A stretch of 50,469 bases of DNA from Halalkalicoccus subterraneus (GTDB lineage Archaea > Halobacteriota > Halobacteria > Halobacteriales > Halalkalicoccaceae): the NCBI RefSeq assembly GCF_003697815.1, contig NZ_RDQG01000037.1:1-50469 (forward strand). Direction: 5' to 3'. Positions 1 through 50,469 of the stretch are shown here, piece by piece. The first letter of the stretch is position 1. The number at the start of each line of letters is the position of its first letter. The notes below the pieces were generated by a model. The model saw only the letters and a list, made by a program, of their open reading frames with translations, did no database searches and was not told where the DNA came from. Both the position numbers and the translations under genes were made by a program.

Positions 1-57
1 CGGGAGATTTTCGACATGGATCATCGGCAATCTTCCGCTTCAATTCCTTTGAACTAA
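1..57 (+). CDS. possible 3' end of a gene entering from the left edge
   Basis: Frame 1 is open from the window edge and ends at a TAA at 55-57, giving 18 residues. It is too short to assign to a family. It could be the tail of a real gene or a chance open frame. Confidence 0.2.
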   Translation, partial: REIFDMDHRQSSASIPLN

Positions 58-100
58 CGGACGAATCCGACGCCGTCTAGTGATTCACCAGAGCCGACTG

Positions 101-352
101 TTATGATATCGGCTCTTCCGACTTGTCGGTATCGGGCGGAAGAAACCAGACGAGTGATGCTCCGATCTTTTTGCGCCTGACTCGCCCAGCTTCATCGAGC
201 TTTCGCAATCGTTGATCCGCATTCTGTCGTGTGACACCGAGTTCGTTTGCGACCTCGCTTGTCGCCGCTGGTTCATGAGCATGGACTGCAGCCACGAACT
301 CATCATCGCTGTTGGATGGGGTAAATTGGCCGCCTGGTGTTCGATTACTCAT
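101..352 (-). CDS. small winged-helix (MarR/ArsR-like) DNA-binding protein
   Basis: This 83-residue protein is essentially one winged-helix domain. An N-terminal basic tail is followed by helices around SEVANELGVTRQNADQRLRK (about residues 31-50), a typical helix-turn-helix, and then a wing rich in Arg and Lys (VRRKKIG). No sensor domain is present, so any ligand is unknown. It is transcribed divergently from the SWIM protein at 532. The 180-bp gap between them holds a perfect palindrome at 421-435, so autoregulation and control of the neighbour are plausible. The fold is fairly clear; the regulatory role is inferred. Confidence 0.7.
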   Translation of the reverse strand: MSNRTPGGQFTPSNSDDEFVAAVHAHEPAATSEVANELGVTRQNADQRLRKLDEAGRVRRKKIGASLVWFLPPDTDKSEEPIS

Positions 353-420
353 ACCGATTGCTATGTGAGTCCCTCACTTCAACCTATGGCTACCAAAGCA
401 ATCCGGTGGTTTTATACTAG

Positions 421-435
421 TTGCTATTATAGCAA
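421..435. promoter_or_regulatory. 15-bp palindromic operator candidate
   Basis: TTGCTATTATAGCAA is a perfect palindrome with 6-bp arms and a 3-bp spacer. It lies between the divergent wHTH gene (start at 352) and the SWIM gene (start at 532), just downstream of a TATA-like stretch (TTTATACTA, about 410-419). It is a natural candidate binding site for the adjacent small winged-helix protein. The site is seen in the sequence; its function is inferred. Confidence 0.45.
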
Positions 436-531
436 TAGGTAGAAACAGACTCGCTCCTTGGGGCACTTCGAAGTTAGAAGGATGCCCGCCTGCGCCAACA
501 GGCGAGCTGGTCTGTTTCAGCCCAACAGACC

Positions 532-1005
532 ATGTGCACGAATACAATCGACGCACTTGAGTTCGACGCATCGACCAGAAAACGCGCCCAGTACGAAGCC
601 TTCGACTTTGAACTCGACGCACCCGGTCTCGTGACCATTCGCAATGAGAGCCACGAGAATGCCGACGAGCACAGCTATCGCGTCAACGTCGAGGACGGGG
701 TTCCGGTCGCTTGCGAGTGTCCTGCAGATACGTATCACGATGGGGCCTGTAAACACCGCGTTGCGGTTGCGATTCGTGAGCCTGTGCTCAAGGCTGCAAG
801 CGACTACGAGAGGAGTGAAAAGCAGGAAGTTGCGACCGACGGCGGGACGACTGTCGAGCATTCGGGGATCGGTGAGCGCTACACAGAGACTCGCCCGAGC
901 GATTGTGACTGCCTACCGACGTTTGAGGATCTTCCCTGCTGGCCATGCTATCGTGAGGGATTCCGCACGCCGAATCCACTTTTGGAGGCTGATACCGAGG
1001 ACTAA
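532..1005 (+). CDS. SWIM zinc-finger protein
   Basis: The 157-residue protein contains a SWIM-type CxC-x9-CxH motif with C61, C63, C73 and H75. SWIM fingers bind zinc and mediate DNA or protein contacts. A second Cys-rich segment follows near residues 123-137 (DCDCLPTFEDLPCWPC), which may bind another metal. SWIM proteins of this size are common on haloarchaeal plasmids and have no established function. The gene is co-directional with the SprT-like gene, whose start lies 56 bp downstream, so the two may be co-expressed. Domain assignment is good; role unknown. Confidence 0.75.
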   Translation: MCTNTIDALEFDASTRKRAQYEAFDFELDAPGLVTIRNESHENADEHSYRVNVEDGVPVACECPADTYHDGACKHRVAVAIREPVLKAASDYERSEKQEVATDGGTTVEHSGIGERYTETRPSDCDCLPTFEDLPCWPCYREGFRTPNPLLEADTED

Positions 1006-1061
1006 CGCAGCGTCCGGTAGTTGAATCGCTCGCTAGCGAACACGAAGTCACTAGTTGATCA

Positions 1062-1646
1062 ATGAAGCAAGCGCAATTGACCGATGACGACTGGACTGCT
1101 GCGGTAACTGAGAGCCACTCAGCGCCCGCTCAGAATGAGGAGAACAACAGAAGTAGTGAGAGTCGTCCAGCCACAAAAGCGACACTGTGCGAGTGCGCAG
1201 CGACCCATGCTAGTGAGGTGGCGGCCGAGCACTTTCCGGAACTACCCATCGAAGCTATCGACTGGGAAACCTCAACGCGGATGCAGCGCTCAGCCGGTGT
1301 CGCAATCTACGACCAGCAGAGTGAGCAGATCACGATTCGGCTCTCGTGGGATGCGTACGAGGCGTATGGATGGGAGCAGTTTTCCCGAGTCGTTCGCCAT
1401 GAGTTGATTCACGCATGGCAGTATCACGAGTATGGAGAGGCCGACCACGGATCGACGTTTCGCCAGTGGATTGAACCGCTGGAGACGGATCGTCACTGTG
1501 AGCAGTACGCTGAACCGAACTACTGGGTCATTTGTGAAGCATGTGAAAGTCGTGATCCGCGATATCGCTGCTCGAAGGTTGTGAAACACCCCGAGAAGTA
1601 TTCGTGTAGGCAATGTGGTGGGGAGATCAGTGTTGAGAAGGTGTAG
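1062..1646 (+). CDS. SprT-like zinc metalloprotease
   Basis: The 194-residue protein has the SprT signature HELIHAWQY (H113, E114, H117), with a third zinc ligand probably in EADHGSTF (H129). A C-terminal zinc ribbon follows (C158, C161, C182, C185). SprT/Spartan-like proteins are predicted metallopeptidases; the eukaryotic Spartan cleaves DNA-protein crosslinks. The first 40 residues look disordered. It follows the SWIM gene on the same strand and converges on the halocyanin gene at 1772. A conserved hairpin lies just past its stop codon. Family is confident; substrate is unknown. Confidence 0.82.
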   Translation: MKQAQLTDDDWTAAVTESHSAPAQNEENNRSSESRPATKATLCECAATHASEVAAEHFPELPIEAIDWETSTRMQRSAGVAIYDQQSEQITIRLSWDAYEAYGWEQFSRVVRHELIHAWQYHEYGEADHGSTFRQWIEPLETDRHCEQYAEPNYWVICEACESRDPRYRCSKVVKHPEKYSCRQCGGEISVEKV

Positions 1647-1661
1647 TACGCGTTCGTTTGG

Positions 1662-1707
1662 CCTTATGCAACATCTCGTCTTCACCGAGCGCTGATGTTG
1701 CACAAAG
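1662..1707. terminator. inverted-repeat hairpin between convergent genes
   Basis: CCTTATGCAACATC (1662-1675) pairs with GATGTTGCACAAAG (1694-1707) in 12 of 14 positions, with an 18-nt loop. It lies between the convergent stops of the SprT-like gene and halocyanin 1, so it could act as a bidirectional 3'-end structure. The same CCTTGTGCAAC pattern recurs as inverted pairs near 16.8 kb and 48.4 kb. This suggests a dispersed repeat family rather than an ordinary terminator. Confidence 0.45.
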
Positions 1708-1771
1708 TGATCGAAATGGTCGTAAAGATCTCTCGTATGACCCCCATAGAAATAAGAAATAGGTTGTTCGA

Positions 1772-2194
1772 TCACTTCACTCGAACTGTCCCGACCATCC
1801 CAGAACCCTCATGTGGGATACAAAAGTATCCGTACGTTCCAGGTTGATCGAACGTGTGCTTGTAGTTCTCGCCCGGAGCGATAAGCCCCTCACTGATGCG
1901 GTTCCTCGCAACACGCTCTGACTCGAACCCCCCACTTGCGAAGTAGGCGGCCTCGTCTGGAATCTCTTCCTCATAGGCAGTGACTGTGTGCTCAATGTCG
2001 CTTTCGTTCGTCCACGTTACCGTCTCCCCAGTTTCGATCGTCGCAGTCTTCGGCTCAAACGTGAGATTATCGGGCATCGTGACGGGCTGAGCCGTCGATG
2101 ACTGCCCAGTAAGGCAACCAGCGGTACTGAGAGTCGCTAGGGTCGCAGTGGAAAGTCGCAAAACCGTCCGTCGATCGTAGAATTCGAGTGACAT
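1772..2194 (-). CDS. halocyanin-like blue copper lipoprotein (halocyanin 1)
   Basis: The 140-residue cupredoxin has a short hydrophobic export signal beginning DRRTVLRL (Tat-like) and a lipobox ending at C27 (STAGC). This predicts a membrane-anchored lipoprotein on the outer face of the membrane. Type 1 copper ligands are visible as H69 (EHTVT), C125, H128 and M133 in YFCIPHEGSGM. Halocyanins carry single electrons between membrane complexes or to oxidases. It is the last gene of the mco-zip-halocyanin operon and starts 24 bp after the ZIP stop. It is closely similar in architecture to the protein at 5320. Confidence 0.85.
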   Translation of the reverse strand: MSLEFYDRRTVLRLSTATLATLSTAGCLTGQSSTAQPVTMPDNLTFEPKTATIETGETVTWTNESDIEHTVTAYEEEIPDEAAYFASGGFESERVARNRISEGLIAPGENYKHTFDQPGTYGYFCIPHEGSGMVGTVRVK

Positions 2195-2218
2195 TGTAAC
2201 AGAAATGGATGGTACCTA

Positions 2219-3469
2219 TTAGAGCGCCACGAAGAGGTCGGTCACGTACATAACGCTGAGACCGAGCAGGAATGCAAGCAGATTCGTGGCGCTGGCCACG
2301 CGACCACCTGCATCCCGAACCATTCGTGTAATCTCCCAGTCGACCTGCAGGATTGCACCAACCCCGATTGCGAGGAAGAAGGCACCGATCGTCGGTGAGT
2401 ATGCGAGACTACCGATCCAGCCACCGAGGATCACGGGTGCGCCGGCGATGACGCCGAGCGCGGCAAAGTGCTTAAGTGACGGGCGTTTTCCGCGGGCGAC
2501 CGGCGCAACAACAGCCGGACCTTCCGTCACGTTGTGGAGCATGAACCCGATCACGAGGAATGCGCCGAGCGACACGCGCCCGAGTGCAAACGAACTCCCA
2601 ATCGCCAACCCCTCCGCGAGGTTGTGCAGACCGATCCCTACCGCGACCAGATAGGCGATCCAGAGACCGCTACTCGCTCGGCTATCACCAGCGGCGACAC
2701 GGCCCTCACGCCACGCACTGATCGCCTGGACTAGGAGGAGTGCGCCGAAGATTCCGAACACGACCAAAAGATTCCCCTCATACGCGCCTGGAACCCGCTC
2801 GGCGAGTTCGAACGCCTCGAACCCGGCGTCGAACGCCAAGAAGCCCAGTACGCCGGCTGCAAATAAGAGAACAGCATGCAGCCAGCGATCGCTCATCGTC
2901 TTGATATAGGGGAACCAGAGCATTCCCAATGCGACCGGGATCACCCCGACGAACAGCCCGATTACTGCAAGCGTCCCGAGAAGACTGAGGCTAAAGCCGG
3001 GTGACTGACTCGGAGCGACAATCGTGTTGTGGAACGTCGATCCGTCAGACAAAACGAGGGCAACTTCGAGATCCCACCCTGGATTCCAGTGATACGGAAT
3101 CTCGATCTGTGCGCTTTCCATCGGAGCGAGTGTTTGATCACCGCCGGCCCCTTCGACCTGGAAATTCCAGTAGGCTTCATCGACGAGGACCTGTGAAATC
3201 GTCACGGATTCCGGCCCGTTATTCGTCACGTGAAGCACGACTGTTTCGTCGCTCGGAAGTGTCGTGTGCGTGACCGTCACGTCCGGAAGCGGTTCACCGC
3301 TCTGAACACCGGCGAGCGGTGACGTGAACGCGAACACACCCAAAACGAGCGCGAGTAATACGATCGGGAGTAACGCGCTGACCCATCGCGGTAGTCCGAG
3401 GGGTTGTGTAATCTCGTTCTTGGCTGGGACACCACCGTCAGTCGTCGAATTTTGTCTTTTGTCCGCCAT
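2219..3469 (-). CDS. ZIP-family metal transporter with an N-terminal extracellular domain
   Basis: The 416-residue membrane protein has one N-terminal transmembrane helix (about 30-50). A β-rich soluble segment (about 60-155) follows, and then a bundle of transmembrane helices with the ZIP signatures HNLAEG (H282) and HNVTEGPA (H312). These supply the metal-site His and Glu residues of ZIP transporters, which move divalent metals into the cytoplasm. The β-rich segment, probably outside the cell, is not part of the minimal ZIP core. Being sandwiched between a multicopper oxidase (1 bp away) and a halocyanin suggests a shared metal or redox function. The metal cannot be read from sequence. Confidence 0.82.
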   Translation of the reverse strand: MADKRQNSTTDGGVPAKNEITQPLGLPRWVSALLPIVLLALVLGVFAFTSPLAGVQSGEPLPDVTVTHTTLPSDETVVLHVTNNGPESVTISQVLVDEAYWNFQVEGAGGDQTLAPMESAQIEIPYHWNPGWDLEVALVLSDGSTFHNTIVAPSQSPGFSLSLLGTLAVIGLFVGVIPVALGMLWFPYIKTMSDRWLHAVLLFAAGVLGFLAFDAGFEAFELAERVPGAYEGNLLVVFGIFGALLLVQAISAWREGRVAAGDSRASSGLWIAYLVAVGIGLHNLAEGLAIGSSFALGRVSLGAFLVIGFMLHNVTEGPAVVAPVARGKRPSLKHFAALGVIAGAPVILGGWIGSLAYSPTIGAFFLAIGVGAILQVDWEITRMVRDAGGRVASATNLLAFLLGLSVMYVTDLFVAL

Positions 3470-3470
3470 G

Positions 3471-4730
3471 TTAGACCACCTCGAAGAAGCTCATCCAGCC
3501 GAGTTCGGCAAACTCCGACTGATGCGCGTGAAACATGTACAGCCCAGGCTCGTGGTCGGAGTAATCGATCTCGAGGATGCCGCGCTGGGCTTGGCACTGC
3601 ATGATCGTATCTACAGTCTTGAACGTCGGTGTCAGCGTCGTCCCGTGGTCATAATAGTCGAAAAACTGCGAGTGTGTGTGGAACGAATTGATGAGATCGA
3701 ACTCCGTCGCATTGGAGAGATACACGCGCTGAAGTTCGTTCTTGTCGATCTGGATAGGGCGTTTCGTCTCTCCCGCCGTCCAGTTGCCGTTACCGTCGGT
3801 GTCACCAACTCCGTATCCAAACGCCCGTGTATTCGCCGCGTAGACCTCATTGCCGCCGTCGAAGTTAGTGTCGAACGAGTTCATCACCATTACCATCTCG
3901 TTGACAGCGTCGTTTTCGGCGTACTCGTGATTCCGGCTCCTCGCCTCTTCGACGAGTTGCGTCCGAAAGTCGTCGGTAATTGGCCCGGGATAGTTGATGT
4001 AATCGCGTGGGTTCTCCCTGACGCGTTCGGGGTCCGGATCGACGATGATTGTGCCGTAGAGTCCTCGATGGATGTGTTCTTTCAGCGGGAGCGAGTGGCA
4101 ATGATAGAAGTGCGTGCCGGCGGGCTGGGCGATCCACTCATAGGTGAAGGATTCACCCGTGTTGAGTACTCCGGGGCCGTTCTGAGGGATCCCATCCATT
4201 CGCGGGTTGAGATTCTTCAGGTGCGGATGAATCGTATGAGCGTGCCGCCCGAAGTTCGTGAACTTGACGCGGATCAGATCACCCTCAATGGCGCGGATCG
4301 TCGGGCCCGGCACCTGGCCGTTGTACGCCCACGCCTGGAACTCGACGCCCGGCGCGATGGTGATCGTTGTGTCGACGGCAGTGAACTCGAACTCCCGTAC
4401 GGTTCGGCCATCCTCCTCGTAGATTTGCTGAGGGACGTTATCCTGCCCGCTGTCCCCAGTATTGAACGCGGTGAGGAACTCGTGCGGGTCGAAATCTAAA
4501 TCCCGGTATTCGCCCACCGCACCGAAACTGCCGTGTTCATCCTCGTCCTGGTGGTCGGACGAAGCACTTGTTCGAGTACTCCCGAGCCCGACTGCTGCAC
4601 TTCCGGCGACACCGAGACCGCCGAGTACTGTGCGACGACTGACGCTCGTTTCACCAGTGAGTGATTCGACCAGTCGCTGTTCGAGTCGTTCTGTGACGTC
4701 CGCTGCACTGTCGTAATCTATCGATGGCAT
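3471..4730 (-). CDS. two-domain multicopper oxidase, Tat-exported
   Basis: The 419-residue protein has a twin-Arg signal (SRRTVLGGLGVAGSA, near residue 31). Domain 1 carries HTIHPH and HFYHCHSLPLKEH, supplying type 1 and inter-domain copper ligands. Domain 2 carries FHTHSQF and MFHAHQSEF, without a Cys. This is the layout of two-domain multicopper oxidases and NirK-like enzymes with the blue copper in domain 1. Activity could be metal or phenol oxidation; nitrite reduction cannot be excluded. A strong Shine-Dalgarno (GGAGGAG) lies a few bases before the ATG. It is first in an operon with ZIP and halocyanin 1. Confidence 0.85.
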   Translation of the reverse strand: MPSIDYDSAADVTERLEQRLVESLTGETSVSRRTVLGGLGVAGSAAVGLGSTRTSASSDHQDEDEHGSFGAVGEYRDLDFDPHEFLTAFNTGDSGQDNVPQQIYEEDGRTVREFEFTAVDTTITIAPGVEFQAWAYNGQVPGPTIRAIEGDLIRVKFTNFGRHAHTIHPHLKNLNPRMDGIPQNGPGVLNTGESFTYEWIAQPAGTHFYHCHSLPLKEHIHRGLYGTIIVDPDPERVRENPRDYINYPGPITDDFRTQLVEEARSRNHEYAENDAVNEMVMVMNSFDTNFDGGNEVYAANTRAFGYGVGDTDGNGNWTAGETKRPIQIDKNELQRVYLSNATEFDLINSFHTHSQFFDYYDHGTTLTPTFKTVDTIMQCQAQRGILEIDYSDHEPGLYMFHAHQSEFAELGWMSFFEVV

Positions 4731-4785
4731 GATCTCCTCCCCTGGTCACGCCTTCGGATACCCATATGCACTAGTTGACCGCCCC

Positions 4786-4826
4786 AATATATAAATTAGA
4801 CTTATCTAATCTTAGATTGAGTCTAA
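4786..4826 (-). promoter_or_regulatory. promoter and nested palindromic metal operator of the mco-zip-halocyanin operon
   Basis: On the minus strand a TATA box (TTTATATATT, 4786-4795) lies about 60 bp before the mco start. Directly upstream is a nested palindrome. The outer arms are TTAGACT (4796-4802) and AGTCTAA (4820-4826); the inner arms are ATCTAA (4804-4809) and TTAGAT (4812-4817). TTAG/CTAA palindromes resemble operators of DtxR/SirR/MntR-type metalloregulators, known in haloarchaea. The position over the BRE suggests repression. The half-site TTAGATTGAGTC recurs, with one change, before the CDF gene. Confidence 0.6.
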
Positions 4827-5257
4827 ACTAATACTGTGGTAGGGACTTTCAAGCTTCTCAGCTAGGACTCCGTGCTTCGTTGGTGTGAACTGTTAGTCGG
4901 TAGGTCGGTCAGCCGTGTTTTGGTGTTCCTGCCCCGCAGCAGCCTCTGATCGGAGGGTTGCTGCGTGCTAGATCCGTCGGTTGAGATACTGCCGTTTGAG
5001 GATACCAGTTCGATCGCGGCCCTAGTCACCCAGAGCGATTCAGCTCGCCATCAGTCTGAAGAGTTCTCTGGCGACGCTAGGAACAGACACTTCCTTTGAT
5101 GACTCGTCTGCAACACTCCCGCAGGAAGGGTAGTTGTTGAATGGTCATCTTCCTTGCCGGCGGTCGCGGCTTCACTTGACGTGAGATGCCGAGATGATTA
5201 GCCGAGCTACACCAACGGAGCATCTCTAACTGGGGGCCTCAGTACTTCAAATACGAC
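4827..5257. other. intergenic, no supported gene
   Basis: About 430 bp between the divergent mco operon and the second halocyanin gene. All frames are broken by stops or lack starts. I see no RNA gene or recognisable repeat. Confidence 0.5.
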
Positions 5258-5282
5258 CGGTATCCTACTCAGTGGGAATCCG
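5258..5282 (+). promoter_or_regulatory. upstream element shared with ctaA
   Basis: This 25-bp stretch lies 38 bp before the start of halocyanin 2. It matches a stretch 66 bp before ctaA in the same orientation relative to the gene (core ACTCAGTGGGAATCCG here, ACTTAATGGGAATCCG there). The arms are weakly palindromic (TCCTACT...AGTGGGA). This suggests a common regulator for the two electron-transport genes. Seen in sequence; function inferred. Confidence 0.4.
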
Positions 5283-5319
5283 CCGTTTCCCCTTATGTTG
5301 GGGTCTTTGATAAAGCGGT

Positions 5320-5883
5320 ATGGAGCGTCGACAGATTCTCAAGACAGCTGGAATTCTCGCTACAGGTGGCGTAACTGGTCTCGCCGGATGCAGTAGTTCG
5401 GGGAACGGAGATGGTGGCGGTGAGCCGACCGCGACTGAAACGCAGGAGACAGCTGGTGGGTCAGGAGACTCGAATACCGTCATGATGGTCACCGAAGGGA
5501 GCGAGTACTATTTCGATCCCATCGGTCTGTTCATCGAATCCGGGGAGACAGTCACGTTCGAAATCCAGAGTGGGAGTCACTCGGCAACGGCCTACAAAGA
5601 GGGAACAAGCACAGCATCAGTTACCCGTATTCCTGAGAGCGCAGAACCGTTCAACAGCGAAACGCTGAGTGAACAGGGCGCAACGTTCGATCACACGTTC
5701 GAGACTACGGGGACGTACGATTATTTCTGTATCCCGCACAAGTCCCTGGGGATGGTCGGTCGTATCGTCGTTGGAGAACCCGGCGGTCCCGCGGAGGGAA
5801 GTATGCCACCGGACGGAGACGTTCCCGAAAGCCAGACCATCGTCGATCAAAGCAGTGTGTCCTATAGCTCGTTCTCTGGGTAG
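5320..5883 (+). CDS. halocyanin-like blue copper lipoprotein (halocyanin 2)
   Basis: The 187-residue protein starts with MERRQILKTAGILAT, a Tat-like signal, and has a lipobox Cys at C24 (LAGC). A low-complexity Gly/Thr/Glu linker (25-52) precedes the cupredoxin domain. Copper ligands are H87 (GSHSA), C137, H140 and M145 in FCIPHKSLGM. A C-terminal tail of about 35 residues beyond the domain is extra compared with halocyanin 1. It probably shuttles electrons at the outer membrane face, perhaps to or from the multicopper oxidase encoded nearby. The gene stands alone, with a conserved element in its promoter region. Confidence 0.84.
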   Translation: MERRQILKTAGILATGGVTGLAGCSSSGNGDGGGEPTATETQETAGGSGDSNTVMMVTEGSEYYFDPIGLFIESGETVTFEIQSGSHSATAYKEGTSTASVTRIPESAEPFNSETLSEQGATFDHTFETTGTYDYFCIPHKSLGMVGRIVVGEPGGPAEGSMPPDGDVPESQTIVDQSSVSYSSFSG

Positions 5884-6287
5884 GCAACCGCGTACATTGC
5901 GAATTGCGGGATCCGGAGTCGCTTGTGCACTACATGGCCGACATTGACTGTGCTTCGGACCTACAGTATGGAGACATCCGCTGGCGATGACACTCGCACA
6001 AGACTCGTGGCCGACATATACGCCAGGAACCATACCCAACGATGAGGTTGGAAACTAATCCTCAGCAAGGATTTTCCCGAGGTCTTGCGGTTAACGGAAT
6101 CTGTTGAAGTAGTGAGGCTCTAGCAGGATTGGCAAATACATGTTGCCGATCCAGAGAATCTATACGGCACCCGATTACTGCCGGTTTCCAGTAAATCTAC
6201 AGAGGAAATAAGGCGAGTGCCTCGTGGCTTGGCCCCGAGGCGGTTCACTTTGTTAACGGTTTTGTCTATCCGGTCACAACAGTACAT
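5884..6287. other. intergenic, no supported gene
   Basis: About 400 bp with no convincing frame. A weak hairpin (GCCTCG...CGAGGC, about 6220-6243) lies some 45 bp before the small membrane protein gene. No RNA gene recognised. Confidence 0.45.
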
Positions 6288-6473
6288 ATGGAATTCGACT
6301 TCGTGCGCTCGGTGGCTCCCCTCGTCGTAATTGTCGCCGTCGCAGCGATTGCGCTCACGACAGTGATGACCTCCTCGACAGTCTTCATGATGGTTCTGCC
6401 CTCGATGATTGTCTTCTCGGTCATCGCGTTCTTCTTCGGGATGAAACACGGCGAGTTCCGCGCCAGTCCGTAA
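6288..6473 (+). CDS. small two-helix membrane protein
   Basis: This 61-residue protein is almost entirely hydrophobic. Two transmembrane helices (about 9-28 and 33-52) flank a short SST turn, and the tail is short and charged (GMKHGEF). It resembles small conserved haloarchaeal membrane proteins of unknown function. The compact start right after a gap, clean reading frame and hydrophobic pattern support it being real. Its position inside the copper/redox island suggests, but does not prove, an accessory role there. Confidence 0.6.
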   Translation: MEFDFVRSVAPLVVIVAVAAIALTTVMTSSTVFMMVLPSMIVFSVIAFFFGMKHGEFRASP

Positions 6474-6677
6474 CAGGCCGACCTAGTAGCCGAAATCCAC
6501 CGGGTTGCGGTCCATGCTAGCCCCCAGCTGTGTTGATTCCGATTCATTTCGATGACCGATCGCAGTCCTAGCGACGACTGTTTCAGCGGGACAGTGTCGA
6601 ACCAACAGGAATCCACCAGAGCCGGTTAACCACTATCGTTCAGTTAGATCCAGTCCTGGTCGTCGTGTAGAGCGTCT

Positions 6678-7244
6678 CTACGCGGAGTAGCCGGCGTACT
6701 CCATAGGCTGGTTGAAGATGTCCGTATCCATGACGGACCGATAGACCACTCCAGTAAGCATCCCACCGGGATAGAACGTGCCGTTCATCACGTGGTTGAC
6801 CTTGTGGCAGTGCATCAAGTAGATACGGGGGTCTGCATCGGCAGTAAATTCGATCGTGTGTCGTTCAGCAGGGGCAACGTTCGTGACGTCCATGTCGTGT
6901 CGGGCAGCCTCCGGAATCGTGAGTCCGAGCACCGGAGCCTGCCACTGGACGACTGTACAGGAGCCAGCAAAGGTGCATGAGGCCGTCGTTGCTTGGAGTA
7001 CGGAGTGATAGCCCGCGATTGATGCTCCCACCACGGATAGTGGCACGACTATTCGCCAGATTCTGTTGTGACTCTCGAGGGCGGCAACGCCGAGAACGAC
7101 GACAAGCGAATACATGGGGATACGTTGGTACCAGCAGAGGGTACACGGAACGAGACCGAGGCCGAGACTGAACCAGAGGCTTCCGAGGGTCGCAACCGCT
7201 GCGACGCCTGCCCCGCCTGCAAGCTAAAATCGTCCATCGGACAT
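6678..7244 (-). pseudogene. broken dsbB fused to the C-terminus of a multicopper oxidase
   Basis: Reading from the ATG at 7244, the frame gives six codons, a TAG stop (7224-7226), then continues as a clear DsbB. It has the LVPCTLCWYQRIP motif with the CxxC pair, transmembrane helices, and the second cysteine pair (ASCTFAGSC). After VLGLTIP the sequence switches in frame to EAARHDMDVTNVAPAERH and then to a cupredoxin tail with the copper motif MHCHKVNHVMNG. That tail belongs to a different multicopper oxidase family than the gene at 3471. The last helix of DsbB is missing. The longest intact piece starts at Met 7115, too late to include the first CxxC. The upstream gene is the matching DsbA, so an ancestral dsbA-dsbB pair decayed. 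Confidence 0.75.
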
Positions 7245-7251
7245 CCATGAC

Positions 7252-8238
7252 TCAGTTTGATCCAGCTGCATCTTCGATCAACTGTCTTGTTCGCTCTTCG
7301 TTTCCGAGTGGATTGACCGTCGTGCCATCGATGAGGAGCGTCGGTGTGGCGTCGACACCGGAATCGTTCGCAGCCCTGTCGGTCGCCCGAAGCGCGTCGT
7401 CGTACTGGTTTTCTTGGATCGCCGTGCGGATCGACGCTGTCTCGGAGACGCCTGCTGCCTGAGCAAACTCGACCAGCCTCTCGGCGGTCGCCCACTGGTT
7501 GCTCTCGGGTGGTTGATTCCGGAACACGTATTCGTGAAAAGACCAGTACGAGGCTGGATCAGTGTTCCAGACGGCTAATCCAGCCTGACCGGCTGCCGGT
7601 GCATCGGGGCCCAAAAATGGGTCGCCATCGATATATGCGAGAGTGCGGAACTCGAGCGCGATTGTTCCTGGTTCCACGTAGTCCGTTACGAGCTGTGAGA
7701 GCATCTCCGTACTGAACTGGGCACAGTACAGACACTTCCAGCTCCCGAAGTACGTGACCGTGATATCGGCATCGGCGGAGCCCATCGTTGCATACCGGAA
7801 GTCACTAGGCGAGTCGGGAATCGAGGCAGTGGCGACGGCACCCGCATCATCTCCAGCATTCGCGCCGACATCCGGTTCAGTACCCGTATTGTCGGACAGG
7901 GCGGTGGCGCCGATTACGAGACCGGCAGTAGTGGCACCACCGCCGGCGAGGAGGAGTTGTCGGCGGGTCAGTCCTCCGATAGCAGCTCCGACACCTCCCT
8001 CGGAGAACCGCTCTGAGAACGTGAGTGAATCGACGGCTACGTCCGCCCGTTTGTAGTCCACACGTGAGAGGTCGTCGGGATGCGCGGCGAGCCAGTGTTT
8101 GTACAGTTGCTCGTCGGTTTCGCCATCAAGCTGGTCACCACAATAATGGCAGGCGCTGTGAGCGTTCCATGTGTGGTCACGCGCTGCTCCAGCTGTTTCG
8201 AAGTGATCTGTACAGATCGGGCAGGTATGGGCAGTCAT
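7252..8238 (-). CDS. DsbA-like thioredoxin with N-terminal zinc fingers and a membrane anchor
   Basis: The 328-residue protein begins with two C2H2-type fingers (C6, C9, H22, H27; C30, C33, H48, H53). A hydrophobic anchor introduced by TRRQLLLAGGG follows (about 88-112), and then a DsbA/thioredoxin-fold domain. The active-site CxxC is CLYC (SWKCLYCAQF, near residue 165) and the cis-Pro loop is VDATPTLLID. The redox domain should face outside and the zinc fingers inside. It would oxidise or isomerise cysteines of exported proteins, possibly the copper proteins nearby. Its stop is 8 bp before the dsbB remnant. The zinc-finger fusion is unusual for a thiol oxidoreductase. Confidence 0.8.
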   Translation of the reverse strand: MTAHTCPICTDHFETAGAARDHTWNAHSACHYCGDQLDGETDEQLYKHWLAAHPDDLSRVDYKRADVAVDSLTFSERFSEGGVGAAIGGLTRRQLLLAGGGATTAGLVIGATALSDNTGTEPDVGANAGDDAGAVATASIPDSPSDFRYATMGSADADITVTYFGSWKCLYCAQFSTEMLSQLVTDYVEPGTIALEFRTLAYIDGDPFLGPDAPAAGQAGLAVWNTDPASYWSFHEYVFRNQPPESNQWATAERLVEFAQAAGVSETASIRTAIQENQYDDALRATDRAANDSGVDATPTLLIDGTTVNPLGNEERTRQLIEDAAGSN

Positions 8239-8343
8239 TCGTAATCACTACTCCAGGTGGCAAATTTCATAGGCTCCGTGTTCTGCTCTCGTAGTGAGCT
8301 GAATCGTCGGTATCTGTGGCATTGTTTTATACGCAAGGTGTCA

Positions 8344-8859
8344 TCAGCGGAGGAGATATGCGACAAGGCAGGTCGTCAGGAGACAGAGTAGAATGAGAAT
8401 TGCCACGCCGAGATGGGTCGTCACGATGATCGGTTGGAGATCTTCCGTGACGGTCAGTCCTCCGAGGATAACCTGTAACGGAAGGAAGACGAGAGCGGCC
8501 GTGGCTGACCATTTGACAACCGGGGTATTACGGTGTGTTACCCACGCTCCGAGGGTCGTGCCGGCGATCAGAATCCCGGCCGTCATCGCCAGTCCGCGAT
8601 GAGCCCACTCTGCGAAAATTTGGAGTGCAGAGTATGGCGAGTTAGCAATGATATCGGGCTGGAGGAACGGAACCCACGTCCCGTAGCAGGTCGGCCAATC
8701 CGGACAGGAAAGTCCAGCACCGATCGCACTGGTATAGGCTCCGAGAAGCATCACAATGTACGTCAGAAGTACCGTGAAACCGGCGATATGCCTATACCTG
8801 ACCGGAGGCTTTGAAATCGTGGCTCGCAAGTCGTGCCAGCGGAGTCGGGCTTGAGACAT
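8344..8859 (-). CDS. half-size CtaA/COX15-like haem A synthase
   Basis: The 171-residue protein has four predicted transmembrane helices and CtaA-type features: the Cys pair in SCPDWPTCYGTW, an EWAHRG segment with a haem-ligand-type His, and TTHLGVAI near the end. Haem A synthase converts haem O to haem A for terminal oxidases. Bacterial CtaA has eight helices as two similar halves; half-size four-helix forms are known in archaea. Here only one half is present, with a clean start and stop, so it may be a natural short form rather than a truncation. Its promoter region shares an element with halocyanin 2. Confidence 0.75.
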   Translation of the reverse strand: MSQARLRWHDLRATISKPPVRYRHIAGFTVLLTYIVMLLGAYTSAIGAGLSCPDWPTCYGTWVPFLQPDIIANSPYSALQIFAEWAHRGLAMTAGILIAGTTLGAWVTHRNTPVVKWSATAALVFLPLQVILGGLTVTEDLQPIIVTTHLGVAILILLCLLTTCLVAYLLR

Positions 8860-8924
8860 AATATTGGGTAGGGCCTCTGACTTGCGGTGTGACGAGTTGA
8901 TGTCTTGGAGACAAAGTGTTAGGC

Positions 8925-8949
8925 CGGATTCCCATTAAGTGGGACACCG
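8925..8949 (-). promoter_or_regulatory. upstream element shared with halocyanin 2
   Basis: The core here is CCCATTAAGTGGG, a near-perfect palindrome. It lies 66 bp before ctaA and 83 bp before tfb on the other strand. It matches the element at 5258-5282 and the core of a palindrome at 31855-31869. Probably a protein-binding site; function inferred. Confidence 0.4.
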
Positions 8950-9031
8950 CCAGCTATTCATTGAGGAGCCGTCCCATACCATTGTTAAGAAGACCCACGG
9001 CTTGTAGGGAAAACCCCTATACGCCGATAGT

Positions 9032-9994
9032 ATGATGTTTCAAGAACATACCCAGGAACGGTCGATAGATGAAAGAGATCGTGAAGAGAAGTTTACCAAC
9101 GACAACACCTGTCCCGAGTGTCAGGGTCATATTACCCGGAACAGCGACAGCGGTGAGGCGACCTGCGAAAGCTGTGGGTTGGTTTTTGAAAACGACCCAA
9201 TCGACCACGGCCCGGAGTGGCGTGCATTCACGTCGGACGAACGCGATAAAAAGAGTCGGGTCGGTGCTCCGACGACGCAGCTGATGCACGATAAGGGCCT
9301 GAGTACGACTATCGGCTGGCAGGATAAGGATGCCTACGGACAGGCTATCTCCGGTCGCAAACGCGCTCAATTACAGCGTCTCCGGACGTGGGACGAGCGG
9401 CTCCGGACGAAGGATGCCCACGAGCGGAATCTCAAGCAAGCGCTCGGGGAGATCAGCCGCATGGCTTCCGCTCTGGGACTTCCGGAATCGGTTCGAGAAA
9501 CTGCAGGCGTCCTGTACCGGCGTGCTGTAGAGAAGAATCTCCTCCCCGGTCGCTCAATCGAGGGTATGTCGACGGCGTCGTTGTACGCGGCTGCCCGACA
9601 GCACGGAATGCCACGGCCGCTGACTGAGTTCGCCGATGTCAGCCGTGTCGAGAAAATCCGGATCCAGCGAGCGTACCAATATCTGTCCCGAGAACTTGGG
9701 CTGGAGATCAAGCCGGAGGATCCCCGGCAATATCTCCCACAATTCGCGTCATCGCTTGATGTGAGCGACGAAGCACAACGGCGCTCTCGAGAACTGCTTG
9801 AGGTAGCTACAGATAATGCCGTCCACAGTGGGAAGAGTCCAGCCGGGTTAGCGGCCGCCGCTCTGTATGCTGCGACCCACCTCACGAATGAGCAGCTCAC
9901 ACAGGAGACAGTGAGTGAGGTCGCCCACGTCAGTCGAATCACGATCCGAAATCGATACCAAGAGCTTCTCGAGGTGTACGCGCAGCATGACTGA
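9032..9994 (+). CDS. tfb: transcription initiation factor TFB (TFIIB homologue), copy 1
   Basis: The 320-residue protein has the N-terminal zinc ribbon (C27, C30, C45, C48) and the B-reader/linker region (GPEWRAF, GAPTTQLMHDKGL). Two cyclin repeats (about 120-210 and 215-310) bind TATA-bound TBP and the BRE. TFB recruits archaeal RNA polymerase to promoters. Haloarchaea often carry several TFBs with different promoter preferences, and extra copies sit on plasmids. This copy is divergent from ctaA and adjacent to small regulators. It resembles the second copy at 33810 over its full length but differs in many positions. Confidence 0.95.
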   Translation: MMFQEHTQERSIDERDREEKFTNDNTCPECQGHITRNSDSGEATCESCGLVFENDPIDHGPEWRAFTSDERDKKSRVGAPTTQLMHDKGLSTTIGWQDKDAYGQAISGRKRAQLQRLRTWDERLRTKDAHERNLKQALGEISRMASALGLPESVRETAGVLYRRAVEKNLLPGRSIEGMSTASLYAAARQHGMPRPLTEFADVSRVEKIRIQRAYQYLSRELGLEIKPEDPRQYLPQFASSLDVSDEAQRRSRELLEVATDNAVHSGKSPAGLAAAALYAATHLTNEQLTQETVSEVAHVSRITIRNRYQELLEVYAQHD

Positions 9995-10054
9995 CTGGAT
10001 AGCCCCTGCCGGGCGAAATACAGCTACAGATGTACCAATGACACGTTATCTACT

Positions 10055-10282
10055 ATGAGCGAGTTCTCAATACAGACCGAGATCGAAGTATTGGAGGTGC
10101 TCGTTGACGAGTCACCTTGCCATGTGATAGAGATCACTAACGCCGTCGATGGACACCCGATCACCATTGACCAAACGTGTTCTCACCTCCATAGTGAGGG
10201 CTGTATTGTTCCAGTGGGTAGAGGTCTCTACGAGATCACAGACGCAGGCGAACAACGACTCGAAATTCAGCACGATTCATAA
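10055..10282 (+). CDS. small winged-helix protein
   Basis: The 75-residue protein is built like a haloarchaeal mini wHTH: helices around ILEVLVDE-type sequence, a recognition segment (ITIDQTCSHLHSEGCIV), and a terminal wing GLYEITDAGEQRL typical of transcription regulators. It lies 60 bp after tfb on the same strand. No sensor domain is present. Function is unknown beyond probable DNA binding. Confidence 0.6.
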   Translation: MSEFSIQTEIEVLEVLVDESPCHVIEITNAVDGHPITIDQTCSHLHSEGCIVPVGRGLYEITDAGEQRLEIQHDS

Positions 10283-10433
10283 CTGCTTCACAACTGTGTC
10301 ACCATGTCTCCCCTCTTTCGATGGATCGGCCGTCATGACTCTGGAACCACGATCCCGGCTGAATTCGTGGGACCGATGGGATGCCTCTCCAACAATCGGA
10401 CGCCATATCCCGAGAACCACGTATTATCGAATA

Positions 10434-10811
10434 ATGGGAGATAATTCAGTGTCGTCCGAGGACACTTTGGAGGTACAGGATGTCCTTGATGCGCTGGATG
10501 ATCCCGCGTGTCGGGCTATTCTCCGAGAAACTATCGAACCAATGACTGCGAACGAACTCCTCGACGCATGTGACATCCCCAAGTCGACGCTGTATCGAAA
10601 ATTAGAACTCCTCAGTTCCGCTACCCTCGTTCGAGAACAGGAGACGATCAACCCCGGAGGTGGACGGGTTACCTACTACGAGCGATCGTTCGAGGACGTC
10701 ACAATCTCTATGGACGACACAGGTACGTTTTCGGTGAGTGTTGATCGGCCGCCGCAATCGACCGATGAACGGCTTGCCGATATCTGGTCGATGATGGGGG
10801 ATGAAGTATGA
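10434..10811 (+). CDS. winged-helix transcriptional regulator
   Basis: The frame is open further upstream, but the ATG at 10434 begins a typical haloarchaeal N-terminus, MGDNSVSSEDTLEVQ, giving 125 residues. A wHTH follows (MTANELLDACDIPKSTLYRKL, split over about residues 40-60) with a wing containing GGGRVTYYERS. It overlaps the next gene by 4 bp (ATGA), so the two are translationally coupled. wHTH genes paired with a three-helix membrane protein of this kind recur in haloarchaea. The membrane protein may sense or sequester a signal; this is inference. Confidence 0.72.
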   Translation: MGDNSVSSEDTLEVQDVLDALDDPACRAILRETIEPMTANELLDACDIPKSTLYRKLELLSSATLVREQETINPGGGRVTYYERSFEDVTISMDDTGTFSVSVDRPPQSTDERLADIWSMMGDEV

Positions 10812-11086
10812 ACGGCGTCATCACGGCGATTGCAGTCGTCAAGTTTGTAATCCTGCTTCTCGGTGGCGGGATTACCCATATTGCATTTAAAGCCTATCGA
10901 CGTACGGGTGAGGACTCGCTACACGTCCTTGGTGTCGGGTTCGGTATCATCACACTCGGAGCAATTCTGACTGGCGTGGCCAATCAGTTCTTTTCTGTCG
11001 GATTGGCACTTGGCGTGCTCATCAACAGTCTATTCGTCGCCCTTGGCCTCGCGGTCATCATGTACTCGCTGTATATCCAGAAATGA
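10808..11086 (+). CDS. three-helix membrane protein coupled to the wHTH regulator (DUF7521-like)
   Basis: The 92-residue protein has three hydrophobic helices (about 5-27, 40-62, 66-88) joined by short charged loops (FKAYRRTGEDSL). It matches my recollection of a haloarchaeal family annotated DUF7521. Its ATG overlaps the wHTH stop. Likely role: membrane partner of the regulator in a small sensory unit, not demonstrated. Confidence 0.6.
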   Translation: MNGVITAIAVVKFVILLLGGGITHIAFKAYRRTGEDSLHVLGVGFGIITLGAILTGVANQFFSVGLALGVLINSLFVALGLAVIMYSLYIQK

Positions 11087-11187
11087 ACTGTTCCGACTGT
11101 TGCTGTTCCTGATCTCAGTCGAGGTAGCTATCTCCTTTCTACGTAGGTCAGAACGAAATTACGTCAAGGACGCCGACGGCCACGACA

Positions 11188-11487
11188 CTAATGTAAACGA
11201 GGTAGAGTAATTTCGGCTTGTGTCGTCAGATTGTCTTCGTATGAGACGGTTAGCACTCCAGAAGTCACCTGTGGCTCGACGTCATTGATACCGTCGAGCT
11301 TCTGGACACTGTTCTTGACTTTGCCGGCACAGGACGGACAGTCCATTTCGGAGACGGTAAACCGGGCAACGTTGCCTTGATCTAGTGATATGCTACTAGA
11401 TCCTTCATTCTGATGCTCGTCGTGGTGGTGATCGTATGAGCGGGAGTCCTGACCAGAGGTGTCTGGATCCCGCTGAGACGAAGTCAT
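11188..11487 (-). pseudogene. truncated N-terminal HMA domain of a metal P-type ATPase
   Basis: The 99-residue ORF has a His-rich leader (YDHHHDEHQ, about 18-26). A heavy-metal-associated domain follows with the metal motif MDCPSCAGKV (about residue 48), and it stops abruptly after the third strand (NLTTQAEI) in an unrelated TLPRLH tail. In intact Zn/Cd/Cu ATPases such a His-rich HMA domain is followed by the membrane domain. The ATPase 1.5 kb away has no HMA domain and reads on the opposite strand, so this fragment probably comes from another ATPase. A short stand-alone metallochaperone is possible but the fold looks incomplete. Confidence 0.6.
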
Positions 11488-11844
11488 TACCGAGAGCTAG
11501 ATCCTGCTATTTTATTAAACCAGCTGCCACAATCGCCCAGTTAGTACATCATATTTAGTAATTTATCCGCGATAAGTCATTAACTCGTTCGTTGCTGTAT
11601 GGATTCGCTGGTTAAGGAATAGTCTCGAGCATAGGAGGCTACAAGCAGCTGTCGACCGTTTGTTGACTCAATCCGAACGATAGCAGGGAGGATAGGGTAT
11701 TGGGCAAAGGTTGCGGCGCAGGTTCGTTATCAATATCATGAAATAGCGTGCGGTCGGCGATGGCTTGCTCTGTCTCTCAATTCCAAGTTGGAATAAAACA
11801 ACTGAAGCTCTATCACATTGTCTTGTTAAAAACAGCAATGAGAT
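11488..11844. other. intergenic, no supported gene
   Basis: About 360 bp with scattered short frames only. A minus-strand open frame near 11640-11800 lacks a start and any recognisable motif. Confidence 0.4.
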
Positions 11845-12120
11845 ATGGAAGACGAAAAAGAACGTGTCTGGTTAGTTGAACGGACGTATTCTGACGATGA
11901 GCAGAATCTGATCATTCTCATCTACGCGACTCCCGATGGAGAGCGCTACTTCAGAAAAGAACGCGCTCTTCCGAGCTTTACTGATATGCGTGATACGACA
12001 GCTGCAGTGGACGTTGATCCTGACAATTTAGGTACTGTTGGTGATGAGAACGAGCGAGAACAGTATGCTGCTGAAGCCAGCCGAGTAGCTGAAAACCACG
12101 ATCCTGACGATCCGATCTAA
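11845..12120 (+). CDS. hypothetical acidic protein
   Basis: This 91-residue protein is highly acidic, as expected for haloarchaea. It starts MEDEKERVWLVERTYSDDEQNLIILIYATPDGER as a probable β-rich fold, with a helical acidic tail ending in NHDPDDPI. Codon use and acidity resemble real haloarchaeal genes. No known domain is recognised. It precedes the HTH_10 regulator by about 100 bp. Confidence 0.6.
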   Translation: MEDEKERVWLVERTYSDDEQNLIILIYATPDGERYFRKERALPSFTDMRDTTAAVDVDPDNLGTVGDENEREQYAAEASRVAENHDPDDPI

Positions 12121-12217
12121 TGTCCTCCTTGTCTCTAATCCGTATTTAGAGGAGTGATAAAGGCCAAACGGAGTAGGATTCCATTGTATTTTATTGCTGG
12201 TTATCCTACCGCGGAGT

Positions 12218-12967
12218 ATGAGAGAACTCGTTTTCGCCCTCGAGTACGACGCTGAGAGAAACACGCTTGCGGATACGCTTGTCGACTTCCCTGACGCTTT
12301 GGTGAGGTCGTTATCGCTTCATGCGACAGCGGATAGCCTCTGGCGTGTTGATCACGCAACTGGCTCACCGACGGCTCTCTCTGCAATCGAAGATGCATTT
12401 CTTGCGTCCGACTATTATGCAGACTGTCTCGCCACAGAACCATGTGGTGCAGATTCCGAAACGCAAATCCTTGATCGAACAGATGATACAGTAGTCCTCT
12501 ATACGTGCTGGCAACGCACGTCAATCTGCACGTCCATCCCTCATCTCGCACTTGAGTATCTCGGTGACGGATTATTATTCGAAACGCGGCACAAACAGCG
12601 CCGTCACACATGGCGAATCATCCATTCGGAAGACGCTGACATTCACGGCTTCTTCGATGCATTACGTGGAGAACTCGCTCCAGATATCGACATGGATATC
12701 GTTCGACTCACGGGCCTTTCCTCATCACCGGCGAGTAACTCCACCACTGACGAAGGGATTTTGTCCCGTGAGCAGCATGAGGCACTGACCGCTGCTGTCG
12801 AACACGGGTATTACGAGGCGCCTCGAGAAATCGATCTTGGAGAGCTCGCTGAGAAACTCGATGTGCCCCGTTCAACACTCACGTATCGGGTGCGGCGTGC
12901 TGAGGCACAGATCGCAAAGCAGTTTCTCGAAAACGGATCAGTAGCAGATCCGCTCTCCACTGCGTAA
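12218..12967 (+). CDS. bat-type HTH_10 transcriptional regulator
   Basis: The ATG at 12218 (MRELVFALEYD) gives a 249-residue protein, preferred over an upstream in-frame ATG. The first 170 residues form the variable sensor region seen in haloarchaeal HTH_10 proteins. The last 60 contain the HTH_10 domain: LSREQHEALTAAVEHGYYE, then IDLGELAEKLDVPRSTLTYR with the helix-turn-helix. Cysteines at 74, 82 and 103 (DCLATEPC; TCW) could sense metal or redox state. It immediately precedes the P1B ATPase on the same strand, so it probably controls metal export. Confidence 0.82.
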   Translation: MRELVFALEYDAERNTLADTLVDFPDALVRSLSLHATADSLWRVDHATGSPTALSAIEDAFLASDYYADCLATEPCGADSETQILDRTDDTVVLYTCWQRTSICTSIPHLALEYLGDGLLFETRHKQRRHTWRIIHSEDADIHGFFDALRGELAPDIDMDIVRLTGLSSSPASNSTTDEGILSREQHEALTAAVEHGYYEAPREIDLGELAEKLDVPRSTLTYRVRRAEAQIAKQFLENGSVADPLSTA

Positions 12968-12977
12968 TTGGCATACT

Positions 12978-12993
12978 CTAACTTTTGTTAGAA
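12978..12993 (+). promoter_or_regulatory. palindrome before the P1B ATPase
   Basis: TCTAAC TTTT GTTAGA is a perfect 6-bp inverted repeat beginning 11 bp after the regulator stop and ending 45 bp before the ATPase start. It could be an operator for the ATPase or the 3' hairpin of the regulator transcript. TCTAAC half-sites resemble the TTAG-type metal operators elsewhere in this window. Confidence 0.35.
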
Positions 12994-13038
12994 TATTCCA
13001 AATCAAGTCTTATTCTGGCGGTTACCCTTTATACTACT

Positions 13039-14943
13039 ATGAGCAATTCAGATGACGAGGAAGGTAGCCATGCGCAGTGGAGTGGGCCGTGGTATCTCTT
13101 TCCTCCAATTCGGAATGCACTTATCGCAGCTGTTATAGCAATCCTCACATTCGGTCTCAGTCTCTTCGATTTCCTTCCGCTGCTGGTTGAGAATAGTCTA
13201 TACGCGGTAGCAATGCTACTCGGGGGATTCCACTGGCTACAAGAAGGATTTGAGGAATTGATTGACGAGTATGAAATCGGTATTGAGATTCTGATGTTAG
13301 CTGCGGCAGGTGGGGCGGTAGCTCTCGGATTGTGGGAGGAAGCCGCGTTCCTTGTCATTCTCTACGGCGCTGCAGAAGGTGTTGAGGAATACACGTTCGC
13401 ACGGACCCGTGCCTCGATCCGAAGTCTGCTCGATCTCGCCCCCGAAGAGGCGCGACTCATCACGAACGGGAGCACGCAGATGATCCCAGCACGGGAGCTC
13501 GACATCGGGGATCTGTTTCGTGTCAAACCTGGCGAATCCATCCCGACTGACGGGCAGATCGTCGATGGCCGCTCCACGGTCGATCAGGCGGCGGTCACCG
13601 GCGAATCCGCCGCTGTTGATAAACAAGAGGGGGATCAGGTATTTGCCGGGACGGTTAATCAGGAAGGGGTCCTCGATATTGAAGCGACGACACCCTTCGA
13701 GGATAACACCCTCTCGAAGATGATCCATCTCGTTGAGGAGGCACAGGAAGAAAAAGGGAAATCGCAGTTGTTCATCGAGAAGTTCGGCGGCGTCTACTCA
13801 CCGATTGTACTTCTAGTTGCCCTCGGACTCATGATAGCGCCCTTCGTTGTTGGTCTCCAGTCCGTCTGGGCGAGACGCGCTATCGTTCTGCTCGTCGCAG
13901 CTGCACCCTGTGCCTTGGTTATGTCCACGCCGATTGCGATTGCGTCCGGTATCGGGCGAGCAGGTCGAGAAGGCGTGCTCGTCAAGGGTGGTATCCATCT
14001 CGAAAACCTCGGGAAAATCGAAGCTATTGCCTTCGATAAAACGGGGACTCTCACTCGAGGCGAGCCAGTAGTCACGGATGTCGTTGCGTTTGAGGGAACC
14101 GAAGACGACGTTCTCAGGCAAGCAGCAAGTGTCGAACAATACTCTGAGCATCATCTCGGCGAAGCAATCATGAACGCCGCGGCTGAGCGCGGGCTTGAAC
14201 AGACCGAGGTATCTGAGTTTAGTTCAATCACCGGGTACGGGGCACAAGCCCAGCTCATGGAGGAAACCGTCTACGTTGGAAAGCCAGGGCTGTTCGACCG
14301 GTTCGACCTCGACATAGAGGAGATTCAGGAAGCCGAAAACCTTCAAAGCGAAGGGAAGACTGTCGTCCTTGTTGGAACGCCGAATCGAATTATCGGGGTG
14401 ATTGCGCTCCGGGATGAGCCACGGCCAGAAGCAAAGGACGTCATCGATGACCTTCATGAGATGGATGTTGATGTTCTTATGCTTACTGGCGATAACGAGG
14501 AAACGGCGCAGGCAATCGCAGCAGAACTCGGGATTGACGATGTCCGGGCGGATCTAAAACCGGAAGAGAAGGTCGAAGCTGTCAAAGAACTCACTGCGAA
14601 ATACGAAGCGGTCGCGATGGTCGGCGACGGGATCAACGACGCACCAGCGCTGGCCCAAGCGACCGTTGGGATCGCTATGGGGACCGCAGGAACAGATGCA
14701 GCGATTGAGGCTGCCGACATTGCATTGATGGCTGACGACATCACGAAGGTCACGTACGCACTTCAACTCGGGAAGCGAGCACAGGAGATTAGTCGCGAGA
14801 ACATCGTGTTTTCCTTGCTCGTGTTAGCCGCGCTCATTCCCGCTGCGCTGCTCGGTGTAATCGGGATCGCCATCGCAGTCGTCGCGCACGAGGGCTCTGA
14901 ACTGCTGGCGATTGGGAACGGTCTTCGGGTGAGACGAGGGTGA
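13039..14943 (+). CDS. P1B-type (P1B-4-like) transition-metal efflux ATPase lacking an HMA domain
   Basis: From the ATG at 13039 (MSNSDDEEG) the protein has 634 residues. Visible motifs are the phosphatase TGES, the membrane metal motif APC (AAAPCALVMSTP, where most families have CPC or SPC), the phosphorylation site DKTGTLT, and the hinge GDGINDAPA. The last helix carries HEGSELLAIGNGLR. The HEG[GS] motif with a non-CPC centre is typical of P1B-4 ATPases (Co, Fe, Zn efflux). No HMA domain precedes the first helices, which is normal for P1B-4. It follows the HTH_10 regulator. Confidence 0.85.
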   Translation: MSNSDDEEGSHAQWSGPWYLFPPIRNALIAAVIAILTFGLSLFDFLPLLVENSLYAVAMLLGGFHWLQEGFEELIDEYEIGIEILMLAAAGGAVALGLWEEAAFLVILYGAAEGVEEYTFARTRASIRSLLDLAPEEARLITNGSTQMIPARELDIGDLFRVKPGESIPTDGQIVDGRSTVDQAAVTGESAAVDKQEGDQVFAGTVNQEGVLDIEATTPFEDNTLSKMIHLVEEAQEEKGKSQLFIEKFGGVYSPIVLLVALGLMIAPFVVGLQSVWARRAIVLLVAAAPCALVMSTPIAIASGIGRAGREGVLVKGGIHLENLGKIEAIAFDKTGTLTRGEPVVTDVVAFEGTEDDVLRQAASVEQYSEHHLGEAIMNAAAERGLEQTEVSEFSSITGYGAQAQLMEETVYVGKPGLFDRFDLDIEEIQEAENLQSEGKTVVLVGTPNRIIGVIALRDEPRPEAKDVIDDLHEMDVDVLMLTGDNEETAQAIAAELGIDDVRADLKPEEKVEAVKELTAKYEAVAMVGDGINDAPALAQATVGIAMGTAGTDAAIEAADIALMADDITKVTYALQLGKRAQEISRENIVFSLLVLAALIPAALLGVIGIAIAVVAHEGSELLAIGNGLRVRRG

Positions 14944-14955
14944 TGGAGCAGGAGT

Positions 14956-15687
14956 ATGACTGAGAGCGTCCTCAAATTGCTGTACGACGTGCGCACGGCC
15001 AGAAAACACGCCCCCAGTGCAATTTTAAAGCGGCAATGCGACCGTCTCGCCGAGATGGTGGCGTTCGCGCGAGCTAACTCACCCTACTATCGTGAGCTGT
15101 ATCGGGGCTTTGCCGAATCGGGCGAGTTCTCGATTCGAGAGTACATGCAGGATCCAGACGGCCGCGTGCTCGGTTACCCGACGCGACAGTCGGGGACGAT
15201 CGCGCCCGTGTTCCGCTACCTAATCGACCAAGCGATCATGCACGGGATGGACGACCCCGACCGGTCGGCGTACTACCTCCTCGACGAGATCGAGCACTTG
15301 GACGCGACGATCAAGCGCCTCGGCGAGCTGATCAACGTCGGCCGGGGCAATCAGTGTCAAGCGATTCTCTCGCTCCAGTCCGTGGCACAACTCGAGGATA
15401 CATACGGGAAGGAACGCGCCCACGCGCTGCTGTCGGGCATGGTCACGGTGATCGGGCTTCGAGTGGCCGACGAGGAGAGCGTCGACTTTCTCCGCGAGAC
15501 TGTCGGAACATCCTTCGAACAGTACACCCGGAATTCAGGCGACAGTCGTACGCCCAACGAGAGCGAGGAGAAAGAGGAATATTGCTTCGCGAAGGGCGAC
15601 CTCCGGAACTTCGACCCTGGTGAGGCCGTGATCTGCCGCCAGGGGAAGGGCTGGGTCCACGGTCGGATCAAGATGCTCGAGGAGTAG
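14956..15687 (+). CDS. chimeric ORF: PaaK-like N-terminus joined to a VirD4/TraD-like C-terminus
   Basis: Residues 1-49 (MTESVLKLLYDVRTARKH to FARANSPYYRELYRG) match the start of phenylacetate-CoA-ligase/CapK-type adenylate-forming enzymes. From about residue 51 (FAESGEFSIREYMQDPDG) the protein is the C-terminal half of a conjugative coupling ATPase: Walker B YYLLDEIEHLDATIKRL, then QAILSLQSVAQLEDTYG and GLRVADEESVDFLRET. The Walker A half is absent, so no ATPase activity is expected. The frame is clean across the join. The likely explanation is deletion or recombination between two unrelated genes, leaving a conjugation remnant on this replicon. Confidence 0.65.
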   Translation: MTESVLKLLYDVRTARKHAPSAILKRQCDRLAEMVAFARANSPYYRELYRGFAESGEFSIREYMQDPDGRVLGYPTRQSGTIAPVFRYLIDQAIMHGMDDPDRSAYYLLDEIEHLDATIKRLGELINVGRGNQCQAILSLQSVAQLEDTYGKERAHALLSGMVTVIGLRVADEESVDFLRETVGTSFEQYTRNSGDSRTPNESEEKEEYCFAKGDLRNFDPGEAVICRQGKGWVHGRIKMLEE

Positions 15688-15853
15688 GCCGTTCTCGAAA
15701 GGAGCCCCATGGCAGGGAATTTTCGCGGTGCTGTGCAGGCGCGTGAGGCTAATCCGGGACCAAACCACTCCATGGGATCTATGTCAACAGCGCTGAGTGT
15801 CATCCAAAACGGGCGAAAGATTCAGGTACGTCAACGTACAATGTCAACGCAGG

Positions 15854-16102
15854 ATGGGCATTGCCGACAAACAAATTCGGGTCAGTGAAGCGGTGAAACG
15901 TGAGATCGAGCGCCGTCGACGGGAGGGGGAGAGTTACAACGACGTCCTCGAACGAACGTTTGCTACTCGCCCTTCAACTGATCGCGACCTGTTCGCTGGC
16001 TTTGGGATACTATCCGACGAGGAAGCTGACCGGGTCCGTGAGAACGTCGATCAGAGTAGAAAGAAATCGAAAGAACGCATGCGCCGCATAGACATCGAAT
16101 GA
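15854..16102 (+). CDS. vapB: VapB-like antitoxin
   Basis: I chose the ATG at 15854 (MGIADKQIRVSEAVKREIE), giving 82 residues; an upstream ATG at 15797 in the same frame adds an atypical Arg-rich leader. The sequence IRVSEAVKREIERRRREGESYNDVLERTF is the short strand-helix-helix of haloarchaeal VapB-type antitoxins. An acidic/basic tail for toxin binding follows. Its stop overlaps the toxin start (ATGA). It should neutralise the PIN RNase and repress its own promoter. Confidence 0.78.
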   Translation: MGIADKQIRVSEAVKREIERRRREGESYNDVLERTFATRPSTDRDLFAGFGILSDEEADRVRENVDQSRKKSKERMRRIDIE

Positions 16103-16491
16103 AGGTTCTGGACGCGACGTTTCTGATCGACTATCTCAGTGGCGTCGAAACCACCCGTGAGTACCTTCAAAAGCATAGCGAGGAGGTGTTCATCCATCCC
16201 GTCCCTGCATACGCCGAAGCGCTTGTCGGAGTCGGAAACGGCCCCAAAGACAGCAATATTGATGAAGTGCGTGACTCCTTATCGTGGGGGGAAGTATACA
16301 GCGTGGATAAGCAGACGGCAGTGACCGCGGCAGCGATCGCTGATGAAGTCGGACCAGAAGGACCGTATCTTGCAGGAATGGACGCGTTGATTGCAGCGGT
16401 TGGGCGCGAGCTTGACGCACCAGTCGTCAGCGCTGATAGTGACCTCACCCACCCCGCGATGGCCAAGGTCATCGCTGTCGAAGAATACTGA
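16099..16491 (+). CDS. vapC: VapC-like PIN-domain toxin
   Basis: The 130-residue protein starts MKVLDATFLIDYLSG, with the first catalytic Asp in the hydrophobic β1 strand. E40 follows in YAEALVG, and the late acidic residues lie in YLAGMDALIAAVGRELDAPVVSADSDL. This is a complete four-acid PIN nuclease active site. VapC toxins cleave tRNA or rRNA. It is translationally coupled to the antitoxin. Such pairs stabilise plasmids. Confidence 0.85.
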   Translation: MKVLDATFLIDYLSGVETTREYLQKHSEEVFIHPVPAYAEALVGVGNGPKDSNIDEVRDSLSWGEVYSVDKQTAVTAAAIADEVGPEGPYLAGMDALIAAVGRELDAPVVSADSDLTHPAMAKVIAVEEY

Positions 16492-16584
16492 TTCTCATCC
16501 GTTCGAAGAGCATGAGGAGACATCTCTTTGAGCCTCATTCCCGATAAAATTCGAATAATGGCACAGAATCACGCCGATTGACCG

Positions 16585-16737
16585 ATGACTAACGACGAAC
16601 TCGCGGAAGTGAGCGAAGCGATCCGTGAGCAGCGCGATGACTATCTCGCAAGTGAAGGTGTCGACGTGAGTACGTAGGACGAGAATGTTGACGCTCTCAC
16701 CCGTGGAGCTGATCGCGACGCTGCTGATTCCGACTAA
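16585..16737 (+). pseudogene. short ORF interrupted by an in-frame TAG
   Basis: MTNDELAEVSEAIREQRDDY begins a 30-residue frame that ends at TAG (16675-16677). The same frame continues for 19 further codons of acidic haloarchaeal-type sequence (DENVDALTRGADRD) before TAA at 16735. The composition is coherent across the stop, suggesting a nonsense-mutated small protein of about 50 residues. A genuine 30-residue protein is also possible. No family recognised. Confidence 0.35.
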
Positions 16738-16797
16738 CGACGCTTCTACTTCAGCTCTCGTGAACAGAACAATCAGTACCGAAGCGTTAGCGACCGT

Positions 16798-16846
16798 ACC
16801 TTGTGCAACATCGGCCGTACCTATAAAGACGGTTGTTGTACAAGGT
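16798..16846. repeat. inverted repeat of the CCTTGTGCAAC family
   Basis: ACCTTGTGCAACA (16798-16810) and TGTTGTACAAGGT (16834-16846) are complementary at 12 of 13 positions around a 23-bp spacer that contains a TATA-like CTATAAA. It lies about 60 bp before the ribbon-helix-helix gene. Related pairs occur at 1662-1707 and 48442-48482. Confidence 0.5.
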
Positions 16847-16908
16847 GTGAAGGGGCGCAAGCCAAACGGCTGACAGAGCTACTTGTATACGGCTTCCAAG
16901 CGGCGGTC

Positions 16909-17211
16909 ATGGAAGCGATTACGATCCGTCTCAAGGAAAGTACCCTCAAATCGCTCGACAGTGAGGCGGACGAACACAGGCGTATACGAGGCGAGCACAT
17001 CCGCGAAATGATCCGAGCACGGGACGAGTACGAGGCGAAGCTCGCCGAATACGAGGACGAGATCGAGAAACTGAAACAAGAGAACGAACGGATCCGTCGC
17101 GAGAAGCGTCTGATCCTCGAGCAGCGAGAAGAGAACCACGAACTCCAGCGCTACGTCGAAGACGAACTCAGTTACCGAGAAGCGGGACTCGGGACCCGCG
17201 TCAAATGGTAG
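16909..17211 (+). CDS. ribbon-helix-helix protein with a coiled coil, slightly truncated
   Basis: The ATG at 16909 (MEAITIRLKEST) begins a CopG-type ribbon-helix-helix domain (ITIRLKESTLKSLDSEADEH), followed by a long coiled coil (about 45-88). An upstream in-frame ATG runs through the inverted repeat and is less likely. The protein ends RVKW at TAG 17209-17211, but the same frame continues LFGKRED to a second TAG at 17233. Many relatives end in a WWLFG-type hydrophobic segment, so TGG to TAG may have cut off eight residues. Probably a DNA-binding protein; target unknown. Confidence 0.65.
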   Translation: MEAITIRLKESTLKSLDSEADEHRRIRGEHIREMIRARDEYEAKLAEYEDEIEKLKQENERIRREKRLILEQREENHELQRYVEDELSYREAGLGTRVKW

Positions 17212-17231
17212 TTGTTCGGAAAAAGAGAAGA

Positions 17232-17399
17232 TTAGCCCCCAGTGACCGATTCGGGGGACGCGTTCGTATTGGCAGGATCAGAGTCCCGATACAGTTCCGC
17301 TCGATTGAGGATCCGCCCGACAGTCGATTGGGGGATGCCGGCGAAGCGTGCGCGCTCGACCGTTGCTCTCGCCCTTCTCGATTCACTCGGGGATTTTCT
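17232..17399 (-). pseudogene. remnant of a helix-turn-helix protein
   Basis: A 55-codon open frame without a start codon encodes RRARATVERARFAGIPQSTV then GRILNRAELYRDSD and ends at TAA (17232-17234). The VERARFAGIPQSTVGRIL stretch looks like a helix-turn-helix. The frame is closed upstream by TGA at 17400-17402. Probably the 3' end of a gene lost by rearrangement. Confidence 0.25.
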
Positions 17400-17441
17400 T
17401 CAAGTATTTTCATGATACATATACGGGAATAATGCGATATG

Positions 17442-17449
17442 TTTATATA
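17442..17449 (+). promoter_or_regulatory. TATA box of the 35-residue membrane protein
   Basis: TTTATATA lies 24-31 bp before the ATG at 17473. This is the spacing expected for a leaderless archaeal transcript starting at or next to the start codon. Confidence 0.5.
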
Positions 17450-17472
17450 TTTTTGAGTAACAAAACAAGATA

Positions 17473-17580
17473 ATGTGGCTAAAATCGCTAATCAGTGATA
17501 TTATCGCAGTCATCATGCTTTTTCTTGTACTGGTCTCTGTAGGAGTAATTGGGCTTATTATAATTGGGCCTAGTGCGTAA
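17473..17580 (+). CDS. 35-residue single-helix membrane microprotein
   Basis: The frame encodes MWLKSLISDIIAV, then a hydrophobic segment (IMLFLVLVSVGVIGLIIIG, about residues 14-32), and ends PSA. It is one transmembrane helix with a positive N-terminus. A good TATA box sits at leaderless spacing. It lies in an AT-rich stretch unlike its neighbours. No family recognised. The promoter spacing argues for real expression despite the length. Confidence 0.45.
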   Translation: MWLKSLISDIIAVIMLFLVLVSVGVIGLIIIGPSA

Positions 17581-17841
17581 GCGGTATTGTCATTGTATTA
17601 ATATATATTCGAGTTGACGGAGCTATCTAAGATCATAGATTTCGCAGCTGGCTGAACTACAACCGAAAACGGCGAAAACATACAGATTACTAGTCTTGAT
17701 AGTGCGTAAATTACTCTACGGTCATATCGAGCGGAGTGAATCAGCCTCCGACCTGTTTACGGACTGAAAATCAGAGAAAATAACGATACAGCGTAGCGAC
17801 GCCACTGCCGAAAACTCGAACCCAGCCGCGAAATCCGGTCG

Positions 17842-19623
17842 TCAGCCGACCGTTCGCAGGAAGGTCCCGATGAATCTGGCGAACGTCCGGCTACCGATCT
17901 CGGGATCGTCCCGAATCGGAATATCGAGTTTCCGCTTGAGCAGGTAATCGGTGAGCCGCCAGAGATTGTAGATCAACGTCGCGAACACGAAGTTCACGAA
18001 CCGGACGCAGTAGTCCATCGACGACGTTCGCGGCATGAAATCCTTGATCGCCTTGTATTCGATCTCGATGTCCCACCGACGCCGATACTTGTTCACCACG
18101 CTGTCCACCTCGTCCGTTTCGACTCGCTGATTCGTGGCGAACATCGCGTATTCCCCGTCCTCGTTCCGCGACGGGACGTAGATGATGTTCAGCTCGTGAC
18201 TTCGTTCGCCGTCGCTCGACTCCACGCCGTGTTCGACGGCGACGTTCGCTTCCGGATCCGATTCGAGATTGTCGAGGTATGGGATGTCTTGCTTGTACTC
18301 CTTTTTCGGCGTGATATACGTGACGTCGTGCTCATCGACCGTGTTGAACACGGCGTGACCGTAGAACTCGCGGTCGAACAGCACGGTATCGATATCGACG
18401 AACTCCTGAGCCTTCGTCAGCAGTCGATCAACGAGGTGGGCGAGTTCGTATGTCACCGCGTCTTCGGACTCCCAGCCGGAACATTCCTTGACGGGTTCGA
18501 CGCCAAGGATGATCGGGACGTTGTCGCCGACGAGGGTGATCGTCGCGTATTTGAACCCGTATCGAGCCTCCTTCGGACCACTCCCGTCGTCGTCATCGGC
18601 CTGCTTGTTGTCGCCTTTCAGGTATCCGCTCGCCATCTTCGGGAACGCCTCGTTCGGAATCCTTTCCTCACGATCTTCCCATGGCGGAACGTAGATCCGC
18701 TCGTAGGTCATGTCGATAGCGGCGATCGTCTCCCGGTCGGCGAACGGCGTGTCGCCGTTGATTGCCGAAATCGTGTTTCGCGTCGAGAGATCGAATGCGG
18801 TGACAGCTGCATCGCGGATTGCAGCGATGTCGGGCAGCTCTTCGGCGTCGGTCAGGTAGTCGTCGAGTCCCGCCTGTAGCGCTTCTTCCTTGGGCGTACC
18901 GAACTTTTTGATGGCTCTCAGGATGGTCTTTCCGTCGGGCGTGTAGTCGTCGTCGGTGAGCCACCCGATCTCCCCTTCGGAGTTGGCAGAGCCGGTAGTC
19001 GCGCACATCCGCGCCAGCACGTCGAATATCTCTTCGTCGAGATATTCCTTGTTGTCGGCTCGACTCGTCTCGAAGTGTGGAAGGACGGTCTGGCGCGCGA
19101 ACCGCACGGTCTGATGGGTGGCCTGACGCTTGCGCTCTCGTTTCGACGGCCCTTTGTCGGCATCATCGTCGGACTCCAGGAGGCTGGGTGCGAGTTCTTC
19201 GACGATGGCGTTGCGGTCGTCGGCTTCGCGTGCGATCGCCTCGGCAGCGATATCGAGCACTCGCTTGGTTTCGGGCGTGAATCGCTCGCTTTCGGTTTCC
19301 GAAAGCGTCTGCTGGCGTGGGACGCCGTCGGTGAACTCGAACCGAATCCGGAGATAGGGCTGTCGCTGTATTCGAGCGGTGACTGTTTCTTGCGAGAAGC
19401 CGCGCACGCGGCGGTAGAGGTACACCTTGATCATCTGCTCGAACCCGTATTTGCCCCGGTTCTCGTCATACGGGTCCTCGCCGATCGTCAGCGGGACCGT
19501 CGCGTTCGTGATCGCCCGACTGAGGTTGTCCACACCGTCGTCGAATTGTTCCTCGACACGCTCGATGAGCATCTCGACGGCCCGAGCGGCGAGGTTAGGA
19601 GGGGTTTCAGAGGATTCACTCAT
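17842..19623 (-). CDS. IS4-like DDE transposase (large haloarchaeal type), copy 1
   Basis: Starting at the ATG at 19623 (MSESSETPPNLAARAVEML) the protein has 593 residues; an upstream ATG at 19680 adds a non-acidic leader. The DDE triad is visible: D in AAIDMTYE, D in VLFDREFYG, and E in YRRRWDIEIEYKAIK, the exact Y-(2)-R-(3)-E-(6)-K signature of IS4-type transposases. It is intact and may be active. I could not identify terminal inverted repeats or a target duplication. It shares the same C-terminal core with the transposase at 37314. Confidence 0.82.
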   Translation of the reverse strand: MSESSETPPNLAARAVEMLIERVEEQFDDGVDNLSRAITNATVPLTIGEDPYDENRGKYGFEQMIKVYLYRRVRGFSQETVTARIQRQPYLRIRFEFTDGVPRQQTLSETESERFTPETKRVLDIAAEAIAREADDRNAIVEELAPSLLESDDDADKGPSKRERKRQATHQTVRFARQTVLPHFETSRADNKEYLDEEIFDVLARMCATTGSANSEGEIGWLTDDDYTPDGKTILRAIKKFGTPKEEALQAGLDDYLTDAEELPDIAAIRDAAVTAFDLSTRNTISAINGDTPFADRETIAAIDMTYERIYVPPWEDREERIPNEAFPKMASGYLKGDNKQADDDDGSGPKEARYGFKYATITLVGDNVPIILGVEPVKECSGWESEDAVTYELAHLVDRLLTKAQEFVDIDTVLFDREFYGHAVFNTVDEHDVTYITPKKEYKQDIPYLDNLESDPEANVAVEHGVESSDGERSHELNIIYVPSRNEDGEYAMFATNQRVETDEVDSVVNKYRRRWDIEIEYKAIKDFMPRTSSMDYCVRFVNFVFATLIYNLWRLTDYLLKRKLDIPIRDDPEIGSRTFARFIGTFLRTVG

Positions 19624-19990
19624 CCGTCGTGAGGCTCCCACACCGCTCGGCGGCGGTACTGTAACTCGTCGCGCTGGCACGGACGGTCAGGCGAGTGTGT
19701 TCAAAGGGGACGATGGCTCGTCCGCTCGACTGCTGTGAAAATTTGATCGGATGAGACGGGCGTGTGTTGGACGAGAGCTCGGGAGTGAGTGGCGTATCGG
19801 TCATGGTGGCGAGCGGGTGTTTTCGGCGATACTCGCGTGGTGGTCGGTACGAGGGCGAATCGTCGAGCACGACGGACTGAGACGCTCATCTGCGCCGCTG
19901 TCGTTGCATCGACGTATTGTTTAACTCGAACAACTGTGCGTATTCCTTCGTCACATATAAACCTTCGCAAACAGATGTTCGATTCAAACA
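19624..19990. other. intergenic upstream of transposase and wHTH gene
   Basis: About 370 bp that should include the 5' end of the IS element and the promoter of the wHTH gene. A TATA box (CATATAAA, about 19953-19960) lies 35 bp before the ATG at 19991. No terminal repeat was recognised. Confidence 0.4.
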
Positions 19991-20461
19991 ATGGCCGAGA
20001 ACGAGTCCGCTCATGAGATCAGCGCCGAGGTTGCTGACCTCCTACAACGGAAGGGAACTCTCGAAATCATCGTCCGGATCGGTGAAGAGGACTTCCTGCG
20101 CCACACTGACCTCCGCAGGGAACTGCTGATGAGTTCCAGCACGATTCAAAAACGGCTCAAGGCCGGTCGGGAACACGGTCTCTGGGACCAGCGACTCGAA
20201 GAATGGGGCGACGTTACCGCCAAGGTCTACGCGCTCACTCCGTTGGGTGATTCGCTCTACGTACGCGCTAATGAGCACGAACTCGTCGAGTTGTATCAAT
20301 CACGCCGGGAAATCGTCCGGACGATTCAGAATCGGGAACGCAGAGTCGTGCTGGAGTCATCACCGGCTGATGCGAACTGGATATCGAACATTACGATGGA
20401 AGAACACGATGCCCAGCACGTCCAGAAATTCCTTCAGCAATTTTCGGACACCGAATCATGA
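19991..20461 (+). CDS. winged-helix (HxlR-like) regulator
   Basis: The 156-residue protein has an N-terminal wHTH: LQRKGTLEIIVRIGEEDF, then HTDLRRELLMSSSTIQKRLK as recognition region, and a wing with VYALTPLGDSLYV. A helical C-terminal segment (about 95-155) follows, possibly for dimerisation. HxlR/PadR-like proteins of this type often sense redox stress. It has its own TATA promoter and stands next to an IS4-like transposase in opposite orientation. Confidence 0.72.
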   Translation: MAENESAHEISAEVADLLQRKGTLEIIVRIGEEDFLRHTDLRRELLMSSSTIQKRLKAGREHGLWDQRLEEWGDVTAKVYALTPLGDSLYVRANEHELVELYQSRREIVRTIQNRERRVVLESSPADANWISNITMEEHDAQHVQKFLQQFSDTES

Positions 20462-20590
20462 TAAGAAGATGCAAAAAACCACCAATATCTGACGGAGGCA
20501 GAAACAATAGATTAGACGACAAGGGAAATAGCGAAAAATCCTCGACTCCGTCCAAGCTCACGCCGATTAGCCCAACACCGACTGTTTGTG

Positions 20591-20635
20591 AGAGGTGCTC
20601 TGGATAACAGCAAGTTAAGTCCACGGAGCACCTCT
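20591..20635. repeat. 10-bp inverted repeat
   Basis: AGAGGTGCTC (20591-20600) and GAGCACCTCT (20626-20635) are perfectly complementary with a 25-bp spacer, just before the ORF at 20644. It could be an operator or an old insertion end. Confidence 0.35.
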
Positions 20636-20643
20636 TGGCTGGT

Positions 20644-20934
20644 ATGTCCAGAGCCAGCCGGAAAATCGACCGTGACCCTGAGAAACCCCCTCGGGGAGCG
20701 AGTGGTACAGGGGCTCCAGATGGGTTCACTATCCCCGAGCGGTTCGTCGCCCGCGTTGTGAATATCGATTTGAGTTCGACCGAGAGTACTGATCGTTCAA
20801 GACGCAACTCCTCCGTCCCGCGGAATCCAGAGAAACCGGCACCGGACGAAAGCGGTGCGTGGAACAAACGCGGGTTCAGGACTGTTGATCGAATCGTCAA
20901 CTGGATCGTCACCGGCGATCCAGATATGCCGTAG
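20644..20934 (+). CDS. hypothetical small protein (uncertain)
   Basis: The frame from the ATG at 20644 encodes 96 residues rich in Arg, Pro and Ser. It ends in a possible amphipathic segment (RTVDRIVNWIVTGDPDMP). The composition is less acidic than neighbours, and a similarly long frame exists on the other strand, so it may be a chance ORF. The inverted repeat directly before it and the absence of any other candidate gene between 20462 and 21046 are the only support. Confidence 0.25.
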   Translation: MSRASRKIDRDPEKPPRGASGTGAPDGFTIPERFVARVVNIDLSSTESTDRSRRNSSVPRNPEKPAPDESGAWNKRGFRTVDRIVNWIVTGDPDMP

Positions 20935-21046
20935 CGTCCGTTTCTGAGTCCGTCATCACAGAGCGGTGAATCACCTCGGCGCGTCGTTCTCGGAGTACGC
21001 TTAGTAGCCCTGTCGCTACGGGTCGCTGCTGCTCCAGAATCGGCTT

Positions 21047-21580
21047 CTACGACGTGATCTCCTCGATGAGTTCAAAGCCGTCAACGACCTCGATCTGGCC
21101 GTCGAATCCGGCGTCTTCGACAGCAGCAACGCTTCCCTCTCCGGCATGGGTGTCGGTCGTGACGAGGTAGATATACGCCGCCTCATCGGCGTCGAGAAGC
21201 TGGACGGCAACACCGGCGAGCGCTGTATCGGCTTTTTCGATGGTATCCTCGTTACGGTTCGAGGCCCGCGCGATGTAGCCGCGAACGCCGTCCATGACCG
21301 TCGCGACTGTGGGATTCGCGTAGTCGAGGGGATCAGCGACCCGGACCCAGCCAGCATCGATGGCAGTGTTGATCGGTGTTTCGTCGGGTGTACTTCGCTC
21401 GGGAGCCCCACCCAGCTCATCGTAGACGCGGTGGGGGATAACGAACGTCCTGTCGTGCCGTTGTGCGAAGCGGGCCAGTGCGGTATACTTATCGTTCTGC
21501 TGGCGTCCACACGCGATGAACAGGCCGGTATCGGCGATCCACGCCGAACTCCCGGCGTTGGCCGTGTCGAGTTCCGTCAT
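21047..21580 (-). CDS. PIN-like nuclease domain protein
   Basis: The 177-residue protein has PIN-like features: an early Asp in AWIADTGLFIACG, a central acidic helix in NEDTIEKADTALAGVAVQLL, and a late YLVTTDTHAGEG with acidic residues. Unlike small VapC toxins it has a longer middle. Its start is 18 bp after the stop of the wHTH gene, so the two form an operon. Repeated wHTH-PIN pairing in haloarchaea suggests a toxin-regulator-like unit; this is inference. Confidence 0.65.
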   Translation of the reverse strand: MTELDTANAGSSAWIADTGLFIACGRQQNDKYTALARFAQRHDRTFVIPHRVYDELGGAPERSTPDETPINTAIDAGWVRVADPLDYANPTVATVMDGVRGYIARASNRNEDTIEKADTALAGVAVQLLDADEAAYIYLVTTDTHAGEGSVAAVEDAGFDGQIEVVDGFELIEEITS

Positions 21581-21598
21581 CCGAGGATGAGTTCTCGT

Positions 21599-22183
21599 TT
21601 ACCCGTCCTCGCGGGGTGGGTTGTCTCGCGCGTTCCGGATCCGATCGAAGTATGGATCGTGCTCTTGCATGTCGAGGACGACCTCTCGGAGAGCGTGCAG
21701 GACAGCGATCCCGAACGCAGGCTGGAGACCGAGTTCGCGAGCAGCAACGCGTTCGGACATTGTGCCCTCTGTATATGGAATCGCATAGGTGAGTGCGGCG
21801 GCGAGCTTGCCGATGCCATGCTTTTCGACGAGGAGGCTGAGATCCGGGTCTCGGGGGGCCCGGCCGATCGCGTCGATGAGTGTCGGGGTGATAGTGTACT
21901 CATCCTCGTCAAGAATCGTCGTGAGCACGACAGACAGCGCGGTGTAGGTATGGGTTTTCTGTGTCTCATCGCGGGTGAGCACGCCCAGTTCAACGAGCGA
22001 CGCGGCGTCGGAGTAGGCCGTCGTTCGCGGAATGCCGAGGTCCGCGACGATCTCATCGATAGTCACGTCGTCGCTCCGAAGAACGTGTGTATAGAGACGG
22101 GCGAGGCGCGGCTCGTCGAGAAGATCTGCGACCGCGATGAACCCGTCGACGGCGCGTTCGGGATCGCCTTTGGCTGTCGACAT
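21599..22183 (-). CDS. winged-helix regulator paired with the PIN protein (DUF7437-like)
   Basis: I favour the ATG at 22183 (MSTAKGDPERAVDGF), giving 194 residues, because a TATA-like TTATTAC lies about 27 bp upstream; an alternative ATG at 22192 adds three residues. The N-terminal half is a wHTH (VTIDEIVADLGIPRTTAYSD, then LVELGVLTRDE). The C-terminal half is helical (LSLLVEKHGIGKLAAALTYA). A perfect palindrome covers the presumed transcription start, suggesting autorepression. It is the first gene of a two-gene unit with the PIN protein. Confidence 0.7.
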   Translation of the reverse strand: MSTAKGDPERAVDGFIAVADLLDEPRLARLYTHVLRSDDVTIDEIVADLGIPRTTAYSDAASLVELGVLTRDETQKTHTYTALSVVLTTILDEDEYTITPTLIDAIGRAPRDPDLSLLVEKHGIGKLAAALTYAIPYTEGTMSERVAARELGLQPAFGIAVLHALREVVLDMQEHDPYFDRIRNARDNPPREDG

Positions 22184-22184
22184 A

Positions 22185-22205
22185 CAATACATGATTCGTG
22201 TATTG
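22185..22205 (-). promoter_or_regulatory. operator palindrome at the start of the wHTH-PIN operon
   Basis: CAATACA (22185-22191) and TGTATTG (22199-22205) are perfect inverted arms with a 7-bp spacer, placed between the TATA-like box and the chosen start codon. A bound dimer would block transcription initiation. The site is seen directly; repression is inferred. Confidence 0.5.
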
Positions 22206-22296
22206 AGTAATAACCCTTGGGGTGAGAGCTTCGGAGCACACCAGAAGGACCTCAGGGCGGTGTCGAATCCTTAGTAGTCACCGAAGTGCCGCCGAT

Positions 22297-22546
22297 TCCC
22301 GGCGTCTATGTCGATTCCATGGACGACTTCCCGGCAGGTCCGCTGATGAACAAAGCCCTGACGGTGAATACGGGTCAAACACACGTTCAGCGCTACCTCG
22401 ACCCGCTGTTGGAGCGTATCGAGGCCGGCGATATCGACCCGTCATTCGCCGTCACCCACGAGGAGCCACTGCAGAAGGGACCCGAGATGTACGAGACCTT
22501 CCGCGACAAGGACGACGACTGCATCAAGGTTGTGCTGACACCTTGA
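22297..22546 (+). pseudogene. 3' fragment of a zinc-dependent alcohol dehydrogenase
   Basis: This frame encodes only the last 83 residues or so of a dehydrogenase ([20 protein letters not shown] ... CIKVVLTP). It closely matches the C-terminus of the full-length gene at 25547 at both protein and DNA level. Similarity begins abruptly near 22297, and the catalytic and nucleotide-binding domains are missing. A deleted or partially duplicated copy is the likely origin. Confidence 0.75.
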
Positions 22547-22703
22547 TGAAGGGAAAACGACGATTCGATACATGAAAACCCGGTCAGTCAAGCGGCGTAG
22601 CGAACCGCCGATTCGGCGCTCCTCAAAGAACGAATTCCGGCGTTGCAAAATCAGGCGTTCGTTTTATTGAGAACGTATGCGTCGGTAGGGATGAGGACAA
22701 ACA

Positions 22704-23282
22704 ATGACAGATTCACTCGAAGGCAAGAGCGTCGCGGTCTTTCTCGCACCGATGGGCACAGAAGAGGTCGAATTCACCGACCCAAAAGAAGCCGTCGAGG
22801 ACGCCGGGGCGAGCGTCGATGTGGTCGGAGCCGAGACCGGCGACGTCGAAACCGTCAACGGCGACATCAATCCCGGTGGCTTATACGAGGTCGAGAGGAC
22901 GTTTTCCGAGGTCTCCGTCGAGGACTACGACGGTCTCGTGGTTCCGGGCGGTTGTGTGGGCGCGGACCAGCTCCGGGCCGACGACGACGCGGTGGGGTTC
23001 GTCCACGACTTTTTCGAGACCGAGAAACCGTTGTGTGTCATCTGTCACGGTCCGTGGACGTTGGTCGAGGCCGACGTGGTGGATGGCCGGACGCTGACCT
23101 CCTTTCACAGCCTCGAAACCGACATCCGCAACGCGGGCGGCGAGTGGGTCGATGAGGAAGTCGTCGTGGACGAGGGGCTGGTGACCAGCCGCAACCCCAA
23201 CGACCTCGATGCCTTCTGTGACAAAGTGGTCGAGGAAATCGAAGAAGGCCCACACGAGGACCGCGAGACCGAAGACGTTTGA
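22704..23282 (+). CDS. DJ-1/PfpI family protein
   Basis: The 192-residue protein has the DJ-1/PfpI fold markers: VAVFLAPMGTEEVEF with the conserved Glu, DYDGLVVPGGCVGADQL, and the nucleophile elbow VICHGPWTLVEAD with the reactive Cys. This superfamily includes stress chaperones, deglycase-like enzymes and proteases. The Cys-His-Gly-Pro-Trp elbow is of the PfpI type. It starts the stress/redox gene group. The precise reaction cannot be read from sequence. Confidence 0.85.
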   Translation: MTDSLEGKSVAVFLAPMGTEEVEFTDPKEAVEDAGASVDVVGAETGDVETVNGDINPGGLYEVERTFSEVSVEDYDGLVVPGGCVGADQLRADDDAVGFVHDFFETEKPLCVICHGPWTLVEADVVDGRTLTSFHSLETDIRNAGGEWVDEEVVVDEGLVTSRNPNDLDAFCDKVVEEIEEGPHEDRETEDV

Positions 23283-23557
23283 ATCGGTGAAAACGAGCGC
23301 CGACCGACGAATTCTTCGGCACGTTCGGCCGGGTCTGGAACGCTTGCCTAAGTTAACACTGCTGCTCAGTGTAGCAGTAATCGCAGGTTGCAGCTTGCTG
23401 GCTGATTCTAAAGGTTAAAGACAGTCCCGGTGAGTACACCGTCCGCATTTGGTGATGATCGGGTTTCTGTGCGCTGTCACGCATCGATGCGAGTACGAAG
23501 CTATCGACCCGCCGACGCAGACCGGAGGTTCAATACTATCCCGGTCCCACGGCGAGT

Positions 23558-24223
23558 ATGGGAGCACCCGACCGCGAACCGGAGGTGAGCGACGAGGCGA
23601 TCCTGACGGTGTTCGTTCGGCGCGACGAATCCGACCTACACGCCCGTGAGGTGGCCGAGGACCTGCCGATGGAGCGCGACGACCTGAACGACCGCCTCGA
23701 CGACCTCTACGAGCGCAGCCTCCTCGACAGCGAGGGCGTTCCGGGCGGGACGGTGTGGTCCATCGCGCCCGGCGTCGAAGACGACCTCTCGCCCTCTGAC
23801 GAAGCAACCGAAACGAGTGTCGAGGCGCAGGCCGCAAGCGACACCGACCTCGAAACGTCGTCGCGCCGGACGGATACTCAGTCTGGAGGTGTGGGGATGG
23901 GAGAGGACGAATCGGTCGGGGATGCGGAGGAACCGACCACGGACCTGATCGCAGCAATCGACTTGCCGGGGACGCCCGACAAACAGGAGGACCGGCGCGC
24001 GGCGCTCCGGGCGGCGTATCGCTACCTTCGGGAGGGTGCCACCGCCCAGAAGGAGGACATCACGACGGAGGTGTTTCCCGACAACCCCGCTGGCTACGAA
24101 ACCCCGGACGACGGCTGGTGGCAACAAGTCGTCCGTCCGGGCTTGGTTGCGCTGCCGGACGTAGAACAACAGGACGACGAATGGCGATTCGTCGGCGACG
24201 AGGAAGACGAAGAGCGCATCTGA
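23558..24223 (+). CDS. winged-helix domain protein with acidic linker
   Basis: The 221-residue protein has an N-terminal wHTH-like domain (EAILTVFVRRDESDLHAREV, DRLDDLYERSLLDSEGVPGG). A low-complexity acidic/Ser/Thr linker (about 75-130) follows. The C-terminal part (DKQEDRRAALRAAYRYLREG to WWQQVVRPGLVALPDVE) looks like a second DNA-binding domain. Similar two-part proteins occur in haloarchaea without known function. It is followed on the same strand by dehydrogenase genes and may regulate them. Confidence 0.6.
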   Translation: MGAPDREPEVSDEAILTVFVRRDESDLHAREVAEDLPMERDDLNDRLDDLYERSLLDSEGVPGGTVWSIAPGVEDDLSPSDEATETSVEAQAASDTDLETSSRRTDTQSGGVGMGEDESVGDAEEPTTDLIAAIDLPGTPDKQEDRRAALRAAYRYLREGATAQKEDITTEVFPDNPAGYETPDDGWWQQVVRPGLVALPDVEQQDDEWRFVGDEEDEERI

Positions 24224-24333
24224 TAACAAGTCGTGTTTCTCTGAAACGAAAATCCCAGCAGAATCGCTGACGGAGAGGATCGTGGACCGGGTACCTCGAC
24301 CGTTTTTATCCGCTGCCACCGAACCCGCCACGT

Positions 24334-25293
24334 ATGCGAGCCGTTCGGTATCACGAGCACGGCGGGCCGGATGTACTGCAAGTGGACGAAATCGACCGAC
24401 CGACCCCCGAGGAAAATGAGGTTCTCGTGGAGGTTCGGGCCGCGAGCGTCAACGCGGTCGATGCGAGGTTTCGGTCGGGAAGCTACGGCGACGTGTCGCT
24501 CCCGGCGATTCCCGGCGGCGACGCGGCAGGGGTCGTCGCGGAGGTAGGCGATGGAGTCGAGGAATTCGCGGCTGGCGACCGGGTTTTCGCCGGCGGGATG
24601 GGACACGGTGAGGGTGGGACCTTCGCCGAATACGCCACGATTCCAGCAATGAAGGTGGCACATCTCCCCGAAAGCGTCTCGTTCGAGGTTGGTGGTGCAA
24701 TCCCGAACGTGGGCGTGACCGCGTGGATGGCGTTCGTGGAACACGCGGGTCTCAAACCCACCGAATACTGTCTCGTCCACGGCGGGAACGGCGGCGTCGG
24801 GCACGCCGCTGTCCAGTTGAGTGCGGCGATGGGTGCTGACGTGCTCGCAACCGCTGGCTCTGCGGAACTGCGCGAACAGGTCCGCGACCTCGGCGCAGTC
24901 GCGGCGTTCGACTACGACAGCGAGACGCTCGCAGATGAAATCCACGAGGCGACCGATGGCGAGGGCGTTGACGTGATTCTCGACCATCGCCTCGATGACT
25001 ACCTCGGTCTCGATTTGACTGTTGCTGCCCAGAATGGACGCATCATCACCATCACGGGCGGCATTCCGGCGGTTGAGGACGCGCCGCTGCAAGCAAAGGA
25101 ACCCACCATCAAAGGGATGGCCATCGCCAACACGCCTGATCGCCAGCCCGTTCTCCGTCGCATCGCGCGCCTCGTGGAACGCGGCGACCTGAACCCTGAA
25201 ATCGCCGAGACCTACGATTTCGAGGGGGCCGGCGAGGCCCACCGCGCCGTCACCGAGGGCGGCTACGTCGGCAAACTCGTCGTCCGTCCGTAA
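24334..25293 (+). CDS. zinc-less MDR-family quinone oxidoreductase
   Basis: The 319-residue protein has the quinone-reductase MDR layout. The catalytic fold opens MRAVRYHEHGGPDVLQVDE, has ASVNAVDARFRSG and PGGDAAGVVAEVGDGV, and lacks structural-zinc cysteines. The Rossmann motif is VHGGNGGVGHAAVQL. Members reduce quinones or enones with NADPH. DHRL in place of the usual glycine-rich segment after VDVILD is a small oddity. A TATA-like TTTTTATCC lies about 30 bp before the start. It belongs to the redox/stress block. Confidence 0.85.
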   Translation: MRAVRYHEHGGPDVLQVDEIDRPTPEENEVLVEVRAASVNAVDARFRSGSYGDVSLPAIPGGDAAGVVAEVGDGVEEFAAGDRVFAGGMGHGEGGTFAEYATIPAMKVAHLPESVSFEVGGAIPNVGVTAWMAFVEHAGLKPTEYCLVHGGNGGVGHAAVQLSAAMGADVLATAGSAELREQVRDLGAVAAFDYDSETLADEIHEATDGEGVDVILDHRLDDYLGLDLTVAAQNGRIITITGGIPAVEDAPLQAKEPTIKGMAIANTPDRQPVLRRIARLVERGDLNPEIAETYDFEGAGEAHRAVTEGGYVGKLVVRP

Positions 25294-25546
25294 TTCAGGG
25301 ATTTCGTGGTTGGTGAACGATGTCTCCCGTTGTTCGACCGGACTGCTTTCCGTTTCCGAACTGAGAACACGATCTGAAGTTCGATGGTGTGTACGAACGA
25401 AGCACCCCCTTGCAAGTTCAGGCCCTCTCTTTAGGTGACACCTGTGTGTTCTTCGATAACGAGGGCCATACAATGGAGGACATACGCACGAAACGAAGAC
25501 GGCAGGGAGTGGAGACTCCGAGGAACGAGAGAAACGGGGGAAGCCA

Positions 25547-26686
25547 ATGAGAGCACTGGCGTGGCACGGCGAAGAGGACGTTCGCGTCGATGACGTTCCC
25601 GAACCCGAGATCGAGAACCCGACCGACGCGATAATCGATGTTACAGCGACCGCCATCTGTGGCTCGGACCTCCACCTGTATGATGGGTATATGCCGTCGA
25701 TGCAAGAGGGCGACGTGCTGGGTCACGAGCCGATGGGTGAAGTAATCGAAGTCGGCAGCGATGTCGAAACCATAGAAGAAGGCGACCGCGTGGTCGTCCC
25801 CTTTACGATTAGCTGTGGCTCGTGTTGGTTCTGCGAGAACGACCTCTACTCACTCTGTGACGAGTCGAATCCAAACGCGGAGATGGCCCGCGAGAATATG
25901 GGCCACTCACCGGCCGGGTTGTTCGGGTACTCGCATATGCTGGGCGGTTTTGCAGGCGGACAGGCCGAGCAGTTGCGCGTGCCGTATGCGGATGTCGGTC
26001 CGGTCAAAATCGATTCGGACCTGCCCGACGAGCAGGTACTCTTCCTTTCGGATATTTTCCCGACGGGGTACATGGGTGCCGAAAACGCCGATATCGACGA
26101 GGGTGATACCGTTGCGGTCTGGGGCTGTGGACCAGTCGGACAGTTCGCCATCCAGAGTGCTCACATGCTCGGCGCTGACAGGGTAGTGGCCATCGACCGC
26201 GTGCCCGAACGGCTGGAGATGGCACGCGAACACGGCGAGGCCGAAACCATCGACTACGAGGACGAAGACGTCTACGACCGTCTGATGGACATGACCGGAA
26301 ATCGGGGGCCGGACGGGTGCATCGACGCGGTCGGGTCGGAGGCCCACGGTCTCGACGGGGATTATAGTGGGATGGACCGACCATACGTGCTCCAGCAGGC
26401 GGTCAAGTCCTGTCGCAAGGGTGGTACGCTCTCGATGCCGGGCGTCTATATCGACATGATGGACGACTTCCCGATCGGCCCGCTAATGAACAAAGCTATA
26501 ACGGTGAAAACGGGCCAAACCCACGTCCAACGCTACCTCGACCCGCTGTTGGAGCGCATCGAGGCCGGCGATATCGACCCGTCGTTCGTCATCACTCACG
26601 AGGAGCCACTGGAGAACGGTCCCGACCTCTACGAGACCTTCCGTGACAAGGAGGACGACTGCATCAAGGTGGTGTTGACACCATAA
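25547..26686 (+). CDS. zinc-dependent alcohol (formaldehyde-type) dehydrogenase
   Basis: The 379-residue protein has the catalytic zinc Cys in [23 protein letters not shown], and the structural-zinc loop [15 protein letters not shown]. The NAD-binding motif is [13 protein letters not shown]. The long insert around [22 protein letters not shown] is typical of glutathione-independent formaldehyde-dehydrogenase-like MDRs. It would oxidise short alcohols or aldehydes with NAD(P). Its 3' end is duplicated as a fragment at 22297-22546. Confidence 0.87.
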
Positions 26687-26803
26687 GGGCGTCCGGTACA
26701 CACCCGGTGGTCGATGCCACGGGAGCGAACGCGCCCATCGACGCCGAATGTGGCGATGGACGAGACGGATACCGTCATATCGATAGACCACCACTGTCAC
26801 ACG

Positions 26804-27559
26804 ATGGTCGCACTCTACCCCATCCTATCGCTCCTCATCGTGTTCGCGCTCTCGGCGCTGATCGTCCGGATCGGGTCGATCGCGTTCAGGATGACCGGGA
26901 TGTCGTCGGACGTCGCCTCGTTTCAAGCCGCGTCGGCGTACTCGGGCGCGGGATTCACGACCGACGAGGCGGAAGTCATCACGGAATCACTCGGACGCCG
27001 GAAGATCGCTCAACGGCTCATCCGCCTCGGAAGCGTCGGCATCATCAGCGGTATCGCCTCGCTCACGCTCTCGTTTACCGGTAGCGGGAACAACAACATC
27101 GGGACGATTGCACTCATCGTCGGTGGCGCTGTCGTGGTCTACCTGTTCGCGCGCAGTCGATGGGTCGAACGAGTCACCACACCCCTCATCGAGCGGACGC
27201 TCGCCCGCACGACAGACCTGCGTCTGCGTGATTATACGCAGGTGCTCGGGCTACGGAACGGTTATCGCGTCGCCGAGATCGACGTCGATGCGGAGGACTG
27301 GCTCACCGCGGGGTCGATAGCCGAGTTGGACCTCCCCGCCGAAGGCGTGCTCCCGCTGGCCGTCGAGCGCGCCGACGGCACGTATATCGGCGTGCCGGGG
27401 CCCGATGTGGAAAAACAGCCTGACGACACACTCGTATTGTTCGGACAGGAAGACCGATTACAGGAACTCTCGGGCCGTCACGAGACCGACACTCAAGCGC
27501 GCGAGGACGCGGTCGAAGACCACCAAGACCGCCTCGAAGCGCGTGATCAATCTGCATGA
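26804..27559 (+). CDS. membrane protein with a TrkA-C domain
   Basis: The ATG at 26804 (MVALYPILSLLIVFAL) places the first transmembrane helix at the N-terminus and gives 251 residues; an upstream ATG at 26714 would add an unusual leader. Further hydrophobic segments lie near 60-78 and 86-105 (IGTIALIVGGAVVVYLFA). A soluble TrkA-C-like domain (about 135-215; YRVAEIDVDAEDWLTAGSIAELDLP) follows and ends in an acidic coiled tail. TrkA-C domains bind nucleotide-type ligands and gate ion transporters. The function may be ion flux sensing. Confidence 0.7.
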   Translation: MVALYPILSLLIVFALSALIVRIGSIAFRMTGMSSDVASFQAASAYSGAGFTTDEAEVITESLGRRKIAQRLIRLGSVGIISGIASLTLSFTGSGNNNIGTIALIVGGAVVVYLFARSRWVERVTTPLIERTLARTTDLRLRDYTQVLGLRNGYRVAEIDVDAEDWLTAGSIAELDLPAEGVLPLAVERADGTYIGVPGPDVEKQPDDTLVLFGQEDRLQELSGRHETDTQAREDAVEDHQDRLEARDQSA

Positions 27560-27787
27560 CCGAGGTTCCAGAATCGTCTTGTCCAACGCAAACGAGACTC
27601 GTCCCTACCGCTTCCGTCCGTCCGCCACAGGTTGGGGGGAACTGTATGACTAAGAGGAGTAATCCCCGAACGATGAACAGGTGCGGGCGTGACCTACTAC
27701 CGGACTGTGAAGACGCCTCCTCAAGCGAGACCTACCGCGAACAGGGGGACTCGGGACTCGATTTTTCACGATCACGAAAACAGTCTA

Positions 27788-28731
27788 CGCTCATCCCGGT
27801 AGACCGTAACATCAATTCTGCTGGCGATCACATGGCGGTCAACGATGGACGAGGAGTCAGCTCAGGTCTTCCTTCCACCGCGTGAGCGATGCTTCGAGCG
27901 TCTCCGTCTCGCCCGATTCGGCGAGACGGTGACGTGTGTCCACTGCGAGAAAGATGCTGTCGTCAAGCGGGGTACGACCGGCAAAGACGCCCAGCAATAC
28001 TGGTGTAAGGCGTGCGAGACCTACTTCAACGACCTCACGAACACGATCTTCGGCCAGCATCGCTTCGGCCTCGAAGAGATGTTCTACACCGTCAAGGAGA
28101 TGCGATCTGAGCCGACTGCTCAGATCGCTCGGGACCTCGATCGAGACTACGAAGCTGTCCTCAACTTCGTCCACAAAGTCCAGGACGTGAGCGGTGAGAT
28201 CGACGAGTTCGACCTCTACGGCGTATGCGAAGCCGACGAGGTCTACGTCACAGCTGGTGAGAAAGGGCTCGAAGACGAGGACGGGAGTCCGCGCTCGCGC
28301 GGACTCTCAAAAAAGGACGCGGGACCTTCGCAGCAGACAAACCGCCAGTCTTGACACTCGTCCGTCGTTCCGACGGACGAGTTCGGTTTCTCGTCTGTAA
28401 GGATCTGCAAAACGCCGATGAAGATATCGCCGAGTACGGCGACGGAAGCGTGATCCTTTGCACCGACGGCTACACGATCTACGACGACATCGAGGACAAG
28501 GAGGGAGTGGACGGCCATCTGGCCGTCACTCACTCCGACACCTACGTCATTGGTGATGCTCACACGAACACTTGCGAGAACCGCCATAGCTTCCTTCGCC
28601 AGTGGCTGGCGAAGTTTAGAGGGGTCTCGAAGCACCATCTCCAGAAATACCTCGGCTTCCTCGGACTGAAACTCAACTCACCGAACGACTGGTTCGAGAA
28701 ACTGCTGTGTTACGATGTATCGGGATGAGCG
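27788..28731 (+). mobile_element. IS1595-family insertion sequence with 8-bp target duplication
   Basis: The element is 944 bp. Its ends are imperfect inverted repeats: CGCTCATCCCGGTAGACCGT at the left, and CGCTCATCCCGATACATCGT on the opposite strand at the right. The direct repeat ACAGTCTA flanks both sides exactly (27780-27787 and 28732-28739), the 8-bp duplication length usual for IS1595. Perfect flanking repeats suggest a recent insertion. The only gene is the transposase, which needs a -1 frame change. Confidence 0.85.
27845..28728 (+). CDS. IS1595-type transposase in two frames joined by a -1 shift
   Basis: Frame one (27845-28354) gives the zinc ribbon (CVHCEKDA ... YWCKACETYF) and the start of the ISXO2-like catalytic domain (CEADEVYV). 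The second frame, from about 28315 to 28728, gives GRGTFAADKPPVLTLVRRSD, then CTDGYTIYDDI and HTNTCENRHSFLRQW. The two join perfectly by a -1 shift at the heptamer A AAA AAG (28309-28315), which is in the zero frame. Either the gene uses programmed slippage or one A was lost from a run of seven. Without a shift the protein ends as 169 residues lacking the later catalytic residues. Confidence 0.75.
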
Positions 28732-28882
28732 ACAGTCTATCTCAACTACTGATGCTCTTACTCAATCTGGAGTCGTTCCTAACTATCCTCCAACAGTAGT
28801 CATCATAACGATTCACGAAGCATTTTATCCCCTGAACGATATTGTTGTCACCCACGAGACAGGATGGTCATGTAATCGTCAC

Positions 28883-29335
28883 TTAATCGTAGCCTTTCCG
28901 GAAACTGCGAAACTCGCTCCGATGGGATTCCTCGTCGCTGAGGATATCAATGGCGAGGTCTTCGGTGACCGGGTCGTCCGCCTCTCTGGCAGCTTCCATG
29001 AGCGACCGATACGTATCGATTGCGTCTTCTTCGTACTCGATCACCCCGTCGATGACCGAGAGCACGTCAGCCGTGTCTTCCGGTGGTTGGAGTGCCTCTT
29101 GTTCCGGCTCAAATTCGAATGAAGCCGGGGGCTGGGCATCGAGTTCCTTCAGTCGGTTCCCGATTCGCTCAGCGTGAATGAGTTCTTCCTGCTTCGCGTC
29201 GGCTCGGAGGCTCTCTTTGACCTCTTCTGCGCTGACCCCGTCGAGGATGGTCGCGTTCGTCAGGTAATTCATCACTGTCTCGATCTCGTCGTTGTAGGCG
29301 CTTCGGAGCAGCCCTATCACCTGTTCGTTTGTCAT
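28883..29335 (-). CDS. ferritin-like di-iron domain protein
   Basis: The 150-residue four-helix protein has the ligand pattern of ferritin-like di-iron proteins. An early Glu lies in YNDEIETVMNYL, ExxH in KQEELIHAERIG, Glu in EYEEDAIDTYRSL, and a second ExxH in SDEESHRSEFRS. Such proteins store or oxidise iron, or protect against peroxide. It is monocistronic, with a TATA box 24-33 bp before the ATG (leaderless) and a palindrome just upstream, consistent with metal or stress control. Confidence 0.78.
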   Translation of the reverse strand: MTNEQVIGLLRSAYNDEIETVMNYLTNATILDGVSAEEVKESLRADAKQEELIHAERIGNRLKELDAQPPASFEFEPEQEALQPPEDTADVLSVIDGVIEYEEDAIDTYRSLMEAAREADDPVTEDLAIDILSDEESHRSEFRSFRKGYD

Positions 29336-29358
29336 ACGCTGTCGCTACTCAATGCAGA

Positions 29359-29387
29359 ATCTTATAGATATGGGGTCCGTGCCCCAT
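29359..29387 (-). promoter_or_regulatory. promoter and palindrome of the ferritin-like gene
   Basis: On the minus strand a TATA box (ATCTATAAGA, about 29359-29368) is at leaderless distance from the ATG at 29335. Directly upstream, ATGGGG (29370-29375) and CCCCAT (29382-29387) form an inverted repeat with a 6-bp spacer. The palindrome covers the BRE position and is a likely operator. Confidence 0.45.
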
Positions 29388-29619
29388 CTAAGTCGAGTGT
29401 TGATCTGCGGGTGAGCCAATCGTCTTTGAGAAGTGGAAAATCGCAGTAATTCGAGCAGCGAGTAGAATTCACTCACAGTGGTCCGTGATCAGTGAGACTC
29501 GTCAGGGACCGTTGGCTTCGGTGACCGCCTCGTCTGGGATTCGACCGTGCTTGCCATCAGTCCGGGTGTGACGGGCGCACGCCGGCTTTAAATAGTCGAA
29601 ACGGGACAGGATACACCAT

Positions 29620-29927
29620 TCACTCCTTGTGCGCTTCTCGTTCGAGTTCGGCCAGCGTTTTCATCCCGCGCTCCCGTGCGGCACGTATCTGCTCTCGGCG
29701 GCGGCGACGCACCTTGGCCATCTCGCGGGGTTCTCGTGGTAGTACGTCAGCGCGCGATACACGTCCGCGATGTCGAGGTCATAGCGGTCGGCGACGGTCT
29801 TCGCCGACAGGTCGCCCTTCTCGACCCAGCCTGCGACCTGTCGGACGCTGATGCGACGGCCCTCGATGCGCGGTTCGCCGCCCATCACGTCCTCGCCTTT
29901 CACGATGCGGGCGGTCTGCTGTGCCAT
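29620..29927 (-). pseudogene. DUF433 protein with a one-base frameshift
   Basis: The first 68 codons encode a normal DUF433 domain (EPRIEGRRISVRQVAGWVEKG, ADRYDLDIADVYRALTYYHEN). After NP the frame slips: the annotated frame ends in an Arg/Pro tail, while the adjacent frame restores a typical ending, REMAKVRRRREQIRAARERG then KTLAELEREAHKE, with TGA at 29620-29622. A single C lost from a C-run explains it. DUF433 proteins are antitoxin-like partners of PIN-like DUF5615 proteins; no such partner follows here, so the unit is broken and orphaned. Confidence 0.7.
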
Positions 29928-30036
29928 CCCGTCGGTCGTTACGGTCCCGCCGGGATTAAAACTTCGCGCGGGGAAAGGATCGTCCGAATCGACCGGGGAA
30001 CTCGACAGCGGGAGGTTCGAGTTCCGGTCCCTCGAA

Positions 30037-30342
30037 TCAGGGAAGCTTCGCTTCCAGAACCTCGACTTCCTCTATCTGGGGCGGTTCCGCGAGGAGTTCG
30101 TCCGCGTTTTCCTCCAGCGCACCGGCGATCTCGCCCGAGAGGTGGGCTTCCCGGCCGGATTCGTCCGGGAAAGTATCGAAGATACCGAACGTCGATTCGC
30201 CCATCCGGAGCGCGAACCACGTGGTGGTGTCGGGTTCGTCCTCGGCCAGCGGGAGCGCCGAGCGAAGGAACTCCTCGACATCCGACTCTTTTCCGGACTG
30301 TGCCTCCATTCGAATGAGCAGCGCCACGTTCGCATCGGTCAT
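30037..30342 (-). CDS. ABM-type (quinol monooxygenase-like) small protein
   Basis: The 101-residue protein has the ferredoxin-like antibiotic-biosynthesis-monooxygenase fold: NVALLIRMEAQSGKESDVEE, TTTWFALRMGESTFGIFDTF with the Trp-Phe signature, and REAHLSGEIAGAL. ABM proteins act on quinols or reactive aldehydes, or are stress proteins. It is a single gene near other redox genes. Exact substrate unknown. Confidence 0.78.
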   Translation of the reverse strand: MTDANVALLIRMEAQSGKESDVEEFLRSALPLAEDEPDTTTWFALRMGESTFGIFDTFPDESGREAHLSGEIAGALEENADELLAEPPQIEEVEVLEAKLP

Positions 30343-30850
30343 GGTGTCGATTTACCTGTGGCGTTCTGAGTTGATAAAGCCACGGGGAGCGGGACCTCTG
30401 TGAGGGGTACTGAACCGAGGTGTGTAGACGGCGCAAGCTCAGCCTGCTGTGAGCAAATGGAAGCAGAATGGAGAGATACGTCGTTTCAGGTCCAACGAGC
30501 GAAGAAACCACGGTTTTGGCGACAGCCGTCGGCAGCTAGCGACGGCTGTCACTGGTGTCATCCAAAGGATATAGTCGGGATGATGATATTTCAGAGGAAT
30601 TAGTCACCACTCAGTTAGCCCTAACCCGCATGCACGTGATAACGGAACGCTATACGTCCGAGCGCCGGAAGCCGTCCTCGCCCGCCGCACATAAACTTCA
30701 TACTGCCACGTATTGTCACCCATATTCGGGGAGAGACATTATGGTACCACCATTTCATCTCGGTCCGGAATCCCGGACTATTCACGTCCGACGAGCGGAC
30801 CCGACTCCGAATACAGTCGAACCGCGGCAGTTGCTGTCTGGAGTGCGTTC
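30343..30850. other. intergenic before the FNT gene
   Basis: About 500 bp with no convincing gene. It contains the strong hairpin at 30521-30550. A 99-residue plus-strand frame at 30555-30854 has non-haloarchaeal composition and overlaps the FNT start, so it was not accepted. Confidence 0.4.
30521..30550. repeat. strong 11-bp stem hairpin
   Basis: GACAGCCGTCG (30521-30531) and CGACGGCTGTC (30540-30550) are perfectly complementary with an 8-nt loop. No T-run follows, so it is not a classical terminator. It could be a structured RNA or an operator. It is isolated, about 300 bp before the FNT gene. Confidence 0.45.
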
Positions 30851-31828
30851 ATGAGCGACGAACCCGAGGACTCGCCACCAGTCGTCCGGGACCGGGCTGC
30901 GTCCGGCGTCCCGACAGCGGGCTGGGCACTCGGTGATCGCTTCTCGTGGGATGAAATCCATCAACGGCTGCTCGCGTTCGCCGACGAGGAGATCGACAAC
31001 ACGCTCTCGGAACTGTTATTCAGCGGCTTCACAGCCGGCTTCGCGATCGTCTTGACGTTCATCGGCTACACGGTCGGGACCGCGACGTTCCCGAACAATA
31101 GATTCCTCGCCGCGGTGCTGTATCCGATCGGGTTCATGTATATTATTCTCGGACGGTACGAACTGTACACCGAGACCACTCTCCCACCGGTCAAGCTAGT
31201 GCTAACCCGGTTGGCCAGTCTCCCCTTGCTGTTACGCATGTGGAGCGTCGTCCTGCTGGCGAATGTCATCGGTGCCGCGTTCGGCGCGTTCATCCTCGCA
31301 AACACGCACGTACTTACGCCGGCAGAGATGGAGGTCGGAGCCGAATTCCTCCAGCACGGCCTCGAACTGGGCTGGTGGGACCTGTTCTTCAAGGCCCTGT
31401 TCGCGGGGTGGCTTGTTGCTGGCGTGGTGTGGCTCCATACGGCTACGCGAGACACAATCTCGCGTGTCGTAATCACTTATCTCGTCTTCTTCACGATTCC
31501 CGTTCTTAACCTGTACCACGTCGTGAGTTCGGGCGCTGAAGCACTCTTCGTCGTGTTCCTCAAGACGCCGAGTCCGGGGGTACTCACCCTGATTTATGAG
31601 TTCTGGCTTCCGATCTTGCTTGGCAACACGACTGGTGGCGTCGTATTGGTCGCGCTCGCGAGCTACGCGCAAGCCGAGAAACGCCGGTATCCGGAGATTC
31701 GGGTTCTGTCGACCCGGGAGATGCTATTTAGTTTGAAAGGCGGTCGCCCGTTCGAAACGCCGAGGCCGGGCATCCAGTTACCGGAAAACGGTGGTGGACC
31801 CGAGGAGGAATCCGACACAACCAGGTGA
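30851..31828 (+). CDS. formate/nitrite transporter (FNT) family channel
   Basis: The ATG at 30851 (MSDEPEDSPPVVRDR) gives 325 residues. After an acidic cytoplasmic N-terminus come six hydrophobic segments starting LFSGFTAGFAIVLTFIGYTV, with the FNT-like sequence LLANVIGAAFGAFI. WDLFFKALFAGWLVAGVVW and LGNTTGGVVLVALASYAQ resemble the FNT pore regions. FNT channels pass small monovalent anions such as formate, nitrite or hydrosulfide. The charged C-terminal tail is longer than the minimum. The substrate cannot be deduced. Confidence 0.8.
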   Translation: MSDEPEDSPPVVRDRAASGVPTAGWALGDRFSWDEIHQRLLAFADEEIDNTLSELLFSGFTAGFAIVLTFIGYTVGTATFPNNRFLAAVLYPIGFMYIILGRYELYTETTLPPVKLVLTRLASLPLLLRMWSVVLLANVIGAAFGAFILANTHVLTPAEMEVGAEFLQHGLELGWWDLFFKALFAGWLVAGVVWLHTATRDTISRVVITYLVFFTIPVLNLYHVVSSGAEALFVVFLKTPSPGVLTLIYEFWLPILLGNTTGGVVLVALASYAQAEKRRYPEIRVLSTREMLFSLKGGRPFETPRPGIQLPENGGGPEEESDTTR

Positions 31829-31854
31829 CGTTGTAGTGTGTACAACCTGCAAAT

Positions 31855-31869
31855 CCCCATTAAGTGGGG
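31855..31869. promoter_or_regulatory. palindrome CCCCATTAAGTGGGG
   Basis: Near-perfect palindrome (arms CCCCA and TGGGG around a TTAAG core, extended by one base). Its centre is identical to the core of the ctaA-upstream element at 8931-8943. It sits 26 bp after the FNT stop in a 330-bp gap before the transposase. The rest of that gap is GC-rich and has no accepted gene. Confidence 0.4.
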
Positions 31870-32157
31870 TGGCGCTGAATATGCGCGCTGTATTCACCTA
31901 TGGAAACGCTGCTGGCTGACCAATCCACCGCTGACGACAAAATAATTACGCCCCCCGGTGCAGTCCCGCGGTCCCGGCCGACCGGCGGGGCGGCACGACT
32001 CTGTGGGGCGATCGCTGTCGGGCGATAGCAGTCGCTTCACGACGGCCTCGACCGGCCACTGTGGGCCGCCCGCTCGGCGGCCCGCAGCTCCCTCGTCGCC
32101 GCGGTTACACCGCGATCGTCGCTGTCGAGTTGCTCGCTCCGGTGACTCGGGACGCCA

Positions 32158-33390
32158 GTGCGTGAAGCAGAGATGCACCTATACGGGCTTTCCCGGATGC
32201 CGCGCGGAGTGGTCTGCGGAAGTTTTGAACACTTGAGTGAAGAGGAGGATCACCACCGCTTCATTCCAGCGCAGTCTAACGATTCTTATGAGGTTCGTCG
32301 GTGTCCTAGGAGGGGTTCAAATGTTTCGCTGATCACTCCGCCCGTGCGGGTGCAGCGCTATCTGTGTCCGATCTGCAGTGGAACTTTCTCACCGAGCCTC
32401 TTGTACGTCGAAGACGGCCACAAGTATCCGTCCGAGGTCAAGCGATTAGGACGCGTCGTGAATGCGTTCACCGACGCGTCTCTCGAAAACCTCCAGGACA
32501 TCTGTACCGTTCACTTTGGTGTCCGTCCGTCCGATCAGCAGCTGTGTAACTGGATCACGGAAAATACGAGGGAGATCGTCGAGAACGATCTCCCGCAGTA
32601 TTCGGGTGTGTACACCTACGATGAGCAGTATCTCCGCATTGACGGTGAGCGTGCCTATCGATTCGTTCTCTACGACGATCTGATGGATGCGCCGGTCGGC
32701 GAATGCGTCGCCGACCGGCTTACCAAGGACGCCGTTCGTGACTTTCTCACGGAACTCCTTGACGACAAGCCCGCCTACGTAATCACCACCGACGGCCGTG
32801 ACGAGTACGCCGAGATCGTCGAAGACGACATCGGCGCGTTCCACCATCGGTGTCACTTTCATTTCCTGCGAAATGGTGAGAAGAAGCTCCGGAACGCCGT
32901 GTTCCGGAGCATCCGCCATTCGGACGCGGAGAAACTTCACGCTGCAATCGTCTGGAGCGAATTCAAGAGTGTATTCGCTGCTCCCTCGTATACAGCGGCT
33001 CTGCGGCGGTTCGAGGCAGTGCTCGACAAGGTCGAGCATCTGCCGTCAGCGATACGGACATACGTCGAGGAGGTGATGGAGAACTTCGACAAGTTCCTGG
33101 TGCATCTCCGGGATGAGTGGGTCCCGAGCACAACCAACAACTGTGAACGCTACTTCGGGCACACGAAACCGACGCTTCATCCGCGTCGGTTTCGTTCGAT
33201 CGAGGGCGCTCGCTCCTTCCTGAAGACGCAGATGACCGTGCGGACGGTCAAACACGGGTTGGTTTCCAGAGAGACATCGCTCGCGCTGGCGCGCGAGCTC
33301 TTTCCCGCCCTTGATTTGGACGAGGTAACGGACCTGTTCACGGAGACGAAGCAGCGCTATCTCTGGAGCCGCGATCTCGAAGCTGGCTGA
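32158..33390 (+). CDS. ISH6-type transposase
   Basis: The 410-residue protein has a Cys-rich N-terminal region (CPICSGTFSPS) and then NAFTDASLENLQDICTVHFG, a stretch I associate with ISH6 transposases. A DDE-like core follows: D in YDEQYLRIDGER, D in YVITTDGRDEYAEIV, and E in TNNCERYFGHTKP. The start codon is a GTG at 32158, and the true start may differ. The protein looks complete. I could not define the terminal repeats; the 330 bp upstream may be part of the element. Confidence 0.72.
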   Translation: MREAEMHLYGLSRMPRGVVCGSFEHLSEEEDHHRFIPAQSNDSYEVRRCPRRGSNVSLITPPVRVQRYLCPICSGTFSPSLLYVEDGHKYPSEVKRLGRVVNAFTDASLENLQDICTVHFGVRPSDQQLCNWITENTREIVENDLPQYSGVYTYDEQYLRIDGERAYRFVLYDDLMDAPVGECVADRLTKDAVRDFLTELLDDKPAYVITTDGRDEYAEIVEDDIGAFHHRCHFHFLRNGEKKLRNAVFRSIRHSDAEKLHAAIVWSEFKSVFAAPSYTAALRRFEAVLDKVEHLPSAIRTYVEEVMENFDKFLVHLRDEWVPSTTNNCERYFGHTKPTLHPRRFRSIEGARSFLKTQMTVRTVKHGLVSRETSLALARELFPALDLDEVTDLFTETKQRYLWSRDLEAG

Positions 33391-33809
33391 ACACGATTCG
33401 GCCGCGCTGGCCGCTCCATTCGGAGCGGCAGCGCTCGCATACATTGAATATCACAGGCTAATCTGATTGGATATAAGTACATCTAAGTAATTTATGCTAA
33501 CTAAGTAGGTAATTACGTCTCAGCCACGCCGACAATATCTCAGATAATTGTTTGAAAGAATCCGGTTTCGGCGTCAATCAACACCAGGCTTGGGAGGGTC
33601 GGGTCCGTGAGTTCCTTTCGATTGAGGTCTGGAGCGCGAGACGCTTCAGCGAAACGGCCGAAATCGGCGAGTATAACGTATCTATAAGCCGATTTCGTCG
33701 TGCTTCAGACGAGGGTTTAAATAGCTTCGGTTCCTACATACTGATGTAGCAGCTCGTTGTATCGCCGTCGCAACCGACCCATTGAGTATCCGCTCACTCA
33801 TACGTTATC
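33391..33809. other. intergenic between transposase and tfb-spt4
   Basis: About 420 bp, partly AT-rich. It must hold the 3' end of the IS and the tfb promoter; a TATA-like TTTAAATAG lies about 33715-33723. No gene accepted. Confidence 0.4.
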
Positions 33810-34832
33810 TTGGAAGGCAACACAACCCTCATCCGTACGCACGAATCGAACGAACAAATCACTGCAGACACGCGCGAAGAAACCACCGACGAAACCGAAC
33901 GGGTCTGTCCCGAGTGCGGTGGCCGACTGGTCAACGACGCCGAACACGGCGAGACCACCTGCGCTGAGTGTGGTCTCGTTGTCAAGGAGGACGAGATCGA
34001 TCACGGCCCCGAGTGGCGCGCGTTCGACTCGGCCGAACGCGATCGCAAGAAACGCACCGGCGCACCCACGACGAAGCTGATGCACGACAAGGGGCTGTCG
34101 AGCCAGATCGGCTGGCAGGACAAGGACGCCTACGGCAATGCCCTGAGTTCGCGCAAGCGTCAGCAGATGAGTCGCCTCCGCACGTGGGACGAACGCTTTC
34201 GGACCCGCAACTCGAAGGAACGCAACCTCAAGCAGGCGCTCGCCGAAATCGAACGCATGGGAAGCGCGCTCGGCGTCCCGAAGGACGCCCGCGAGACCGC
34301 GAGCGTCATCTACCGCCGCGCACTTTCGGAGGACCTCTTGCCGGGGCGCTCTATCGAGGGCGTCTCGACCGCCGCGCTTTACGCCGCGATTCGCCAGATG
34401 GGGCTTCCCCGAAGTGTCGAGGAGGTCAGCGCAGTGTCGCGCGTCGATGAAATGGAGTTCAAGCGTGCCTACCGTTATATCAATCAAGAGCTCAGCCTCG
34501 AAATCGGCCCGCCCGCTCCCGATCAGTACCTGCCGCGGTTTGCGTCTGATCTCGGTGTGAGCGACGAGACCGAAGGCCGTGCTCGTGAACTCATTCGAAC
34601 GGTGATGGAGGAAGGAGCACACTCCGGTAAGAGTCCCGTTGGCCTCGCTGGTGCTGCGCTGTACGCTGCTGGTATCCTGACGAACAACCGACTGACGCAG
34701 GACGAAGTCAGCGAGGTGGTCGGCGTCAGCACCGTCACGATCCGGAATCGATATCAAGAGCTACTCGAAGTCGAAGGGAAGCGTCAGCAGGCCGAGCAGC
34801 GAGAATACACCGAGACGGAGGCAGCAGCCTAA
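33810..34832 (+). CDS. tfb: transcription initiation factor TFB, copy 2
   Basis: No ATG precedes the zinc ribbon in frame, so a TTG at 33810 is the probable start (340 residues). Features are the zinc ribbon (C33, C36, C51, C54), the linker GPEWRAFDSAERDRKKRTGA, and two cyclin repeats ending in TIRNRYQELLEVEGK. It is a full-length TFB, distinct from the copy at 9032. Its stop overlaps the spt4 ATG by one base, making an initiation-elongation factor operon. A plasmid TFB can redirect polymerase to a subset of promoters. Confidence 0.93.
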   Translation: MEGNTTLIRTHESNEQITADTREETTDETERVCPECGGRLVNDAEHGETTCAECGLVVKEDEIDHGPEWRAFDSAERDRKKRTGAPTTKLMHDKGLSSQIGWQDKDAYGNALSSRKRQQMSRLRTWDERFRTRNSKERNLKQALAEIERMGSALGVPKDARETASVIYRRALSEDLLPGRSIEGVSTAALYAAIRQMGLPRSVEEVSAVSRVDEMEFKRAYRYINQELSLEIGPPAPDQYLPRFASDLGVSDETEGRARELIRTVMEEGAHSGKSPVGLAGAALYAAGILTNNRLTQDEVSEVVGVSTVTIRNRYQELLEVEGKRQQAEQREYTETEAAA

Positions 34833-35029
34833 TGACGGATCGACGCATTGCCTGTCGGGAGTGTCACAGCCTCTACGAGGCGAGCGTACAAGCCTGTCCC
34901 GTCTGTGGCTCGTCGCGCCTCACCGACGACTGGGCGGGCTGTATCATCGTTGCCCACCCGAACCAAAGCGATGTCGCAGGGGCGATGGACGTCACCCAGC
35001 CAGGGACGTACACGCTGAAGGTTCGATAA
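34832..35029 (+). CDS. spt4: Spt4 (RNA polymerase subunit E'') paralogue
   Basis: The 65-residue protein has the Spt4 zinc ribbon (C8, C11, C22, C25) followed by LTDDWAGCIIVAHPNQSDVA and the terminal GTYTLKVR, hallmarks of archaeal Spt4. Spt4 pairs with Spt5 to keep RNA polymerase processive. The chromosome normally supplies one copy beside rpoE'. This extra copy is translationally coupled to a plasmid TFB, which is unusual. Confidence 0.9.
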   Translation: MTDRRIACRECHSLYEASVQACPVCGSSRLTDDWAGCIIVAHPNQSDVAGAMDVTQPGTYTLKVR

Positions 35030-35048
35030 CAGTACCAAAATCGGTGTC

Positions 35049-35714
35049 TTATGACGCCATGCTTGCCGGATTTGCCATCCCTTCTTTCACACCCCATTTG
35101 ATGAGGAGGACGTTGACTGGGTAGGCTGCGATCAACCCCATCGAAAGCGAAAACACGAGCGCACTCCAGAAGAGAGTATCCCCCATTGTGGCTTCGCCCG
35201 CCAACCAGAGATCAGTACTGATTGCAACGACCTCCATCACGGCGATGCTGCCCGTCTCCGAGTAAAAGGCGTCAGCCATCGCCTCTCGGAATCCGACACC
35301 CTCTTGGAGCAACGGACCGACGGTCATCGCGTAACCGGCCACGTACGCGAGCGCGAACGTTAACAGTGCGGTGGGAACGTTTCCGAGGGTCAGCAGGCCT
35401 ACGGCAATGACGACACCAGTTATCTCGCCGGCACCACATCCGGAATAACAGTGACTCACCGAGCGAAAGCCTCGCCGCCACAGCGAGTCGTGGGTGATCT
35501 GTGACCGGCCCGAGTACCAGTACACTCCGATACCGATCGGCCCGGAGTATAGGACTGTAAATCCCCAGACGTACTTCATCAAGCTTCCCAACATGGGGTT
35601 GTTCGTTCGAAGGTCCCACACAAGTACGGATAGTGACCCGAGAACCAACACCCCCCATGCGAGGAGAAACGCTGGGTTCGTGAGGATGCGTTCGAGCGCC
35701 TGTTCGAGCGTCAT
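35049..35714 (-). CDS. DUF4396 membrane protein
   Basis: I chose the ATG at 35714 (MTLEQALERILTNPAFLLAW) over one at 35792 that adds a Ser/Thr-rich leader; this gives 221 residues. Two N-terminal helices are followed by the DUF4396 motif SVSHCYSGCGAGEITG, with His and two Cys that may bind metal. Three or four more helices follow, including SETGSIAVMEVVAIS. The family is often near copper and other metal-handling genes; its biochemical role is unknown. It converges with the tfb-spt4 operon. Confidence 0.75.
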   Translation of the reverse strand: MTLEQALERILTNPAFLLAWGVLVLGSLSVLVWDLRTNNPMLGSLMKYVWGFTVLYSGPIGIGVYWYSGRSQITHDSLWRRGFRSVSHCYSGCGAGEITGVVIAVGLLTLGNVPTALLTFALAYVAGYAMTVGPLLQEGVGFREAMADAFYSETGSIAVMEVVAISTDLWLAGEATMGDTLFWSALVFSLSMGLIAAYPVNVLLIKWGVKEGMANPASMAS

Positions 35715-35863
35715 AGACTGACTACATCGGCGATTCTTTTGTATGGTCGGACGGGTTTCGCCCGAACCCGTCGTCGAAACCGATCCTGACAAAAGGCTTG
35801 ATTCAACAATGGATGAGTGAATTATGAGTGGTCGTATAGCATAAATATTTGATGATTGATGAC

Positions 35864-36046
35864 TCAGCCTTCGCGGCTCATGACCGACCGACAGGCGTGG
35901 TGATCGCTGTCTCGGCCGCTCTCACGTTCTCGAACTGGTTCCTCGCCGAGTTCAACCGTCTCCTCGACCTGTGTGTAGACGAGCACCGCCGCGACGGCCG
36001 CAAGCAAGAGCCAGCGGATTGGGCTATCGAGGACGATCAGCGTTTT
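35864..36046 (-). pseudogene. remnant of a membrane protein C-terminus
   Basis: An open frame of 60 codons with no usable start encodes LIVLDSPIRWLLLAAVAAVL (a transmembrane helix). An acidic haloarchaeal-type tail follows (VYTQVEETVELGEEPVRERE), ending in TGA at 35864-35866. The frame is closed upstream by TAG at 36047-36049. Probably the end of a deleted gene. Confidence 0.3.
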
Positions 36047-36248
36047 CTATGAGATGGACTGCCCGATACGGAGGGCTAGCCAACATCTGACTTATCAGCA
36101 AACAGGTGGTTTGTAGAAATCCAAACGCCGAATCTCTGTAAGATCATTCTCTGCAGAAGTTGAGACTGCCTGTCTGAATGCATATGTAGGCCCAGTCGTC
36201 TGAGGGGCCTCTTGATTACTCGATGATTCTCAGTGCCCCGAGCAAAGT

Positions 36249-36276
36249 TTAGATTGAATCAAAAAACCAATTATAC
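36249..36276 (+). promoter_or_regulatory. CDF promoter with a metal-operator-like half-site
   Basis: TTAGATTGAATC (36249-36260) matches 11 of 12 bases of TTAGATTGAGTC (4812-4823) in the mco-zip-halocyanin operator. A TATA-like AATTATAC follows at about 36269-36276, 47-54 bp before the CDF start. The shared site suggests one metalloregulator controls both the uptake/oxidase operon and the exporter. Confidence 0.5.
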
Positions 36277-36322
36277 GCGGCTAATGAGGCTTCTTATGGG
36301 GAAGTAGCAGTATTACCATACC

Positions 36323-37231
36323 ATGGCAGACTCACGCGTGGCCTTTCTCAAAGTCTCTTGGGCCAACGTTCTATTAAATGCCCTCAAAATCGGTGTTGAG
36401 GGCACACTTGGACTGCTCACCGGGAGCCTCGCACTCACCGCTGACGCAGCGCACTCCGTCGCTGACCTTCTCGCAAGCGGTGTTGTCTTGATTTGGGGCC
36501 GATCCGCCTTCGACGATGCTGATGACTCACATCCGCACGGACACAATCGGTTCGAGCCGCTCTCTGCGCTCTTCGTTGGTGGCGTCCTCGTTCTGCTCGG
36601 ACTCAAACTGTTGTACGATGCAGGTCACTCGATCCTGACTGGAGTCTCTGCTGAGTACAGTATTTGGCTCGTACTCGGACTCCTGTTCGCACTCGGTGAT
36701 ATGTATCTCTGTTACTGGTATACGCAATACAAGAATCAAGAACTCCAGTTACCGAGTCTTCGAGCGCTTGCCGCTGACAGCCTCAATGATCTCTATACAA
36801 CAGGTGCAGCCCTTGTGGGCGTCCTGGGTATGGCTGTCGGCTACCCAATTTTCGACCCGATTGCGGGCGGCATTGTGAGTCTGCTCGTCATCCACCAAGG
36901 AGTGGAGATTTCCCGGGAGAATATTCAGTACCTTGCCGATAGTGCACCTCCTGAATCAGAACAGGAAGCGATCAAACAGCAGATTCGAGAGCACTCTGCC
37001 GTACATGGGATTCACGATTTCGTCGCGTACTACTCTGGGCACATGGTCGAGGTCGAGTTCCACGCTGAAGTAGATCAAGAGCTGAATGTGGTCGAAGCAC
37101 ACGAGCTTGAATCAGATCTTCGCCAGCGCGTCCGTGAGGTCGAATCAGTTTCAGACGTCCACGTCCATCTTGATCCGGCTGGACTCGGCGAATGGAAAGA
37201 CGCCGATGATTCGGCAACTTCGCCCGCATGA
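36323..37231 (+). CDS. cation diffusion facilitator (CDF) metal exporter
   Basis: The 302-residue protein has six helices with the CDF metal site. TM2 carries ADAAHSVAD (H and D four apart) and TM5 carries AADSLNDLYTT (D and D four apart). A His loop (SHPHGHNRFEP) lies between TM2 and TM3. A cytoplasmic ferredoxin-like domain follows (about 205-290; VHGIHDFVAYYSGHMVEVEF, VSDVHVHLDP). CDF proteins export Zn, Fe, Mn, Co or Cd in exchange for protons. The HD/DD combination does not decide the metal. Its promoter shares a motif with the copper/ZIP operon. Confidence 0.88.
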   Translation: MADSRVAFLKVSWANVLLNALKIGVEGTLGLLTGSLALTADAAHSVADLLASGVVLIWGRSAFDDADDSHPHGHNRFEPLSALFVGGVLVLLGLKLLYDAGHSILTGVSAEYSIWLVLGLLFALGDMYLCYWYTQYKNQELQLPSLRALAADSLNDLYTTGAALVGVLGMAVGYPIFDPIAGGIVSLLVIHQGVEISRENIQYLADSAPPESEQEAIKQQIREHSAVHGIHDFVAYYSGHMVEVEFHAEVDQELNVVEAHELESDLRQRVREVESVSDVHVHLDPAGLGEWKDADDSATSPA

Positions 37232-37313
37232 ACTGTTCTCGATACTACAAACTACAGTTCTTCTGTTGGGCAGTTAGACGGACTCTTGCCCATATCGCGG
37301 CTATGACCTCGTA

Positions 37314-38990
37314 GTGACTGGGACGAGTGAATCCCAGCGTAGTGTGTTTCGCCGGATCGCACGCCGGCAGCACATTGAGTGGCCCAAATATAACTCCACG
37401 CCGCTATACGATCGTACCTCACTTGGTGGATTAGAATCGGACGTTCGAGTTGTCTCAAGTGTCTGGTTTACGCACCCGGACCACGACTCGATTGAAGAGT
37501 TCGTCTGCGAACTTCCGCTGGCCTACTTTCGCTTCGAGGCCCACGATTGCTACGAAAACTCGACACGCTACGAGATGGATACCCTCTTTCGCATGTTCGT
37601 GCTGAAAGAACTCCACGGGTGGGAGCACGAAACAGAACTCCTGGAGTACCTTGAGAGCCGGACCACACTCTGCGAACGTCTAGAGTTGGGAACGGTTCCC
37701 GATCAATCGACGCTCTGGCGGACCTGGAACAAACGCTTCACGCGAGATCTCCGGGACACGGTCCGGACAGCGGCTCGCACGATCCTCATCAAAGCGGAAA
37801 ACGCGGATATCGCTGTGCCACGCGAACCAGACCGAAACCTCCCGACTCGAGGCCACGACGCCGCTGAATCGGACCCGGACGACCAGGCCATCCTCAACAA
37901 GACAGGGACGATTACCAAGCACGTCAGTCACGTCGTGTTCCCCGCGTTCTCCCTCAACCGTGGCGAGGGCTGTGAGATTCCCGAGAACGCCTACTGGGGC
38001 TTACAGACCTACTTAGGACTCCGTGAGAACTTGGCCGCCAACGAGGGGGCTCGCAGCTTCATCCACGAGTCGACGCGTGATCGAACACCACTCGGGCACG
38101 GTCATCGCGACCAGATTCGTAATCTCTCTATCGAGCAGATTCGCGAGATGTACCGACAGGCGGTCCGACAGCTCATCAACCAGCTCGCAGAGACAGAGGA
38201 GTTCTTCCGCGCAGGGATCGTCGCTATCGACATTACCGAGGCCGATCCCTTCACCGGCGACCGGAGTGGCCACGAGGATGAGATCATCGGGACAAAGGAG
38301 AAGACCGACGAGTACGCGTACCAGTGGGCGACAGTCCAGCTGGTCGGTAACGCTGTCCCACTCGTCCTTGATGCCCGCCCGGTACGGAAAGGCGAGTCAC
38401 GACTAGAAATCGTGGAGGATTTGCTGGATTCGGCTGAAGAGCTCGTTCACGTCGATAACGTGCTGATGGACCGGGAGTTCGATAGCCAGCACGTCCTGGA
38501 GATGATTAGCCAGCGCGGGCTCTCCTACGTCGTGCCGAAACGGATGCAGACCAGCGAGAAAGCCCAGGCGAAGCGATTGCTCCAGCGTGACCGGGACCGA
38601 TACGAGACCGACCGGAAGCTCCACCTCGGGAAGAACGAGTGGCACGAGACGACGCTAATCTACCGTCGGAAAGAGGACTCAGAGCACGACGATCATCGAC
38701 AGTACTCGGTGTTCATGACGAATTGCGGGAGCGGACACCTTACGGAGTACGGCTACAGGTGGGAAATCGAAAGCGGCTATAGATCGATAAAGCGGTTCAT
38801 GGCGGCGACGACGTCGAAGGATTTCGGGCTACGGTTCTTCTACTTCGCATTCGCCTGCCTGTTGTACTCGATCTGGCGGGCTGTCGATCTGCTCGTGCAG
38901 GTTGAGTTGACTGGTGAGTACGAACATTCACCGATCGTAACAGCCGACAACACGCTGACGCTGCTGAAGAAGGAGACTGGAATCGGGTAG
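37314..38990 (+). CDS. IS4-like DDE transposase (large haloarchaeal type), copy 2
   Basis: The start is a GTG at 37314; the protein has 558 residues. Catalytic features are D in VAIDITEADPF, D in VLMDREFDSQ, and the YREK box YGYRWEIESGYRSIK. It is longer than classical IS4 enzymes because of an insert between the N-terminal region and the first Asp (about 155-260). It appears intact. An 8-bp repeat TGCCCATA occurs on both sides (37287-37294 and 39055-39062) but no matching inverted ends were found, so the borders are unproven. Confidence 0.8.
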   Translation: MTGTSESQRSVFRRIARRQHIEWPKYNSTPLYDRTSLGGLESDVRVVSSVWFTHPDHDSIEEFVCELPLAYFRFEAHDCYENSTRYEMDTLFRMFVLKELHGWEHETELLEYLESRTTLCERLELGTVPDQSTLWRTWNKRFTRDLRDTVRTAARTILIKAENADIAVPREPDRNLPTRGHDAAESDPDDQAILNKTGTITKHVSHVVFPAFSLNRGEGCEIPENAYWGLQTYLGLRENLAANEGARSFIHESTRDRTPLGHGHRDQIRNLSIEQIREMYRQAVRQLINQLAETEEFFRAGIVAIDITEADPFTGDRSGHEDEIIGTKEKTDEYAYQWATVQLVGNAVPLVLDARPVRKGESRLEIVEDLLDSAEELVHVDNVLMDREFDSQHVLEMISQRGLSYVVPKRMQTSEKAQAKRLLQRDRDRYETDRKLHLGKNEWHETTLIYRRKEDSEHDDHRQYSVFMTNCGSGHLTEYGYRWEIESGYRSIKRFMAATTSKDFGLRFFYFAFACLLYSIWRAVDLLVQVELTGEYEHSPIVTADNTLTLLKKETGIG

Positions 38991-39310
38991 AGAGACACTC
39001 TGTCTGGGTTAGCGCGCTGTCTGAGTGGCTACACTAATGGACGTCTCGAAAATCTGCCCATACGGTTGGGAGTGTGACAATAATGGCTGCTTGGAGAGTG
39101 ATCCGGAGCAGTTTTCGCTGACCGAATCGTCCAAATTCACGCATCACAGCCCTGCTAAACCCGCTGTAGTCTCAACTTCCCAGGTTCCGTAGTTCGTATA
39201 GCATAATGTAGTTTATAGGACGCACAAACGGGTATAGAAGCATTGTAGTGCATGAGTTCGGGCGATTCAGCACTGACGCAATTCACTTTTGATTATATCA
39301 CAAGTCAACA
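38991..39310. other. intergenic after the transposase
   Basis: About 320 bp without a gene. It contains TCGTATAGCATAA (39194-39206) and AGTCTCAACTTC (39168-39179), which recur upstream of the CDF gene as a direct and an inverted copy respectively. Confidence 0.4.
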
Positions 39311-39983
39311 GTGGATACTGGCACCATCGAGCCCTCCACTCATCCAACCACATGCCAGACCCACAATCCCAGGGTTCAACCACTACAGAAGGCCCTTCAA
39401 CCCTCCAAGAAGGAACTCACGCAGTTCCTCAAGACCAAAGCCAAAGGCGACGATTCAGGAAACTATCGGCGCAACGCCAAGCGTGTCATCACTCAATGGA
39501 TCGACTGGCTCAACCAGCGAGACATCGAGAGCTTCGAGCAGCTCGACGAAACCGTTCTCGCCCTACGCAGAGCACCTTCGTCGACGTGTCGCCGCAAACG
39601 AAGCTGAGACGACCGACGGTGGTATCGCCCGCTCAACTGCCTAGACCTACTACACCACGACATCGGCCTTCCTTGGGTGGGCTTCCAAATGGGGCTATCT
39701 CCAAGAAAACTACGCACGAGCCGGGCTCGCTCAGGAATCGATGCCCGAGCGATCCGCCTCCCAGCAATCCCAACAGCAGTTCTGGACCCCAGAGCAACGA
39801 ACACAGATTCTCAACTACGTCAATAAACACGCTCGCGATGCCATCGACGAGAAAGATCTTGACACCGACGTCGAAGCTCGAGGCCTCGTTGAAATCAATA
39901 CAAAAGATGGAGGAGCGACGACGATATCTCAGCAATTTTGGATAGCGGTCCACTCTTACTTAATACGGGCACGACGGGACTGA
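39311..39983 (+). pseudogene. degraded tyrosine integrase/recombinase N-terminal part
   Basis: The first frame has a SAM-like core-binding domain (KKELTQFLKTKAKGDDSGNY, RVITQWIDWLNQRDIESFEQ). An extra C in a C-run near 39556 shifts the frame, after which PYAEHLRRRVAANEAETTDG continues. A TAG (39642-39644) stands where relatives would have Trp, followed in frame by TYYTTTSAFLGWASKWGYLQ and FWTPEQRTQILNYVNK. The catalytic domain with Arg-His-Arg-Tyr is missing. It once served an integrated element or plasmid resolution and is now dead. Confidence 0.7.
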
Positions 39984-40041
39984 AATAGCACGCACCTACA
40001 TTAGATCCTAAGAAAGGTTTCAAGCAGTAGTTTAGCGTCTT

Positions 40042-40668
40042 TCACCCATACTTCTCAGTTACTTTCTGAGTGAGCGCTTCTTGAATATCCTCGTTCTGGA
40101 TAACAAGCTCAACAATCGTTCGCTCATACTCTTTTTTCGAAAGTTCGAGATTTTCATCGAGTTCAATGCGCTTCATGATCCGGAACAGCTCATCTCGGTC
40201 GCTCTCAGTCATGTGCATCTGCACCCGCTTGAACTGCCACGTAAGTTCGCCAGCGCTGTTCGGGGCATGTTTTTTACAGTATTTGCCCTCATCAGCGTCG
40301 TTGCTACACCGTTTCTTTGAACGGGTTTCCGCTTGACAGCGGTCCCACTCACGGTCAAGTGCGATAGTTACAGATTCATCCGCATCATCAATGACGATCT
40401 CTCTTGTTGTAGATTGATGATTTGCTGCTTGGACACGAGTTGAGTATTCTCCAGGGCCTAGTTCGAATGAGTCTCCAGACTGTCTTTCGATCCCATCCAC
40501 CGTTACAGTTGCATCATCGATAACGTCGCCATTCTCGCCAACGACCTGTGCTGTGAGGGAGTACTGATCAGACTGCTGATCAGGATTGTCGAATCGACGT
40601 CCCATTCGTTCACGACGGCTCGAGGATCGATCACGAATCTCTTCACTTTTTGCGTCACGGTTACTCAT
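40042..40668 (-). CDS. ParA partner protein: PEGA-like domain plus Cys/His motif
   Basis: The 208-residue protein overlaps the parA stop by 4 bp and reads in the same direction, so it is the expected centromere-binding or adaptor partner. It is not a canonical ParB. A charged N-terminal tail (1-30) is followed by a β-rich PEGA-like domain (about 35-105; TAQVVGENGDVIDDATVTVD, GPGEYSTRVQAANHQS). Next comes a compact zinc-type motif CQAETRSKKRCSND ... YCKKH, and then a helical C-terminus (about 145-208). The helical end could dimerise or contact ParA. DNA binding by the Cys/His motif is inferred. Confidence 0.7.
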   Translation of the reverse strand: MSNRDAKSEEIRDRSSSRRERMGRRFDNPDQQSDQYSLTAQVVGENGDVIDDATVTVDGIERQSGDSFELGPGEYSTRVQAANHQSTTREIVIDDADESVTIALDREWDRCQAETRSKKRCSNDADEGKYCKKHAPNSAGELTWQFKRVQMHMTESDRDELFRIMKRIELDENLELSKKEYERTIVELVIQNEDIQEALTQKVTEKYG

Positions 40669-41516
40669 CGAACTACCTCCTGTGATGCGATTGATTTGAG
40701 AGACTCAGCAACCTTGAGGAAGACTTCAGCTTGGTCGCATTTTTCGTCGTGCTGAAAAATTGAGACGCCATTATTCCAGGCTCTTTTGATAGCAACTCGT
40801 TCGCGCACTTCGTAGATTGGGCAGATTCCATCGTATGTGGTGTCAAACCAGTCAATCATACCTTGCTGTTCTTTGTCAAGGGGATAACTGACTTTGTTAA
40901 TGACGACGGCTTGTTCAAGAACTTGGACGTCGTACTCATACTCAAGCGTGTCAATTTGATCGTTTAATAGCTCGAGAGCCCGTATGCTGGTGTCTTCTGC
41001 TTCGACAGGAATGAGTAGGTTTTGGGTTGCGAGCAACACGTTGTCGGTGATGTGGCCCAGAGATGGGGGAGTATCGATAAGGAGATAATCATACTGTTTC
41101 TCGAGGAACTCGAGAAGTTGAGAAAGGCGTTCACGTCCGCGCATCGCAGTGACGAGGTCTTGTTCTAGAGAGAACATATCGATATTGGAGGGTACGATAT
41201 CGAATTCAGGATGGTCAGTAAGGACAATTTCGTCGAGATGGTATTGCCCTTCTTGGGGGTCAAAATCACGCGGATTAACCATTGCATTGTATAGGCTGGG
41301 GGGTTGTTTGTCGTAGGCGTCGTCGAGACCAACACCACTGGTGAGATGACCCTGTGGATCGGCGTCAATGAGAAGGACGTCGTAACCGAGCTGGTTGAGT
41401 GCTCCTGAAATATTTGCAGTGAGTGTCGATTTTCCGACACCACCTTTCTGGTTGCAGACTGCAATTCTAGTCGCGTCTTGATCATCCGTGAGCGGAGTAT
41501 GGTTGTTTTGGCTCAT
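40665..41516 (-). CDS. parA: ParA/Soj-type partition ATPase
   Basis: The 283-residue protein has the deviant Walker A KGGVGKST in AVCNQKGGVGKSTLTANIS. Walker A' is LLIDADPQGHLTSGVG and Walker B-like is YDYLLIDTPPSLG. ParA ATPases bind DNA non-specifically and move plasmid copies apart using gradients set up by the partner at the centromere. The gene is short at the N-terminus (type Ib-like, no HTH), so autoregulation probably relies on the partner. A cluster of repeats lies immediately upstream. Confidence 0.92.
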   Translation of the reverse strand: MSQNNHTPLTDDQDATRIAVCNQKGGVGKSTLTANISGALNQLGYDVLLIDADPQGHLTSGVGLDDAYDKQPPSLYNAMVNPRDFDPQEGQYHLDEIVLTDHPEFDIVPSNIDMFSLEQDLVTAMRGRERLSQLLEFLEKQYDYLLIDTPPSLGHITDNVLLATQNLLIPVEAEDTSIRALELLNDQIDTLEYEYDVQVLEQAVVINKVSYPLDKEQQGMIDWFDTTYDGICPIYEVRERVAIKRAWNNGVSIFQHDEKCDQAEVFLKVAESLKSIASQEVVR

Positions 41517-41536
41517 GGGTATTAGTCGGTAGCAGG

Positions 41537-41746
41537 TGTATTGAGATGATTGCGTGTATCACTAGTACTAACCTAGTAGAGAGTTAGGTGTGTATTGATA
41601 CACTCAGTACACTGCACCATATACAGTGGGACAGTCGAGAAGGATATAAATTTTCGTGGTACATCTGGCAGACATACGTCAGACAAATAGATAAGATGTA
41701 TTGATACACACGATACTATCAATACTATTTGTAGTATCGATACACC
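41537..41746. repeat. parS-like/operator repeat cluster upstream of parA
   Basis: TGTATTGATACA occurs exactly twice (41591-41602 and 41697-41708). Variants lie at 41537 (TGTATTGAGATG), 41555 (TGTATCAC) and 41734 (GTATCGATACAC). The motif is nearly self-complementary. In addition CGATACTA (41711-41718) and TAGTATCG (41732-41739) form an inverted pair around the last copies. Repeats next to a ParA operon are typical of a plasmid centromere that also serves as operator. No gene fits between 41517 and 41892. Confidence 0.6.
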
Positions 41747-41892
41747 CAGTAGTCACAGTACACAGTATATTTGCGTATGTCCATCAAGCTCCTCGATTCA
41801 CCGCTAAGCCGTGATGGAGGATCAGATCCATGATTGGCATGGTTAGGAAAAAGATCAAAAGCAAGTTCCAGAAAAACTCGATTAAGCACGAT

Positions 41893-42462
41893 TCAGGGTA
41901 TTCTTGTGGTACAGATTTCCAGTGCGTCTTCACTATCCCAGACGAGCAATCGTTGTTCTTCACTCAAGAGATCAAAGATCCCAATCTGCATCCAGCTGAA
42001 AGGGTATTTCCGAGTCGTCTCTCTAATCCCATTATTCGGATAGGCGAGCTTGCAAACATACGTCTTAGCGAAATAGTCGTCAATAGCAGCGAAATAACCC
42101 ATCTCAACCAGGAAGCCGCCACAACGGTGCTCAGCGACACCAACAAGATACGTAGCAAAATCTGCAATGAGACGAAACTTTGGATAAGAATGCTCCCACT
42201 CTTCGGCAACATCTTTCATCAGTACAGCTCGAGCGCCAGAGCGGTTGTCGAGTTGATTACGGATCGTTTCGAGACGCAACTCTGCGTCGTCAGCGTAGCT
42301 CCCCAAGACAAAGTATGAGTCGTCAGTAGTACGGATTTCATTGAGCTTAGAGACAGCTGAGAGAATAGCCTCAAAATCGTCATAAGTGAATTCGAGGCCA
42401 CGGTAATGAGCCTGTGCTTGTTCTTGTATTTCGGCACGGATTTCAGTCGATGTAGGCGCCAT
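41893..42462 (-). CDS. hypothetical plasmid protein, possibly nucleotide-hydrolase (NDT/TIR)-like
   Basis: I use the ATG at 42462 (MAPTSTEIRAEIQEQ), giving 189 residues; an upstream ATG at 42537 lies beyond typical spacing. The middle reads SYFVLGSYADDAELRLETIR, KFRLIADFATYLVGVAEHRC and GGFLVEMGYFAA. This β-α pattern with an early GSYxD and a later Glu resembles nucleoside deoxyribosyltransferase/TIR-like nucleotide-binding folds. The similarity is loose and I do not claim an activity. It is divergent from the wHTH gene at 42609. Confidence 0.55.
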   Translation of the reverse strand: MAPTSTEIRAEIQEQAQAHYRGLEFTYDDFEAILSAVSKLNEIRTTDDSYFVLGSYADDAELRLETIRNQLDNRSGARAVLMKDVAEEWEHSYPKFRLIADFATYLVGVAEHRCGGFLVEMGYFAAIDDYFAKTYVCKLAYPNNGIRETTRKYPFSWMQIGIFDLLSEEQRLLVWDSEDALEICTTRIP

Positions 42463-42608
42463 CTGTTGATGATCAATTTTCAGTGGCAAGGCATAAAGAG
42501 TGGGCAGATCGCCGTGAATCGTTGGCTCAGCTAGCACTATGCCAGCTAGAGAGAAGCATTTCGGTGTTCGCCGAAATGCCTATAGCAAGAGAGAGAGTAT
42601 ATGGAGAT

Positions 42609-43046
42609 ATGAGCCAGCCAGAATCCGAACGAGGATCTGAACGGAGTAGCGGAGATATGCTGGTCGAGGACTTAGATACTCGGCGAGAGATGCTTGATAT
42701 AGCGACTCAAAAAACCCGGTTCACGCTTCTTCAAGGGATTGTGAGCCACCCAGTAGAGCTCCCATCGCTGCGTGAGCTAGAGCTGCTGAATCCGAGTTTA
42801 GGTAGAACAACGATTCATGAGCATTTAGGGAAACTCATTGATGCCGGAGTGATCGAGCAAGTCGAGAACAAAGAGACAATGAATAATCCGAACGTGCCCT
42901 CGAAGTTCTATGGGTTGACCAAAGAGGGACAGAACGTGTTAGAAGGGACTGGGCTCTTTGACGCTGCTACTACGCTCAAGCATTACTACAACAAGATCCA
43001 GAAGACAGACGAACACAATCGCTACGAATCTGCACCCCGACCTTGA
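42609..43046 (+). CDS. winged-helix regulator between partition and origin
   Basis: The ATG at 42609 (MSQPESERGSERSS) gives 145 residues with a disordered N-terminus. The wHTH is RFTLLQGIVSHPVELPSLRE, LNPSLGRTTIHEHLGKLIDA, with a wing around SKFYGLTKEGQNVLEG. It lies between parA and the iteron region before cdc6, so it may regulate plasmid copy number or the divergent gene at 42462. The role is inferred from position. Confidence 0.68.
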   Translation: MSQPESERGSERSSGDMLVEDLDTRREMLDIATQKTRFTLLQGIVSHPVELPSLRELELLNPSLGRTTIHEHLGKLIDAGVIEQVENKETMNNPNVPSKFYGLTKEGQNVLEGTGLFDAATTLKHYYNKIQKTDEHNRYESAPRP

Positions 43047-43895
43047 TCTCTTTTGGGGGCCTGCAAAGTACGGTCTTAGATAACCATACTTACAGCAGAT
43101 ATGAACACTCGAAAGAGTGGTGTACAGTCGAAGCAGTGGATCTCCAATAGGGATACAGAGGGTCAAATCGGTCGGCCTGAAATTCCATCGTAGGATCCTA
43201 TCTTGTTCACAGGGTGGAGGAGATCAAGGAGTCGTTGTATAGATTTCACGGATTCCATAGGGAGGCTACTAGGACCAGTTGTTCGAGTGTTTCCAGTGTC
43301 CAATTAGTATTTAAATCACTCCCTCTCCAGTTTTCGACTGTCTACTCAGGAGAGAGTGTACTCCCTCAAAACATAACAAGAAGATATAATATAGCGGTAG
43401 TTTTATGTGGTCTCTGCAGCAACCGAACCCGTAGTGGGAACAGAGCGAGGTTGAAGAATGCTATCTTCAACCGAGTCACAGAAAGTTCATCATCTGGCTA
43501 TGGAGGATCGTGTGTGGGAACAGTCGAAGTCTGGAGGGAGAGTGTATCTTAAATAGTTTAAATAGTGCTGGGAACAGATGAGACAGTCGAAGTAGTGGTA
43601 TCATGTAGTTACCTCTTGCCTGAGTAGAGTCCTATCTATTCTGGAGATTGTGCTATAGAGTTAACCAACACCTCTGCCACGACAACCAACTGTTGGTTAA
43701 TTCTTTCTAGCGGATTGATTCGGATCTTCCTCTTTGATAGCGGTTAGTAGGCTACATACCTCAATACAGTCGAAGTAGTGGTGTTCACTGGAACCATCGG
43801 ATAACACTGGAAGTACTGGTCATCACTCGAAACACCCGAGGGTATGGTTTTAAGTATCCTCTCACACAAAGAGGGTAATAACTTACTGCATCATC
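43047..43895. other. replication origin with iterons next to cdc6
   Basis: This 850-bp AT-rich gap carries at least eight copies of a 17-bp iteron with consensus ACAGTCGAAGTAGTGGT. Two are exact (43583-43599, 43766-43782). Close variants lie at 43105-43121, 43124-43140, 43520-43536 and 43804-43820, and inverted ones at about 43282-43299 and 43325-43341. AT-rich stretches (about 43370-43400 and 43548-43566) could be the unwinding element. Arrays of inverted and direct sites beside an orc1/cdc6 gene are the standard haloarchaeal origin layout. Confidence 0.72.
43661..43700. repeat. 10-bp inverted repeat within the origin
   Basis: TTAACCAACA (43661-43670) and TGTTGGTTAA (43691-43700) are perfectly complementary with a 20-bp spacer; part of the arm (ACAACCAAC) recurs in the spacer. 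It lies between iterons and is unlike them, so it may bind a different factor or form a cruciform. Confidence 0.5.
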
Positions 43896-45197
43896 ATGCC
43901 CACGTTCAAACCGGAACGCAGTATTTTCAAAAACCATGATGTCCTCGACGAAGAATGGACACCTAAAGAGATCCAAGGACGTGACGAGGAAATAGACCAA
44001 TACACTCAGTGCCTCCAGCCCGTAATCAACGGATGGCAGCCGAAAAACGTATTCCTCTATGGTAAAACCGGTGTCGGAAAAACAGTCGTCACAGAAAGCC
44101 TTCTTTCTGATCTCGAACGGGACGCACAAGAATGGGACGTCGACCTTACCGTTGTCAAGATTACCTGCTCAAACCAAACGACTAGCTACCAAGTAGCAAT
44201 ACGTCTCCTGAACGAACTATACCTCCAACGGGGTAAAGCAACTATCGCCGAAACAGGATACGCTCAACAGGACGTCTTCAACAAACTCTGGGGGGAACTC
44301 GACGATATTGGGGGAACTATCCTGCTTGTTCTCGACGAGATCGATAACGTCGAAGACCCAGACGATATCCTCTATCAAATCCCTCGAGCACGCAAAAACA
44401 AAAATATAGAGAATGCAAGACTCGGGATTATCGCTATCGCTAATGACTATTCCTTCACAGAGAATCTTTCCCCGAAAGCGAAATCAACACTCCGAGAAAC
44501 AGAATTGCACTTCTCCGCGTACGACTCAAATGAGCTGAAAGCCATTCTCAACCACCGCGCTACAAAAGCCTTCCATGATAGCGCTATTGACGAAGACGTA
44601 ATCCCGTTGTGTGCAGCGATAGCCGCTAATCAAGCCGGCGATGCCCGTATGGCGATGGATCTTCTTCTAGCAGCGGGTGAAGCTGCAGTGAACGATGGTG
44701 CTGATGCCGTAACGACTGACTATATTCGTGATGCTGAAGAGCGGATGGAGAGCGATTGGATTTTAGAAGCACTCAAGGGCGTTTCAACCCAGGAGCACCT
44801 CGCATTAGCGAGCGTCATCTCGAAAGCCTGTGAAGGTGAATCTCCAGTGCGAACCTCTGAACTCTATCAGCGATACGAATCGCTCTGCATCGATATGAAC
44901 CGTGACCCGCTGAGTCAAAAAGCAACACGAGACAATCTGAACGAACTAGCATTCCAAAATGTACTGAACAAGTACGAACAGAACAAGGGTCAGGAAGGAG
45001 GCCGATACTTCGAATTCGAACTGGATACAGATTTAGAAGCAATGCTGGCAGCCGCCGGCGAAGTTGACTCCATCGTCTTTGACGATGCATTCCTGAATAA
45101 GTGGGTCAAACGAGGACTACAAACGCAGAGTATCAATGAAGATCATCTCAAGCTTCTCGACCAAGCTGCAGTTGAAGATTTATCATATTGGTCCTAA
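43896..45197 (+). CDS. Orc1/Cdc6-type replication initiator
   Basis: The 433-residue AAA+ protein has Walker A GKTGVGKT (56-63), Walker B LLVLDEID (143-150), and a sensor-type segment LGIIAIANDYSFTENLSPKA. A C-terminal winged-helix part follows (about 290-400; TQEHLALASVISKACEGESP, SELYQRYESLC). Plasmid-borne Cdc6 proteins recognise iterons next to their own gene. The iteron array directly upstream fits this exactly. A TATA-like TTTTAAGTA lies about 45 bp before the ATG. Confidence 0.95.
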   Translation: MPTFKPERSIFKNHDVLDEEWTPKEIQGRDEEIDQYTQCLQPVINGWQPKNVFLYGKTGVGKTVVTESLLSDLERDAQEWDVDLTVVKITCSNQTTSYQVAIRLLNELYLQRGKATIAETGYAQQDVFNKLWGELDDIGGTILLVLDEIDNVEDPDDILYQIPRARKNKNIENARLGIIAIANDYSFTENLSPKAKSTLRETELHFSAYDSNELKAILNHRATKAFHDSAIDEDVIPLCAAIAANQAGDARMAMDLLLAAGEAAVNDGADAVTTDYIRDAEERMESDWILEALKGVSTQEHLALASVISKACEGESPVRTSELYQRYESLCIDMNRDPLSQKATRDNLNELAFQNVLNKYEQNKGQEGGRYFEFELDTDLEAMLAAAGEVDSIVFDDAFLNKWVKRGLQTQSINEDHLKLLDQAAVEDLSYWS

Positions 45198-45541
45198 TCT
45201 CTCCTATAGATTCACAGATTGTCTGTATCCTCTGCTATTGCTCAATTTGTAATGTCTACAATGTAATTAGGTGCCTATAGTTCACAAATACAGAATTTCT
45301 GGAGAGTCAGCGGCTATTGCGTGCCAAAACAATACAGTACCGCGTTGCTGGAATCCCTCAATTGGTGACAAGTTTTAGAAGTCGTGCTGAATACAGAGCG
45401 CGCCTTTCGCAGGAAGCTAACTCGAGAATGAATCAGACGAGGGTCCTTTGACCCAGATAGCTCCCTGCTCGTGATTCTCTCTGCAGTGACGATCTCTCAG
45501 CCACAATGCTCTATACGAACGGCTGCTGATCTTTCGGTAAT
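45198..45541. other. intergenic after cdc6
   Basis: About 340 bp with no supported gene and no iteron-like motif. Nothing recognised. Confidence 0.4.
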
Positions 45542-45853
45542 ATGAATGATGAGGAGTGGTCACCAGTCCAGTATCGATTTACACAGCTCGTTGACCTTCT
45601 CGCAGCGTTCGAGCAGGCCGGGATTGAACACTTAGAAGTCTCGGACGAGCGCACGATCGTGATCTATAGCCACACTATCTTTGACCTCGAAGTCGACGAC
45701 GGGAGCTTAGCGGAGACTCAACTCATTACCGTCGACGTCTTTGATGTTTCGTCCAAGCACGCTACTACTGATGACCCCGATCCAGTAACGCTCACCGAAC
45801 CAGTGATCGACGAGCTTGTGGCTACTGTGCGTGTCGACTGGGAGCGCCGCTGA
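45542..45853 (+). CDS. hypothetical acidic protein
   Basis: The 103-residue protein is strongly acidic with alternating β and helix patterns (WSPVQYRFTQLVDLLAAFEQ, RTIVIYSHTIFDLEVDDG, PVIDELVATVRVDWERR). Composition supports a real haloarchaeal gene. No domain recognised. It converges with the TRAM gene; a small gap of 70 bp separates the stops. Confidence 0.6.
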   Translation: MNDEEWSPVQYRFTQLVDLLAAFEQAGIEHLEVSDERTIVIYSHTIFDLEVDDGSLAETQLITVDVFDVSSKHATTDDPDPVTLTEPVIDELVATVRVDWERR

Positions 45854-45923
45854 GCGCTCTCCTAGTCGGTCGTGTACTCGTAGACGATTACATCCCAAGC
45901 GAGAGGTACTCGACGATGTGGCG

Positions 45924-46355
45924 CTACTCTCGCCGCTCGATGATGCTCGCAAACGCGACGTTCGACTGGACGGTGTCGATCTCGACCGTGACCTCCTCGT
46001 CACGTTTAGCGTCCTCGACGATCACGACGAATCCCCGTTCGACACGAGTGATTCCATCCCCTTGATCGCCGAGTGTATCGATCGTCACCGTTCGAATCTC
46101 GCCTTCTTCGACCGGCGGTTCCGACTGATCCGGCGTCGACGAAGACGCTGACGCGTTGAAGGATGACGCTGTGTCGCGATCGTCGTCTGTTGCATTCTCG
46201 GTCGCAGCCGGAAGCACGGCGACCTGATAGACTGCTCCTGGATCGACCGCCGCGTGATCGACCAACTCACGGGGAATCTCGATCTGCAGTCGTCCCTCTC
46301 TCTCAGCCGCCCGACATGTGATCAGTGCTTGCAGCCGGTCTGGAATCGAAACCAT
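45924..46355 (-). CDS. TRAM-domain protein
   Basis: The ATG at 46355 (MVSIPDRLQALITCRAAERE) gives 143 residues; an upstream ATG at 46451 would overlap the divergent gene's promoter. After an N-terminal part with an SpoVT/AbrB-like feel (LQIEIPRELVDHAAVDPGAV) and a Ser/Asp-rich linker, the C-terminus is a TRAM domain (EGEIRTVTIDTLGDQGDGIT, RVERGFVVIVEDA, EVTVEIDTV). TRAM domains bind RNA; archaeal TRAM proteins act as RNA chaperones. Combining it with an N-terminal extension is less usual. Confidence 0.78.
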   Translation of the reverse strand: MVSIPDRLQALITCRAAEREGRLQIEIPRELVDHAAVDPGAVYQVAVLPAATENATDDDRDTASSFNASASSSTPDQSEPPVEEGEIRTVTIDTLGDQGDGITRVERGFVVIVEDAKRDEEVTVEIDTVQSNVAFASIIERRE

Positions 46356-46467
46356 TGATAGTTGACCTCTGTAGGCGACGACACGTAATTCCACGGAACT
46401 TATTTCGGCAACTGTGTCTGCTACAGCGCGTTCTTTGCTGTATGTCTCCATTATCTCGCTCTCTACA

Positions 46468-46824
46468 ATGTCGACTAATCAGTCTGCAGATACTTCTCTC
46501 ACTGAGCAACTTCAGGCGCTTCGCGATGATGCTCCTCAGCGCTATGGCCTACTTGAACGCTATGTAGAAGTCTTTAGACACACGCTCAAACAATCGACCC
46601 GAAACTACATCTCGGCAAAGCAGTTGTATTCGACGTGGGAGGATCCGCCGTTCCCGCCACAGACTCTGGGCCAACTCCTGAGTACGATTGCCGATCTCGG
46701 AATTCTACGGGTCCACATGCATCGGAGCAATCGGAATCGATACGACCTCACCGCGTACGATCAGACGCGGGTAGACCAGCTTGCAGTGATCGTCACTAAC
46801 GAGACGGAGTCTGCGACCCGGTAG
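46468..46824 (+). CDS. winged-helix-like hypothetical protein
   Basis: The ATG at 46468 (MSTNQSADTSLTEQLQALRD) gives 118 residues. The region NYISAKQLYSTWEDPPFPPQ, LLSTIADLGILRVHMHRSNR with RYDLTAYDQTRV has the helix-helix-wing arrangement of small haloarchaeal regulators. It is divergent from the TRAM gene with a 112-bp gap. Function unknown. Confidence 0.6.
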   Translation: MSTNQSADTSLTEQLQALRDDAPQRYGLLERYVEVFRHTLKQSTRNYISAKQLYSTWEDPPFPPQTLGQLLSTIADLGILRVHMHRSNRNRYDLTAYDQTRVDQLAVIVTNETESATR

Positions 46825-46860
46825 CGCCACTCGGCGTCACTCGAACTGAGAGCCCCCTCA

Positions 46861-47190
46861 TTAGGCTGCTTTTAGCGTATCACGGAGGTACTGTTGTTCC
46901 CACTCCCGACGTGCGTCGAGCTCTCGCTGGCCACGCGCCGTGAGTGTGTAGAGATTTGTCCGCCGGTCCATCTGTGACTTCTCGACGAATCCTTTGTTGA
47001 CGAGCGTATCGAGGTTGGGGTACAGCCGGCCGTGATGAATCTCTTTGTCGTAGTATCCTTCGAGTTCGTCTTTGAGTCCGAGGCCGTGTGGATCGTCTAA
47101 TCCTTTGATGACGTAGAGTAAATCCCGCTGGAAGCCGGTGAGATCGTACATATCTATAGATTGTCTACCAGCCTTGTCAACGTATTGCAT
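46861..47190 (-). CDS. PadR-family regulator, copy 1
   Basis: The ATG at 47190 (MQYVDKAGRQSIDMYDLTG) gives 109 residues; a start at 47151 (MYDLTGFQRDLL) is also possible. It has the PadR core: FQRDLLYVIKGLDDPHGLGL, EGYYDKEIHHGRLYPNLDTL, then the wing VEKSQMDRRTNLYTLTARGQ. PadR proteins sense small molecules or redox state. It is a paralogue of the gene at 47310, on the same strand, an apparent tandem duplication. Confidence 0.8.
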   Translation of the reverse strand: MQYVDKAGRQSIDMYDLTGFQRDLLYVIKGLDDPHGLGLKDELEGYYDKEIHHGRLYPNLDTLVNKGFVEKSQMDRRTNLYTLTARGQRELDARREWEQQYLRDTLKAA

Positions 47191-47309
47191 GATATACACT
47201 CCGAGCGTGTCTGATTTAACACTCAGATCGACGCACGCCGACGAAAATAGTGACTCCACTCCGCCGTCCGAACAGCGGTGCTGCCCTCTCTAATTGATAC
47301 GGACGCAGA

Positions 47310-47663
47310 CTACTCAACGAGCGCTTCGATATCGCTGGCCCGGTCGTCGTCAGTGATGAGCTTTGAGACACGCCAGTTGAGTTCGCCGAGCAGGAGGTCA
47401 TACCCCTCATCGGTGAGTTCGTACTGGTTCGTGCGTTTATCGAGTTCGCTTTTCGCGACGAACCCTCGCTTGACGAGGTCATCGAGGTTGGGGTAGAGTC
47501 GCCCGTGATTGACCTCTGTCCCGTAGTAATCCTCGAGTTCGCGTTTGATCGCGAGTCCGTACTGGGGTTCCTCAGCAAGGACGGTGAGGATGTTCTGCTG
47601 GAAGGCGGTCAACTTGGATGCGGTACGCTCCTCTCTGGCTGCTGTCGATTGTGCCTCAGACAT
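47310..47663 (-). CDS. PadR-family regulator, copy 2
   Basis: The ATG at 47663 (MSEAQSTAAREERTASKLTA) gives 117 residues. The core reads FQQNILTVLAEEPQYGLAIK, EDYYGTEVNHGRLYPNLDDL, then FVAKSELDKRTNQYELTDEG. It resembles the haloarchaeal oxidant-response regulator RosR in general layout, though orthology cannot be shown here. It lies upstream of copy 1 with about 120 bp between them. Confidence 0.82.
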   Translation of the reverse strand: MSEAQSTAAREERTASKLTAFQQNILTVLAEEPQYGLAIKRELEDYYGTEVNHGRLYPNLDDLVKRGFVAKSELDKRTNQYELTDEGYDLLLGELNWRVSKLITDDDRASDIEALVE

Positions 47664-47849
47664 CTTTTCGAGGAAGAGTGTCATCTATAATAACTGCTTG
47701 GGAATCGTTCGGGTTTCGGATAGAGCGATCACTGATGAAATGCGCTCATAACTGATGAGGTGCCAGTTTTGAGTGGGGTACGCGAATTCCGGCAGCCAGT
47801 AGTCTAGTTGTATTCACACGGGCGGCTCGCAAGCGTCTCATCGATTCAT

Positions 47850-48236
47850 CTACACCCTCTCTGCGGGGTCTGGTGAGTGCGATTCGATGGATGGCATCGG
47901 TTCGATTGGTGGACGAAGATCCCACGGGTACATCTCGAACGAGAGGTCCTGAGTCTCGAGCGCGACCTTATAGAGGACCTCACAGCCACATATACACCGT
48001 CTGGGGTCATTGTCGAGGACGATCGCAGGCCCGATACGGGGGTGAATTTGCCTTCAGCACATCGTTTCAGCCAGTTCCTGATCGTTAAGGTCCCAGTAGT
48101 GCGCAATGTCTCCGAGAAGCGCATCGATCGTATCACAGTCGTAGCACCGGCAATTCTCGTGTGTTGCGTCATTGAGTGCGTGGACGATCAGTAGCCAGTC
48201 TTCGAACAGCCATTCGTCGGGAGTTCCAGCGGGCAT
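47850..48236 (-). pseudogene. Cys-rich protein gene split by an in-frame TGA
   Basis: The first 60 codons encode MPAGTPDEWLFEDWLLIVHA, ENCRCYDCDTIDALLGDIAH and WDLNDQELAETMC, then TGA (48054-48056). The same frame continues for 67 codons with coherent sequence (RQIHPRIGPAIVLDNDPRRC, CGCEVLYKVALETQDLSFEM, YPWDLRPPIEPMPSIE) and ends at TAG (47850-47852). CxxC-type pairs occur in both halves (CRCYDC and CICGC) and could form one zinc site, implying the halves belong together. A TGG to TGA change is the simplest cause. Selenocysteine is formally possible but unlikely in haloarchaea. Confidence 0.6.
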
Positions 48237-48629
48237 ACGTCTGGGTGGGCCTGTCTTCTGGTATAACGCTTGGAGGGTCTGGGTTGGTAGTCGAACGTGA
48301 GCAGTAATCGAGTGGAAGTACGCGTGGAAATCGGACCTTGGGGTAAAGGGCCGACAGCAATCTCTGTCGACGGCAGGTACTCCGTCGACAGACGTGATAC
48401 GGAGTGGCGCGGTTTAACTCCAGTGTTTTATTTCAGTTGTGCCTTGTGCAACCGTAGTCTGCTAGATGATTGTTGCACAAGGTAAGAGCTTCTCTGTAGT
48501 GAGTGCTACTGGCTTGATTACGGATACTACCCCTCTCAGATAGAGCTGCGATTTCTTTGCTTTGAGCCTTCTGTCGAATAGACTCTCTGAGTAACGCGAT
48601 AGTAGAAATACAGATAGACGGTGTCTTCG
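48237..48629. other. intergenic with one repeat
   Basis: About 390 bp without a gene, holding the inverted repeat at 48442-48482. The last 80 bp before 48630 look like 3' flanking sequence of the membrane protein gene. Confidence 0.4.
48442..48482. repeat. perfect inverted repeat CCTTGTGCAAC
   Basis: CCTTGTGCAAC (48442-48452) and GTTGCACAAGG (48472-48482) are perfectly complementary over 11 bp with a 19-bp spacer. It is the best-preserved copy of a family also seen at 1662-1707 and 16798-16846. It lies about 150 bp after the stop of the minus-strand membrane protein gene. Confidence 0.55.
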
Positions 48630-49418
48630 TTAGTAGAACGATTCGCTGACTGATGCAACGCCATATTCAGCTGTTGTTGACTGTTCGGCAACGACCTCAC
48701 CATCTTGGAGAATTTGGATTGTGAGTTCATCACTTGAGTCGTCCTGCTTTTGGGCATTTGCTGATATGACCATTGGATCTCCGTCAATCTCGATTTCCTC
48801 AGTGCCACTGCCATCAACGGACCGCGACGATCCCTCGCTCCCGACCGCACCAGACCACTCACCGTCGTAATCCACACGGATACTAAACGATCCGTCTGTG
48901 CTCTCTGCTTGGTCCGACTCTTGGGTTGCCTCCTGTTGTTCGTCTTCTTGGTTTGTTTCTGAGTTATCCGTTTCTTGGCTCGTATCCTGTTCTTCAGCTT
49001 CTTCAGCGCTATCCGTCTCTTGACTAGTATCCTGCTCGTTGGCTTCTTCTTCAGCATTTTCTTCAGCCTCTTCCTCGAGTTCCTCGTCATCAGCAGGCCC
49101 GTCTGGTTCAGGGGCCGAATTGCCGGCCGTTGCCGAATCAGTACCAGTAGTAGTATCGTCAGCTGGCAATACAGCACCAATGATGCCTAACGCGACAAAG
49201 GCTATGACGAAAATCGCGATTGCGGAGACTACGCCGCCGCCGTTTGAAATGCCAGGAATGCCAGAGAGTTCATCAGCGATTCCATTTCGATTCGTGAAAA
49301 CGACATAAGCCAGCACGAACGGGATCAGATAAATGAAAAAGAGGTATAGAAGACCCACAATAATATTCCGTATCGTACTTCCTGGCTTCATTCCTGGAAC
49401 GTATTCTGTAAACGCCAC
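48630..49418 (-). CDS. membrane protein with acidic repeat linker and MmpS-like domain
   Basis: The 262-residue protein has two N-terminal helices (about 19-42 and 64-85). A long acidic linker (about 88-172) follows in which EQDTSQETDSAEEA and EQDTSQETDNSE are near-identical repeats. The C-terminal β domain (about 173-262; FSIRVDYDGEWSGAVGSEG, EEIEIDGDPMVISANAQKQD, LTIQILQDGEVVAEQSTTAE) resembles MmpS-type domains found in archaeal secreted proteins. The domain probably faces outside on a flexible charged stalk. Function unknown. Confidence 0.72.
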   Translation of the reverse strand: MAFTEYVPGMKPGSTIRNIIVGLLYLFFIYLIPFVLAYVVFTNRNGIADELSGIPGISNGGGVVSAIAIFVIAFVALGIIGAVLPADDTTTGTDSATAGNSAPEPDGPADDEELEEEAEENAEEEANEQDTSQETDSAEEAEEQDTSQETDNSETNQEDEQQEATQESDQAESTDGSFSIRVDYDGEWSGAVGSEGSSRSVDGSGTEEIEIDGDPMVISANAQKQDDSSDELTIQILQDGEVVAEQSTTAEYGVASVSESFY

Positions 49419-49640
49419 AGATATTCAAAACGACTGTTACAGTTAAGGGTTGATATATGAGTAATTCTGTACTAATGTAAACTCTACAAATGATTTTGAG
49501 AGTTTATGTTCCAAGTGTGAAGCGTATTCTCTTTTGCATTCGCTGAGGAACAGCGACTCACCTTCCGTTGAATCAGAGCCAGTACTGTAACCTTGGAGGA
49601 ATCGTCGGATCTTTTCATCGCTGTCTCTAACGCTTCGATC

Positions 49641-50469
49641 ATGGACCGTGATATTGCAGGACAGGTGAGAGATGTGTGGGATACGTATCACGCGAATTTC
49701 TCGGACGTTGAATCCGTGAGTGCCGGCGGGTTTCCTCCAGATGAACTCGATACCGCTCGTAGAGAACGGATCCCGATTCTCCTCGAAACGCTGAGTGACT
49801 TCGTTGATGGGAATCTCGCACTTGGGGAATTCAAATCAGAAATAGATGGCCAGAACAAGCGACACCGCCTCTGGGGTTTCAAAGGAATGAATGGGATGAT
49901 GTTTTTCAATATGCTCTATAACTCCTCGGGGGAAGCTCGCGAACAGGAGCTTGCCGAGTTACTCCGGACCGTCCTGCAGGAACCACAGGATGACTCCGAG
50001 ATTGAAGCACAGATACGGACGCTTGAACAGTACGTCGAGGAATTGAGAGCGGACGTTGATAATCTTCGAAGTGCGCCGCGACTCGGTTCGATTCCGTACT
50101 TTCTCTCCTACTTTTGGCAGTTGCAGAATCCGGATACGCACCCGATCTACTACACCTCAATGCGGCGGGCACTGTCGGACTTAGCGATCTGGGAGCCAAC
50201 AGAGGATCTTGCAGAGACGTACCTTCAGTTCCGCGCACTGAACGAACGAATGCGCGATATCCTTACTGAGTATACTGGCGAGGATATCCATCTCTGGGAT
50301 ATTGAACATGCCTTTTACTACTGGCAACACCGCGAAGAGGCGGAGGTGGAGGCGACTACGGAACCGGAGCCAACTAGTGAACCAGAGTCTGAGACGGTAG
50401 CTGTAGCCGAACCAGCCGAGACACTGCCGAGTAGTTATATCCCACCGATCGTCTCGATCCTCCCCGACT
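49641..50469 (+). CDS. N-terminal part of a probable McrB-like restriction ATPase (runs off the window)
   Basis: From the ATG at 49641 the frame stays open to the edge (276 codons). The segments LWGFKGMNGMMFFNMLYNSS, APRLGSIPYFLSYFWQLQNP, DTHPIYYTSMRRALSDLAIW and GEDIHLWDIEHAFYYWQHRE match the N-terminal domain that I associate with McrB-type proteins of McrBC (type IV) restriction systems. A Glu/Pro-rich linker follows (about 232-262), then TLPSSYIPPIVSILPD, where an AAA+ domain would begin. The AAA+ part itself is outside the window, so the call rests on the N-terminal domain. Confidence 0.55.
   Translation, partial: MDRDIAGQVRDVWDTYHANFSDVESVSAGGFPPDELDTARRERIPILLETLSDFVDGNLALGEFKSEIDGQNKRHRLWGFKGMNGMMFFNMLYNSSGEAREQELAELLRTVLQEPQDDSEIEAQIRTLEQYVEELRADVDNLRSAPRLGSIPYFLSYFWQLQNPDTHPIYYTSMRRALSDLAIWEPTEDLAETYLQFRALNERMRDILTEYTGEDIHLWDIEHAFYYWQHREEAEVEATTEPEPTSEPESETVAVAEPAETLPSSYIPPIVSILPD

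Follow-up and report, generated by a model that had tools for sequence, protein, structure and literature searches.

A haloarchaeal IS1595-family transposase split across two frames, with a probable programmed -1 frame slip at a conserved A-rich site

The window, by which we mean the whole stretch of 50,469 nucleotides of Halalkalicoccus subterraneus DNA analysed here, contains a complete insertion sequence of the IS1595 family that resembles ISNpe28 and whose transposase gene is divided between two reading frames (Table 1). It is the only copy of this element in the draft genome. An earlier note on this DNA had described perfect 8-bp target duplications, and direct reading bears this out, with ACAGTCTA found intact on both sides; together with terminal inverted repeats of 24 bp each, which match at 88%, these are features of the IS1595 family. 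From its sequence, we consider the element to be mobile and probably functional.

Table 1. Features of the insertion sequence and its surroundings (positions in the window)
Feature	Position	Strand	Basis
Left target-site duplication ACAGTCTA	27780..27787	.	direct reading and TSD scan
Complete IS1595-family insertion sequence, ISNpe28-like	27788..28731	+	
Left terminal inverted repeat	27788..27811	+	
ORF1, zero frame, from ATG, 169 aa: Zn ribbon, helix-turn-helix region, first part of DDE domain	27845..28354	+	
Perfect 10-bp hairpin GAGTCCGCGC-TC-GCGCGGACTC, ending 2 nt before the slippery run	28285..28306	+	
Slippery site A_AAA_AAG (family motif A_AAA_ARG_G)	28309..28315	+	
ORF2, -1 frame: rest of DDE catalytic domain, reachable only after slip	28315..28728	+	
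Zero-frame TGA closing ORF1, overlapping the -1 frame codon TTG	28352..28354	+	
12-bp hairpin lying 40 nt past the slip site; conserved across most of the -1 copies	28356..28382	+	
Four other hairpins of the gene	27904-27929, 28102-28128, 28510-28527, 28594-28614		
Right terminal inverted repeat	28708..28731	+	
Right target-site duplication ACAGTCTA	28732..28739	.	direct reading and TSD scan

The A run of this element (28309-28314, followed by GG) is read in the zero frame as TCA AAA AAG GAC, which places A_AAA_AAG in phase with ORF1. From 28315 the -1 frame reads GGA CGC GGG and so on, and stays open for 137 aa until a TGA at 28726-28728. The earlier note had placed the meeting point of the two frames at this heptamer, as is seen directly in the sequence and its open reading frames, and had proposed that a -1 slip restores the DDE domain, with which the profile searches agree. 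The joined product is an IS1595-family transposase by both NCBIfam (NF033547, 129.3 bits, cut-off 75) and Pfam (PF12762, the ISXO2/IS1595-type DDE transposase, 48.5, cut-off 27), while the two halves separately reach 41 and 82 bits against the NCBIfam IS1595 model, and neither half on its own covers the DDE domain fully. ORF1 alone carries the IS1595 Zn ribbon (NF050000, IS1_IS1595_Zn, 33.5-35.2 bits, cut-off 28; the Zn ribbon model of Pfam, PF12760, scores under its cut-off), and the part after the slip alone is recognized as the ISXO2/IS1595 DDE domain by Pfam and NCBIfam. The transposase of IS1595 elements usually lies in a single ORF, which is not a strict criterion of the family; in the clade of the window element it is split, and in more distant relatives it occupies a single frame.

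Relatives were gathered from whole genomes, plasmids and GTDB contigs; a search of phages and viral contigs found none. We sorted 31 distinct close-clade copies with both halves open by the frame change needed to join them: 28 need the same -1 shift, two (L015 and L080) would need +1, and one (L092) is fused. Two of the 28 are doubtful, namely L070, left out of several counts for its aberrant ORF2, and the very divergent L028; moreover, the 28 copies are related by descent and hence do not represent 28 independent events. The clade is strongly supported in the tree and spans six GTDB families and about 16 haloarchaeal genera. Its members include complete plasmids of Halococcus dombrowskii, Natrinema pellirubrum, Natribaculum luteum, Halobaculum and Halorientalis, and a copy in Halobacterium salinarum DSM 3754 (L057). 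Two copies on complete H. dombrowskii plasmids are 99.4-99.7% identical to the window element and also have six As. The fully supported sister group in the tree consists of 20 single-frame haloarchaeal IS1595 relatives, which we take to be probably the ISH4-like group. These share the domain order and the GRG..DKPPV segment with the split elements (35-47% identity after the slip), but have one open frame of about 300 aa, in which the homologous stretch lacks the A run and SKR/STR is coded by CTCTCGAAACGT-like sequence. Because these distant relatives have one continuous frame, the split is best read, from the tree, as having arisen once, in the window clade, and as having been kept for long across its families and genera.

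The fused and +1 copies are singletons scattered across the tree, a pattern that fits occasional indels in the A run. L092, on a plasmid of Natrialbaceae archaeon AArc-T1-2, is a tip of the -1 clade in which the run has lost two bases net, leaving a single continuous frame; its gene is 885 nt long, its upstream stem is imperfect, and it offers a natural fused control. L080 (in G444) and L015 (in Halapricum hydrolyticum) are both A6GGG copies, and the perfect 8-bp duplication of L080 indicates that it moved recently or was moved by the transposase of another copy. A further candidate for the +1 arrangement, L016, was rejected, as its indel sits upstream in ORF1, away from the slip.

Could the window gene simply be broken, through the loss of one A from a run of seven (the competing explanation in the earlier note) or through a misread base, so that the split is without function? 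Homopolymer runs are prone to indels, and L015, L017, L023 and L024 do show indels at the slip region. However, nearly all open relatives have the -1 split, among them copies from complete genomes, members of multi-copy families and copies that moved recently; both frames are under selection (see below), and no copy among the relatives collected is a seven-A version of the window element in one continuous frame. We rejected a lost A or a sequencing error because other species have this split too, on complete plasmids, and we regard a broken gene as very improbable. Collecting the copies and counting their As, the check that had been suggested, thus favours a programmed reading. On this comparative evidence, we take the frame slip to be, almost certainly, a control built into the mobile element rather than the mark of a broken gene.

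An in-phase slippery site at the ORF overlap that is conserved in relatives, as expected of programmed -1 frameshifting, is present in this clade. In 13 aligned representatives, A_AAA_A, then R, then GG is invariant, giving A_AAA_ARG_G. The run has five, six, seven or eight As, the A-site codon is AAG or AGG, and the change at R is silent in the -1 frame (AAA or AAG, both Lys). The canonical heptamer A_AAA_AAG reported earlier is therefore present in phase in the window, but the conserved unit is looser, and the alignment suggests that the window heptamer is one version of this motif, with A_AAA as its constant part. The tRNA set of the host, with tRNA-Lys(UUU) for AAA, tRNA-Lys(CUU) for AAG and tRNA-Arg(CCU), would fit slippage of the UUU tRNA on AAA. 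In addition, the zero-frame TGA is kept by way of the -1 codons TTG, CTG or GTG, always followed by ACA (NTG-ACA in 27/27 of the -1 copies), so ORF1 ends uniformly.

Both halves evolve under purifying selection (dN/dS of 0.10 in ORF1 and 0.13 in ORF2). Of the differences within the 36-nt overlap, 55% are synonymous in the -1 frame vs 25% expected, and 13% are synonymous in the zero frame vs 21% expected. Taken together, dN/dS and the overlap test indicate selection on the joined product, as programmed -1 frameshifting would have it. The 12 codons right after the slip, which carry GRG..DKPPV, are conserved in the -1 frame, and none of the 27/27 -1 copies has an ATG, GTG or TTG ahead of them in that frame. 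With conservation in the -1 frame but no start codon ahead of it there, the 36-nt segment must, on this pattern of substitutions, be reached by crossing frames. These observations also bear on the idea that the element makes two cooperating proteins, with translation of ORF2 beginning afresh at the NTG overlapping the stop codon of ORF1 (NTGA). The invariance of NTG-ACA, and so of a TGA overlapping TTG, CTG or GTG, speaks for such a start, but CTG is a poor start codon, ATG is never used, the 12 codons between slip and NTG are homologous to those of the single-frame relatives, and a catalytic domain without GRG...DKPP would miss a conserved segment. Two separate proteins are therefore improbable in our judgment, and reinitiation at NTGA as the only route is disfavoured by the -1-frame constraint upstream of the NTG.

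The earlier note had argued that recent movement favours a functional element, and recent movement is also seen in many other copies. Perfect 8-bp duplications flank 26 of 52 distinct insertions, and the -1 arrangement is found in 23 of these 26. In some genomes, about 7-9 close or identical split copies occur within a single genome. By this count the split element is the form that moves.

It is very probable that some slip, by the ribosome or by the polymerase, is needed to make the transposase. Between the two, we favour the ribosome, and put at roughly 0.6 the probability that the full transposase would be made only via a programmed ribosomal -1 frameshift on A_AAA. Most ribosomes would translate ORF1, with the zinc ribbon, the DNA-binding part and the first catalytic Asp, and would terminate 13 codons past the slip, at the conserved TGA. 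A minority, with tRNA-Lys(UUU) on A_AAA, would slip back one base, decode the next AAA or AAG as Lys and go on in the -1 frame through the catalytic domain. The transposase would thereby be kept scarce, and the ORF1 protein left over could act as a regulator, by analogy with IS1 and IS3. Sequence comparison establishes the split and its upkeep among relatives, the selection on both frames and the recent movement of split copies; we infer that it is the ribosome that slips, how often it does so and what the ORF1 product does.

Except in two open copies, the frame change always goes the same way, the A_AAA phase is invariant, and the A5 variant, a poor substrate for polymerase slippage, occurs in a many-copy genome, all of which argue for the ribosome. 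On the other hand, most variants offer only the tetramer A_AAA, a weak site in E. coli (PMC4066793), and the two +1 copies, one of them with its perfect duplication, do not conform. The usual though not obligatory stimulators (a stem or pseudoknot 5-9 nt downstream, or a Shine-Dalgarno-like sequence upstream) also appear to be missing. A conserved stem 5-9 nt downstream, which the earlier note had suggested looking for, is absent from the folding profile; stems lie directly upstream and about 40 nt downstream instead, and the sequence immediately after the slip is less prone to fold than its synonymous recodings are (mean z between +1.2 and +1.7). No Shine-Dalgarno-like sequence was seen by eye at the usual distance upstream. 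Known ribosomal stimulators upstream of the site are rarely stems.

The upstream stem is of interest for a different mechanism, programmed transcriptional slippage, in which RNA polymerase would add a single A or G at the A(5-8)G(2-4) run, assisted by a nascent RNA hairpin abutting it, and the ribosome would then read a normal frame. Nearly all open -1 copies have a perfect stem whose end lies 0-2 nt from the start of the run, and in L028 two stem pairs are changed on both sides. The arrangement is like the stem next to T5C5 in a Roseiflexus IS630 element, which needs transcriptional slippage (PMC5009743), and in most variants the canonical ribosomal heptamer is missing and the A-site codons are poor for ribosomal slippage. 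An A-then-G run would also suit the required insertion, since a one-base backward realignment needs only an rG:dT wobble, and the opposite direction needed by two open copies is a pattern tied to slippage in transcription (PMC3711429). Against this, five or six As make a short run for polymerase slippage, the direction is almost constant, the Roseiflexus case is a deletion and not an insertion, and we found no open-licence paper that links archaeal RNA polymerase to such a mechanism. Furthermore, the gene has six such stems in all, and hairpins are equally abundant in transposase genes free of frameshifts. We therefore consider transcriptional slippage possible but unlikely, and somewhat more doubtful still its specific form in which the hairpin drives a programmed one-base insertion at A(5-8)G(2-4), as stem-loop-dependent slippage in the insertion direction in archaea.

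Counting perfect stems of at least 8 with loops of 2-8, and with expectations from synonymous recoding, the IS1595 transposase gene of the window holds six hairpins vs 0.2-0.5 expected, and the single-frame relatives also hold several. In two stretches of haloarchaeal plasmid, 102 hairpins vs 4.9 expected fall in 20 transposase genes (24.4 kb), which belong to many families, and 25 other genes of the same stretches (27.0 kb) hold 4 vs 4.2 expected; five E. coli transposase-type genes hold zero. While a stem directly upstream of the run is what transcriptional slippage would call for, such stems are general in haloarchaeal transposase genes, so the stem adjoining the slip is weak evidence for a frameshift role, and we rejected it as proof of a stimulator. 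Covariation in the stem is likewise weak, as both double changes come from L028 alone.

Hairpin-studded transposase loci include window positions 27904-28614 and 32158-33390, L229 and L230, and a DDE_Tnp_1/DUF772 transposase gene of 612 codons in the window (17845-19683, minus strand) has two perfect hairpins. This richness could come from selection on the structure of the RNA or the DNA, or else from mutation at palindromes. In hairpins h1-h4 of the -1 clade, the loops are exact reverse complements between copies while the arms are unchanged (CGACC/GGTCG, CGTTTC/GAAACG, CTC/GAG, GAA/TTC and TC/GA), the pattern that inversion or template switching at palindromes within a coding gene would produce. 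These inverted loops suggest that a mutational process acts at the palindromes, which weakens covariation arguments for the stem.

Experimentally supported -1 recoding in archaea is very sparse, and this clade provides a natural series of sites (A5, A6, A7 and A8, with AAG or AGG in the A site) for testing the rules of archaeal frame slips, as well as natural fused and +1 variants and many recent insertions. The clade also carries a warning for annotation: a broken frame in a haloarchaeal IS1595 gene need not mean a pseudogene.

Frameshifted transposases of insertion sequences are already known in bacteria (PMC4066793, PMC3711429), where A_AA.A_AA.G is among the commonest motifs (PMC4066793). 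As in IS1 and IS3, a DNA-binding ORF is joined to a catalytic ORF by a -1 slip on an A-rich site; in contrast to these bacterial systems, the window clade is archaeal, has no downstream stimulator in the usual place, and mostly has A_AAA followed by AGG. The Roseiflexus IS630 element shares a GC-rich stem directly upstream of a two-base run within the transposase gene, but there a one-base deletion at T5C5 by a bacterial polymerase was shown by experiment (PMC5009743). In archaea, part of a 2021 review of recoding gives -1 events at A-rich or G/A sites in Sulfolobus fucA and in haloviral tail genes, that is, in a cellular enzyme and a viral tail gene rather than an insertion sequence, and that part does not name insertion sequences (PMC8211752). 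Neither ISNpe28 nor frameshifting in haloarchaeal IS1595 elements was the subject of any paper that we found in the open-licence literature. ISNpe28 itself (N. pellirubrum pNATPE01, WP_015310310.1) is 84% identical in DNA to the window element over its whole length and has the same ends and the same -1 split, but its run is A7GGG and not A6GG. The RefSeq coding sequences of its group are 884 nt long (887 in Halorientalis), not a multiple of three, with one protein accession each; because such a length with a single protein implies a -1 join, the RefSeq lengths already imply a frameshift in this group, which is named there as ISNpe28.
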